A model generated the notes under the pieces. The model made no database searches. It saw nothing but the letters and a program-made list of their open reading frames with translations, and was not told where the DNA came from. Below, piece by piece: positions 1-64,000 of a DNA stretch of 64,000 nt (within the stretch, counting starts at the first letter, position 1; every line of letters starts with the position of its first letter). The translations under genes and the position numbers were made by a program. Where the stretch lies: contig NC_088302.1 of the NCBI RefSeq assembly GCF_032854445.1, positions 39,252,191 to 39,316,190 on the forward strand, read 5' to 3'. The DNA comes from Liolophura sinensis (taxonomy: Eukaryota; Mollusca; Polyplacophora; Chitonida; Chitonidae).

Positions 1-1199
1 TGTATAATATAATATAATAAATTATTTACTTATTTGTGTATTTATATATTACTAGATGAAAAACTAGAAATGCCCCAGTATTTACTCCACAAGACAACTC
101 TGCTGTGCTTGTTTTATTTAAGAGTGATGTTCCTGATGATAAAAGAGCGCCAAACATGAAAATCACAACATGAACATCTCCAGTTTATGGACGTTTCTGA
201 AGAAAAAAAATCCCCAGGGGTCAAATATTGCAGACAACGTTTTGAAAACTACCGCCAAATTGAGAATCTGTTATACCGAAAAAGAAATAGTCATGGAAAA
301 AATGTGTCAAACTAAAAGTAATTACAGATACTTACACAGTAACGCCAGACAGCCCGACTAAATTATGTTGCTTGTTGACCTTCTTCGGTAGGTTTCAAAA
401 CTTCAAACACTCGCCCACTGCCACTTCATAAATAACAGTTAGTCATTGTCAGTGGCATGTTTTTTATGAGAACAAATCTTGCCTCACTGCGCATTGTAAG
501 TGTCAGGTTTACCTTTATTATCATTTTCTTTGCCTTTCTGGCGGATTTGGGTCGGGGTTGGGGATGGGAGTATTCGCTTTTGTTATATGGAATATTCATG
601 AAGCAGAAAGATAAGCGTATGAGAAAGGGTATACATAGCTCTTCTTTGGAATATCCCCAAAGCCTTGACCCCAGATAACCTTCTTTCTATCCTATGACTG
701 ATTCAGTTTAATTTTGGATTACTTTTTCGTTTGGACCAAACACATTGCTGACAGCACGCATCAAACCCAAACATGTTCAGCTTCATATTGACGTATTGCA
801 TTACACAATCGTGTATTCCGTTCATAGTGACGTCGTCTTATGACCTTGAACGTAATGAAGATTGCTTTACCACACACACACCGCTGCTACATGGCTGGTC
901 TGAAACTGGTTCATATAGGGACTTCCCCCGTAATTACCACCGTTACAACACTGACGACCCAATTTAGTTGTTTGTTTTTTTTTTTGTGGTTTTTTTTTAT
1001 TAATAAATTTATTTCATTATTGCTAGATGGAAACACCCTGGTTGACACATCTTCATACTGCAATATTAAAGTGAACATGAAGTCTGCCCAATGTATATAC
1101 ATAGAAGAAACGATATATGACACAGTTCTCACAGAAAAATATACAACAAATTCTATAAAGTTTTGAAAACAGAGACACTGAAGTTCAGTACTGGGGATA

Positions 1200-1286
1200 T
1201 GCCAATCAATAGCGCGCCGTCGTATAAGTAAAATATTCTTGAGTACGGCGTAAAGCACCAATCAGATAAATAAATAAATAAATCAC
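1200..1286 (+). mobile_element. SINE 3' tail fragment
   Basis: GCCGTCGTATAAGTAAAATATTC, then TACGGCGTAAAGCACC and an AAAT-type tail. Confidence 0.8.
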
Positions 1287-2034
1287 TAGCGCTGAAAGCG
1301 TCACGTGATAATTGGCTGTAAGGTCAAAAAACTTATTAGATCTCGATTGGCAGTTTGGGTTCTAGACAGATAGACAGATATGGATGGAATAAATTGAATT
1401 TTGCGGTTAGTTAAAGTGTTAAACGAGTGCATTTTGGACCACTCATTTATCAGGTGACTGAGAACGGCTGCTCGTGTCACAATGCGTACAGGACCTAATG
1501 TTGGGCAGCAGACTGCAGCTAACATGGCAGGGTGAGCTAGCAAGAAAATCGCCACGGGAGAGTTATTGCTTGAAGAAAAATATTGTGACTTTGCATTACT
1601 TTTCCCTAGCAGAGTCAGATTTATTACGAAAATATCTTCCCAAAACCTGAATGAAAGAATTTGTTATCAGTCAGAAGGTCCTGCTATGTTCGGCGAATTT
1701 CATGTGTCGGTACAGTCAGCTAGGCCCAATGCTTACACCCATGCAGGACGAAAGTAAAAGAAACATCGGCCCCTTGAACACGGAGCAGAGATGATACTCT
1801 TTGGTTGGGTACCAAGCATTTTTGTTTGTATTTTCTCATTATCACACTGTTTAATACCGATGGTACGGGAGATCTCCTAGGTTTTGTGACGTCCTGGACG
1901 TCACCAAATAAGTGGCTAGGTAGGGAAGTATTTGCTATTTATTTTGTTGATAATATTTATAGAACATTTCTGGAATACTGCTTTATTAATTAACTTATAT
2001 TTAGTGGCTGACATTATGTTCACTTTAATCACGC

Positions 2035-2535
2035 TGATTAGACATACCGTAATGTAAATGAAGCTGGACAGACACATCTATGAAGAGTAGTGTGAATCAC
2101 CCTGGCTAGACACATCCCTATACTGTGATGTGAATCACGCTTTTCAGAAACATCTCCATATGGTATTGTGAATCACGCTCGTTAGACACATCTCCTTACA
2201 GTAATGTGAATCAAGCTTGAAAAGACACGTTTCCACACCGCAGTGTGAATCACGCGGGTTAGACACACCACCATACCGTAATGTGAATCACGTTGGTTGA
2301 ACACATCCCCATACTGTAATGTGAATCACGCTGGTTAGACACATTTCCATATCGTAATGTGAATCACGCTGGTTAGAGACATCTCCATACAGTAATGTGT
2401 ATCAAGCTTGATTAACACATCTCCATAACGTAATGTGAATTACGCTGGGTAGACAGATGTGCATACCGTAATGTGAATCACGCTGGTTAGACACACCACC
2501 ATACCGCAATGTGAATCACGCTGAGACAAATCTCT
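2035..2535. repeat. 38-bp minisatellite
   Basis: About 13 degenerate units of TAATGTGAATCACGCTGGTTAGACACATCTCCATACAG type. Lies 5' of the transporter exons. No coding potential. Confidence 0.85.
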
Positions 2536-3314
2536 ATCCAGTAACGTAATGCGTAATTACTCTATACAGTAATGTAATCAGTCTCAATCTAGACACATGT
2601 GACCATAATGTAACTCGTGCTTCGCAGTAACATCAACTTTGCCGTCAAACAGATGCTATAAATCAATCAAATTTTATTTGTTTCACTAACTGCTTTATAT
2701 TTTACGATTCGTCAGCAAAATAACATTATTACCATTACGGGTGCTTTAGAAGAACATTTGGTGTATAGCTAAATCTCTATTTTGAAATATATGGCCGCTC
2801 CCATGATATAGCCCCAGGCTATGCAGGGTTACAGTCTGTTACAGTTCAGTGGCGATTCGGCCTAGGCCATCCTCAGGCACAGAGCCACGACATGCACAAG
2901 TGAATTTTTCTGAAAGGCTGTATGTACCATTGTGCTAGCTGTCAGTCACCGAAAAATATGAAGTTTAGCCGTGTGAGCATTATTCCCCCCAGCAGCATTT
3001 AAATAAAAAAAAAGATCGATATTGTTTGACAAGAGTAGGTGGAAGCGAATGCGTTCAATTTATAGTCATGCATGAAAAACACAAAAAAGGAAAAGTACAA
3101 ATATATTTGAGGTTGAGATTACCGTTTTTTATCAGCAGAAATCTATCGCGATTTGCCATAAATGAGAATGAGCTACACCGTTTGTGAGTTTTCCTTCATG
3201 ATCACAGAGCCCTACAATCGAACGAGCCTTACAATCAAACATATATAAACAAAGCAGCAATGAATGGACAAAAAAGTAGATTATATGTAAGTATGGTGAG
3301 TATCAGGTTTAGAC

Positions 3315-3645
3315 CGGCCCCAATAATTGAGTTGGTAGAGCGTCCGCTTCAAGAGTGGTAGACCCAGAGTCAATCCTGGGTCGGGTCACACCTGAGACTT
3401 TAAAAGAGGGAGTTGTAACTTTCTCACCTGCCGTCCAGCATTAAGGGGATAATGTAACGACTGGTTGACCCGTATCTTCCCTTCGGTAGGTCTCAATGAA
3501 GCAACAGTAGATAAAAGAGAGGTGGAAATCCGTCCTGCAATAAGGAGGCACATTACATTTCGTCATCATTTGACTGAAAAATTGTTAAGTGCGACGTTAA
3601 ACCCCAAGCACTTACACTCTCACTCACTAACTCAGGGTTTTGCCT
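3315..3645 (+). mobile_element. tRNA-derived SINE, second family
   Basis: A tRNA-like head (TTGAGTTGGTAGAGCGTCCG, box A-like; AGTCAATCCTGGG, box B-like) is followed by a body ending TGAAAAATTGTTAAGTGCGA-CGTTAAACCCCAAGCAC and a CTCACTCAC tail. Tail fragments of this type recur near 13477 and 45775. This tail is distinct from that of the abundant family in the window. Confidence 0.75.
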
Positions 3646-3749
3646 ACCGCAGTAGGTCCTGCCGACTTTTTAACTAATTCAATGAAAACAACCCAAACAC
3701 CCAGATTGAAAAGTCTCGTGTAGGTATAAAAAGTGTAAAAAAAACAAGT

Positions 3750-5595
3750 TCCTTGTAGGCCCGTGAGTGTAAAGATAAATCCTATGTGAGTCCCTGAGTG
3801 AAAAGATAAATCCTATGTGGGTCCCTGAGTGTAAGGATAAATCCTATGTGGGTCCCTGAGTGTAAGGATAAATCCTATGTGGGTCCCTGAGTGAAAAGAT
3901 AAATCCTATGTGGGTCCCTGAGTGTAAAGATAAATCCTATGTGGGTCCCCGAGTGTAAGGATAAATCCTATATTGGTCCATAAGCGAACAAGGTCCCGTG
4001 TTGCCCACTGAGTGTAAAGCTAAATCCTGTGTAGGTCCTTAAGTGTACAAGAAAGTCCCTTGTTGACCCCTGAGTGTAAAGATAAATCCCAATTGTACAA
4101 AGAAATCTCATGTGGGTGCTTGAGTATAAAGATAAGTCCCGTGTGAGTCCTTGGGTGCAAAGATAAATCCCATGTGAGTCCTTGAGTATAAAGATAAATC
4201 CTATGTGGGTCCCTGAGTGTAAAGATAAATCCTATGTGGGTCCCCGAGTGAAAGGATAAATCCTATATTGGTCCATAAGCGAACAAGGTCCCGTGTTGCC
4301 CACTGAGTGTAAAGCTAAATCCTGTGTAGGTCCTTAAGTGTACAAGAAAGTCCATTGTTGACCCCTGAGTGTAAAGATAAATCCCAATTGTACAAAGAAA
4401 TCTCATGTGGGTCCTTGAGTATAAAGATAAATCCCATGTGTGTCCTTGAGTATAAAGATAAATCCCATGTGAGTCTTTGAGTGTAAACATAAATCCCATG
4501 TGGGTCCTTGGGTGTAAAGGTAATTCCCATGTGGATCCTTGGGCGTAAACATAAATCCCATGGGGAGTCCTTGAGGATAAAATCCCATGGGGAGTCCTTG
4601 AGGATAAAACCCCATGGGGAGTCCTTGAGGATAAATGGGTGTAAAGATAAATCCCGTGTGAGTGCTTAATTATAAAGATAAATCCCACGTGAGTCCTTGA
4701 GTGTAAAGATAAATCCCCTGTGGGTCCTTCAATATAAAAATAAATCCCATGTGAGTCCTTGGGTGCTAAGATAAATCTCATGTGGGTGCTTGAGTATAAA
4801 GATAAATCCTGTGTGAGTCCTTGGGTGCAAAGATAAATCCCATGTGAGTCCTTGAGTATAAAGATAAATCTCATGTGAGTCTTTGAGTGTAAACATAAAT
4901 CCCATGTGTGTCCTTGAGTATAAAGATAAATCCCATGTGAGTCTTTGAGTGTAAACATAAATCCCATGTGGGTCCTTGGGTGTAAAGGTAATTCCCATGT
5001 GGATCCTTGGGCGTAAACATAAATCCCATGGGGAGTCCTTGAGGATAAAATCCCATGGGGAGTCCTTGAGGATAAAATCCCATGGGGAGTCCTTGAGGAT
5101 AAATGGGTGTAAAGATAAATCCCGTGTGAGTGCTTAATTATAAAGATAAATCCCACGTGAGTCCTTGAGTGTAAAGATAAATCCCATGTGGGTCCTTCAA
5201 TATAAAAATAAATCCCATGTGAGTCCTTGGGTGCTAAGATAAATCTCATGTGGGTCCTTGAGTATAAAGATAAATCTCATGTGAGTCCTTGAGTGTAAAG
5301 ATAAATCCCATGTGGGTCCTTGTGTGCAAAGATAAATCCCATGAGAGTCCTTGAGTATAAAGATAAATTCCATGTGAGTTCTAGGGTGCATGCTGCTAAG
5401 CGTACGGCGAAGTCCCTCAGTTAAAAGGGAAGCAGAAGACAGTTAACTAGATAAATCCCATGTGGGTCCATGTGTGCAAAGATAAATCCCATGTGAGTCC
5501 TTGAGTATAAAGATAAGTTCCATATGAGTCCTTGAGTGCATGCTGCTAAGCGTACGGCGAAGTCACTCAGTTAAAAGGGGAGCAGAAGACAGTTA
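3750..5595. repeat. 31-bp minisatellite with higher-order repeats
   Basis: Units like AAAGATAAATCCCATGTGGGTCCTTGAGTAT repeat for 1.8 kb. Segments at 3960 and 4258 (about 300 bp apart), 4521 and 4989 (468 bp apart), and 5388 and 5540 (152 bp apart, containing GCTAAGCGTACGGCGAAGTC) are near-identical, showing secondary duplications. Because 31 is not divisible by 3 and the unit lacks stops on the minus strand, long minus-strand ORFs (up to 4263-5249) arise without being genes. Confidence 0.92.
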
Positions 5596-6454
5596 ACTAG
5601 GCCGATTGCTCAGATAAGGTGAAGGCATAAAACCTGCTTAATTCTTCAAAGAAAACACAACACTAGACCAAATGTATATATGTATTTTACATATATATGT
5701 ATTTTTTATTATTTTACTCGAGGTTTGTTTAATTCTACAGTGACTCTTGCTGAAAATATGGACAGAGCGTTCATACACCCTCAAGCTATCTGTTTCATAG
5801 CTGTATCTAACTCCGATTAATCCGTGGCTAGGGGATTTATAAGGAGTCGCGTTTGTGGCATCAACAATGCTTCTGTAAACAGCGACAACCAAAGCGCAAC
5901 TTAGGTCTTTCCTTCATCAATGACGACGTTGGGGATTCAACAATTTTATAGATATAGGTGATATGTATAGACCTGTTTAAAAAGTAGGCCTGTCATGAAT
6001 AAAAATGCATGGGACATAAGCGCATGGAAAGCCCCCTCTTCCTTCAGATTTGTTAACGACATTTCAAATGTATTGTGTAAGAAATACGTGAATGGTGTTT
6101 GTAGTATTGTCCAACAGTACACAGCTTTACACCAAGATTGAGCGCACTGTAGAGCAATGCAGTGTATGCCCTTGTACCGTGAAGTACTATAGAACAGAGC
6201 ATGTGTTCTATGCTCTTCGTAGCGATATAGGTGACTATAAAGTTGACAATTAATTGGCGTTAATTACACTTTCTTGTTTACAGTAAGGTGAGAAAAACAT
6301 TTATAATTTAGATGGAGACGCAGATATGATTGAGGATACAATTAACTTACAAAAACATAAAGAAAACTGTAAGTAAATAGCATCTGTCCATACTGGCTTG
6401 ACGGCGACATGTGAAGAATACCCGGTGCTAAATCAGTGAAGACCTCATAAAATG

Positions 6455-6535
6455 TTATTTAGTTATTTATGTAACTAGTGTTTTACGCTGCACTCAAGAC
6501 TGTTTCACTTAAAGGACGGCGATTGGCAAAGTCTG
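6455..6535 (-). mobile_element. SINE 3' fragment, antisense
   Basis: TAGTGTTTTACGCTGCACTC, then GTTTCACTTAAAGGACGGCG; diverged and short. Confidence 0.6.
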
Positions 6536-7140
6536 CCGCTGTACAAGCACCATACAACTCCCATTCGCGACTGACAGGAAGTCAAAGAGCTGTGAACTTC
6601 TATGCGCATGTATTTGTTTTTTACCTGTATTTATTGTACTATGTTTATTTCTTGTGTGATTGCATGATATTGATTTATGTATTTATTTGATTGGTGTTAC
6701 TCAAGAAACCGGGCAGAGCCCGGAGCAGGTTGCTGACGAACCTTCCCACGTACTGCATGGTATTGAACGATATGAATAAAGATACTGCGTTGGGGGATTT
6801 CACTTATTCAGCACATGCAGGACAACTTTTTTGAAAATAAAAGACAAGAGCATAGAAATTAAAAACCAGAACAGCGACGACAGCGTGGTAGCTGGAAAAT
6901 GGTTACACGTAACCGGTGAAATACAGCCTTTTGTCAAATTACCTCTGTTAGGACTTTATTCTAACCGTTCCTGTAAAGGCTCATAAAGTTTCATCTTTAT
7001 TTAGCAGGATATTCATAACAAAAATTGTACCCTCCTGACGCTTAGTGTTGAAACTTACAATGCTTTAATAAATGACAAAACAGTCAATTTGAAACTTTAC
7101 TTATGGTGCCTGGATATGGTGTTAAACAATCGGTAATATT

Positions 7141-7201
7141 TATTTATTTGATTTGTGTTTTACGCCGAAATCAAATATATTTCACTCATACGAGTATTAT
7201 G

Positions 7202-7232
<31 letters not shown>

Positions 7233-7405
7233 CGTGCAGTGCTAGAGGGAAACTGACGACCATCTGCAGGCTGGTGGAAGCCCTTCCCATTTATTACCCG
7301 AGAGGAACCCAGCATGAGCTGGACTTGAACTCTCAGCGACCGCACTGGTGAGGGGCTCCTGCATGATTGTGCTGCACTAGTACAATCATCTAGTGTCATT
7401 TAGGC
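7141..7405 (-). mobile_element. SINE (abundant tRNA-derived family), antisense copy
   Basis: Reads tail-first: TTATTTGATTTGTGTTTTACG, ATTTCACTCATACGA, then CAGCATGAGCTGGACTTGAACTC (box B complement). The tRNA head is degraded. It lies about 100 bp before the TM2 exon. Confidence 0.85.
7204..7233. repeat. (GT)n-(G)n tract within a SINE copy
   Basis: A GT repeat runs into about 18 consecutive G. It interrupts the antisense SINE where intact copies read GGTGGGAGGAAACC; a possible G-quadruplex. Confidence 0.8.
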
Positions 7406-7505
7406 CACGAGCATCCACTGGCAGAATTATTAGCAAGCAACAATATACACAGTAAAAATTACGACAGATTGCTGCGTGTTGACATTCACCCGTCGTTAAT
7501 TACAG

Positions 7506-7637
7506 GTGCCTTCCTCTTGCCCTACTTCATCTGTGTCATCATTGGTGGAATCCCGCTCTTCTTCCTGGAGGTGGCAGTTGGTCAGTTCATGTCCATCGGG
7601 GGCACCAAGGCTTGGAACATCGTGCCTCTTTTCCAGG
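7506..7637 (+). CDS. SLC6 exon: TM2
   Basis: Begins after a TTACAG acceptor and ends at GG|GTAAGT. It enters in phase 1, completing a glycine codon, and encodes [13 protein letters not shown] then [13 protein letters not shown], the TM2 signature. The Tyr of LLPYF is the TM2 chloride-site position. An in-frame Met at 7469 lies in the intron and is not a start. Confidence 0.93.
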
Positions 7638-10600
7638 GTAAGTGTATATGTCTCCCCACTTCGACCCAAAAACTTCAGCCCAATGTCAAGGATCGATTGT
7701 TTTTGTTTTGTTTTGTTTTTTTTTTCAAGATAGATATACACCTATGATGTGTTGATATTTTTAATTTAAGCGCAATTATTAACATCATACATAGATGTGA
7801 CGGCTGATGGCCTAAATGAAAAAAGCCCCAACGGCTCTATTTTATCATCGATCATATTACTGCACAAACAGAATAATTAAAGTAAATTAAACTTAGTCAC
7901 GCGTCAGTGATTCCTCCAATGTATACGCCATAATGAACAATTATAGCTTACCTTGCCCATGGTATGGGTGATGATGTTATAGCTCGGAATAGTAGTACGT
8001 GCCCCTGCGGTAATACGGCTTACACCTAAAGGCTTTCATTTAATTTGCTGTTAAATGGTTCAGAATTGGGCTTGTTCATCAATAGTGACGACGCCAACCC
8101 CAACTATAACACCACGTTTGAATATAATATGCATATGGTATGGCATGCATTGTTATGCGATTATCATTACACCTCCCCCACTACACCCAAAAAGAACACT
8201 GAGTATTTTTGTAAGAAGTTAAACGCGTTAATGTGTTTTGATACACGTGTCTCGCGCCCTACGCGTCTACTGAATACGTAACATTTCTGTCTGTCAGATT
8301 CAGGTAATGCTCAGGTGAATACAGTTAACCTCAAGCGCCAAGACGTGGTCTCAATTTATTCATGATATAAAACTTTTAATAGTGGAGCCATTTCGCTGGG
8401 GTTTTTTTGTTTTGTTTTTTTTTTTTTTTGTTTTTTTTTTTTGTTTTTTTTTTTTTTTGTTTTTTTTTTTTCGCGATGACACACAGAATTGCAGCTATTG
8501 CATAGACTAACGTTTGACATTTTGAAATTGTTTTGTCATCAACGTCGTTGCAATTGTTTGATAATTGTAGCAGAGCTAAACCCTCTACCATAGTTTTGGA
8601 GTCTTCAGCATAGATTGATAATGATGTACTTCACTCGTTAAACTTCTCAGGATAAGGGCTCTTGCTGGCAGCAGGGTATCTTGGAGTAAACTGTCACAAA
8701 AGTTTACAGCATCAGTATCACAATACCTTATGTCAACTTAACCAAGACTGCATCATTTATTAGCACTGCGAATTACCCAGACCACTGGTTTACGCATAAA
8801 GAAACCTATGAGATTGTAGCAGATAATATATAACCAGTGGTGTTTTACCCCGTACTCAAGAATATTTCACTTATAGGACGGCGGTATGAAACCGGACAAT
8901 GGGAAACCCACAACCATCCGCAGGTTGCTGGGAGATCTTTCCACGTACCATTTATTTGATTTATTTGATTGGTGTTTTAAGCCATACTCAAGAATATTTC
9001 ACTTATACGACGGCGACCAGCATTATGGTGAGAGGAAACCGGACAGAAACCAGTGGAAATACACGACCATCCGCAGGTTGCTGATGGACCTTCCCACTTA
9101 CGGCCGGAGATGAAGCCAGCATGAGCTCGACTTGATCTCACAGAGACCACATTGGTGAGAGGCTCCTGGTTCATTACGCTACGCTAGCGCGCTAACCAAC
9201 TGAGCCACGGAGGCCCCCTCCCATGTACGAGTTCTGTCATGTATAATTTATTAGATGTGCATCGCATCCTTGTTCAGAACATTATTATGCATAGACAATA
9301 TATTCTAAGAGGTGATCCCAAATACCCAACATGCAAAAATATTTTCAAATACCTTTTTCTTCTAAAAGTCAAAAAAGGACAAAAAGACCATATCTGCACA
9401 TTAAGCATTCACGGTCTTTCATCTGATTTTGGCATCAGTTTTATGTTTCCTTCCCTTGTTACCGTGTTTATGCTTTGTTCCAACAGAAATCGACATAGCC
9501 ACCACGGTAACAGCGTTTATGGTTTGTTCCGATAGGTATTGCCATCGCCACCAGGATTAACAGTGGTTATCGTTTCTTCCCACAGGTATCGCCATCGCCA
9601 CCACGGTAACAGTGTTTATCCTAAACTGTTACTACAATGTCATCATGGCCTGGGCCTTCTACTATCTGTTCTCCTCGTTTACATCCGTCCTGCCCTGGTC
9701 CCACTGTGACAACTACTGGAACACGGACTTCTGCACCACTAACTTCACCAAGCTAGCCGATCAGAACATCACCGTGGGAAACGACGTAATTAACCTGGCC
9801 AATAGAAGCCTGTGTTACGACATTGTCGAGAACAACGGCTCAGTGACGTTTTGGGATGGCACGAACGCGACGACCAATCACTCTGCTTGGGCCTTCTGCG
9901 AGGCCGTCATCTTTGATGACAAGAAAGTTGACTCGGTTATTGAATTCTGGGAGTAAGTTCTCTTTCAAATTCAGTGTCAAAGATTTTCTAAATAACGTGT
10001 TATAATTCGTGGAATAGGACTTTCGTCTTTGTGTTACATATAATTATTAACACAATTGCTGTAGGAGAAAAAGACCTCGGGGTCACGGATCAATCTTAGA
10101 CTTAAGTCAAAGTTTCACATCACTTCAAAATTGTTATTTCTTACACATTGCTTGACTACGTACATTCTAGGAAAGTAAGTATAAAACAAATTTCAGCTGA
10201 AATAGTCGACAGAAACATGTCAATTTTAATGACTGAAATTTTGACCTAAGTTCGCTCCGTGAACCAGGGGCCATGACTTTTCACATTTTTACAAGTCTTT
10301 TACGCTTAAAGTAATTCAGTCCCAAAGATTGCAAATAAACAATTGCCAATCTGCACCCGTGTTCGCGGGAAATAGTACCCCCATTGGTGTGCTAAGTTGG
10401 ACTGAAGAGTATTTAAGTTAAAATGCTTCGAACAGATTTATTGTCATCAAAGAGGCACAAAAGAACCCGGTGGTATGGATATTAACCATGAACAAAGGAT
10501 GAAGAAGAAAACTGAAAACTATTAACTACAACCAAAAGTTGTTTTACATCATCAGTAAACTGAACCTCCGTGAGCGAGGTGGTTACCGTACAGCGCGGCG

Positions 10601-13600
10601 CATTGGCACAGGAGTAGAATAATCTGTAGCATGCAGAATTAATATATTATGCTGTTGTTATACAAATAAAAAAAAATTCATTTGTGAATCGTATGCGGTG
10701 GTAATTAGAATCAACTCAATGCAAATTATGTTGGGGCCTACGTGGCCGAGAATTTATCACGCTGGCGCAGAATAATGGTTCAGAAGCCTCTCATCCATGC
10801 CGTTGCTGGGAGTCCAACACAGGCTGGCTTCCTCTCCGAACATGGGCTGGTCTGGCAGCAACCTGACATGGTCGTGGGTTTCTCCATGGCTCTGCTTGGA
10901 TTCCTGCTACCATAATGCTGGCCGCCGTCGAATAAGTGAAATATTACGGCGTAAAACATCAGTCAAATGAGTAAATAACTACAAAATACTGTTTGACAAA
11001 GCCTTCATCTAGTGTACTGTTCCATAATTCATGATAACTGTGAAAATTGCAGACGAAAGGTGTTGTCTATCTCTCCCGGAATTGACCAGCCTGGGGTTCT
11101 GAAGTGGGACCTCAGTCTGTGCTTGTTACTCGCCTGGGTTGTCGTCTACTTCTGTATTTGTAAAGGCATCAAGTCTTCCGGAAAGGTAAGAGTAAGCCCT
11201 ATATTAAACTGTAGACGTTAGTACCGGTATGTGATATGTTTACTGTCTAAAAGCAATTGTGTACAAAACTATACACAAGATGTGTACCACAGGTGTACAT
11301 TAATTGTACAGCTTATATAGTGATGACATAACTGTGTGCATTCAATGCAGCATTTGTCAAATTTACACTTAAATGAAATGTGGTACACATCTTGTTTGCA
11401 CGGCAAGTTACACAATCACATGTGTACAGAACAGTGCGCAGTGAACAGCTTGTTACTTATCTCCAAAACTGCCGAACATTCGAACTGAAATTGAAATGTA
11501 TTTATCACACATGATTATTATTCATTGACGTGGTCAGCTAATAAAGTTGTCTGCATTTTTATTTACAGGTAATGTACGTCACGGCTACCTCCCCTTACAT
11601 TCTCATGATTGTCCTTTTAATCCGCGGCGTGACGCTAGATGGCGCCAAAGAGGGCGTGTTGTACTACCTGACCCCGGACTTCGGTCGTCTGCTGGACATG
11701 CAGGTACTCAATTAGATTAGAGCGATGGCGGGTGGTCTCACTGTGTTTTAAATGTATTTAATATATTTTTAAAATTCCTAACAGGTCATAAGTTTCCTAA
11801 ACATAATTTTCTTTGGCTTGAGGCATTGGTTCAATCCATGCATCGGATAACAAATTTTTTAGATGTGCAGGCCTGTCCTCACTGTTCTCCTGACAATAAA
11901 CATTCGGCAAAGCGAGTAAAGCCGCTTAAGTGAGCTTACGCAAAGTAACTTGGAGATCACTCGCTGTTCTCGTAACAATAAACGTTCGCCAATGTGTCAT
12001 ATGTACTGACCTAGCTCTACGGATAAAAATATGTAGTTATTTAGTTATTTATATGGTATTTACGTCGTCCTCAAGAATATTTCACTGATGTGACGGCGGC
12101 CAGCATTATGGTGGGAGGAAACCAGGTAGTGTCACGGGAAAATCTACGTTAGGACGATACATATGAGTTGATCACTTTCTGTCAGAACAGAGTTAAAATT
12201 CCACCTTTGACAATTTCTGTAAGAAACCAAATTTAAATTCTGGCGTTTTCAATTTATGCACTTTAAACACGAGAACAAAGAAGAAACGCAACTTTTATAA
12301 CAACTATAGGCCTATGTAGGCCTATATATACTATCACATGTACGTTTTTTTTCTTGCCCCCTTAGGTATGGGTAGACGCTGGGACACAGATTTTCTTTTC
12401 ATATTCTATTGCACTGGGCGCTTTGACTGCACTGGGCAGCTATAATAAATTCCATCACGACTGCTACAGGTAGGTATACATATACAACTTTAAAGTACAA
12501 AGCGGAACACAGATACAAGCATGTTTATGGTCGTAAAACTCAGTAACTTTTGACGACAATGAATGTTCACGGTCATGATAGCTATGTTCATGATCTTCAT
12601 GACAATGGTTACGAGAATGGTTGTTCATGGCTATGACTAATCATGACGATGATTATTCATGACAGTGGCTGTCCAAAACAATGGATGTGTATTACAATGA
12701 CATTGACCATTCATGGCAATGACTGCTATTGACAATGGTTGTTCATGAAAATAACTCATTCTGTCCTTGACTGTTCATGACACTGAATGTTCATGATGAC
12801 GACTGTTCATGACGCTGTCTGTTCATGTCATTTTGTCGTACGTCACACTATCTTTCGCTCTGCATTGTTTCAGAGATTCTATCATCTTTGCCCTGACAAA
12901 CAGTGGCACCAGTTTCCTTGCCGGATTTGTCATTTTCTCTGTTCTGGGATATATGGCGCAAGAGCAGGGGGTAGACATAGCAGAAGTGGCTGAATCAGGT
13001 AAGCCTTTACAAATCCAAGAATGATTTTGATTTGAATAGATTGTATTGAATTTCGCGAAAAATGGTACGTAGTTGTCTGCTACATGCATATTTTACATAT
13101 GAAATTTATCGATAATAAATTGGGTTGTTCTATGTTCTACTGTATTTATGTATTATTAAACTGGATTAAGATATGCTTCCTTGAAAGAAAAAAAAACGTA
13201 TTTACTCTACTATTTTCTAAATCCTAACGAGCCATAAATTTCCTAGACGAAATATGTTTATCTAGCATGTTGAGTAAAATTTCAACCACTCACTGTATAC
13301 AATCACAGAGCTTCACTCATTCCCCTTATTCCACGTTGTAGGCCCCGGTCTAACATTTATCGCCTACCCGAAGGCCCTGGCGGCTATGCCCATCTCTCCG
13401 CTCTGGTCCATCCTCTTCTTCATCATGGTTATATTACTCGGCCTGGACAGTGAGGTATAAAAAGTTCAACCTGTTCCTCCATGTGTAAAGAGTACGACTT
13501 TAAACCCCAAGCACTCACTCCATGTGTAAAGCTTTGTGAATGTGGCACGTTTTAATTGAGGTAATTCAGAGGTCTATTGTTATAGGAATGTCACTCTTTT

Positions 13601-16600
13601 TCTTGCGAGACTGTCACAAGGTGACGTACGATGCCCGACACCTGGTCATTGAGGTCGGAGTATCGATTCCAGCTCTCGTCCTCGCGGCTATAAGTCAGGA
13701 GATTTAGCAGTAACCATTTACCCCCGATTCTGCTCTACTATATCTTTAATTCATGTTTAATCAATTCGTCCCTCAGACATCCATTTTCCTTTTTCTCCAC
13801 CCATGAGAATATTCTTGAGGACGACGATAGACAATATTAAGTGAACAAAATACATAGGTGTTTCATTCCATGTGTTTTGTATGCTTGCGTGGTAGGCGTA
13901 GATTTTAACCAGTTCCTTTTATGGTCGTACTTTGTAAGCGTGCTACGCGTAGGATTTGAAAATAGGCTATCTCTTGTGTTCGTGCCTTGTAAGCCTGTAA
14001 AGCTTGGACTTGAACATCTTCTGTGATCCCACTTTGTAAGCCTGTAAATCGTGGAATTTACCCCTCACTCATGTGTTCGTGTTTTGTAAGTCTGCTAGGT
14101 GTGGACTTTACTCCTCACTCATGTGTTTGTGTTTTGTAAGTCTGCTTGGCGTGGACTACCCCTTACTCCTGTGTTCATGTTTTGTTAGTCTGCTAGGCGT
14201 GGACATTACCCTTCACTCATGTGTTCATGTTTTGTAAGCGTGTTAGGCGTGGACTTTACCCCTTACTCACGTGCTGATGGTTTGTAAGCCCGCTAGGCGT
14301 GGACTTTACCCCTTACTCACGTGTTAATGCTTTGTTAGTCTGCTAGGCGTGGACTTTACCCTTCACTCATGTGTTCATGTTTTGTAAGCGTGTTAGGTGG
14401 GGACTTTACCCCTTACTCCTGTGTTCATGTTTTGTAAGCGTGCTAGGCGTGGACTTTACCCCCCACTCATGTGTTCATGTTTTGTAAGTCTGCTAAGCGT
14501 GGACTTTACACTTTACTCATGTGTTCATGTTTTGTAAGCCTGCTAAACGTGGACTTTACCCCTTACTCATTTGTTTATGTTTTTTAAGCGTGTTAGGTGT
14601 GGACTTTACACCTTACTCATGTGTTCATGTTTTGTAAGCCTGCTAGGCGTGGACATATCCCTTACTCTTGTGTTCATGTTTTGTAAGTCTTCTAGGCGTG
14701 GATTTTAACCACTTCCTTTTGTTTTATGTAGTTTGTAGGTGTGGAAGGCGTCATTACTACAGTCGTTGACCAATGGCCAGGCTATCTCAGGAAGGGTTAC
14801 AGACGAGAGATCTTCATCGGGATCGTGTGTTTTGTAACTTTCCTTGTAGGATTACCCATGTGTACAGAGGTAACAAGCAAAGGCAAAGAATACAAACATT
14901 AAAATTAGCTTCAGAAAACACCAATTAAACCTGAATTCGAAAATATCGTTTCTTATTTTATTTTATTTTTATTTATTTCGATTTTTTAAATGTCAAACCT
15001 TTAAATTTTAAGGTTGGCTCTGTAGGCCATGTTTGATGCCAATGTTGGTTTTATGGATCGTTTTTGGTGCCAACGTTTGCTTTATATGGACCACTTTTGG
15101 TGGCAATCACGTTCCAAAATTTGTTTCGCCTCAAACCCGATATTTAATGCTGGAGGGACTTCTCTGATTTGATTTGATTTTACTTGGTGTTTTACGCGGT
15201 AGTCAAGAATATTCCATTTATACAACGGCGGCCAGCATCATGATGGGAGGAAACCGCCAACTTATCTGTGTTTGTGAGGACGCATTACACTAGCGAACTA
15301 AACTATAATTTTTTCAGATGTGAAAATAATGTGTCACATTATTGGATTCCATCATGATTAACATGTTTATGAAGCCCACCTGAGATATCAAGTATTTAAA
15401 CATTTTATTTAGTGAAAAGCATTCATTAAAAATAAGCAAAGGTGATGTTAGACATAGTTTACAGCAGACTTTCCGCTGAGTCTGATTTTTTTTAAAATTA
15501 AGACTGAATAACACAATTTGTAATATCTGGGGGTTCTTTTTAGTTCTCTGCGTTGTTAATGTAACATAATAATGCTGCCCGAAATCCTCCTATATTATCA
15601 TTCGGGCAAAATAAAGCGTGAACTAATTTCAAATACCATTATTATGCTTTCCCTGTAAAGTTTTTTAGAACATTTAATAAAACAGTCAACAACCCACATT
15701 CAGTGGCCACCTGTTTTTGGACACGCTACATATATGGTGTTGAACTGTTGCTCATAACAATGTAAACAATGTTAACTTCTTCCTCTATTCACATGTACAC
15801 CTGTTCTTTGTCCACAGGGTGGTATGTACGTCTTTCAACTATTCGACTACTACGGCGGCAGTAAGATCGTACTGTTGGTTTCCTTCATAGAGTGCGCTGC
15901 CGTATCCTACGTCTATGGTAAGAGGCTTACATGTATTCCCCTAGAGGACACGTAAATGAAGTTTCGATCTGGACCTGTTTAAAAGATCTATATATAAGCA
16001 CGTATTATACGTCTGGAGCTAAGCGGAGTAATTAAAATGGATTTGTTTTCAAAGATGCTATTTAAACAAGAAATCAAAACATGAAATAACCATGTGCCTT
16101 TTATAACGTCATCAAAAAAGTACGGATTTCTCTACGTTCAGATTGATGATACTCTATAATGATACAATTTACAGACGATAACATAATTTTGGCCGTCATC
16201 AGCCAGAGCCGAAAGTAGGTTTGCTTATGAGATAGTTTGTTGAAGCAGAATTACGCTTATATTCAATTGTGTTTCCAGGAATCAGACGCTTCTACGACAA
16301 CCTCGAAATGATGCTGGGATATCGTATTGGACCGTACATGTTCATCAGCTGGTTGATTACGTCACCCATTTACTGCCTGGTGAGTGGAGAAGTCACGAAC
16401 AAGAACAATACATCATTTGAAGTATTAGGTTTAATAGTGGTTTGCGTGATACCCCAGAACAAAGACCCAGGAGCCCCTCATTAACGCGGTCGCTGTGAGT
16501 TCAAGTCCAACTCGAACTAACCTCCTCTCCGGTCATACGCGGGAAGGTATTCTCGCAGCCTGCGGATGGCCGTGAGTTCCCTAAGGCTCTGTCCAGTTTC

Positions 16601-18952
16601 CTCCCTCCACAATCCTGGCCGTCGTATAGTATAAATGAAATACACTTGAGGATAACGTAAAAGTACAATCAAATAAATAAACAATGCAGTGCATATGTTA
16701 CTGCTCAAATGTTCAACTTTGATAGATTTGTGTGTTGAAATAAAACTTAATTTATGTGTGCTCTAACTTTAGCTCCTAAATTAACAAAATAAACTTTTTT
16801 TAAATCAATTTTTAAATGTTGACTTCGGCAAAACTGACCATTTGGTATTTCTTTCCTTACACTGTTAAGTGTGATAATTGACATATTGCTTTGGATAATA
16901 ATAAATTAGTGATGATTCAGTAATAATAACTTCGTGATAATTTTGTAATAATAACATGGTGATGATTCACTATTACAACTTAGTGATGATTTACTAATAA
17001 TATTTTAGTGATGATTCTGTAATAATAACTTAGGGATGATTTTATAATAATAACGTGGTGATAATTCAGTGACGATTCTGTAATAATACTTAGTGACGAT
17101 GCTATAATAATAACGTGGTTATGATTCAGTAATAGTAACTTAGTCATGATTCTCTTGTAATAAAGTAACTTAGTCATGATTCTCTTGTAATAAAGTAACG
17201 TGGTGATGATTCACTAATAACAACTTAGTGATGATTCACTAATAATATCTTAGTGAAGATTTTATAACAGTAACGTGGTGATAATTCAGTAATAATGACT
17301 TAGAGATGATTCAGCGATAATAACTTAGTAATAATTCAGTTATTATGACTTAGTGACGATTCTCTTAGTGCATGTCATGGCCTCATCTTTTCTGTTGGTC
17401 ATTTATTTACGGATGCTTGTCATTTTCAGATTTTTTAGATATATTCCGGTTTTTAGAGAAACCCTTTGTGTGGATGAATTCGTGGTGGAAGTTTTCCCCC
17501 TTTTCACGACAATAATTAGGATTGACATAAAACCCATTAAGTACTGCATTTCACCCAAGTGACACATTTTACTTCATTCTGAATGACATATCCATCTTTT
17601 ACAGCTATGCACTTACAGCTGTAGAAGTTCTTTGTGAAGTTTGATTAACGTTTTAATAGAAAAAAGCTTTAGTGTTGGCCTCAAAAGCATCCTTTGTGTG
17701 TTTCTGAAAGTACATTTTGGCCAGATTTTTATGGGCCTAACCCTAACCTGAACACCTTACACAAATGCATTCTATTCTTCTGTCTGTGAACAAGATTTAA
17801 TAACATGTATATCCATGTATCAACTCTTTTGATCTCTCACTCAGTAGCACGCTTAGTTTTGATCCTCGGTTGTTTCTCAGGTGATCTTCGTCCTGGGTGT
17901 GATCAACTATTCGGAGCTGTCCTACAAACGGCCGTCTGTTGTCTATGAGTACCCAGCCTGGGCCGTGGGTATAGGTTGGTGCCTTGCGCTCATCTCTATC
18001 ATCTGGATACCCATCGTCATGATATACAAGCTGATCAAATACTCCAACGTTATCCGGGTAAGTCATGATATACCAGTTGATCAAATACTACAACGTTATA
18101 TCGGCAAAATGTACAAGATGATTCAATAATCCAACGCTTTGGCGGTAAGTCATGGTATGCAGGCTGATCAACGTTTTCGCTGTAAGTCATGATATAAAAG
18201 ATGATCAAATAATCCAACGTTATCTCCATAAGTCCTAATATACAAGTTGATCACAGACTCCAACGTTAACCCTGTAAATCATGATATACAAGATAATTTA
18301 ATATTACAAAATTAACCCTGTAAGTCATGATATACAAGATGATCACATAGTCCAACGTTATCGCAGTAAGTCATGATATACAAGATGATCCCAGACTCCA
18401 ACGTTAACCCTGTAAGTCATGATATACTAGATGATCACATAGTCCAACGTTATAGCGGTAAGTCATGATATACAAGATCATCACATACGACAACGCCTTC
18501 GCGGTAAGTCATTATATACAACGCATCAAATACTCCAACTTCAGTGAAAAGAGTCATGACGTCTTTATTTATATTCTTCATCTACCATCCAAATCGCATC
18601 CTATCAGTAGCACTGTAATGTAACTGTGCGGCCATCCAATCTCAGGAATACTACAGTGAAACTAGATGAACAGGTGATTCTGATGTTGTTGGTGTTACAG
18701 ATACTCAAACTCCTATGCCACCCGTCCACTCTCAAATCTCACCAGTTGCGGCCGCTGGACATGGACGAGGAGTCCGTGGATTACCTGGTGGATTCCAAGA
18801 CCATCACTGTAAACGTCCCCAGACGACGTACTTTTGACGGAGGAAACACCGACCTAGATGTGACCCCAAGTTCATCTGACAAGCTGGATCAGCCGCCATC
18901 TTATGACAAATTCGTACACACTAACGCCGCCTATGATGCTCATATTGACTAG
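7506..18952 (+). CDS. SLC6A6-like: SLC6 Na+/Cl--dependent transporter, taurine/creatine/GABA type (5'-incomplete, 12 exons)
   Basis: Joined exons: 7506-7637, 9586-9952, 11053-11185, 11569-11703, 12366-12469, 12874-12998, 13342-13454, 14732-14869, 15818-15917, 16279-16379, 17881-18057, 18701-18952. Every junction is AG/GT and phases match (1,1,2,0,0,2,1,0,0,1,0,0), giving about 624 residues to a TAG stop. Seen: TM2 through TM12, the EL2 cysteine pair, several EL2 N-glycosylation sequons, TM6 TQIFFS, TM7 TNSGTS, TM8 LGLDS and TM10 [12 protein letters not shown]. Family knowledge: plasma-membrane symporters moving an amino acid or osmolyte with Na+ and Cl-. The Cl- ligands (TM2 Tyr, TM6 Gln and Ser, TM7 Asn and Ser) and the TM8 Na2 Asp-Ser are present. 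Phrases such as AQEQGVDIA and [11 protein letters not shown] resemble vertebrate taurine transporters, so an osmolyte role is an inference; creatine or GABA transport cannot be excluded without TM1. No TM1 exon was found upstream, so the start lies outside the window or was missed. Confidence 0.93.
8400..8472. repeat. T-rich low-complexity tract
   Basis: Almost pure T with single G interruptions, in the intron between the TM2 and TM3 exons. The minus-strand ORF over it is poly-lysine only. Confidence 0.9.
8835..9217 (-). mobile_element. SINE, two antisense copies in tandem (partial 8835-8945, full 8946-9217)
   Basis: The second copy is essentially full length, from TTTATTTGATTGGTGTTTTA to GAGCCACGGAGGCCCC, where the complement of the tRNA head (GGCTCAGTTGGTTAGCGC) is clear. 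The first lacks the head. Confidence 0.88.
9487..9585 (+). repeat. Tandem duplicates of the TM3 exon 3' splice-site edge
   Basis: Two ~50-bp units (9487-9535, 9536-9585) each contain a degenerate copy of the exon start ATCGCCATCGCCACCACGGTAACAG, then a pyrimidine stretch and an AG (CGATAG, CCACAG). A half unit ends in CAACAG at 9486. Only the third AG leads into the true exon. Use of either upstream AG meets a stop within about 25-30 codons. Confidence 0.85.
9586..9952 (+). CDS. SLC6 exon: TM3 and large extracellular loop 2
   Basis: Acceptor CCCACAG at 9579-9585; donor GA|GTAAGT. TM3 carries [15 protein letters not shown], with the Tyr equivalent to the substrate-site Tyr of GAT-type carriers. 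It is followed by [16 protein letters not shown], the conserved loop-2 cysteine pair nine residues apart. The loop holds sequons NFT, NIT, NRS, NGS, NAT and NHS. It is long, as is usual in this subfamily. Confidence 0.93.
10077..10270. mobile_element. TIR-type MITE, copy 1 (SLC6 intron)
   Basis: Left end GGGTCACGGATC...GACTTAAGTCAAAGTTTCA pairs with right end TGAAATTTTGACCTAAGTTC...CCGTGAACC as ~37-bp inverted repeats. It lacks coding capacity. The same ends recur at 39868-40078. Confidence 0.65.
10730..10978 (+). mobile_element. SINE, sense copy in SLC6 intron
   Basis: Head GGGGCCTACGTGGCCGAGAA, body with ATAATGCTGGCCGCCGTCG, and tail TACGGCGTAAAACATCAGTC then AAATGAGTAAATAA. Confidence 0.85.
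11053..11185 (+). CDS. SLC6 exon: TM4
   Basis: Enters in phase 2 after TTGCAG and ends AAG|GTAAGA in phase 0. Encodes [14 protein letters not shown], then TM4 [16 protein letters not shown] and the KGIKSSGK intracellular turn, all typical of GABA/taurine/creatine carriers. A SINE copy ends about 75 bp upstream. Confidence 0.93.
11255..11420. repeat. Hairpin repeat in SLC6 intron
   Basis: ACAAGATGTGTACCACA at 11275-11291 is perfectly inverted at 11379-11395, with weaker pairing continuing outward (TTGTGTA on both sides). MITE-like; no coding potential. Confidence 0.6.
11569..11703 (+). CDS. SLC6 exon: TM5
   Basis: Exactly 45 codons in phase 0 between TTTACAG and CAG|GTACTC. Encodes [20 protein letters not shown] (TM5), followed by [18 protein letters not shown] of extracellular loop 3. 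Confidence 0.93.
12030..12127 (-). mobile_element. SINE 3' fragment, antisense
   Basis: TTATTTATATGGTATTTACGTCGTCCTCAAGAATATTTC through GGGAGGAAACCAGG; truncated. Confidence 0.8.
12366..12469 (+). CDS. SLC6 exon: TM6
   Basis: Acceptor CCCTTAG; donor AG|GTAGGT in phase 2. Encodes [20 protein letters not shown] and [12 protein letters not shown]. The Gln and Ser of TQIFFS are chloride-site residues, and the FSYSIALG stretch is the unwound substrate-binding part of TM6. Confidence 0.93.
12540..12835. repeat. TTCATGAC-rich simple tandem repeat in SLC6 intron
   Basis: Degenerate units such as GTTCATGACAATGGTTG recur to within about 40 bp of the TM7 exon acceptor. It has no resemblance to the exon. 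Confidence 0.75.
12874..12998 (+). CDS. SLC6 exon: TM7
   Basis: Enters in phase 2 (AG|A, Arg) after TTTCAG and ends in phase 1 at G|GTAAGC. Encodes [18 protein letters not shown], then [20 protein letters not shown]. The Asn and second Ser of TNSGTS match chloride ligands. A TTCATGAC-type simple repeat abuts the acceptor on the intron side. Confidence 0.93.
13342..13454 (+). CDS. SLC6 exon: extracellular loop 4 and first part of TM8
   Basis: Acceptor TTGTAG; donor GAG|GTATAA. Encodes [20 protein letters not shown], then [18 protein letters not shown]. Leu-Asp-Ser of LGLDS are the Na2 ligands. The last residue is Glu where the family usually has Gln (LDSQ). Confidence 0.92.
13850..14731. repeat. 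50-bp intronic minisatellite in register with the TM8/TM9 exon
   Basis: About 17 units of TTTGTAAG(C/T)CTGCTAGGCGTGGAC...TTACTCATGTGTTCATG. TTTGTA recurs at 13876, 13931, 14033, 14083, 14133, 14231, 14281, 14381, 14431, 14481, 14531, 14631, 14680 and finally 14732, where it is the exon's first codons. Confidence 0.88.
14732..14869 (+). CDS. SLC6 exon: end of TM8, TM9
   Basis: Forty-six codons in phase 0. Acceptor TTATGTAG at 14724-14731; donor GAG|GTAACA. Encodes [16 protein letters not shown], then [20 protein letters not shown] (TM9) and VGLPMCTE. The exon start lies in register with a 50-bp intronic minisatellite directly upstream. Confidence 0.92.
15165..15260 (-). mobile_element. SINE 3' fragment, antisense
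   Basis: TGATTTTACTTGGTGTTTTACGCGG, AAGAATATTCCATTTATACAACGGCGGCC, then GGGAGGAAACCGCC; truncated. Confidence 0.8.
15818..15917 (+). CDS. SLC6 exon: TM10
   Basis: Acceptor TCCACAG; donor G|GTAAGA in phase 1. Encodes [20 protein letters not shown], then [26 protein letters not shown] is a hallmark of the taurine/creatine branch rather than glycine or monoamine carriers. Confidence 0.93.
16279..16379 (+). CDS. SLC6 exon: intracellular loop 5 and first half of TM11
   Basis: Acceptor TTTCCAG; donor CTG|GTGAGT, phase 0. Encodes [20 protein letters not shown], then [18 protein letters not shown] and the LGYR-GP region match the family's TM10-TM11 connector. Confidence 0.92.
16465..16683 (+). mobile_element. 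SINE, sense copy truncated at the head, in SLC6 intron
   Basis: Starts near GGAGCCCCTCATTAACGCGG, contains GAGTTCAAGTCC (box B) and ends with CAATCAAATAAATAAAC. Confidence 0.82.
16890..17370. repeat. AT-rich tandem repeat in SLC6 intron
   Basis: Units of roughly 25 bp like TAATAATAACTTAGTGATGATTCAG alternate with ...AACGTGGTGAT... variants. Non-coding. Confidence 0.8.
17881..18057 (+). CDS. SLC6 exon: TM11 end and TM12
   Basis: Fifty-nine codons in phase 0 between TTTCTCAG and CGG|GTAAGT. Encodes [16 protein letters not shown], the extracellular [18 protein letters not shown], and TM12 ending [19 protein letters not shown]. Its last ~42 bp and donor are the first unit of an 11-unit 46-bp tandem array in the next intron. 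Confidence 0.92.
18016..18550 (+). repeat. 46-bp minisatellite seeded by the TM12 exon end and its donor
   Basis: Unit 0 is exonic (ATGATATACAAGCTGATC...ACGTTATCCGG then GTAAGTC). About ten intronic copies follow. GTAAGT is intact at 18058 (true), 18145, 18182, 18320, 18366, 18412, 18458 and 18504, and degraded at 18228 and 18274. From 18182 on the spacing is exactly 46 bp. Confidence 0.92.
18701..18952 (+). CDS. SLC6 terminal exon: cytoplasmic C-tail with PPxY motif
   Basis: Acceptor GTTACAG; 83 codons then TAG. Begins [20 protein letters not shown]; the tail is acidic and Ser/Thr-rich. A PPSY sequence (codons 18893-18904) lies 15 residues before the end, a form recognised by WW domains such as those of NEDD4-type ubiquitin ligases in other transporters. 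No polyadenylation signal could be chosen with confidence downstream; an ATTAAA at about 18987 is very close to the stop. Confidence 0.9.
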   Translation: MLKLLCHPSTLKSHQLRPLDMDEESVDYLVDSKTITVNVPRRRTFDGGNTDLDVTPSSSDKLDQPPSYDKFVHTNAAYDAHID

Positions 18953-20529
18953 AACGTTTAATCAGGAATTATATTAACTGGTGCGGATTAAACGCCGGAC
19001 ATGTTCTATCTAACTGTCTATAATTACAAAATATGATGTATGCTGTTCTTTGTTTTTTCGGTTTTTTGTTTAAGAGAGTTAAGAAAATTTAAATATTTGA
19101 ATTCAGTGGCGGACGGGTACTCTGTCGTCTCAGAAAAATTGTCCCATTCTTAACACATCTCGTAAGGTTGGAGTCGAGTAAAAGATTACACAAATTATGT
19201 TCACATATATTTCGCCTTTAGGTGAAAATGCTGGAAGAAAAAGGGTACGATATCAGTGTAATCTTGCCACAGGCATAATGTAATGGCAATCGAAGAATTT
19301 AAGAATTTGAATGCGTTTGATTTCATTTTAAAAAGTCTAGAAATATGACTACAAGAAGATATATTCAAGTTTTTAATCTGGCAATGCTTGCTTCAGTTTT
19401 GAGCTGTTTTTCCCTCCTATAACAACAGCTGTTTGTCATTGCATTAAAATGAAGGTTTAAGAAACAGACTCAAGAATTGCTGCAAATTCGTCCACTTTGT
19501 TTTATATCTAGCAGATTGCTTAAGCCACAATCAAAATATCTTACTATGAAGCTGCTTACAGTAACATCAGAGGCGTATTGTTACAGATGAAGGAATGATC
19601 TTCATCCTGTAGCTTATAATTGCAAATATTTGGGAGATCTTGGTGAAATATGCGAACGTTAATTTTCATAAACATACTTCATCTGCGCATGGCGTAATTT
19701 AGGACATACTCCGGATGAAGCCTTATGAAGGAAGACCCTGTACTCTACTCCCAGTTTAGTTTTCGTGCATTTTCGACAAAATTATAAGGCCTACCTATCA
19801 GGCTCTCCATAGGCTTGGAAAAAAGACAAATGAATCTGTTCAAAAATAACATTTAAAAAATATATATTTAAAACAAAAAGTTTACAATAACCTATATGTG
19901 TAATTAATCCTGCGTTCAGGAATTGTCCAGGTTACTCGCAATTCATGCATTTAGCAGCGTCCTGCACATTCAGGGTTTTAAATTAAAATATATTTTTAGA
20001 AAGAAACATTTGCATTCATTGTTTATCGCAGTTAACCAGTTAAAATGTTCAATGTAAATGTTTTCTACTTCAGTTTTCATTTCACTTGAACTATGTTAGC
20101 CAGATCTTGACCTTTATTATAGTGTGTTACGTTTCAGGGGAGATAATGCATTAAGGTATTTTGCATTTAAGTAGCTGTTCCGCTGCAGGTGTCCACGAAT
20201 TCACTAGTTCAAAACGCACTGAGAAACAACTTAAATTTCACAAGGAATTTTTTATTTCTTTTATTTTTCAACGCCAGATATACATGTATACACGCTTTCG
20301 TAACTTGTGAAATTTAAGGCTCAGAATGATTATACAGGATGATTTTATACACTAATTCAAACGCAAACCTTATGGATTTTTTCGACAATGCCCTACCTTA
20401 ACTCTTCATCGATCTAAGCTAGTCTTAAAAGCAAGAATGTTCAGAAAGTGTAACTAGTTCAACCGATGAAACAATGCGTTGCCGTGTAAAAGGAATCAAA
20501 AATCGATTTAACTAATTATAGTGAATGGC

Positions 20530-20604
20530 CTCTATACCATAATGCTGACCGCAGCATAGGTGAAATATTCTTGAGTAAAACATCTATGAAATAAATAAAT
20601 ACCG
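20530..20604 (+). mobile_element. SINE 3' tail fragment
   Basis: CATAATGCTGACCGCAGCAT, GAAATATTCTTGAGTAAAAC and an AAATAAATAAAT tail. Confidence 0.75.
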
Positions 20605-21456
20605 ACTGGTTGCTAAAGTGTTAAAAGACGGGTAACTGAACAGGCTGGATATAGGGCCTTTATATATGCCACTGTATGATGTTCATATGATATGAAATGG
20701 ATTAGATTTCATAACCTACCTATCTTCATATATTTAACACCGAGTCATCCCTTGTATATAAATATGGTCAATTTCGTAACTTCATAGATACTTCAACCAG
20801 AGTAGGGGAATTGATGTCTCTTATATGTCGTACAGACAGTTTACTTTGTGTGATGACGTTTTACATTTGACTGATACACTTAATTATTGAAATTCGCGTT
20901 GGATGTCGAAAATGTTACTGTCTGTTTCCAGGACATGCGATCGTGTTTAATTGTGATTAGTCCTCCGATAGGTCTATCGAAAATGAGCTGGAACTCTAGA
21001 ATTAGGCAATACAATTTCCACGGACAAAATTTCATTGCTAAATGCGGAAGAAGGTCCATTTTGAAAGTCATTTTGCGACTTAACGACGTTTTGATCTATC
21101 TCCCAACAAACAACAAAAGGCTAAATCTAGCCCTCTGAGGAATTCCATCAAGCTGATCATTTTACGTGGTTTTAAACTGAATATTATGATGCCCTCTGCG
21201 TGCACCAAGCAAACTCATTGCACTGCGTGGTGTCTGTTCCACTAACAAGCTGTCACAAAGCGGTGACAAGGCTTCGTCAAGAACGTTTATTATGGTGACT
21301 TACCTCTTCACTACACCATCTTGTCATGGAATGTTACGACAGGCGCAATTTGCGACTATTTGCGATTTTCTTTAAGTAGGCCTTCGGGGAAATTCTTCTG
21401 AATATAACGACCACGCGCGGGATAGGTGAAACCATTTTACAGAATGCGTCCAGCAA

Positions 21457-21789
21457 ATGAACGAAAAATCGCAAGCACAATCACATAACGGTGCCGTCAT
21501 GAGTGACCCGCCACCCGGACACCTTTGGGTTAACGCGGAAAGTGGCTACGAAATGGCACCAAGACTGAAAACAGACGTTTTGGCCCAGATAGGTGGATTG
21601 ATTGCATGGTGTGAGGCTCAATGCTTTGTTCTAACATGGGTACAGTGGAAAGTTCAAGTTTATGCAATATGTAAATATTACTGTAATCAGCTGCTAATTG
21701 ATTATATACCAAGATATTATTACATTAGTCTTCGTCTCCGAGGTAAATTATGTTCTTGTTATAACATTCATAGTTGTGTATTTGTATAA
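21457..21789 (+). CDS. Unrecognised ORF, possible exon
   Basis: A 110-codon ORF whose first ~45 codons (SDPPPGHLWVNAESGYEMAP and on) look more coding-like than the AT-rich remainder. A TTTTACAG precedes it at about 21436-21443. No family is recognised, no partner exons were found, and it could be chance. Confidence 0.15.
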   Translation: MNEKSQAQSHNGAVMSDPPPGHLWVNAESGYEMAPRLKTDVLAQIGGLIAWCEAQCFVLTWVQWKVQVYAICKYYCNQLLIDYIPRYYYISLRLRGKLCSCYNIHSCVFV

Positions 21790-22079
21790 ATGCATATTCC
21801 TTTTGTCAGATGATATGGTACCACTTATAAAGAAATTTTTGCCATCAGGTGCATAATATGAACAGAAAAAAACAGACTAAAATGTTTTATATTTTTACAC
21901 ATTGAAATAAACATATATTTTCATTTGTACAACAGTCTTTTGCGTTTCTTTTTTTTTTTTGGTTACTTTTGTACAGCTCCATGAAATTCATACATTTCAT
22001 TCCGTATCCAATTAACTATTTTTTCGAACAGTTGTCAAACGAATGCGACCTGTTTAAAATTAAATGATTCGCAAAGATT

Positions 22080-23450
22080 ACTGATTTCCGGTATTATGTT
22101 TTCTAAAGATTAAGTACTGTTTTCCGGACCGTATTGTGACTCGTAAAGATTAAGTACTAGTTTCCAGTATTGTGACTGTATAGGTTACTGGTTTCTGGTA
22201 GTGTGACTTGTAAAGGTTACTGATTTCCGGTATTGTGACTCGTATAGGTTACTGATTCTGGCACTGTAACTCGGACAAGTTTCTGGTTCTGGTATTGTGA
22301 CTCGCATAGGTTACTGTTTTCTGGTAGTGTGATTCGTATAGGTTACTGTTTTCTGGTGTTGTGACTCGTATAGGTTATTGATTTCTGGTATTGTAACTCG
22401 TATAGGTTACCGATTTCTGGTATTGTGACTCGTATAGGTTATTGATCTCTGGTATTGTAACTCGCATAAGTTACTGATTTCTGGTATTGTGACTCGTATA
22501 GGTTACTGATTTCTGGTATTGTGACTCGTAATGGTTACTGATTTCTGGTATTGTGACTCGTATAGGTTATTGATTTCTGGTATAGTAACTCGTATAGGTT
22601 ACCGATTTCTGGAATTGTGACTCGTATGTGTTACTGGTTTCGGGTATTGTAACTCGTATAGGTCACTGGTTTCTGGTATTGTGACTCGTATAGGTTACTG
22701 GTTTCTGGTAGTATGACTTGTATAGGTTACTGATTTTGGTATTGTGACTCGTATAGCTTACTGGTCTCTGGCATTGTGATTCGTAGAGGTTACTGATTTC
22801 TGGTATTCTGACTCGTAAAGATTTCTGATTTCGGATATTGTGACTCGTAATGGTTACTCATTTCTGGTATTGTAAATCGTATACGTTATTGGTTTCTGGG
22901 ATTGTGACTCGTATAGGTTACTGGTTTCGGGTATTGTAACTCGCGTGGGTTACTGATTTCTGGCATTGTGACTCGTATAGGTTACTGATTTCTGGTATTG
23001 TGACTCGTACATGTTTCTGGTTTTGTGATTCGTACAGGTTACTGGTTTCGGGTATTGTAACTCGTACAAGTTATTAGTTTCGGGTATTGTGAGTCCTCTA
23101 GGTTACTGGTTTCTGGTATTGTGAATCGTATATGTTACTGGTTTCTGGCATTGTGACTCGCATAGGTGACTGGTTTCTGGTTTTGTGATTCGTAAAGGTT
23201 ACTGATTTCTGGTACTGTGACTCGTATAAGTTGCTAATTTCTGGTATTGTGACTCGTATAGGTTACTGGTCTCTGGTATTGTGACTCCTATAGGTTATTG
23301 ATTTCTGGTACTGTAACTTGTTAAGGTTACTGATTTCTGTTACTGTGACTAGTATAGGCTGCTGGTTTCTGGTATTGTGACCGTATAGGTTACTGATTTC
23401 TAGTATTGTGGCTCGTACAGATTACTGGTTTCTGGTATTGTGATTCATTA
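22080..23450. repeat. 32-bp minisatellite
   Basis: About 40 units of GGTTACTGATTTCTGGTATTGTGACTCGTATA type, with many point variants and no higher-order structure seen. Confidence 0.92.
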
Positions 23451-23689
23451 TTTTTTGTTGAAAGTACAAACATTTTAAATGACCTACGGCGTAAAACATT
23501 AATCAAATAAATATATTTTAAATGACTTAATCGAAGTGGAGCCGGTCTCAAAACATGTTTCATATTTCAAACAATTTAACATATTTTTAAGTTTCTTTTC
23601 CACACTTACAAAATCGCGCTTTTCAACAGTGTACAAGTTGAAGTGGATACATATATTTTACCTGACCTGATCACGTTCGTTATTTGTAC

Positions 23690-23862
23690 CTCAGCCGAAT
23701 ACCTGGTTCTCGGTGGAGCCAAGACGTTTGCCAGTTACCTGACAAGGACGATAGCTTTTCTCCGTCACTTCCGCCCCCAATCGTCTTAAATCTGACCGTT
23801 GCAGTTTATGTGAAACAAAGCTTTACGGCGTAAAAAGCCAATCAAGTAAATGAACTAGTGTA
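23690..23862 (+). mobile_element. SINE-like copy with a different head, same 3' tail
   Basis: The head includes GCCAGTTACCTGACAAGGACG, similar to 52130-52345 rather than to the main family; the tail is TTACGGCGTAAAAAGCCAATC. An isolated tail (TACGGCGTAAAACATTAATC) also occurs at 23485-23515. Confidence 0.55.
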
Positions 23863-24289
23863 AGTGTGCACTTTGAGAGAACAAACACCCACCCCAGTTA
23901 AATGTAGAAATTGTCGTGCTGTGCACACGGGGAGGATACTCTGTATTTCAGCCTTATCTGTGAGTGGTGAAGAATCGCTTAACGACCCAGATCACCCCCA
24001 AAATGGATTGGTTCTCAGCCGAAGGTTTTTATCTGAGCGCAAAATTCCATCCAAATCCATATATAACTATTTCAGTGAAGTTGTCAACAGACACACAGAC
24101 AGACAAAAAGTCAGACGGATTTATAGCTTTTATTCTTTCATTGACAAAAACTTTGACCAAAGGTAGCGAGTCCCATGTTTGGGTTCCCTCGCAATGGTGT
24201 AAGACGATGGCTAATCATAGGTTTCTATGCCTTTCTTTTAGATTTTCTCATGGCGAAGGTTGCCGGAGCTTCGCTCTGAACTGAACACG

Positions 24290-25725
24290 GATTATCTTGC
24301 ATTAAACGATGTTTGACCCAAGGTTCTCATGGCCAATTACCGGACTCCCTTGTACTGATGTAAAACGTTGTCTAACACCAGGTACCCCATGACCATTTAC
24401 CGGAATCCCTTATGCTGATGTAATACGTTGTTTGACCTAAGGTTCCCGTGCCCATTTAAAGGTCTCCCTTATACTGATATAAAACGTTGTTTGACCCAAG
24501 GTTCCAAGGGAAATTTACCGGACTCCCTTGTACTGGTGTAAAATGTTGTTTGACCTAAGGTTCCCGTGGCCATTTACTGGACTCCCTTATACTGATATAA
24601 AACGTTGTTTGACCCAAGGTTCCAAGGGAAATTTACCGGACTCCCTTGTACTGATGTAAAACGTTGTTTGACCCAAGTTTCCCATGGCCATTTACCAAAC
24701 TCCCTTATACTGATGCAATGCGTTGTTTGACCAAAGGTTCCAATGGCCATTCACCGGACTCCCTTATACTGGTGTAAAATGTTGTTTGACCTAAGGTTCC
24801 CGTGGCCATTTACTGGACTCCCTTATACTGATATAAAACGTTGTTTGACCCAAGGTTCCCATGGAAATTTACTGGACCCCTTATACTGATGTAAAACGAC
24901 CCAAGGTTCCCATGGCCATTTACAGGGCTCCCGTACAATGATATAAAACGTTGCTTGATCTAAGGTTCCCATGGCCTATTGCCGGTCTCCCTTATACTGA
25001 TGTAAATCGATGTTTGACCTAAAGTTCCCATAGCCAATTACCGAACACCCTCATAGTCATATTAAACGTTATTTGACCTTATACCCTTATTCCCTTATAC
25101 TGATGTAAAACGTTGTTTGACCCACAGTTTTCATTGCCGTTTACCGAACTCCTTTATAGTGGCATAAAACATTGTTTGACACAAGGTACCCCATGGCCAT
25201 TCACCGAACTCCCTCATACTGATATAAAACGTTGTTTGACCCACAGCTCTCATTGCCATTTACCGAACTCCTTTATAGTGGCATAAAACGTTGTTTGACA
25301 CAAGGTACCCCATGGCCATTCACCGAACTCCCTCATACTGATATAAAACGTTGTTTAACCCAAAGTTCTCATGGCCATTTACCGAACACCCTCATATTGA
25401 TATAAAACTTTGTTTGACACAAGGTACCCCAAAGCCATTTACCGACCTCCCTCATAGTCATATAAAACGTTATTTGACACAAGGTACCCCATGGCCATTT
25501 ACCGAGCTCCTTTATATTGATGTAAAACGTTGTTTGACACCAGGTACCCCATGGCCATTTACCAGACTCCCTTATACTGATGTAAAACATTGTTTGACCC
25601 AAAGCTCCCTGGCCATTTACCGAACTCCCTTATACTGATGTAAAACGTTGTTTGACACAATGTACCACATGGCCATTTACTGGACTTCCTTACAATGATA
25701 TAAAACGTTGTTTGAGAAAGTTCAA
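24290..25725. repeat. 59-bp minisatellite
   Basis: About 24 units containing CGTTGTTTGACCCAAGGTTCC, ATGGCCATTTACCGGACTCC and TTATACTGATGTAAAA. Short ORFs within it (for example 25351-25638) only translate the repeat. Confidence 0.92.
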
Positions 25726-26060
25726 AGGACCTTCTTCTAAAACGCCTTGACACAGAACACTCCGTGGTCAAAGGTTTCCAAGAATCTCCTCTACCCATAA
25801 GACTGACCGCCATCGTATATACGTGGGTATTAGTGTGTACATGACGTTAAGCAACAATCTAAACAAACTAGCACGTAGAGAGAGATGCAGATGTGGAGAA
25901 ATATTTCGAATGTAAGTAAACAGAATATATGGAATTATACTATTCGACGTGTGTTGTTCGGTGACTGGCTGTTTTGAGCCATCACAGATCTTGCAAAGTC
26001 TAACTCAAATAAAAGTAGTACATTACAGATAACAAACTCTAGTACTAATGTTAAATCGTT

Positions 26061-26240
26061 TTTATTGTCAAACTACGAACAGTGGATCTGAGAGGTCATT
26101 GACAGTGTGGTGCAAACGTCTTGGAGAAGCCGTAAGTCATGGTGACGGGGGTAATGAAGAGTAAGTTGGAATAAAAACTAAAAGCTCCAGTAACAAAAAA
26201 CAACCAGCTACATACACCTAGGGTAAGGGCCGGTTTTATT
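26061..26240 (-). promoter_or_regulatory. Candidate polyadenylation signals of the serine hydrolase gene
   Basis: AATAAA on the minus strand at 26240-26235 (7 nt past the stop) and at 26066-26061 (about 180 nt past). The second is the more usual distance. Confidence 0.4.
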
Positions 26241-26246
26241 CACAAG

Positions 26247-26992
26247 TCACCTTTCCGTCAGAATGTTTATATTAAAAATGATATAGAAAAAGAGGACATA
26301 GAAATACATACAGTTATGTTTGAAAAGTACAGATCCTGTCGAAGTGCAAAAATCTTTCGGCCTCGTTTTCGTCGTATCGTCAAGCTGAAGGCCCCGGATG
26401 AAGGTCGTTGGGTGATTCTCGGCCACGGGATAGTCGAGGTAAGACAAAACGGCTTTGTCGTGAGGATGCGGACGAAATCTTACGGTGATCGGATCGCTAC
26501 CATCGTCTGCCCCCATAACATACCACAACGGTCCAACGTATGTGGCCACAAATGTGTTCGGATGTCTCATAGCTTTCAACACCATTTCGCCAAAGCGCCC
26601 GTAATGAAGTCTCAAAGGTGCATTTTCAGAACCACCTAGTGAGATAGTTATGTTACCAAAAGCTAAATGTCCGTAAACCCCTGTGTAATCCGCTAGAGGG
26701 CGTGTCGGCTTCCGGCTTGCGCCGTGTTGATCAGGTCTGGGCTGTTTCGGTTTCTCAGGACCCGGCCGTTCGTAAGGTAGCGGGAATTTACAGGCGGTTG
26801 TCATATTCAGCCATGATCGTTCCCCTAGTAACAGATCAGCGGCGAAATACCCGACTTCCTGTGTGACATATCGTTTGTTCCGGTCCAGCGGTCCACTGAC
26901 GGAGAAGAACAGCCCAGCGTCAACATCCGGGAACAGCCATAAACCGGATGTATAGGAAATGATTCCACCAGAATGCCAGAGCTTCCGATAAC
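26247..26992 (-). CDS. Serine hydrolase exon 5: HSG motif and C-terminal beta domain
   Basis: Acceptor CTCTGCAG. Encodes YRKLWHSGGIISYTSGLWLF with HSG in the KTG position. A Pro/Lys-rich linker (ERPGPEKPKQPRPDQ) and a beta domain (LADYTGVYGHLAFGNITI) follow. The last ~20 residues are hydrophobic and aromatic (YFYVLFFYIIFNINI). These could be a membrane tail, or read-through past a GTATGT donor-like site after FKHN, in which case the true C-terminus is in an unseen exon. The stop at 26247 is used by default. Confidence 0.82.
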
Positions 26993-29900
26993 CTGCAGAG
27001 GGACAAAAAAAAGGAGAGCTCAGTCATGACAACATGGCCCAAAAGGCATCGCTTCGATTTAATCCAGAAATATTGTTGCACAGCTGCGGTGACGGAGGAG
27101 ATAGTCAGCCTCGTAAAGGAATCCATACCAAGGTTCAATTCCTAGTTAGGCTTCTGTAGGATATCAAAGCTGGCAATCTTTGTGCATCCTCGCATAGCAC
27201 TCGACATTAAGGGTTGAGCCAGGTACTGGTCGGCGTCCTTATGTTGAGAGTGTGGATCGTCGCCCTTGGTGACTTGGGCTTTCCACTTGTTTTGATTGTT
27301 TGGGGGCTTTTACAAACTGAGTGCTGAAGGTATACCACTGACCATTAGCGAGTAAACAACCATATTTTCCATGTACGATATACAAAAAATTTCGCTGAGC
27401 AAAACTAGCGCGATGCTATACTGGAGAACCAACAAATGTAATTCAACCTAAGCCGGCATACAAGCGCTGAAGACCAATTATTGCTGTCATGGCCTTAAAA
27501 CGACGCAAGCACGAAACCAGGATTGAGCCAAATCCGATCCACTGAAAGGGCACAATTCAATTTCCATTGGCTGTTATAAGTTACAAAAGCGGTGTCAATG
27601 TATACACACTTATGAACAAGTTGGTGTTGTTTCGTATTGGTTAACAACGAAATGTTATGAAATGTGCATGATTTGGATCAGTAAAAACACATAACGTATG
27701 CATGGGACTGCGTGTAGATTAAGAAGCCTTACCTCTGTAATTAGAGTTCACCCAGCCAAGAGCATATGCTATTGTAACATCATGGATCGGATACGTTGGC
27801 TTTATTTTGTCATTTGGAAAAAAACCTCCCGGCATTTGCCCCTCATAAGTGTCCGCCATTTTGAGGAGGTACGGGGAAAGAGGATTGTGAGATCGCAGCA
27901 TTGCGGAGATATTCAGGTGAAACTTGATCCATTTTGTCATGTCCTCAGCTGTGGAGAATACGGAGCCTGCAGGTCCAGCAGGATTGACGCTTCTGCAAGT
28001 AACGTCACGAATGTGAGATGAAAATGCTCTAGACGGTAAGGCAGAAACATGCCATGGGTCCCTGTGTGTCTAATATGCAGAAATGTTACCTAATCCTGAA
28101 TCTAACCTGAATTATTGCGTATTGCTTTATAATCAATATCGTTAAAACGGTACTGCTAAGTGTCAAGGTGAATGCTACAGGTGATTGAGCATTCCGCCCC
28201 GGATCAAACAAATTACCCTCAAAAGAAATTCCAATTCGCTATTCAAGTTAGTGTGTTTATGAGTGTTAACCCGTCCCCTTTACCTCTAAAGAATACATGA
28301 AGCGATTGATTTTTGTTTCTTAATATGCAATATGGAATGTGTCCTGACGTATAAATGTATAAATAAAGCTTCTGAGCTTTTTCCTTGGGGATGAAAATGC
28401 TTTAAACTCCAGTTTCCTACGGTCCCAGTGGTCAGTCTGGAAATTTAGTAGCCTGTGTTCGTGATGTCAAGGGTGGTAGCTGTCTAAACAACACCACGGG
28501 AGAAAGAGCCCAGCTGGAACGGCGTTAAGCTGGCCCCGCTAATCCTGTAAGTTCATAGTTGGCATAGGTCCGAAAAATTTTGGCCGTTGACCGAATGGAT
28601 GCATCAGTTTAAGGGTAGTTAAGAAAATATACTTCAAAAACTATTTTTCAAGTTTTAAATAAAACCATTATCTTTGTTTTAGAGTTTCTTTTCATGTATC
28701 TTTAACCCGTACTTACGTTATCAAGTCTTTTGAAATATTCACTAGCTCCCCATTCACTGTTATATACGGTAGAGCAAAGTTTTCAAAACCGTGGTCATCG
28801 TTTACGAAGCCCGTTGACGTCATGCCGAGCGGGGTGAAGATGTTGTCGCGCACCAAGTCTTCCCAGCTAGCTTTACCCAGAACTTCCGCCACGTAACCCG
28901 CCAGGGAGTACATGTAGTTGTTGTATAAGAAGTTTGTCCGGATAGGCTCGGTGGCCTCCATGAATTGTAATCGCCTGTAAGAAGAAGAAATGTTCGCTCC
29001 GCTATGATGGAAATATTACTGAGGTGTTAATGAAGGGGCCTCAAGTTTAAATTCAAAGCTGAACCAAAAACATTTATTTATTTATTACATTGTTGCGTGA
29101 TGCCATAATAAAGATTTTTCACCATTGCAATCACTTTCGTGGGTGGAGGGAACCGGGGTGACCGGTGTAAGCCTTTGGCAAGTTACCGACGAACTTTCCC
29201 ACATATGGCATACAGATATGTGCAATGTATGGAGAGGTAGCATGACCTACTGTTGGCCGCCATAGTAGAGTACTGCGGCTATCCAAGCCCATGTTAACGT
29301 CTCCAATATGACTGACTGCCTATTGTGCTGCTAGGGTGATAATGTCACGTGTATCCCCTCTGATGATGGAAGACAAGTGGTTTTCAAGGAAGGACAGACG
29401 GGTCAAACGGTCAAAAAGGCTTCGTCGACAGCTTATTGTCAAGACACCAAAACCAGTGCGAACTGGAAAGATATGCCGTGTAATGACTAGTAAAGAAATA
29501 TGTCCTAATCACAGTTCAAGACATTAGCCTTTAAAATAATCAAAATAGATCAGAAGTCAAATTGCCAACTTGTAAAATGCTGCCCACTGACCCGAATTAT
29601 CTCGTCATGCATAAAAAGCGGTAGCAAAACAAATATGCTACCGTATACAGAAGAAATTACCTGACAAGATCTGACCTAGTGACGTCATCAGGGAAACCAT
29701 TCAGAAGAGCACTAAAATAACTGGGGACACCCATTTTGTGAGCGAGGAGGTCCCTCAAGTTAGCGATGTCAGTGCGCAACTCATCGCTGAAGCGGAAGTC
29801 ATCTCCAAGGATCTTGCGAACAGGTGTATCCCATGTGATACTACAAAAAAACCCAGGATATAGCACTGTAGCAGCTGTTGCCGAAAATAGTATAAAAAGT

Positions 29901-31696
29901 ACAAAACCTTCGAAAAGACCAATATTCAATTTAAAAATTATAATTATTTCCAATAAATATACATAGATAAATACAGATTTCTTTAAAATAAAACACATTT
30001 CATATTGATAAAAGAGACACTCATGTAAAGTGCCTATAATCTGAGGGAAGCTGGATCGATAGATACAAAAGTTTGATTTCATGGTTCAAGATTGCACTGC
30101 GTCGGTCTTTAGTGAAAACCTTGAATTCTCTAGTCGGTGCCAAGCCAAATTTATTGACATTGACAATCGTGGTACTTTCTCATTTTGTGTCAGCATGTTG
30201 TTAAACATCCAATCAATCAATCATCCAGTTTTTATTAGATACCAAGTATGAAAGGAGGACGCAAGCACTCACAGCCATTTTGCGAGGTACACCCCAAGAA
30301 CTACAGATTCATTCATTCAAGCACCTGAACGTCGTACTATGAGTGAAAATGCGTTGAACCAAACAAATATATAGATAAGGGAGATAACTGAAGTAGCCTG
30401 GACAATATTGCTATAGCGATCAAAACACACAAGAGCAGAACTAAACTAATTGCTGCTGATGCAAAAGACAAAAACCCAGCCGGGTCCCAAATGGATATCA
30501 AGTACAAGCTATTATACAGGTCTCTTTTTTTCTTTTACAATGCTCCTCTGTTTTAAGGAAATCATATTGAATAGGTAAATTAGCCGTTCTTTCATTAGCC
30601 TGAAACGTTCCACTCTGCACATACGAACGCGTTACGGCACACTACAAGAAAGTGACGAATTACTCAGGATTAAGTTAAGTTAACAAAATGTTAACAAATA
30701 ATGTTAACACTTACACGATTTAATAGCGGAAGAAAATGGAGTAACGGAGTCAGCCGCAGCACTTACCATTTACCTGACAAGTCCGCTGACTTAACGCCGA
30801 GCCAGAGAGACCTAGATACGAGTCTGTGTCCTCACTGGCCAAACGCTGATCCGCTGCGGCGATCAAAATGTCGGTCTCAAGCCGCCGATGTCACATATCT
30901 ATGTTATTTTTCTACAGCGCGCAAAATTAAAGGCATTCTGTCTATTTATGTTCTTGGAAATTTTGTGACAGTAAGGATATGATGATGTCGTTAATAAGAA
31001 AGAATTCTCAAAGGTGGACAGCGGGAAACGTTTCCCAATGTCTACTGTTCTCACAAATATCATGTCTTCGTCAAACTTGATTTCAAGTCCATTCCTAATA
31101 TATGCAGTGATATAACTTTTCCATATAACCTCGTAAATGAACTTTTCGTAAATTGTTGTGAAAGCTAAGTCAAGCAACCTTTTTAAGAAATTAGCTTAAA
31201 TGTCGCAACTTGTGAATAAGGTGTCTCAAGACATGGTATGTGTTGTCAAGCATGACCTGAGTACGGCGTAAAACACCATTCAAATAAATAAATAACTAGG
31301 ACATGATCTTGTTCGCAAAACCTGACACTCATTATAAAGTCACCTTACGAAATGATCACTCCACAAAGAAATAACTTACTTCTGTTCCTGAGACAAGATC
31401 TTCCCCAGTATGGTAGAGGTAAAAGCCTTAGACAAGGATCCAATGCAAAACCGTGTGTTCCGTGTTGCAGGCTTCCCGTTTTCTCTATCCGCCTTACCGA
31501 ATCCTCTACTCCACACAAAGGAGTCGCCTTTCACCAAAGTTACCGCCATTGCTGGTACATTTCGACATTTTACCAATTTTTGAACGTATGCCGTCAACTC
31601 GTTCAGCTGATCCCTTGTCGGTATTCCAGTCAAGTCCAGGTGCGCTGCACAAAAGGTACACAAAATGAATCCCAGCACGCCAGTATAGCTATACAT
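26247..31696 (-). CDS. Secreted serine beta-lactamase-like / PBP-like protein (gigasin-6/LACTB type), 5 exons
   Basis: Minus-strand exons in order: 31696-31380, 29840-29661, 28974-28717, 27992-27733, 26992-26247. Phases 2,2,2,1 match and the join is 586 codons plus TGA. Residues 1-22 (MYSYTGVLGFILCTFCAAHL...) look like a signal peptide. Motifs in the order of class C beta-lactamases/PBPs: S87-L-S-K90 (nucleophile Ser and base Lys), Y183-N-N185 (YxN), H345-S-G347 in the KTG position. SVFSTAEDMTKW and FTPLGMTSTGF also fit the fold. HSG in place of KTG is known in esterase/LACTB-like members, so peptidase or esterase activity is more likely than beta-lactam hydrolysis (inference). A C-terminal domain with LADYTGVYGHLAFGNITI resembles the all-beta domain that often follows this fold. 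Bivalve shell matrices contain a relative, gigasin-6. AATAAA occurs on this strand at 26240-26235 and 26066-26061. Confidence 0.88.
27733..27992 (-). CDS. Serine hydrolase exon 4
   Basis: Acceptor CTTGCAG; donor AGAG|GTAAGG, phase 1. Encodes SVNPAGPAGSVFSTAEDMTK then WIKFHLNISAMLRSH and YALGWVNSNYRG. The GSVFSTAEDM segment is the block that precedes the helical region in this family, and the exon ends just before the HSG motif. Confidence 0.87.
28717..28974 (-). CDS. Serine hydrolase exon 3: YxN motif
   Basis: Acceptor CTTACAG; donor AC|GTAAGT. Encodes RLQFMEATEPIRTNFLYNN then YMYSLAGYVAEVLGKASWED and DNIFTPLGMTSTGF. Y183-N-N185 is the YxN catalytic motif, and the downstream PLGM-T block is strongly conserved in PBP-like hydrolases. 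Confidence 0.88.
29661..29840 (-). CDS. Serine hydrolase exon 2
   Basis: Acceptor TTTTTTTGTAG; donor CAG|GTAATT. The first base completes Asn, giving SQEQNITWDTPVRKIL across the junction. It continues ILGDDFRFSDELRTDIANLR and DLLAHKMGVPSYFSALL. LLAHKMG corresponds to the family's LLSHRTG block. Confidence 0.87.
31250..31300 (+). mobile_element. SINE 3' tail fragment
   Basis: GAGTACGGCGTAAAACACCA then TTCAAATAAATAAATAAC. Lies in intron 1 of the minus-strand hydrolase gene. Confidence 0.75.
31380..31696 (-). CDS. Serine hydrolase exon 1: signal peptide and SxxK motif
   Basis: ATG at 31696; donor AA|GTAAGT at 31380. It ends in phase 2, so the frame-extended QK* readthrough is an artefact. It encodes the signal peptide, NVPAMAVTLVKGDSFVWSRG and FCIGSLSKAFTST with the active-site Ser87. 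On the minus strand a CTGCAG lies just upstream of the ATG and could be a 5'-UTR acceptor. Confidence 0.88.
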
Positions 31697-32309
31697 GTTT
31701 GGTTATATCTCTCCACTGCAGATATAAAGAGAGACAGAATCACACAACGACGCACTGAAGCACAAATAGCAAAGCCCAGAGACTCTTCTTGCCCCAGTAA
31801 TCCATACCATAAAAAGTGCTTTTGCTGGACGCCTTTAAAATTTCCATCATTTTGAAACTTTTTCCCCTTTGATCACGAAACTTTTACATATGCGCCCATG
31901 ACAGAATCTGTCTGACTTCCGGTTAGTTCAGGATAGCAATCAGAGCAAACAAGAAGCTTCCTCGTAATCGTTATATCACTTAATTATTGTCCTGAAAACG
32001 AAATCGACGGGAGTCTTCAGATCTAAGACTATACTGCATCAACTCTAGGCTTGTCATCGGGCCACTTTATCTGCATTAGTTCTCCCCGACATTTTCTATC
32101 CTCGCACCTTACGACGAACTTCCTCTGGTATCGACAGCTCGGCAGTCATCAGAACAGCACTCTACTGTATCCAGCATAATCAGCTGAAACCGCCACAGTG
32201 CTTTTCCACCAGTATTCCGGAGATTTAATTATCATTCACACAAATTCGTAGCCATGTCACGAAAGGTAAAAACTCAACCTTGGTAGTTCGAGTAGCTGGG
32301 GTTTAATGT

Positions 32310-32446
32310 AATTTGGCCCGATGGCATTGTGATTATTCGCTGGATTCGATGAGGGAAATAACGGAGGTGCCGTGCTCAAGGCCTCTGCCGACTTGAGCAG
32401 GAATTTCCCCGGGGCCCCTTGCTCTACTTAATCACAATATATCGGG
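32310..32446. repeat. Nested inverted repeats
   Basis: Outer arms: CCCGAT plus ATTGTGATTA (to 32335) against TAATCACAAT (32429-32438) plus ATCGGG. Inner perfect 8-bp stem TGCTCAAG/CTTGAGCA around an 11-base loop near 32371-32399. GC-richer than its surroundings. Confidence 0.6.
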
Positions 32447-34424
32447 AAACTGCGGAAACAGAAAGAGAAATAATGCAGTAAAACATAATTCATATAACAC
32501 TATGCATATATGAGTGCTGTAAAATGGCCAAATCGTCGATATCCAGAGGCCGCAGTCTGTTTAATTACGACTGGACGATTTAAATAATTTAGGGAGCTGT
32601 TGGAAGACATCGTTAGTTTACAGACACTTCAGCGCACTATATATGTACTCTTGTCAACTTACAACGGAAGCAAATCCCGTACATTGGCAGGAAGTTCTAG
32701 TACATGTACACCAACAGGCGCCCATTATGTAAGACATCGGCTTAGGTGACTAGGTCCCGCTGAGATGGCTCACAAATATTCATCAGAACAGAGCTTTTAA
32801 TAGTACTGATAGCAGAACGGAGTGCATAAAATGCAGTTTTCGCCGTAATTATGGGATACACCCTTGGTAGAATTAGAGAACATCCCTGACGGCTTCACGT
32901 CAAGATAGCATCGGAAATTACAGAATAATGTACTGTACGCGTGCAATAATTAGATAGAGGATCTGTACCTTAATAAAGCAAAATCTTTTGGAATCCTAAA
33001 CAAAAACAAGAAAACGTACATGAATGTGTTTCTTTGGAATTCTATCCGGCAACATGGAGGGGTGCATATCGGAACATTGGGGGATATAAGGCAGCTAACG
33101 TAAATCTACGCCTCGAAACAGTATACCAGCGGTTAACAAAAATGGATGCTTCGGGTCAATAATTGCAAGGCCAATCCCCTTTGGCATTTAGGCACGTTCC
33201 TCCTTATTCTTGTCAACGTTTGCTTGATTTTTAAGAGTATCTCTCCGAAAGATTTACAAGCATTGCTGTATGAGAGGGTATAAGCGTAATTATTGTAAGC
33301 ATATGGATTATCAAAGGATGCAGGGTATACTCAGCGGAAATGTTGACCGCACAAGCGTCGTTGTGTTTTTGTAATAAGTTGTCAATATTTAATGCGGCGA
33401 ATAAACTCATTTATAACATCGCCCATTAACAAATTATTACACAGATTTGTGCTTTTGGAAATATTCACCCACTTGGCACCACAAACGCTATTTCGGTATA
33501 TGACCAAATATTTCGCACAAACTTCGTATTTTAAAGACAAATAAGTGTCACAAAATATTATCTTTGGTGCTGAAACTTACATTTTCTTAAACAAACGTCA
33601 CCACACTTTTTTTAAATGCACAAAAATAAAAGCATAGAATCTGGCAAAATGTGCAATTTTGCCATGGCCGAAAGTTTAGGTCATTCACCGTATTCTTTGT
33701 CATACTTACCTTCGCAAAAGCACACTGTAAGGTGAACCCGATAATACCCCTTGGCAGTCTTTTTGCACACTCGAGATATGGGGAGACAAGATTTACCGGA
33801 TTGTCACGACCGTTCTGTAGAGAGGGATGAGTCTTGATTTAAGAAACTGTGGAAGAAAGAGGCTATATAGGAACACGCATCTTGGATGTGGGTGGAGAGT
33901 TCATTCTTAATAGTACAGCAGGTGTAGTTGTTCCACTCCTACGAGTGGGCCTCATGACAATTTGCCATAGATTGTTCTGCCCACGAATAAGCTGATACAC
34001 CAATTTTCCATCGGAAACTATTGTTTACGGTCTTGTCACCATACAACGTGACGATTAGTAGCGTTAACAATGGTGCATTAACGAGACACGTCCCATATAT
34101 CCACATACTTGGTAAGTAGGTGGAGAGTGGATTAAGAAAAACAAAATTAATCTGTATCTACTTAAGAACAATGAAAAAATCTTGACATACACACAGCCAG
34201 GTTATTCGAACGTTTCATTTAGTGACAATGTCGTTGCCTTTTGTTGAACAGTTATATGGGCGGTATGGTTTATTTAACTTTATATTTATCGATCACCGGT
34301 AAGTACCGTTCGTCGAGAGATACCCTATTTTTCAAATTTAGCAGTGCAAACTAAAGATTTTGATTATAAACATCTGACTTCCGGGCTTTGCAATCGGCTA
34401 CAAACTAACAACTGGTAGAGGCTC

Positions 34425-34640
34425 CTATTTATTTAGTTTATTTATTTGATTGGTGTTTTAAGCCGTACTCAAGAATATTTCCCTTGTACGACGGTGGTAG
34501 GAAGTCGGGCAGGGCCCGGGGGAACCCCACAACCATCCGCAGATTGCTGACAGACCTTCCCATGTAGGGCCGGAGAGGAAACCAGCGTCATTGAGCCGCG
34601 CTGGCACGCTAACCACCTCGACCGCTGAGACCTCTAGATG
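34425..34640 (-). mobile_element. SINE, antisense near-full copy
   Basis: TTATTTGATTGGTGTTTTAAGCC to CGCTGGCACGCTAACCACC and GAGACCTC, covering tail, body and most of the tRNA-like head. Confidence 0.85.
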
Positions 34641-37600
34641 TTACTAGACGACACCAAACTGAAACCTGCCGATATCGGAGGAAAACAATTAACACGTTTG
34701 CATATGGAAACTAGTAAGACAGATGCATAATCTTTCTATACAGGGAGTTAATATTGCTAATCATTCCGCTGTGCGGAACCATTTCCGCTGCGCTCATTAT
34801 CGCCTTACTTTAGTTAAGACAAATACAAACCAGAACGCGCTGTGTAACACGACTGAGATCAGGTTTCAAAGATTTTATAATGTTGCCTTGACCACTGATT
34901 GAGCTACATATCCATTAACGCATGTCTATAATGCTCTTCGTCATAGAAGTTACCTCGTTGAATTTGGCGAAAGAGGATCCGAGCAGTATAAAATACGGTC
35001 TTAGTTACCTCTTGCAATCTCACTTAACTTAGTGGTGAGCATGAAAATCGCATGACAAGATCACTTTGCAATGTTGCAAGACGAGAGCGTGTGTCACAGA
35101 ATATCGCAAAAACGTGCAAAGATATAAGTAGTCATATAAGCTCTTAACTTTATGGTCCAAATAACGCCTTCGTCTACCGTCGCTAATGTGATAAGAAACT
35201 GGTCGCATTGAGTTTCCATACAAACAGGTTAACAAACACCATTACTGGGAGTAATCCATCTTCCTTGAAGCCGTTAACCAACAAAATACCTGAGTTTTTG
35301 TACCATCTAAATCAATTTGTCAGCAGACCCACATTCTTTTTCCTAAATCCCATAATAGATGTAATGAAGAATCATTCTAGTCTTGATGTAATTCGATTTA
35401 AACTGTTCTTTCTACAATTCACCCGTGTGGCATGTGTAGTCGATATTTTCCTGACATGTGGTTTTCTGTCATCTTATTTACCTTATTTCACTGGTATTTT
35501 AGACAAGCTAAAAAACTTGCCGAATGCACAGATGAGAGATGAATTCAAAAAGGGCGAGCGAAAGGTCAGATTGATATTCTTTAGCGAAACAATCAGCGTC
35601 CAGTGACCATCAAAATGTAATGGATTGTGTCTTGATTGGCCCACGGTCAACATCTGCGTAAATTTCAACCAACTCTATGCAATAGTTACTGATAGACACA
35701 CACACATATATACACCTGCAGAACACATTTTGGGGGTGGTTATAAAGTGAACTAGTTTCTATGAGGTGTGTTTTAAGTCATATTTTCCGAAGCTTCGAAA
35801 CGTTACTTGGAACTCATTAAATTCATTGACGGAAGCTGGCTTACAATTTTCCGTTTTTAGGATGTACAACAAAGCAGAAAGGAAAATTGCGCATTAAAAG
35901 CTCTGTTTGACTATCTCACTTGAATTGATAGGACGAAGCATCGGAAAAACATCTTTTTTTCTTAAATTAAATTTGAACACCAACTGAAGGAAAATTAAAT
36001 AATAGCTGGACATTTTGTCCAACATCCCGTTTGCCTGACCCCATCGCTTATATTTGGCTTAGGGATAGTATCACTAGATAGGTTGACAGATCATCCACGC
36101 GACGGCACCAGGCCAATAAACGATTAAAGATTTGGAGACCAGAAAGACCTGTTTTGCCTTCAAATGTCACTCGTAGTGACAGATTGATAGGGGCACGTGA
36201 GGTATTGTGTAACCGATGCGATATCTATAGCTGAATACATCAGCCTTACCTTAAATCGTGTCCCCCTTGATGGATTGCCTAGAACAAAAAGGTGACCGGA
36301 GGGTGTGGTTAAACCTGCATCAACATACCCACCCGCCCACTCAACGACTTCATATTCCTCGATTTCCAACTAGTATACTATCCACATTTCTCACAGGTTG
36401 ACGTGTCTTAAGATGCGAGTATGATGAGAACTGCCGACAGGAATCAAACTCACGCTACGCATACGTAATGGTCATAGAACAGTATCAGCGTGACTAGAAC
36501 TCACGACAAATTATGTACGGCCATAGGGGCTAGTAATGTGGGTAATGACATGCATCGAGATTCCCCTAAATGAAACCGTGATATTACACAATATAATGGC
36601 CTTAAACTGCTACAGTGAATGTAATTGCTCACGACGATTTATTTCAGTTGATCGCATACAGATGTCATTTTATTTTTGACGACCGGGAAAATTTTGAAAT
36701 TTCTAGATGTAAAGCAGATGGTAGCATTCCGCAAAAATCAGCAGATTCAGTGAAACCTGAATTCTGACCGTTGTATTCTATACAATTCAGTACCTGGCTG
36801 AAAGCATTTCTCAAACGTAACTTCATTAAGATTCTCTTCCCAGTAATTGGGCGATTTAAGAAAGTCATCTTTTCTTGACAGCTCAACGGTTGATGCTTGC
36901 CATTAAAAGGTTCTTATCCAGTGGGAAATGCTCTTAACAGACAGTTACTAACGGAAAATTTGTCTGCAACAGACGCCTGTCTTTATCACTCAGTACTTGC
37001 TGTTTTCCAACCAATTATCCAGCTTTGGTCAATTAAGGAGTACTATGGTTTGTGATACGATTTCCCTAATCAGTCTGGCATTGACGTGTCGGTGGCGCTA
37101 TATATACATACAACTGGGAACCCTATATCGATACAGTTTGAGGACCATAACGCCATCATGTATGCAAAATGAAAACAAAATTTTGCAAGTACTTTTACCA
37201 GAACCATGTGTTCCCTAATCATTTCCATATAGCCATTAATGTCGATTAACCATTTCAACCTACAGCTATTTGTGGCTCGATGCTCTCTTCTTTTGATCGC
37301 TTTTATTACAATCCATTTTTTTCCTGGAATGAACTCATTGACAAAACCCAAACCTACGTGGCAATTTTCCTCATGCCAGTGTAACGGTAAAACGCTAGCC
37401 CTGTCACAGTTATCGTAAATGTCGCATAGCGGGAAACGAGTACCCTAGAACGGAAGCTGACTCGTGACCTTCGGGCATCTGTTGAGAGAGAAGGAGAAGA
37501 ACAGGTGGGCGGACGTGGGTGTGAGGGGGCACCCTATACAGGTGATGGCCCTTGTCAGAGAATAACAACTCTTTACACAGATTTCTTTTTATTACTTTTT

Positions 37601-39867
37601 TTTGGAAAATCTCACGCTTTTTACATGGTTTGCCCAATTCATGATTGTGGCTGGAAAAGCGAGGAAAGACAGTAAATGGGGTAACGAGTCTCAAAACTTT
37701 TATCCAAACCATTCATTACTTCGGAGTATTCAGTAAACAGGCCATTCGAAATTATTCATGCCAGCGGGCAAACAGAATAGCGGACACTTATACTTTCTGT
37801 AGACTCAGGGAAAACATTTTAAATGTCAAGTTTTGCACAAAGCTATTTTTGTACCTTCCTGTTTGGTGTCATGGGACTTTGATTGAGGAAAGAACAGTTA
37901 ATATGGGTCAGCCTTACAGCTGATTTTGATCGTTATCTACTAATTCATCCTTGCGTGGGTGGTTCCATGACATCCCAAACAACCAAAACGAAAAAAGACC
38001 TTCTTTCCAAAAACGTTTTTGTGTAGCTGTGCCAATTGCGGATGGGCAGCTAGTTTTAAAAGACGGCGCAAGACAGACTATAAAAGATAAATTAACGATG
38101 CTGCTAGTCGTAATTAGAGATTGAAAGTGTTCCAATTTACCGCCAAGTGTTTTCGGGTTTTATTTTTTGGGGGAGGCGTGAGCGGCCGTAACATTTAAAC
38201 GGTTCCGATCCAAAACAAAAAAGCTAGCAAATTTTAATCGCAGTATAAATTAAGGAGAGGCAACAAAATTGCTCGGACATAAACCTTTTATGTCACTGTC
38301 AAATTCATATTCATTTTACAATGTTAAAGCGAAAAAACACATCCTTGAGACGGTCAGGCAGAAAACGATATCTACAGATTTAAAAAAAATAATCTCAGTT
38401 ACTATGAATGATAGATACTGAATATACATTTACATCAATACATAAATAATTCTACTATTTATACTAGTACTTGTCTAGGCGAAAAAAGTTACTGCAATGT
38501 ACAATATTCAAGCAATAGACTAGGGCTTCAGAAAGGAACGTGATGGAAAAGTCCGAAGGCACCCAGATTAAAGTATGGTTTTCTAAAGAACGTAAAACAA
38601 TTAAATTTCTTTTGGCCAAGTAAGAACTCTCTAACTGATGAGAATAACCATGCATGCATGCGTAATGAATGGTTGTACAAGGTTTCATTGCTGTACAAGG
38701 CATTCTGTTTTCTGTTGTTTGAGGATTTTCTCAACACCTGTAACTTTTTATAAATCTCGAAAACATAATTCCTGGCAGATTTTCTTGTGTTTTGAAACAC
38801 TTTGTCACAGAAAATACAATCCAACACTTATTTCTTTTAAAACTAAACGTAAAGATAGATTACTAAACATTCTGCTAACAGAACATCCTTATTGCTGATC
38901 GTTGCAGAAAGCAAATCTCCGAATCGATAGTTCCCTACTATATGTAAACCAAGCAAACCATGACCAATGGCCACATGCTGTGTCTGTCCTTTACACATGC
39001 CTTTGAAGTTCGTTTTATTATGTAGGGAAATAACAGAATGGAAATTGGAAGAGTCGGTCTGGCGTCAGGATGACATTAGTGCCGCCATGCACTTCACGAG
39101 GCTCACAGCTGGATATCTCTTCTAGGTTGGGGTAATTTGGCTAGCCTATGCTAACGCATATGTAAACAAATGCAGATCTTTGGTTATGTTTCATAGTCGA
39201 AAAAGATCAAACGCACTAATTTCAGGAGAACACGCTTTGTGCGCATCTATAGCCGAAACCTTACTATTTTGAATTACAAAGGGTATAAACATCGTTCATA
39301 TTCCAAACTTATGAAGTCGCTGATTCTCATTTCAGAATCCTTCCTAAAGCCAATCAGTCTCGTGTTAGAACTGGCGTCTCCTGCGACTGCTTTGCCTGGA
39401 TCTATCCTACGCCTAGTCAGATTTCTGATGTTTGAATGCGTAAAGTGTCAAGTGATGTAGTCGCATGACTTTTTTTTCCAATGAGGTAGAAATAATGCAA
39501 AAAGTTGCGTAAAACACTTATACACAAGCACCACACAGACACAAAAATTAGTATGCTAGTGGTAGAGTAGGCTACCGCATTTTCAAGTTAATATCTGAAA
39601 ACTTACGGAAAAGTTGAAAATAGCCATACTGTAGGCAGAAAGGGACTTGGGATGTTAAAACATTGCATAAATCTAAGTGTGATAACAGACACTGAATGTT
39701 CGTATGACTGTGACAATTAGAATAAATGTCAATAATCACAAGGTCAATTTACTAGACTGACTATGGCTAGATTTATTTCTCTTTTCTTTTTTTTCACTTA
39801 TACACGACGAAAGTAAGGTGGCCAATCCGGGTTCAAGGACTAAACATGTAGGACTAAACCAGGTGTC

Positions 39868-40078
39868 GAGATCACTAAACGATATTAGATTTAAGTCAAA
39901 ACTTCAATCATAAAAAGTCGTATGTCCCTTTCTTGTTGCAGCTGAAATTTGTTGTACAATAACTTTTCCAGACCTTACATTGTCAAGCAAAATTTTGATC
40001 GGGTAACATGACAAACTACATGTTTAATGTGGTTTGAAATTTTGACTTAAGTTAATGATCGTTTCGTGATCCCGGACC
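39868..40078. mobile_element. TIR-type MITE, copy 2
   Basis: Left GAGATCACTAAACGAT...TTTAAGTCAAAACTTCA pairs with right TGAAATTTTGACTTAAGTTAATGATCGTTTCGTGATCCCGG. It belongs to the same family as 10077-10270, with a diverged internal sequence. Confidence 0.65.
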
Positions 40079-42027
40079 CAGGAGGTGAGGCCATACACGA
40101 AAGCGAGGACTGGAGTCTGCTGTATCGTACTGATCGGGCGTTAACCGAATTCGATGAGATCAACGATTTAGGCGACTAAACCAACGGAAGCAATATAACT
40201 ATGCATAAGTCATTTTAGACAGTTTAAACATAACACAGAAAATCAGCGTGTAAGTCCACATGCATCGACATCCACTATATTATTGGTTGAGATTGTTGCT
40301 TCCATGCAGCAAGTCTTGACCAAACTGTGTTGGAACCATCTTTTTTGGAACATAAAACAGTCCTGAACTATTTACTGTCCAAAATCCACACTGCCCAAGA
40401 ACCTTTGTGGAACACTTCGGCCCGATGGAACTAAATGAAAAGGGTATGACTGTGTGGTACTGGATTGTGAATCTCTACAGGGAAATGAACACTTAAGGTC
40501 TTTCGTGTTTTTACATTTAATTCATGTTGAAATTGTCAGGCACAACGAGGAGGTGTTTCCAAACACGAAGAACAGTATCAAAAGGTTCAAACCCGAAGCT
40601 ATTGAGCCATTTAAAAAAAAATAAAAAAATAAAAAAATTTTATAAAAAATAAAAACAGAAAAAAAATATCACGCCTCACCATGATATGGTTTATGTTGCG
40701 GGTGCAAATCACGTTGATGCACGTGAGATCTGATCACTTATGCATCAGAACAGAATATATCTTTGGCTATCTATTTACGAAACATGAGCAAGTACACCAA
40801 ATATCCAGGAACATACCTGTCAGGTCCTATATACAATTGCCTGGGTACTCTACGTTCACCGTGCACTTCCTCGCGCCCAGTGTACGTGCTCTCTCCGTCA
40901 ACACGGGCCGATCAAATTGAATCGTGGGTCGAGTGGAGCCGCCAAGGTGTGATCATCTGCAATCAGGGTAAGAGCAATTTTCATACACTGCTTGGACTCT
41001 TGGGGTTCGATGAGCCAATTCTCCACGATTCATTCACGCCAGATTGCCTTATCAGGCGAACAGAGACAGCCTTTCAGTGTGATTATTGCAGCGAGCTCTT
41101 ACCACATTACCGGCTATAGTTTTCTTACCTCAACACGGAGAATCAACGGTTCTCTTGAAATATCGATCACCCAAGCCTCAGTCGTGCACGGTAAGCCAGA
41201 ATCCCCCCGACGAGTTAAGCAAGGGGGACTATAGTATTACCGGTGTTTTAGTTGCAGCCGGCTACATGAATGTAAAAACACAAGGTATACAAAGAACGTT
41301 CCAATATAACGTCACGCGCCGATCCGCTGGAACTCGTTAAAGAAAGTGTTCCGACTGCATGGTCTGTCCCTTTCTGCTGCATGCCCAAAGAAACCAGCAC
41401 TGGTTCGTGGTTATGATAGATACAGTGCTCTTGAAAAGCCGAGGCAACGAAAACATATTGCACAACAGAGGAGAAACAAAGTTGTTTTGAGTTTCACAAA
41501 TGAAACCATCACTCATTTGTCTGCACGCTATATTTAGAAGAGCAAAACAAAAACTGTGACTTGTCATGCACATCGTATATATTCTACCGGAAACGGAAGC
41601 CGTATCGCCATGATTACGTGTGACAGTCTGGCGGTAGACTGGTAAAACACATCGTATGTTCTTACTGGAAAGGGAAACCTTAAAGTCATGGTTTGATGAT
41701 ATGATGGTGTGCTGGTATAAACACGCAAAGAATTTGGACTTAGCGAACACATGGCATGTTTTAGTGTGTCCCCACTTTGTTGCTGATGTTTTAAAATCCC
41801 ATGTCTAGGTTCATTTTATACCATGTTTTGCAGCTCTTCTGTCTGTACCTGTAGTTCCTGTGCTGCACATAATATCAACTACATGTAGTATGTGTATCCA
41901 AAATTGGCTCGTGTTCATCTGTTTTTGTGCCAAACACTGTTTTCTGTATGGGCAGTCCACAAATACACTCGTCATCGCAGTTGTTTTGTGTGTTTAGCCC
42001 AGTATATATAATACTTGAACCTTGGCG

Positions 42028-42080
42028 TCAAAACAGACATTCGTACAACAGCCGTCAACCAAAATGGACGTTCAGTTGAA
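42028..42080 (+). repeat. Dispersed repeat, inverted copy at 55910-55962
   Basis: AAACAGACATTCGTACAACAGCC-GTCAACCAAAATGGACGT recurs in reverse complement at 55910-55962 with few mismatches. Family unknown. Confidence 0.6.
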
Positions 42081-42984
42081 CCCTTTTTTTTCACAGGTCC
42101 CCACTTTGAGCGAGAACCATCGAACCCATAGTTACCGTGCAAGATGGCTGCATTGTTAGATCTTAAGTATGACAATCAGTGATGCTGACACGATTATGGG
42201 GTTACGTTATCAGGCAATATTTATACAGCAAAACTGATCACGTGATACATTTGTTCTGCCTTTGCGTGATTCTGATCATGTTTTCTGGAGAGTCGCTTTA
42301 AATCTATAAAGAGGTTTTACTTAAGAATTTGTCGACTTGTTCAGACTCTTTGTACGATCAATGGGCAAGGAGCACTTAGATAAACGAGTGATTGATTCAG
42401 TGCAGATCGCATCGTCATTATGCCTGACAGGCGCCATTATCGTGTCCTAGACCGAAGTCATTCACATCCGGGCCATTGCATCCGGAGTCAGCCGAACGAT
42501 GAGCCCGTTAAACGTCTATAGTGAGTTCATCAAAGCGGATGCTGACACATCTAGACCAACACGACATAGTTTTTTTCTGTTTATGTTAAGCCTTCAAATA
42601 GGGTGAAATCAGCTTTAGATCAGATCCAAATGATAGCCTGTATGCAATTTTAAAAAAACCGTGAACCCTCAAATGCAAAAATCGATGCAACCATCAAAAT
42701 ACTCTTTGTTAAGCGACTAAGCGAAGTAACCGAGCCCATCAGTTTGGGAAACACCCTTCCTCTCACGAATTACATGTGCCAAACTTGTCTCCGGGAAATG
42801 TAGATACTAGGTATAAAGTTTGTCTGCAGCATACCGGTAGCATATCGGCATCAGAAGCCAAAGCTCTGCACATGAAATGCCCTTTGCTTGAGACAAATAG
42901 CTTGTCATCACAAAGTACCAAGCTTGTATGCACCATATATAAATCAAAACTGATTACATAATATTTAAAAATTGTCCTGTCGAG

Positions 42985-44400
42985 ATACCAAGCCTGCCTG
43001 CATTGGATGCAGAATTTGTCGAAATAAGATGGAATGCTCTTGTACGTGAGCTTATCCACATGAAATACCAAGCCTACCCACATTAGATGCCAGACGTGTC
43101 TACATGAGATTCCAAGATTACCCACATTAGATGCCAGACGTGTCTACATGAGATTCCAAGCCTACCCACATTAGATGCCAGACGTGTCTACATGAGATTC
43201 CAAGCCTACCCACATTAGATGCAAGACGTGTCTACATGAAATACCAAGCTTACCCACATTAGATGCCAGACCTGTCTACATGAGATACCAAGCCTATCCA
43301 CATTAGATGCCAGACGTGTCTACATGAAATACCAAGCTTACTCACCTTTGATGCCAGACGTGTCTACATGAGATACCAAGCCTACCCACATTAGATGCAA
43401 GACGTGTCTGCCTGAAATACCAAGCTTACTCACCTTTGATTTCAGACGTGTCTATATGAGATTCCAAGCCTACCCACATTAGATACAAGACGTGTCTACA
43501 TGAAATACCAAGCTTACTCACCTTTGATGTCAGACATGTCTACATGAGATACCAAGCCTACCCACATTAGATGCAAGACGTGTCTGCCTGAAATACCAAG
43601 CTTATTCACCTTTGATTTCAGACGTGTCTACATGAGATTCCAAGCCTACCCACATTAGATTCCAGACGTGTCTACATGAGATACCAAGCCTACCCACATT
43701 AGATGCCAGACGTGTCTACATGAGATTCCAAGCCTACCCACATTAGATGCAAGACGTGTCTACATGAAATACCAAGCTTACCCACATTAGATGCCAGACC
43801 TGTCTACATGAGATACCAAGCCTATCCACATTAGATGCCAGACGTGTCTACATGAAATACCAAGCTTACCCACCTTTGATTTCAGACATGTCTACATGAG
43901 ATACCAAGCCTACCCACATTAGATGCAAGACGTGTCTGCCTGAAATACCAAGCTTATTCACCTTTGATTTCAGACGTGTCTACATGAGATTCCAAGCCTA
44001 CCCACATTAGATGCCAGACCTGTCTACATGAGATACCAAGCCTACCCACATTAGATGCCAGACGTGTCTACATGAAATACCAAGCTTATTCACCTTTGAT
44101 TTCAGACGTGTCTACATGAGATTCCAAGCCTACCCACATTAGATTCCAGACCTGTCTACATGAGATACCAAGCCTACCCACATTAGATGCCAGACGTGTC
44201 TACATGAAATACCAAGCTTACTCACCTTTGATTTCAGACGTGTCTATATGAGATTCCAAGCCTACCCACATTAGATACAAGACGTGTCTACCTGAAATAC
44301 CAAGCTTACTCACCTTTGATGTCAGACGTGTCTACATGAGATACCAAGCCTACCCACATTAGATGCCAGACGTGTCTACATCAGATACCAAACTCACATG
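42985..44400. repeat. 44-bp minisatellite with two interspersed unit types
   Basis: About 32 units of GACGTGTCTACATGAGATAC-CAAGCCTACCCACATTAGATGCCA. A second type reads GAAATACCAAGCTTACTCACCTTTGATTTCA. The types alternate in places, producing 88-bp and longer higher-order blocks. Confidence 0.92.
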
Positions 44401-44917
44401 ATATACAAAAATGTCCACCTAAAATGCAAGGTTAGTCTTCTCAAACCGCCAATCTTCTTTCACTCCTTACCAAGTATATCGATATGATATTCCATCAGCT
44501 AGTCTACATTAGTTCAATCTTGTCTGTACGTGACATCTAACACAAGACCCTAAGCGTCTCCTCACGCGACTGAACGAAAATGAGACCAGCTCGTCTACAA
44601 GAGAGATTCCAACATTGTCAGCATGATGGTCTGGTTACAAATGTGAAATGAGTTTGAGCAAAGGGTAGCTGCGTCTTGTGAAGTGAAAATTAGCCGTTTT
44701 TCATTTAATAGTTAAACCCTTAAAGTTCATACAATTTGTAAAATTCGACAAGCCGCACCGTATGAAAGAGATTTATTAAACACTGTTGTTCTATTTTCGT
44801 TCACGTAATCGATTTCCACTATATACTGACAATGTTGTTATTGCTTTATTTTTCTCCATAACCGTTTATTATTTAAAATTCCCAACGCATTATTATAAAT
44901 TGTCTCTAACGCCTTGA

Positions 44918-45182
44918 TGGGCTTCTGTGGCCGAGATAGTTATCACGCCAGTACGGCGCAATATTCAAGGAACCTCTACTAGTGCGGTCGCTGTTCAAGT
45001 CCAGCACAAGCTTGCTTCCTCTCCGGCCTCTACGTGGGAAGGTCTGTCAACAACTTGCGGATGATCATAGGTTTCACCCAGGCTCTGCCTGGTTTCCACC
45101 CATGCATCATAATGCTGACCGCCGTCGAAAAAGTGAAATATTCTTGAGTACTACGTAAAACACCAATCAAATAACTAAATGT
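44918..45182 (+). mobile_element. SINE, sense near-full copy
   Basis: Head GGGCTTCTGTGGCCGAGATAG, box B CTGTTCAAGTCCAGC, body ATAATGCTGACCGCCGTCG and tail ACGTAAAACACCAATCAAA. Confidence 0.88.
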
Positions 45183-46793
45183 AATGCCTTGGAACTTATT
45201 ATATAAGAATGAAAACCCTAAGATTTTTATTATAGTAAAAAAAAAAAGTAAGGATTTCCATTTTAAACTGCATTACGATTCTTCATTTCAGTGCATATCT
45301 ATATTAAAATACCTGTGAAAAGTAGTACAATAATTACCACGATGGTATATACGTGTCCTATATACATATGGCGTTCGTAATTTCCTATATAGGCTACAAA
45401 TTTTGTCGGGGAAAGAACACTGGTGACTGTCCTTTAGGTCGCGAAAAGACTTCATTCTGTCCTTCAATAAGAAGTTCTAGTTAGGATTGCCTACTTTCTA
45501 GGAAATTAAAGTCTGTTACCTGAATATCGGTGATTTCACTGTGTACCGTAGCCATAGCCGTTCCCAAAACAGGGATGGTCAACGGCTCTATTCCACAAAA
45601 TCCAGCAAGTGGCAAAGTTTGTACAAGCATGACATGTAAGTATAGCTGACAAGGTGAACATAATAGCATCGTATGTATGAACGCATTGAACGCTTTGTGA
45701 AACTCTCGAAGCCGGGAGATCTGGGAACAAACTCGGGTCGTGCCATACATTGTCCTCATGACTTCTCGCCGTTGTTTGACTGAAAAATTGCTAAATGCGA
45801 CGAAAGCCCCCCAAAGCATACATGCATAAACATGCTTTGTGAAACCGAATGACAACCTCTTATTTATTACTTTGAAATGAAAGAATCTTATTTTGACTGA
45901 TAAAAATAAATCAACTGCAGCCTGCAGTAGTACTCATAATATGGGCATGAATAAGTAATTGGTGTTTAGTATTTCGGCAGTATTTAAGCCATATCATTTC
46001 GACATATATAATTTAAGAGACTACCATTTGTTCATACCATCATACAATAAATGCACATTAATTGTATCCATTTGTTGTATTTCTCACCCATACAGGAAAT
46101 CGTGCCTTTTCTTCAATCCAAATTTACATCGCGCCTCTACCCACACCGACAATCAGACTCACACCCTACCCATATTTCCAACCTTATAGAATCACACTAT
46201 TTTCCAACAGGGCAAACGTTTGAGAAATCGAGATCACTGAGCTCTGTTCTAGGCATTTTGGATGTTGTGGGGAGGACACAAACATTGCAAGTTGTCTAAT
46301 TTTAGATGATGTTAAGAATACTACATATATAAGGTAATATTTGTTTTCCTACGCGCTATCCATTTCAGCCCACAAGTTTACAAACATCAGTAATCACAGC
46401 GGAAGGCTCAGCGCATTAATTTGACGAGTTCGGCGTCAGATATCTTCACACATCAGACGAAAAGTGGTGTATTTACACTCTCCCTTCTACGCCAAGGCCA
46501 GCTCGTCGTGTTTTTGTTAACTGTGGTATTCATTAGCTCATTTCAAACTGTTATTTTAGAATTTGTTTTCACCCCAGAAGATAGTCCGTGTAGGTGGACA
46601 ACCCACGCTCGAATAAAAGAAACAAGCCCACTTCCATCTGCTTGGAGTCACTAGGGAATGTGCACCGACTAGAAATAGTCCTACAGGATAGATGTATAGC
46701 TCAGGGCCATAGCTTTGCCATTATTCATCAGGAGCGCCAAGTCAGTAAGCCAGGCATCACGAATAAACGTAGATTTTTGACCCGTGCTGTTTA

Positions 46794-47310
46794 TCATAAT
46801 GCTGACATGATGACATCCATTAGGCATATGTTTCTTGCAAACTTTTCAAAATTATGCTATGACCTGATTTCCACTTCCCTACAACTTTGTCTAACAAGCA
46901 CTGTTGTTTATGTCTCATTCCCTACTCTCCAAAATAATCTGTTAAATTTAACAGAAAGCCTGTTGTCTGATTGATGCTAGAATGTATTCTGTTAATGCAG
47001 CAGATTATTCTGTTTAAAAATGTAGCACAAATGGTCTAATCATTCAATATAAGGACTTTGGGGATAATAGGATCATACGTTGAATATGACACAGTATTAT
47101 GTTATAATAACAGAATACATTCTAGTATCGCTCAGACAACAGGCTTTCTTTTAAACTTAACAGATTCTTTTTGGAGAGTAGCGAATGAGACATATACAAC
47201 AGTGCTCGTTAGACAAACTTGAAGAAAAGTTGAAATCCGGTCATAGCATCATTCCAACAAGTTTGCAAGAAACATACGCCTAATAGATGTTATCATGTCA
47301 GCATTATGAC
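46794..47310. repeat. Long foldback (inverted) repeat
   Basis: Arm 46794-46996 is the reverse complement of 47106-47310, by eye nearly 90% identical over about 205 bp. Shared stretches include GCATATGTTTCTTGCAAAC (one mismatch), AAAGCCTGTTGTCTGA and CTAGAATGTATTCTGTTA. The arms enclose a ~110-bp spacer. GTAGATTTTTG at 46769 and its complement at 47347-47357 suggest the arms extend further with an indel. The plus-strand ORF 46594-46974 falls in the left arm and is not considered a gene. Confidence 0.85.
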
Positions 47311-48134
47311 GGGGCAATGGACTTTTGAGACGACACGCAAGACAAACAAAAATCTACATCTATACGTGATGCCTGTGCTTACATTTTTTAGTGTATCTTA
47401 CTTTAGTACACGAAAATCTAATTCTTGAAATCACGTGAATCAAGTTAAACGTTGTAAACAGGTTATGGGTATTCCCCGTCTACATGGTATATTTGGGGAA
47501 GCCATTGTAGTTACTGTAATATAACTACAACTCATTGAACTCGTGCAGCAAGGAGACAAGATGGAAAGCGTACGTGCCAGATTTCTGGAACCATCTATGC
47601 AAATGCCCGTCTTTCCTCGGAGGTAATCTTATCGTGAAACGCCATCTTAATTCCTTGTCATTTCAAACGGTCACACCCAGAACTGGGTGATAACTAATGT
47701 CATTCAACTAAAAAGATACGCCTTTTATCTCGCGAGATTTTCATTTCCATCTTGTGTTGGACGAAGACACCGTTTCACCTGCCAGACCGTATGTTGCAGC
47801 AACAGACTGAAAGAAAAACAACGCACAGCTCCTCAGCCTAACTACATGCAGGCGTATATGATCTGGCGATAAGACGATAAGATAAATATTACACATCATT
47901 AAGCTAAATTGGGAATGATTTCTCATCGGATATATTTAATACTTATGGATATGTTTTCATATGGAATCCATCTATCGGTTTATTTTTATTCAACATTTTT
48001 GCGTCAAAACCCCAACACTGTTTCACATGGGAAGGTCGACAATTAAATATGTGAAAGCTTTGGATAACCAAGGAATCTATAGCCAACTATCTAATAAGCA
48101 AATAGTAGCGAATACTATATTATACTTGATACTT

Positions 48135-48710
48135 CCGTGTTTGCATTGTTGAAGCACCTGGTATAATTCCATGCCTGCATTGTTAAAGCACCTGGTATAA
48201 CTCCGTGCTTGCATTGTTGAAGCACCAGGTATAATTCCGTGCTTGCATTGTTGAATCGTCTGATATAATTCCGTGCTTGTTGAAGCGTCTGGTATAATTC
48301 CGTGCTTGTTGAAGCGTCTGGTATAATACCGTGATTGCATTGTTAAAGCGCCTGGTATAATTCCGTGCTTGTTAAAGCGTCTGGTATAATTCCGTGCTTG
48401 TTGAAGCGTCTGGTATAATACCATGATTGCATTGTTAAAGCGCCTGGTATAATTCCGTGCTTGTTAAAGCGTCTGGTATATTTCCGTGCTTGTTAAAGCC
48501 GCAGGTATAATTCCGTGCTTGCATTGTGGAAGCACCTTGTATAATTCCGTGTTTGCATTTTTGAAGCGTCATGTATAATTTCGTGCTTTCATTGTTGAAG
48601 CGTCTTGGATAATTCCGTGCTTGCATTGTTGAAGCGTCAGGTATAATTCCGTGTTTGTTGAAGCACCTGGTATAATTCGGTGCATGCATTGTTAACGCAC
48701 CTGCCTCTTT
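48135..48710. repeat. 28/33-bp minisatellite
   Basis: Units TTGTTGAAGCGTCTGGTATAATTCCGTGCTTG occur with or without an extra CAT(TG) block, so unit length switches between about 28 and 33 bp. Minus-strand ORFs here are repeat translations. Confidence 0.9.
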
Positions 48711-48949
48711 CTTCCATGCTTGATGAACCATGTGGCAATAATGTGAGTGTGATCATTTCAAATCTGCTGGCTGCCGCAATGTTTTTCTTTGAGGGGAGCA
48801 CGAAATGCAGAAGCTGAGGCAATATATAGAATTAACGTCCTCCATCTAGAATCTTGCACTTCTGTACAGTGGAGACATTTAACTGATCGCCTTTACATTA
48901 TTTCATGTGATTGTTTCCTAAATGTGTATCTGACTGCAAAGTTGCCTCT

Positions 48950-49030
48950 CACCATAATGCTGGCCGCCGTCGTGTAAGTGAAATATTCTTGAGAGTGGCG
49001 TAAAACACCGAATAAATAAATAAATAAATA
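48950..49030 (+). mobile_element. SINE 3' tail fragment
   Basis: CACCATAATGCTGGCCGCCG, GAAATATTCTTGAGAGTGGC and (AAAT)n. Confidence 0.8.
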
Positions 49031-49039
49031 TGTATGTTT

Positions 49040-49320
49040 GTATGAAGTAGGATTCTCCTGGTGGAGCCCTCTGTGCTTCTGTAATTCCTTTTACATTGTT
49101 CCCATGTGAGTGTTTGTTAAATGTGACGGCAGCACAGCATTTTGAGTAAATACTCTCAAAAATATGGTGTAAAACGTGTAATAAATTGCAATTCACATCA
49201 CTGCTTGTATTTTTATTTCTGTCTGATTCCTCAGACCCCATGGTGTTAGGGGATTTGTAAATATTCAGTAAGTAAACATTTAAATAAGCAGTTGAAATAA
49301 AGCCCTAACTCCAGGGAGGG
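49040..49320. repeat. Diverged dispersed repeat, copy A (second copy 50490-51230)
   Basis: Shares with 50490-51230 the blocks GTTTATTAAATGTGA-like, TTGCAATT(C/A)ACATCACTGCTT and AAACATTTAAA-(T)AA...CCCTAACT. The second copy is split by the hAT-like MITE. Confidence 0.6.
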
Positions 49321-49367
49321 AAATTGACAACAGACCGTACTCCATCGGTTACCTGAGGATAGAACCT

Positions 49368-50405
49368 GGTACGGTAAGGCAGAGAATCGGCCCCAGAGAG
49401 GTACGCTAAGAAAGTGCAAATTTCAAAATCCAGGCACAGTTCTGTAAATTTCCAAATTAGAAGTATAAACCTTGGCCATAAAAGTTATAAGGCAATAAAA
49501 GAGACCCGCCAAAAAACGCCAATTTTTCGTACAAACGAGGCACTCCGTGTTTTAATTACAGCTTGAAGATCGACGTTAACCATGCAGTAAAATATTTTTC
49601 CTGAATCTTTCATGTATTTCTACTCGCTGTCAAAGTTTCGGTTTGGTTAACGTTTGTCTTCTTAAGCCAAACATTAACTTTATAATGTGATCAGTTTTGT
49701 CATATTTTGACAAGTTTAAAATCCGTCTGCCATAGTCTATCTACTAATCTTCATAGTACAGTGGACTTACGAAGTCACTGTGCAGAGCAGGTTACACCTC
49801 GAGGGTGAGTTCGAATCTTTGCAGGTTCCTTTTTGCCTTTGGAAACATACTTTTGTGTGAGTACAGATATAAGCCGTCTTGCATTAAATAAGTGTTATCA
49901 TTGATTAGCATGGATAAGCTATGGTATTACGTAACGTTTGGCAACTATAGCGAAATCGTACGTGAATCCTGGTTGAAAGCGCATGTGGTCGTCTGGCTAT
50001 CATTAACATTAATATGCGTGGTGGAAGTATTATGATGACAGTTTCATTTCTTTTATATTTATTTAATTAAATTTTTTAGAAAGTTACATTTGTGTGGCAA
50101 TTATTTTCCCGACCCCACAGTGTGTATTGCAAAAAAAAAAGAAGATATTTCAGTGTGACTGACGCAGGCTACCATTTTTCGATTTTATGACCTATAGATC
50201 GCTTCAGTGCATGTTTGGAGCTTTACAAATCGCATGCTTGCCATATAACAGGAAACGAAGAGTAAAACAGAGCTGAAAACAAGAAAAGAAGTAGTCTTAC
50301 GAGTGTGTCAGCAGTTGTCGCTCATACACAGCTATAGTCAGTTTCGCTTCTGGAGGTGCTCAGTTCCTTGCACTGGGACCGACTCTCTGCCTTACCATAC
50401 CAGGT
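49368..50405. repeat. Inverted ~33-bp blocks 1 kb apart
   Basis: ACCTGGTACGGTAAGGCAGA-GAATCGGCCCCAG at 49370-49402 is inverted at about 50373-50405 with a few mismatches. They could be TIRs of a degraded DNA element or independent repeat copies. Confidence 0.45.
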
Positions 50406-50657
50406 CCATTGATCGTTATCACGCGGTTCTGATTTTATTCTCTATGCTGCGCTATTTTATATAATTCAAGCCTGCAAGGATAAACGAGGATTCTGCTAAT
50501 GAACTAAGAATCCGAGGCCTGATTCCTTTGCAGTGTTGCCATTATAACGTTTATTAAATGTGATGACAACACAATAATTTGAGTCATTCTAGACATGAAT
50601 AAATACATTGCAATTAACATCACTGCTTTTTTTTGTTTTTGTTTTTACCTAATTCTG

Positions 50658-51152
50658 TGGAGCCGTCAAAGGGACATGACGGTTTCCTTTTTTTAACTAT
50701 GCATTTTTATTTTTTCCGCTTTTGCGGTCGGAGTTTTACTTTTCTTTATGCAGCTTCTGAATCATTCATGCTTGCTTGCGAAAACGCCTAGCCAACAGCC
50801 GCGCAGCCATTGGATGATTAACTCGGGGCCCGACTTAGTTATGTCTGGGCCCGATATAATCACCCAATGACAATATCACGTACATGAGTGTTCAACAAAA
50901 GCGCGAAACAAAACGTAATCCGACTGATTTATTATGTCAGACCTTTTTGTGGAATTTTTTTTTCCTTCTTCTTTTTTTCTTTTCGTCTTCTAAAAAAAAA
51001 AAAGAAAGAAAAAATCCTACCCGACCTCTATTTGTGGGAATTTTTCTTTGTGTGGGAGGGGGGGGGGGCTGCTTAAAGAAAACCAGAAGCGGAAAAAATA
51101 AAAATGCACAGTCAAAAAAAGAAAACTGCCATGTCCCTTTTACGGCTCCCTA
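50658..51152. mobile_element. Non-autonomous hAT-like MITE (495 bp) with 8-bp target duplication
   Basis: Long terminal inverted repeats of about 85 bp pair 50658-50740 with 51070-51152, sharing GGAGCCGTCAAAGGGACATG-like ends and GCATTTTTATTTTTTCCGCTT. The element is bracketed by direct repeats TAATTCTG at 50650-50657 and 51153-51160, a length typical of hAT insertions. The short ORFs inside are not transposase. Confidence 0.75.
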
Positions 51153-52129
51153 TAATTCTGCAATAGTGCAATGGCTACTTTTTATGCATTTACAGATAAA
51201 CATTTAAAATAAAACCCTAACTAGATTAATCTACAAGGCTGGATTTCACCACTAGCCGTCGTCGCTGATCTGGTTTTAGGTTACACATGCGCACTTGGTT
51301 CAGCTGCGTCCAAGATTTGTCTCCATACTGAAGAGTAAAGAAGCTTTGGGTAATACTGCCACACATACAGTTTAGGTTGTTGATGCACTATAGGGTTTAT
51401 TTCTCCACTGTTATGTTGCAGCTATAGTTAAAACATATCAGAATTTGTTTTATTTTGGATAGAAATGAAAACATTCCCAGTGTTACTGCCCACCCCGCTG
51501 GAGGTTACCAATTTAACGAAATGCTATGACTTCACTTCCAGCATAGACAGCTAAAATTATAGTGATCATATCCTAGGTTCAATTTTTTGACATGTTGTAG
51601 AGAAAAGTGCAAACTGCATGTGGTGGCATGGCATGGTACCACGTGAAAGTTAGGCGACATATATTTTTAGGTTGAAATTGACAAATGTACTACATCAATA
51701 GTAAGGAAAATCAGTGCGCTCGTGTAAGCTTACTCTCCTTGCTGTAGTTTATTACATTATTTTCTCATCCATTCTTACACCGTTAAAAAGAAGAGCTTAG
51801 CGGATCTCCGATGGCGTATATGTTGAACTTCACAGACAGTAATTTCCATCTTACAAACTGATTGAAGAGATAAATAAACATAACAAAAGTGAAAAGCGAT
51901 TCGAAAATGTGAAATGCTAATTAAAATATAGTTAAATCCTCTGCATTTTCACTTTGATCGCTCGTATACTATCAACATTGCTCCTTTGTCTGAAGACCTT
52001 CTAAAAAGATGGTTAGCAACTTATACACGAGGCTGATTTTACAGAGCAAAATTTGGTATGGGTTTTTAACGCTAATTTTTTCCGTCCTGTACATACAGGA
52101 TGATTTATTTTATTAATTTAAAAGCCGGG

Positions 52130-52345
52130 TTACCACTGACCTTCGGCAAGTAACTGACAAACTTTCCCGCGTTGTATATTCAGATTTTAACCAGTCCAAG
52201 CGAACTCAAAGGGTCAGCCATTTTACGTAAAACCGGTTTCCCCCGGGTTGTGCCCGGTTCCCTCGCACCATAATGCTGGCCGCCGTCGTATAAGTGAAAT
52301 ATTCTTGAGTACGGCGTAAAACCCCAATCAAATAAATAAATAAAT
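52130..52345 (+). mobile_element. SINE-like copy with a different head, same 3' tail
   Basis: The head region (GTTACCACTGACCTTCGGCAA, TAACTGACAAACTTTCCCGC) differs from the tRNA head of the main family, but the last ~90 bp (ATAATGCTGGCCGCCGTCG to CAATCAAATAAATAAATA) are nearly identical to it. Confidence 0.75.
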
Positions 52346-52864
52346 TACATAAACTTAAGGACTCTACCACCACTGACGCTTATTTCCACAAAGGATTCGA
52401 AAATTCACTATCCTGAACTGAAATAACTCAATTTAAATGCAATAACTGTTGTGCAGAGGAAGACAATCGTCCTTACCTGACCTCACTGTGTACGTCATGA
52501 GGTTTGTCACGTACGTGACAAAGGACATTAGTTTACTCAACAGACACTCCGGTCGATGGATAAACGACAAAATCTTGACTCCAGGGTTAAACATCAACCA
52601 AATAATTAAACAAATTAGAAAAATATGGTAATAAATACTAAATAACGGAAATTATGACACATGGCTTAACCTAGAGTTTGCACTGGGTATAAGACTGAAT
52701 GGTCCCTAAACCTATATACATTGCATACATTGGTGCAAGACAAACTGTTTTCAGCGAACCCTAATACTATCCAAATGGTCTCATGCATGAGCATCGTCGA
52801 CCGCTTTCTTTGTCACCGAGGTCACACAAGCGGTGAGAGTGTGACATTAATAAAAATTTCACGG

Positions 52865-52960
52865 CACAAGAACGGAATCGAACCCACACACCTCGCGTGT
52901 CCTGTACTTCGATTCAAAAGATAAGCGTCTAAATCAGTCAGCCACAAACCGCTCCCGATA
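52865..52960 (-). other. tRNA-like sequence (pseudo-tRNA or SINE head)
   Basis: The complement reads GGTTTGTGGCTGACTGATTT (box A-like) ... GTGGGTTCGATTCCGTTC (box B). Overall it is Leu/Ser-tRNA-like, but I cannot fold a convincing anticodon stem, so it is not called a functional tRNA. Confidence 0.45.
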
Positions 52961-54235
52961 GAGCATTTTCAGATCACTCAAAAGGCTAAGTTAGATAGAG
53001 GCAGCTGTATCGCAGTGTAGAAGCGTAGAATTTCTGCAACGTTGTCGATGGCCTAAAATCAGTCATTAAACACACTTTACAAGGTCTTTAACTCTTGCGT
53101 CCGTAAAAAAAGGTGTATAGAGAGAGTTTTCTCCCCTGAAACATGACGTCTTATACCGAAATGTATACTGGTAAGCCTACGAATTACGAACAAAGTGTAA
53201 CATGAACAAAATAATCAATCTCTGAGCCAGTTAATGGGATCTTTCGTAGAGGACGCTAACTAAGTAATATTCTGGCGTGTAAGTTAAAGGCCATCAGAGT
53301 ATAATACATGCGGTTCAAGGCAATGGACTTATACACATGACATTCGTTTCATCCATCTTTGATCTGTCTTATTAATGGTATCTTTTCCACTAAATTCCTT
53401 ATTCCTTCTAACTTCCTTATTTTCTGACTTTTCATGAAATCTCACTGTGTTTATTTATATATAGATAAGTAACATGAACATCCTTAACTGCTAATAATGT
53501 TTCACCTATAGGGTTTTGACGATCGGCTTAATAATTGTGTATAGGTATATGCACGTGTTCTTAAACAATGATATCGACACCGAGTTCGATATCTTGGTCA
53601 TTTAGATCGTGCAGCAGCGATTAATCAACCACAGTTTAATAGCATGATTTAAAGGTGCAACATGCACAGGTACAAAACTGGGTCAGTTATGCATTTCAGT
53701 CTTGTTGAGTGGCACATACCTGTAACTCTGATTCATGTTCACTCTAAATACAAACCGCACGACTTTCCGCTACTAGATAGTCTGCGTATTTCCCGACACA
53801 ATCGTATTATACTATACACGTCTACATGTACACCGGGCCTGGCGAGGTGCTGATGAGTTTACCTTTTATCATTCTCACCTTGACCACAAATATGAGGAGA
53901 AGTTGTTCTATTTCCGTACGGGTAGGATGAGTCATGAGTCATGCGGTGACCATTTTCTTGTCCGTGCTAAATGTGAAAGGTTCATTCATGATTTAAATCA
54001 CCTCCATTAGGCCAAAATGCTGGGTCATGCATACTTGCACATAAATACAACACCGGTGACAATCAAAACAACAACCCACCCGCTTACAGGTTCGAACACT
54101 GAGCATGCGCACGTATGTATAGATTTGATTAAAAGTGCTCTTGTATACCTATTTAGATATGTGATAGTTTACGAATTAGCTCACAGCTAAAACAGTTGAA
54201 AAACTGTTAAGTGCAATGTAAAAACGAAAGTATAC

Positions 54236-54275
54236 ATATATACATACATACACACACACACGCATGCATAGAAAT
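54236..54275. repeat. (TACA)/(CA) microsatellite
   Basis: ATACATATATACATACATAC followed by a CA run. Confidence 0.85.
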
Positions 54276-54524
54276 CAGTTACATTTAAGTCCGCATTTTT
54301 CAAGATGATAATATCCCACACTGTACTTATACTAACTGTGTGTCGGTACAAGTGTATACCACTCGTTATACACGAGTCTTTTTCCTCCGTATAATTTGTA
54401 AAGTAATGCCAGGAATACCAATAAATTGCGTGTATATGCCTATAAACAGATATACACACGCATACATCCTGGCTTATAAACAGATATACACACGCATACA
54501 TAGCCTACTGGCCTATAAACGGAT

Positions 54525-54635
54525 ATATTTATTTATTTATTTTGATTGGTGTTTTACGCCGTACTCAAGAATATTTCACTTATACGACGGCGGCCAATCA
54601 AAACACCAATCAAATAATAGATAAATAAATAATAC
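54525..54635. mobile_element. Two SINE tails fused head to head
   Basis: Antisense TTTTGATTGGTGTTTTACGCC...GACGGCGGCC is followed at once by sense AATCAAAACACCAATCAAAT and an AAAT tail, making a palindromic block. Confidence 0.8.
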
Positions 54636-56708
54636 TTTTTATGTAGATATATAAAATATTAATAATAGGTATTCGTCTATGTATATATTCTTGGCCATGC
54701 AGCAAACCTTTGGGGGTAATTGTAAGGTCAAATCAACCACTGAGTAATCTCCGGCATGACCCAGATGAATAGTTCACACTAATTTCACTAACTAAACCGA
54801 AGAAAAACTACAGAATGACAGCGTTTATCATGCTGGAAGGTTATATATACATGATGACTGTGTTACGCATACATACCTGAGCGTAGTAGAATTGTCTCCC
54901 CTCACTTAACCAACTGCGCTCAAAAGCGTGGGCAGCGTTCAGACTTCAAGTTAAATATTATTTCAGTTCAGACTGTCGTTACAAAGTGAGACTGGTACTG
55001 GAGCTTACGTCTAGCTATTTCATTATGAAGCTTTGGACAATACACTGTACCAAATAAAATTAGGAAACAGGACTGTTTCCTTGCTCTAACCTCTCAGTTC
55101 GATTTCACTTAAGGTAACTGAGTCGATCGACGGGAGTTATGTAAGGCCTATATCAAGACCCCATCTTTCTGACGCCGATAAATCCAACGTTTGTTAACTT
55201 GATTTTGACTGACTTCTCTCTCAGCATTATTTCATGAGGTATTCTCCCAATGACGACATGTATGTATGTAGCCGGCTTATTTATTTTCCTGTCATATGTT
55301 GCCTCACCAAATTAAGGTGACTCACAGTATAATGCCCAGTACTTATCAATGCGGGTGCTTATATGCTAGATGGGTTTACCATTGAAGTTGGCTCGTGAAG
55401 ATCGTCGATTTTATAAACTGAACCACATCACAAATTTCAGGCTGTATATGTGCATGGTGTCTTCAGCGGTGTCCGCCAAAAATCTGGAAATATCGCCGAC
55501 ACTTTTGCTTCGAAATTGGAAGAAGGACATCACAGTCTCCAGTATCTCTGGCGCTCTGCTTCTGATTGTGTCTAATTGCGCGTAACCGGAGGCTAGGGGC
55601 TGTATATTCATGGTGTTGAATTAGATAGGATATACGTTGGATACGTTGGATATATATGAACCCATGCAATCAAAGCGAAGCTGAGTTACACATTTTGTTA
55701 TCGACAACTGATATTCTAGCGTGGTACACGATTTGAATACTGATTTCACTCAGTCTTCTAGAACATACCTTGCGTCTTTCCAATATCATTGAAAACTGTC
55801 GACTCCTTCTCTTAGCATGATCCCATCCTATTCTCGTACTTTATATACTTTCTTAGTTCTTTGGTGGTTTGTGTTGTACGTCTTTTGGGGGAATAGGCCT
55901 TGCGATTATTGACCTGGGACGTCCATTTTGGTTGATGGCTAGTATTCGAATGTCTGTTTCGACACATAGAATCGAAATGCTGCTGTCATTTCATCCTTTG
56001 TCCGTTTGCAAATATATTGTTGACGTGATATGTAGCTAACGGGCAATTCACAGTGCCTGTCGCTTTCAATTGAGACGAATGTTTTTGCGGCTATCCCTGA
56101 TCCCGTTGCCCGTTGCCATAGAGATTATGGTTGATATTGCTTTTTCTTGGACTCCATCATCTTATATATATATATGTCCGTCGCTATTCTATAAGAAGGC
56201 TGCATGTCGTCGCCCTTTTTAATACTCACTCATATCCCTGTATATATGACTTAATAGTGCTATTTAAACGCAATATCTTGGCAAATCTTGGCATGGCTTT
56301 CGGTGCCATTCCCATTCTTGAGATGAAAGCTTCAATCCTGGATGGCTAAATTAAATTTGTTAAAATTTCTAATTCGAAAATGCTGATGGTAACCCCATAG
56401 TGGCTTGTTTCCTGGGAGAATGCTGCTTGATGGTGCGTGGCCTTCCAAAGCTATACTCAGCTTGTTTTAACTTGTCTATTTATTTGATTGATGTTAAACG
56501 AAAAATAATCAAGAATTTTGCATATTTAAGAGGCTGGTAAGCTCTGTCGATGGAGGAACCCGGAGTGCCTGGATAAAACCATCGACTTTTGGAAAGTAGA
56601 GGACATACTTTCTCAAACTTGCATATTGGTAGAATGAATGATTATGGCTTAACTTCACTTCACCAATATTGGGCAAACATATCGAGGCGAGGCAAGTAAT
56701 CTGCAGAG

Positions 56709-56902
56709 TATTTTGATTGGTGTTTTTACGCTGTACTCAGGAATATTTTACTTATACGATGGCGGCCAGCATTATGGTGGTAGGAAACCGGAGAGAGCGC
56801 CGAGGAAACCCACGACCATCCGCTGTCGGAAGAGATGGTGGACAGACCTTCCCACATATACGATCAGAGAGGAAGCCAGCATGAGCTGGACTTGAATGAT
56901 CA
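56709..56902 (-). mobile_element. SINE, antisense partial copy
   Basis: TTTTGATTGGTGTTTTTACGC to CAGCATGAGCTGGACTTGAA; the tRNA head is missing. Confidence 0.85.
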
Positions 56903-57532
56903 GCAAAGTATTTCATGTATATACAAGACTACGGTATCGCGTGCTGTTGACATTTTTATAGTGTCACCATGCAATACCTTAATCCATATCCAGGAGATCA
57001 GCGGAGACGGGAGAATATGTCACGAGGTTGGGACAGAACCAGTAACTTTTCGTGTGTCCTATATGAATAGGGAGACTACATTTAAGTTCCCCCTTTCCCA
57101 CCCCACCCGCTGGAAGTATGAAGGTTTATGCTTGATTAAGGTTATAATTTATATACATGTATTTCATTTATACATGCAATAAACTCTTCAAGATCTACTT
57201 TATCATGCGCCGTAGTATATGTGCAACAGAGATAATACATGACAAATGCTGAGAATCGGTCGCGCTACGAACAAATCCGTGGACGAAACATTGGGGAAAC
57301 TTGACGCGTTGCAACAAAACCGATGAGGACTCCGACAAGCCAAGTAGACGCCATCCCATATAAAGATGTTTTTTTTTTTCAGAATATGGAGACGGTTCTC
57401 CAATGTTTCGTGCTGTACACTTCTACAATTAATCCAAATTCTCGTTATGAAACATCAATGTCTAGTTGTTCTAAAGTGTATTAGCTAATACTGGTATTTA
57501 AAGCACTTTTTATATTTAAATTTAATAGCATT

Positions 57533-57804
57533 ATTTATTTATTTATTTATTTGATTGGTGTTTTACGCCGTACTCAAGAATATTTCACTTATACGACGGC
57601 CGCCAGCATTATGGTGGGAGGAAACCGGACACAGCTGGGCGGAAACCCATGACCATCCGTAGGTTGCTGTAAGACTGTCCCCACGTACGGCCGGAAAGGA
57701 AGCCAACATGAACTGGACTTGAACTCACAGCGACCGCATTGGTGAAGGCTCCTGTGTCCTTACGCTGCGCTACCGCGCTAACCGACTGAGCCACGGAGGC
57801 CCCT
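57533..57804 (-). mobile_element. SINE, antisense full-length copy
   Basis: Complete from (ATTT)n TGATTGGTGTTTTACGCCG to GCGCTAACCGACTGAGCCACGG-AGGCCCC. The best-preserved copy; it gives a length of about 260 bp plus tail. Confidence 0.92.
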
Positions 57805-58649
57805 TAAATTCTATTTAAGCAGACAGTGCAGCTGTCCAAAGCCAAAGCATAACAGCAGTTAATTTATAGTTCATATTTAATGCACTATAGCGATATGCTG
57901 GTGTTTTGACAATGCAGCCAATTAAGTTTTGTTCGTAAAAAATCCAATATTTTGCAAATCACATTTAATTTACCCATTTCTTCGTAATGCTGAATTCCGA
58001 TCCTTATATACGTCATACAGGACGCCTATCTTTGCCTTAATGTATAATTTTCATTTTATGTCTATATATTAATCTCCAGAGTCTCCTGCAAGTATACTCT
58101 TTGCAAAGAGACGACCACGCATGGGGCCTTTCTCGGCGCTCACCGAGGATGCGAGTTCGAATCCAGTTTTCGCTGGATCGATTACAGTTTAACTTGTTGT
58201 CTGTATGACGAGCATATATAGACAGTGATCCGGGTGTAAAAATGTTTTTCTTAATAGTCTTGATCCTACTACCGTTTTTCTTCTGTTAACTGTATGGGGG
58301 CTTAATTTGAAGGAAGTATATATGTATTATTGATGTGTGTTATGAAAGCCATTGAATGCATGGTTTTTCAAATAATACCTTCCCTACAGTTTATAGTGGT
58401 TAAAAAACGTTTTCTAATGTAAATACATACATACAGCATTCGAAATGTTCATTTTATACAGCTCTACAAAACAAGCGAGGAGGTACCATCATGCATTGGC
58501 AATTTATTATAGTTCACGCGTTATATCTCAGACTCAGTAGGATATATGAGGCGTACGTCTTTAATTATACTGCAAGGCCATAGGGTTCAGTCAGTGGGTA
58601 ATGATTAGCACAAAATCTCTACGTATGAAAAATGTGAGAAATGTATATT

Positions 58650-58755
58650 TACATATGTGATTGGTGTTTTACACCGTACTCAAGAATAAGTATAGGCTAT
58701 ACGACGGCGGCTAGCGTTGTGGTGGGAGGAAACCGGGCAGAGCCCGCGGGGGGAC
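58650..58755 (-). mobile_element. SINE 3' fragment, antisense
   Basis: TGATTGGTGTTTTACACCGTAC, ACGACGGCGGCTAGCGTTG, then GGGAGGAAACCGGGCAGAGC; truncated. Confidence 0.85.
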
Positions 58756-58917
58756 AAAATAATGTATATTGTGTACCGGTATCTACTATACATAAGCCCT
58801 ATGTATTGCAGTTGCTCGTTATTTTTATTGTTGTTTTAACTTAATTTAATTTTTGAACTGATTTTTTTTCTTTTCTTTTTTTATGATTTTATTTGTTTCA
58901 CGCTGTGGAGATACATA

Positions 58918-60042
58918 CAGTAAGTGGGCATAAGTATTCGTCACTTCCATAACGTTGCAGCATTGCGTTTCGCGAAGTGTTTATGTTCAGCTCTATTTAA
59001 AGACATAGAATTATGTCAAACCTTTTATATGAAATAGACTTTAAGTTGTCATAAATACATTCAAGACGTCATATCGTCGTCTGCTCTTGGGGTTTCTTCG
59101 TAAACACTGTTTGACAACATGGGTTGGAAAGGCACACCTGAATGTGGGGGAGAAAGAAATGATTATGAAAGCAACATTTCATACTCCATGAAAATCAGAG
59201 ATCGCACTTGTTTGGGATTCCCAGAACGACAATTACCAGCATTTTAAGTCAATATCTAGCAGAGGGTAACGTTGAAAACAAGCCACGAATCGGGAGGAAA
59301 AAATGTTCACAGTAAGAGATCACACATCTCTTATTCGACTTGTGAAATGTAACAGAAGATTCAGTTTGACAGATGTGACTAACAAGCTAAGTGCATGAGG
59401 GAAAGGGTCGTCAATTTTGTCAGAAAACTGTGTCAAGAAAATTACAACAAGCGGGGTATAAAAGTTGCAAAGAAGAAAATCGCGGTTCCTGAGGTGAACA
59501 GTCCACATCTTGTCTGACCGCCTCAGAGGAAGGTAACTTTAATGGTCTGGGCTGTGTCTGTTATAATGGTGTTGGAACATTAGTGGCGGTAGATGGCAAC
59601 ATATATGGTCAGAAATATAGTGATATAATTGATAATAATTTATTGATAATAGAACTTGCGTAGTCCGTAAATTTATGGAAGAAAATGAAATAAAAATTAC
59701 GGAATGGCCAGCACAATCCCCCGATCAAAATATCATCCAAAATGTTTGGCTTAGACAGAAACGAGACCTTCAAGCACCGGTTACAGACATCGTTGATCGA
59801 GACCAGCTGTTCGATGAAATCTACCGCCTGAGGCAAAACACACCTTTTGAGCAAGTCAGAAATTTATTTTCAAGTATCACAGGTAGAATTCAGGAAGTGA
59901 TACGCATGAAAGGCAATCTCACAAAATACTGAGTTAAGACATATCCTCTTTTACCTTGAAACCACTATTGAAGCTACTGATAAAAATGCCACCCAGCGTG
60001 ACGGCATGTTGGAAGTGACGAATACGTACGTCTATTAACTGT
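58918..60042 (+). mobile_element. Degenerate Tc1/mariner element with TIRs and TA target duplication
   Basis: The element begins CAGTAAGTGGGCATAAG and ends with the inverted ...GTCTATTAACTG, flanked by TA at 58916-58917 and 60043-60044. Both TIRs share GTATTCGTCACTTCCA. Inside is a transposase remnant in several frames: TSLIRLVKCNRRFSLTDV (N-terminal DNA-binding part), a VMVWAVSVIMV-like catalytic-core strand, and EWPAQSPDQNIIQNVW (the SPDxNxIE region, here IQ). Stops, frameshifts and loss of the DNAP-H segment between them make it non-autonomous. Confidence 0.88.
59675..59932 (+). pseudogene. Tc1-like transposase C-terminal fragment
   Basis: An 85-residue open stretch, FMEENEIKITEWPAQSPDQN..., ending NLTKY and a stop. 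It matches the C-terminal third of Tc1-family transposases. The acidic residue of the usual NPIE context is altered (NIIQ). Upstream catalytic parts are frameshifted, so no active enzyme can be made from it. Confidence 0.85.
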
Positions 60043-60119
60043 AGATGCCCAATATTATTATAGCCTACAGTTAGACCTTATATGTATGCAAACGCAGCAA
60101 GGGAATTAATTACATGTGT

Positions 60120-60205
60120 TTATTATTATCATTATGATCATTATTATTATTGTTGTTGTTGTTTTGTTGTTATCATTACTATTATTATTACCATTATTAT
60201 ATGTT
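60120..60205. repeat. ATT/GTT microsatellite
   Basis: Imperfect (TTA)n/(GTT)n tract just downstream of the Tc1 remnant. Confidence 0.85.
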
Positions 60206-60704
60206 GTGTTTAATACCTTATACGGAGGCTGTGTTTAATACTCTATATGACGCTCTAGTAACAAACTATGCATATTATATGATTATGCATGATCAGAACA
60301 ATAGGCCTCGATCCACATGCAGGTACTTAGGCCTACAGGTGAATTTAGCGTCTATATACATGTAATCTATATATTTACCTGACATTGTAGGCGTATAGCA
60401 TTTGTACCTGCATGTACAAGTATCGGCTTACATGACAAGAATGTACATCATGTGAATATTTTATTTGGAAATGCTCAGGTGGACTTCAGATATTTTGAAC
60501 GACCGGCATGCGCAGAGATACTTGTACCAGCAAGTTTTTCTTTTTGTTTCTTTTACCGCCAGATGGCGCGCAAGGCCATTCTACACAGTGGTAACCTGGG
60601 GCCGGAGACTGTCAAATATCAGTGAATTCTTTTATATCTGGCGGCTGTTATTTAGATGCACATTCCATTCCCCGAAATAGGTCAACGCAATTAAGTGGCA
60701 AAGT

Positions 60705-60867
60705 GATTCTATTGGCTGATACGGGTGATTGACATTGCAGCTGAAATACACACTGATGTGACGTCACGAATAGCATCGTATGCTAATGAAGGGAGAATTT
60801 GCTCAGAAGCATAATGGCGAAGTGAACGGAGCAATCCTGTGGAAAATGTACCGAGATAGATGACACG
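60705..60867 (+). promoter_or_regulatory. Candidate KIBRA promoter/5' leader: CCAAT box, CRE, uORFs
   Basis: ATTGG (inverted CCAAT, in CTATTGGCTG) at 60711-60715 and a full palindromic CRE TGACGTCA at 60759-60766 lie about 155 and 105 bp before the ATG. No TATA box is obvious. Two short uORFs directly precede the start: 60814-60825 (MAK*) and 60846-60863 (MYRDR*). A longer one (60786-60863) is in frame with the second. Motif spacing suits a promoter, but the transcription start cannot be seen. Confidence 0.5.
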
Positions 60868-60995
60868 ATGCCCAGAAAACGAAATGGGGAACTTCCCCTA
60901 CCAAATGGATGGGAAGAGTGTCGCGATTTCGATGGAAAGGTGTTTTACATTGACCACAACAGCCGACAAACGTCGTGGATAGATCCCCGCGACAG
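60868..60995 (+). CDS. KIBRA: KIBRA/WWC homologue, first coding exon (first WW domain)
   Basis: ATG at 60868; donor AG|GTACGT after 60995; 42 full codons, phase 2. It reads [20 protein letters not shown], then [20 protein letters not shown] and RDR. Trp15 and Trp37 are the two WW-domain tryptophans, with YIDH between them. The [29 protein letters not shown] pattern matches the N-terminal WW domain of KIBRA/WWC proteins, including the start position. KIBRA is a cytoplasmic scaffold that acts with Merlin and Expanded upstream of Hippo/LATS; its WW domains bind PPxY ligands. The second WW domain, C2 domain and the rest were not found before position 64000, so intron 1 exceeds 3 kb. Confidence 0.92.
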
Positions 60996-63900
60996 GTACG
61001 TAGGTTGCCGATCGTTGTTAATACAGATCTAAACCGTCTTTCGTGTAATTCACAGAAACACTTCTTCAAGTTTCTCGGGACTTTCAGACATAAAATACCT
61101 GTGCCGATTGTGCATCTAGGATGTCCGATCTCGTAGCTGTGTAGTCACGAGTAGAATTACTCCTTGTTTCATTGAAAGTTATATCTTTGTCTTTGTTTTT
61201 GCGAAATGGGACTCCCGACTGCTTAGCCCGGCCCCGCAAACTCGTTCACTGTGTAGTGTGGAGGGGGAACTCGACGGGTCGACCGGTGACTCCCCTGGCC
61301 TTAGAGGCCGACCTCCTAAGGGGCGAATGGGTCGGCACTTCCCTACTCTACTCCACTCTTTGTAGATCTACATGTTAAGTTTCCATACATCCTTTGTAGT
61401 TGTACCGTTATGCAGTTTAGCTAAAAATGTAGCATGTATATTTACATACATGTCTACAGTTGTGTGCACGTGAAATGCAGGATGCATGGTTTATGTTGTA
61501 ATATTGGTATTTATTAAATTTAAAAAGCTTTGTCAATTCAACTGATTTCGCTCTCAAAATCCACAGAGTAAGTGACTGTGTATATAAAGAGTTAGTTATA
61601 TACATGTAAATTACATTTATACGTGTAAATTAAAGTTTACATTGTTATGAAAGTTTGCATTGCGTACAGGTATTAAACTGTGCACAGTAAGTTTAATCAT
61701 TTGAATCACAATATATATCCAGGGTGCAATAAATGATAAGTAACGAAAACACATAATAGGCCTACATGCACACACGTTTGAATATACTGTACATTAACCT
61801 AAATTTGGAGTCTCGGTACTTTATTGATGAGAACATGTGTTACAGTGTACTGGTAACTAATATGTTTCAGTTTACATGTACATCAGTGTTTTTAAGAAGG
61901 ACATTTCTAATAACCGTGATTGTCCTCATACCTTTAGCTGATTACCTGCTTTAAAGTGTCTACCCTCTTCTCCAACTCACAATAAAAACTGTGCATGTTG
62001 TCCCACAATACTGACATTCTGTTAGAAGATGACATGTTTTATTCTCTCTTCCCTCCCCGCTCAACACCACACTGCGATTCTGTTGTATTATGACTGTTCA
62101 GGTTTCTACCTGAGAAGATGGCAGAGTTTTGATTAACCTTGTCTTGTGTGATAGTTTAAATGTGACATGTATGAAGTTCTTGTGAGATCTAACTATTGTG
62201 TGACGCTGACAGTTTGGGAACATGTGCCTGAGTACTTCACGCTATCATTGAGCTAAGCTGTGGACAGTCTTGTTTAGTGGGTACATGTATGCCTGCCATG
62301 TAGGGCCCATTTTAAAACAGCATCAACAGAGAGGATGTTAAAACATTGAGGTGTACCCAGAAGCCAAGCAGTTGGCACGACTTATAGTTTAGTCTACACC
62401 AGAAACAAGCAGGGTAACCATCCCTAGCATGCCCCTGTGAAGTCCGGCTATTTAAGGAATGTTGATGACATTAGTTTAGTTAGGGATCCAAGCCTGAGTT
62501 CTCAACTACATCTTTATAGGATCGTACGAGACCTAGTCAGCAACTTCCCTGCTCGCCAAGCACGCGCCAGTTTCGCGTCAATATAACATTGTTTGTTTCA
62601 GCTCTATCTGTGTGTGTGTGTTGACTTTTTGTCTAACATTCATTGTACAGCTTTCATGTGTCTGTTAAGTCCATGCTGTGACATAAACATGTACAAGTAC
62701 AATCTCCAGGTGAACTGATTGTGTTTTGGGTGGTTCGGATAATGGCTAGATTTTATGACATTATCTTTTATGTTCCATAGCAGTTTCCCTTGATATCGAA
62801 GTTTTGCCTATTCTATGGTCTGGGCAAGCCTTAATATGGATTTCTGTGTAACACAGCTGACAGATCCTGTGCCTTTTCTTTTTCCCCTTCCTTGTCAACT
62901 AGAGGTCAACAATGTATGGAAGTTGTGAGGTAAATATTATCATTTGGGCAGGCAAACATGCTCAGTGCTGCCTGTATCCTGCGGGCCGTAAACAGGGATG
63001 GATTCTACCTTGTGGACCCACTTGGCCCAGAGGGGTGGGGCAACCTGGGCTTGTGTTAGAGATCTCTTGTCCTGTCTGGGTTAGCTCCTAAGGGAGTTGA
63101 CCAGACAGCTATGCAGAAAACCCCACTGGGTGGTTGGGATTTCAAAGAACAACTTCCACACTACTTTACATTTTATCGTAGAATTAGTTTAAGACTACTA
63201 CTAAATCTACATGTACAAACGTAATGATTGGTATGGCTGCTGTGCCGTATGTGGAATAGCTTGACATATTTTTGTTAGTGTCATTATTTGTTTACTGTAG
63301 TTTATAATTAAAAATTTGGTGGTCAGTGATATTTAAAGATACCTGAATGCATGTACTGCCATTTCCAAAGATATGCAGTAATGTGATTTGAGCATTGCTA
63401 TGGCCATATTCATCAAATATCTGACCTAGATGTTTATTTTTCTGACACAGGGCAGGAATGCACTTCCTTGTTTGGGTAATAATCCACCTCTGTTTAGGCA
63501 TTATTATGTCTACCCATATCCCAATTAATAAACTGGCAACTAGGCAGTAATGTGGTGTGGACTTTCCATGTTATGAATTGATATTACACTGGATTGCAAA
63601 CAGTGGTTTACCCCTATTGTTTAACATGTATTGAAACATTGGAATTTTAAACATTCAGTTCAAGTTAAACATACTTTAAAAACATAATTTTCAAATAAAC
63701 AGAAACATCTGGTATTGGGTTATTGAGTGAACAAGCTCTACATATTACATGTTTGTAACATCATGGACTTGTAATGACATAGACCTTTAGTAAGAGGCCA
63801 CCTGTTGATTGTAACCACATGGTGTACTTTGTAACAGTTTGTCGATTGTTCCTAGAATGTAGTTTGCTATAGTTATGTGTGTGTTTACAAAATCACAGCA

Positions 63901-64000
63901 CAAATTCCCGTCTCGGATCTGATAGGTTGGAATTGTCTTGGATGAGTGCTGCCAGAAGAAGAATGAAAGAGAATCTCTGTTAATATGTTGGTATGATCTT
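60996..64000 (+). other. Start of KIBRA intron 1, no exon recognised
   Basis: Begins GTACGTAGG. No second WW-domain exon was recognised. A GC-richer block at 61200-61370 contains GGGAACTCGACGGGTCGACC and another lies at 62940-63120; neither has a recognisable protein. Otherwise AT-rich intron-like sequence. Confidence 0.6.

Follow-up and report, generated by a model that had tools for sequence, protein, structure and literature searches.

The cited passages of PMC3087553 and PMC3902484 describe minisatellite-like copies of exon/intron boundaries, termed mirages, in amphioxus Adh3 and in the globins BflGb6 and BflGb9, and repeats of PGBD5 and troponin C were compared. Mirages affect donors as well as acceptors, and many of their copies carry AG/GT, as in the arrays of the chiton Liolophura sinensis considered here. 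The Adh3 units are 10-72 bp long, a range that covers the chiton unit size, and BflGb6 has units of 150-160 bp, six and three in two haplotypes, whereas some chiton arrays reach tens of copies (L119/L157 and L008/L155; L numbers denote loci). Undisturbed splicing, by RT-PCR, and somatic instability are reported for the amphioxus mirages; the host is a lancelet in the one case and a mollusc in the other.

Three further systems are related. First, the human CBS gene has a 31-bp VNTR, c.1444_1467+7(16_21), which by its name comprises 24 exonic and 7 intronic bases in 16-21 copies (PMC2630376). It resembles the chiton array, with its unit of 42 + 4 bases, in being a many-copy unit over an exon end and its donor, but it varies in copy number among people and has a published link to a phenotype, whereas the chiton array comes from a single assembly. 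Second, internal tandem repeats of human segmental duplications are minisatellites with units of ~30 bp, which can likewise sit where exon and intron meet and may give rise to introns (PMC2812944); they alter gene structure in recent paralogues, whereas the chiton copies lie within an intron. Third, intron gain by tandem duplication also involves tandem copies bearing splice signals, but places a new intron within coding sequence (PMC4974935, PMC3087553). The intronic minisatellites of earthworm metallothionein are not placed on an exon border in the text examined (PMC12783039). A limited literature search found no account of arrays like these in chitons or elsewhere among molluscs, and the paper on the chiton genome (PMC12005716) does not mention tandem repeats or minisatellites in its main text.

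Anatomy of the array

The window, the whole 64-kb stretch of DNA analysed, contains an SLC6 gene with a tandem array over the end of its penultimate coding exon. The array is genuine, a remnant of DNA copied locally, and its kind, known from lancelets, is now found in a mollusc. Its features are as follows.

17881..18057, + strand: penultimate coding exon, encoding the end of the membrane domain in an SLC6 transporter of taurine/GABA type (open frame, Pfam, phmmer)
18016..18061, + strand: array unit 1, from which the array derives: the final 42 bases of the exon and GTAA (alignment, unit identities)
18058..18063, + strand: authentic donor, CGG/GTAAGT; U1 pairing -11.4 kcal/mol, the strongest among the sites tested
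18062..18550, + strand: 11 intronic units of 37-46 bp (end of the degenerate last unit placed by eye; TRF end 18539)
18127..18129, + strand: TAA, first in-frame stop if the authentic donor is skipped (open frame 17863-18129)
18701..18952, + strand: last coding exon, C-terminal tail, absent from any decoy product (open frame)

The exon matches positions 476-523 of Pfam profile PF00209, and its best phmmer match is the taurine transporter 9jcv. TRF called the array at 18016-18539 with a period of 46, 11.7 copies and a score of 453, and a search of the assembly matched the locus once only. The original prediction, that about 42 bp of the TM12 exon end and the start of the donor form the first unit of an 11-unit, 46-bp array, is borne out by TRF and alignment; the count is 12 units here, one exonic and 11 intronic, of which u2, u4 and u12 are shortened by indels or incomplete. 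A minor correction concerns the make-up of the unit: only four of its bases (GTAA) are intronic, and unit 2 already begins with the GTCATG by which the donor is completed, a copy of bases from the exon.

Direction of copying

The 42 exonic bases align locally with the intron at a score of 63, whereas 300 dinucleotide-shuffled versions of the intron, and as many of the exon piece, reached 26 at best; the copies are thus related to the exon end, as the prediction had it. The exon end and donor were amplified from the exon into the intron. The exon is the source, since the identity of its unit with the intronic ones averages 0.81, above the 0.75 that these share with one another. On concerted evolution within the cluster, a further trait of mirages from which border copies are exempt, the units give a mixed picture: some inner pairs are closest, u8/u10 (0.93) and u6/u9 (0.91), but the exon unit is likewise near most units. 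The reverse order, in which an intronic array existed beforehand and supplied the exon end, would equally leave a sequence common to both, and exon/intron recruitment from such repeats has been proposed for the amphioxus globins (PMC3087553). It is very improbable here: the exonic copy is the central sequence among the units, and the reading frame in which it lies gives a gapless, if weak, alignment with vertebrate taurine transporters up to where their membrane domain ends.

The same data bear on an artefact of assembly or chance. Repeats can be misassembled, and a run of N adjoins another candidate (L153), but the copies of the 46-bp array are diverged (pairwise identity 58-93%), the array of ~500 bp is much shorter than a HiFi read (mean 8,347 bp), and the alignment lies far above the shuffles, all of which leave such an artefact scarcely credible.

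Two other arrays lie in the same gene.

9461..9619, + strand: second boundary array of the SLC6 gene, three ~49-bp units over the acceptor of the exon starting at 9586 (CACAG/GTATCGCC) (TRF, alignment)
14033..14707, + strand: 50-bp intron array, 13.6 copies (TRF)

The acceptor array has an alignment score of 65 against a shuffle maximum of 29. The array at 14033-14707 was considered as a third boundary array, derived from the next exon, and was rejected, its score of 26 being non-significant and below the shuffle maximum of 33.

Arrays at other exons

Among SLC6, P450 and chaperonin genes 171 exons were sampled, and in nine of them tandem copies lie over the exon's own splice site, donor or acceptor. 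The sample was drawn from search lists limited to the best candidates; it comprised rows free of internal stops and shorter than 700 bp, other than the window gene's own row, with 11 PF00083 rows unused. The alignment null was made from SLC6 and P450 loci and applied to chaperonin loci too, and L158, upstream of the window, was covered by a TRF scan only. With the window included, donor-spanning arrays occur at 18058, L047, L118, L119, L147, L163 and L169, and acceptor-spanning arrays at 9586, L038, L131, L144 and the exon after L008. The nine include two weak members, L131 with only 5-6 exonic bases and L147 with two diverged copies. They exclude L153 (an 18-bp repeat beside the N run, with a score of 29, below the null maximum), L008 (whose array sits over the acceptor of the exon that follows), L110 (an array at a stop codon, not a splice site), and L086 and L116 (short doublets of 18-19 bp with an unclear boundary). 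L020 was rejected as a boundary array, since it starts 9 bp past the donor and contains no exon sequence.

Copy numbers form a graded series, from two (L118, L147) through three (L038) to tens (L119/L157, with 34 GTAAGT counted from the authentic site, the last of them beyond the array). At L119 and L163 the unit length is divisible by three, and the reading frame remains open over about 2.5 and six units, respectively. Profile matches ran exons into arrays at L047 and L008. Like the amphioxus mirages, the chiton arrays are minisatellite-like tandem repeats with a unit spanning the boundary, 5' and 3' boundaries are both affected in the genome, and splice signals are kept in many copies.

Position of arrays relative to splice junctions

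Such recurrence could reflect a process directed at junctions, for example repair of damage linked to transcription and splicing, which would copy splice junctions preferentially, and the like arrays in amphioxus (PMC3087553) are in keeping with it. Arrays were defined as TRF rows with a score of at least 50, a period of at least 18 and at least 1.85 copies, overlapping rows being merged. A simple scoring script chose the boundaries; for the test of array ends they were set by hand at L038, L047, L118, L119, L131, L144, L147, L163 and L169, those at L047, L118, L147 and L163 being off by one base. The 62 unique arrays do not include L147 and L153, neither of which is a TRF array.

The exon-proximal ends of eight of these 62 sit more than 5 bp within an exon (including L110 at its stop codon). 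The remaining ends number 8, 3, 9, 4, 3, 6, 7, 5, 4 and 4 per successive 50-bp step into the intron, with one beyond; the first step counts L131, whose end is 5 bp inside the exon. Ends within exons therefore amount to nine among the 62 arrays, compared with an average of 5.3 for a 50-bp step of the intron. The ends are roughly even over the exon border, and splice sites are thus neither avoided nor clearly targeted. A window-based test matched boundaries in 5 of 302 cases (including L110), random intron points in 131 of 1812 and mid-exon points in 0 of 125, rates that are not fairly comparable, those of intron points being inflated by long arrays; its null was the flanks of the other family, and it misses L118, L131 and L147. 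Array ends were used instead of these rates because an array is matched many times inside and only once at its edge.

Seven TRF-called arrays span a boundary (including L110), against approximately 2.9 expected for 151 exons by simple random seeding; on this count and that of the nine exonic ends, spanning arrays are about twofold over expectation, and a mild preference of arrays for junctions is therefore possible. Given the roughly even distribution of ends, the lower matching of boundaries than of intron points and the array that covers a stop codon, a junction-directed process is unlikely.

Decoy donors and copied splice motifs

Seven further GTAAGT sites, all at the positions originally predicted, follow the authentic donor.

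18145..18150, + strand: decoy GTAAGT, U1 -9.3; stop-to-splice-point distance 15 nt
18182..18187, + strand: decoy GTAAGT, U1 -5.4; stop-to-splice-point distance 52 nt
18320..18325, + strand: decoy GTAAGT, U1 -5.4
18366..18371, + strand: decoy GTAAGT, U1 -5.6
18412..18417, + strand: decoy GTAAGT, U1 -5.4
18458..18463, + strand: decoy GTAAGT, U1 -9.3
18504..18509, + strand: decoy GTAAGT, U1 -9.3

With the donor at 18058, these are the only occurrences in 18000-18760. Any use of a decoy is predicted from the open frame to include the stop at 18127-18129 and to lose the last exon of 84 codons (stop included) and with it the C-terminal tail, in agreement with the earlier claim. The copies could act as a regulatory ladder, in which decoys would compete for U1 and yield isoforms that end 23 residues past the exon, without the tail, some of them targets of nonsense-mediated decay. 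Under the 50-55 nt rule of nonsense-mediated decay, the 15 nt between the stop and the first decoy mean that its product could escape. Three of the seven intact sites have G at -1 and pair with U1 at -9.3 kcal/mol, and for the CBS VNTR, which is built alike, a link to reduced enzyme activity has been reported (Lievers 2001, cited in PMC2630376). Against these points, G at -1 is missing in the other four, and the U1 prediction proposed for each unit places the authentic site (-11.4) ahead of all decoys (-5.4 to -9.3). The data of the amphioxus authors also suggest undisturbed splicing (PMC3087553, PMC3902484).

In the window array GTAAGT occurs eight times, the authentic site included, compared with a median of five for the hexamers of the unit; it is thus kept better than most of the 46-bp unit, being among 5 of 46 hexamers that reach eight. 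At L047 the splice hexamer is also better kept (5, median 3). In the remaining four of the six arrays its count is close to the median (copies/median: L119 34/33, L008 18/19, L144 7/8, L131 5/5); apart from the window array, five had sufficient copies, and four of these show no special retention of it. TRF gave a multiple of the unit as the consensus at L008 and L047, and the three-unit acceptor array of the window (0 copies, median 1) has too few units to judge. Overall, the copied splice motifs show no general mark of selection. The suggested roles as a buffer, a splicing ladder or a source of isoforms thus found no support, given the weaker U1 pairing of the decoys, hexamers mostly at the median and arrays at unrelated exons that show no clear preference for splice sites, and a regulatory ladder appears improbable.

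Origin and meaning of the arrays

The best explanation, to which we give a probability of about 0.8, is neutral growth of a minisatellite that chanced to begin over a splice junction, its copies having no selected role. A short segment that chanced to cover the exon end and first intron bases would have been duplicated in tandem, through slippage or staggered-break repair, and the array would then have expanded on the intron side through more slippage or unequal exchange. Intronic copies would drift freely, while the exonic copy would be constrained by the protein. The authentic donor adjoins the true exon and has the strongest U1 pairing; it would therefore be chosen as the exon-proximal site, splicing would probably proceed correctly, and the array, presumably without function, would be tolerated for the same reason. 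Rare use of a decoy would give a truncated or decaying transcript.

A bolder reading, which we consider unlikely, is that a chiton process, independent of that in lancelets, nucleates minisatellites at exon borders with some junction preference, some of the donor and acceptor ladders being used. If true, transporter, P450 and chaperonin genes would bear variable decoy arrays that tune isoforms or feed intron/exon change.

In practice, gene predictors can extend exons into such arrays, as profile matches did at L047 and L008. Near-identical donor and acceptor copies beside the true site also provide natural tests of site choice by the spliceosome. Roughly one in twenty of the exons sampled carries such an array, in a mollusc distant from the lancelets and humans in which repeats of this kind had been described; introns rich in minisatellites may therefore give rise to splice-junction minisatellites quite generally, as a side effect, and these may be standing raw material for change in gene structure.

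Host gene and anatomy of the array

The window gene encodes an SLC6 transporter (Pfam PF00209), and the nearest solved structures to its product are those of taurine, betaine and GABA transporters. The window lies on contig C8 of the chiton assembly, which was originally named Liolophura japonica (PMC11068029); the species has since been corrected to L. sinensis (PMC12441733). Two features define the junction:

Position 18057, end of the penultimate exon of the window gene, with the donor GTAAGT from 18058
Positions 18016-18539, the window array, called by TRF with a period of 46 and 11.7 copies

By our own count, this array consists of one exonic and 11 intronic units. The original prediction that the exon end and its donor had been copied into the intron is upheld by alignment of the exon piece with the intron, which scored 63, compared with 26 for the best of 600 shuffles. 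The same gene carries a second array at 9461-9619, where three units cover the acceptor of another exon, which begins at 9586; the alignment scored 65 and its shuffles no more than 29. A larger array at 14033-14707 was also considered, and its derivation from an exon was not supported by alignment to the next exon.

The exon unit is on average more similar to the intronic units (mean identity 0.81) than these are to one another (0.75), and the intronic consensus differs from it at only 4 of 46 positions. Moreover, the frame holding the exonic copy aligns with vertebrate taurine transporters through the exon end, weakly in the last residues. Together, these three observations identify the exon as the source of the array.

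Decoy donors

The seven downstream GTAAGT sites and the in-frame stop lie exactly where they had been placed from the sequence. Duplex energies calculated against the 5′ end of U1 were -11.4 kcal/mol for the authentic donor at 18058, -9.3 kcal/mol for each of the decoys at 18145, 18458 and 18504, and -5.4 to -5.6 kcal/mol for the remaining four. The stop at 18127-18129 is located 5′ of all seven, as close as 15 nt to the first and 52 nt to the second, and at least 190 nt from the others; it would be included with the use of any decoy, as originally proposed. The tail exon (18701-18952), which encodes the C-terminal tail that such products would lack, contains PPSY, possibly a PPxY motif.

Exact hexamer counts in six arrays showed no general retention or purging of splice hexamers relative to the unit median. 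The splice hexamer was near the median in L119 (34 vs 33), L008 (18 vs 19), L144 (7 vs 8) and L131 (5 vs 5), and above it in L047 (5 vs 3). The window array, with 8 including the authentic site vs a median of 5, is at the better-kept end of this range; five of its 46 hexamers reach 8, the splice hexamer among them.

Boundary arrays elsewhere in the genome

The sample comprised 171 exons, each with 600 bp flanks, which partly overlap between neighbouring exons: all listed matches without internal stop and below 700 bp for PF00209 (72) and PF00067 (79), excluding the window gene's own row, and the first 20 qualifying rows from a list of 50 for PF00118. Each exon core was compared with its own flank, and the threshold was the maximum of 840 unrelated-flank comparisons, 31. 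Copies of the exon's own border exceeded it in 7 of 171 exons (L047, L118, L119, L038, L147, L163 and L169), and two more, L131 and L144, were recognised by TRF and inspection, for a total of 9 of 171, including the weak members L131, with just 5-6 exonic bases in common, and L147, with two diverged copies. Copy number ranges from two in L118, an exact 28-bp tandem copy, to tens in L119/L157.

The last locus (G000:C10:19670000-19674139 of the chiton genome) is filled with 57-bp (19-codon) copies of the donor-side end of a P450 exon, and a longer piece of that exon also lies inside the array. It holds 34 GTAAGT counted from the authentic site onward, the final one outside the array; the reading frame is open for about 2.5 units. 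L008, an SLC6 exon with a score of 32, was rejected as an own-border case, its signal being the acceptor array of the next exon. That array has tens of copies and is broken by an insert, which we take to be a tRNA-derived SINE-like element:

L155 (G000:C8:50216400-50218300), about 920-1180, reverse strand, SINE-like insert in the acceptor array

Donor arrays occur at two chaperonin (Cpn60_TCP1) exons as well, L163 and L169, and therefore housekeeping genes are also affected. In L163 (G000:C8:53405371-53406762), the 66-bp (22-codon) unit keeps the frame open across six intronic units, so that read-through would add in-frame repeats. In the 109-bp array of L169 (G000:C1:72037729-72039078), one intronic copy is identical across 102 bases, and some growth or exchange is therefore recent. 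In L153 (G000:C10:10585897-10587237), an 18-bp exon-start repeat lies directly 5′ of a run of about 200 N ending at the exon, and this gap possibly hides another acceptor array.

Targeting or random seeding

Seven of 55 TRF-called arrays in 151 exons span an exon border, compared with about 2.9 expected from random seeding; the seven include L110 (G000:C11:21035912-21037411), where a 31-bp array crosses a P450 stop codon and continues past it. For 62 unique arrays from all 171 exons, the end nearer the exon was located, with boundary positions set partly by hand. It lies more than 5 bp within the exon in eight cases, L110 included. Successive 50-bp intron steps hold 8 (including L131, 5 bp inside the exon), 3, 9, 4, 3, 6, 7, 5, 4 and 4 ends, with one beyond, a near-uniform profile with a mean of 5.3 per step. 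Array ends thus largely disregard the exon border, with perhaps a mild excess there.

Other repeats and reading frames

A 31-bp array of about 1.8 kb at 3750-5600 of the window contains a minus-strand open frame of 337 aa along with a 468-bp higher-order repeat. Several minus-strand open frames at 26247-31702 resemble, by eye, exons of a serine beta-lactamase-like protein. On contig C99, COX1 matches occur seven times at a spacing of about 15.5 kb, and every one has an in-frame TGA; the contig is either a head-to-tail mitochondrial concatemer or an artefact of assembly, in addition to the mitochondrial contig C632 (15,209 bp). C632 is read by the invertebrate code, and its gene order, as assigned by eye from open frames, is that of chitons and other molluscs and differs from that of lancelets.

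Relation to known arrays

The window array is genuine, derives from the exon and belongs to a known kind. Its anatomy is the same as that of the 31-bp VNTR of human CBS, as judged from the name of the latter, c.1444_1467+7(16_21) (PMC2630376). For the amphioxus "mirages", minisatellite-like copies of exon/intron boundaries, the published data suggest that splicing is undisturbed and that array length in Adh3 is somatically unstable (PMC3087553, PMC3902484). The chiton arrays fit the kind known from amphioxus and human CBS. The window array most likely represents neutral growth of a minisatellite over the splice junction, with the authentic donor remaining adjacent to the exon. To this kind, the present analysis adds a mollusc host, a sampled frequency and evidence that array ends mostly ignore the border.
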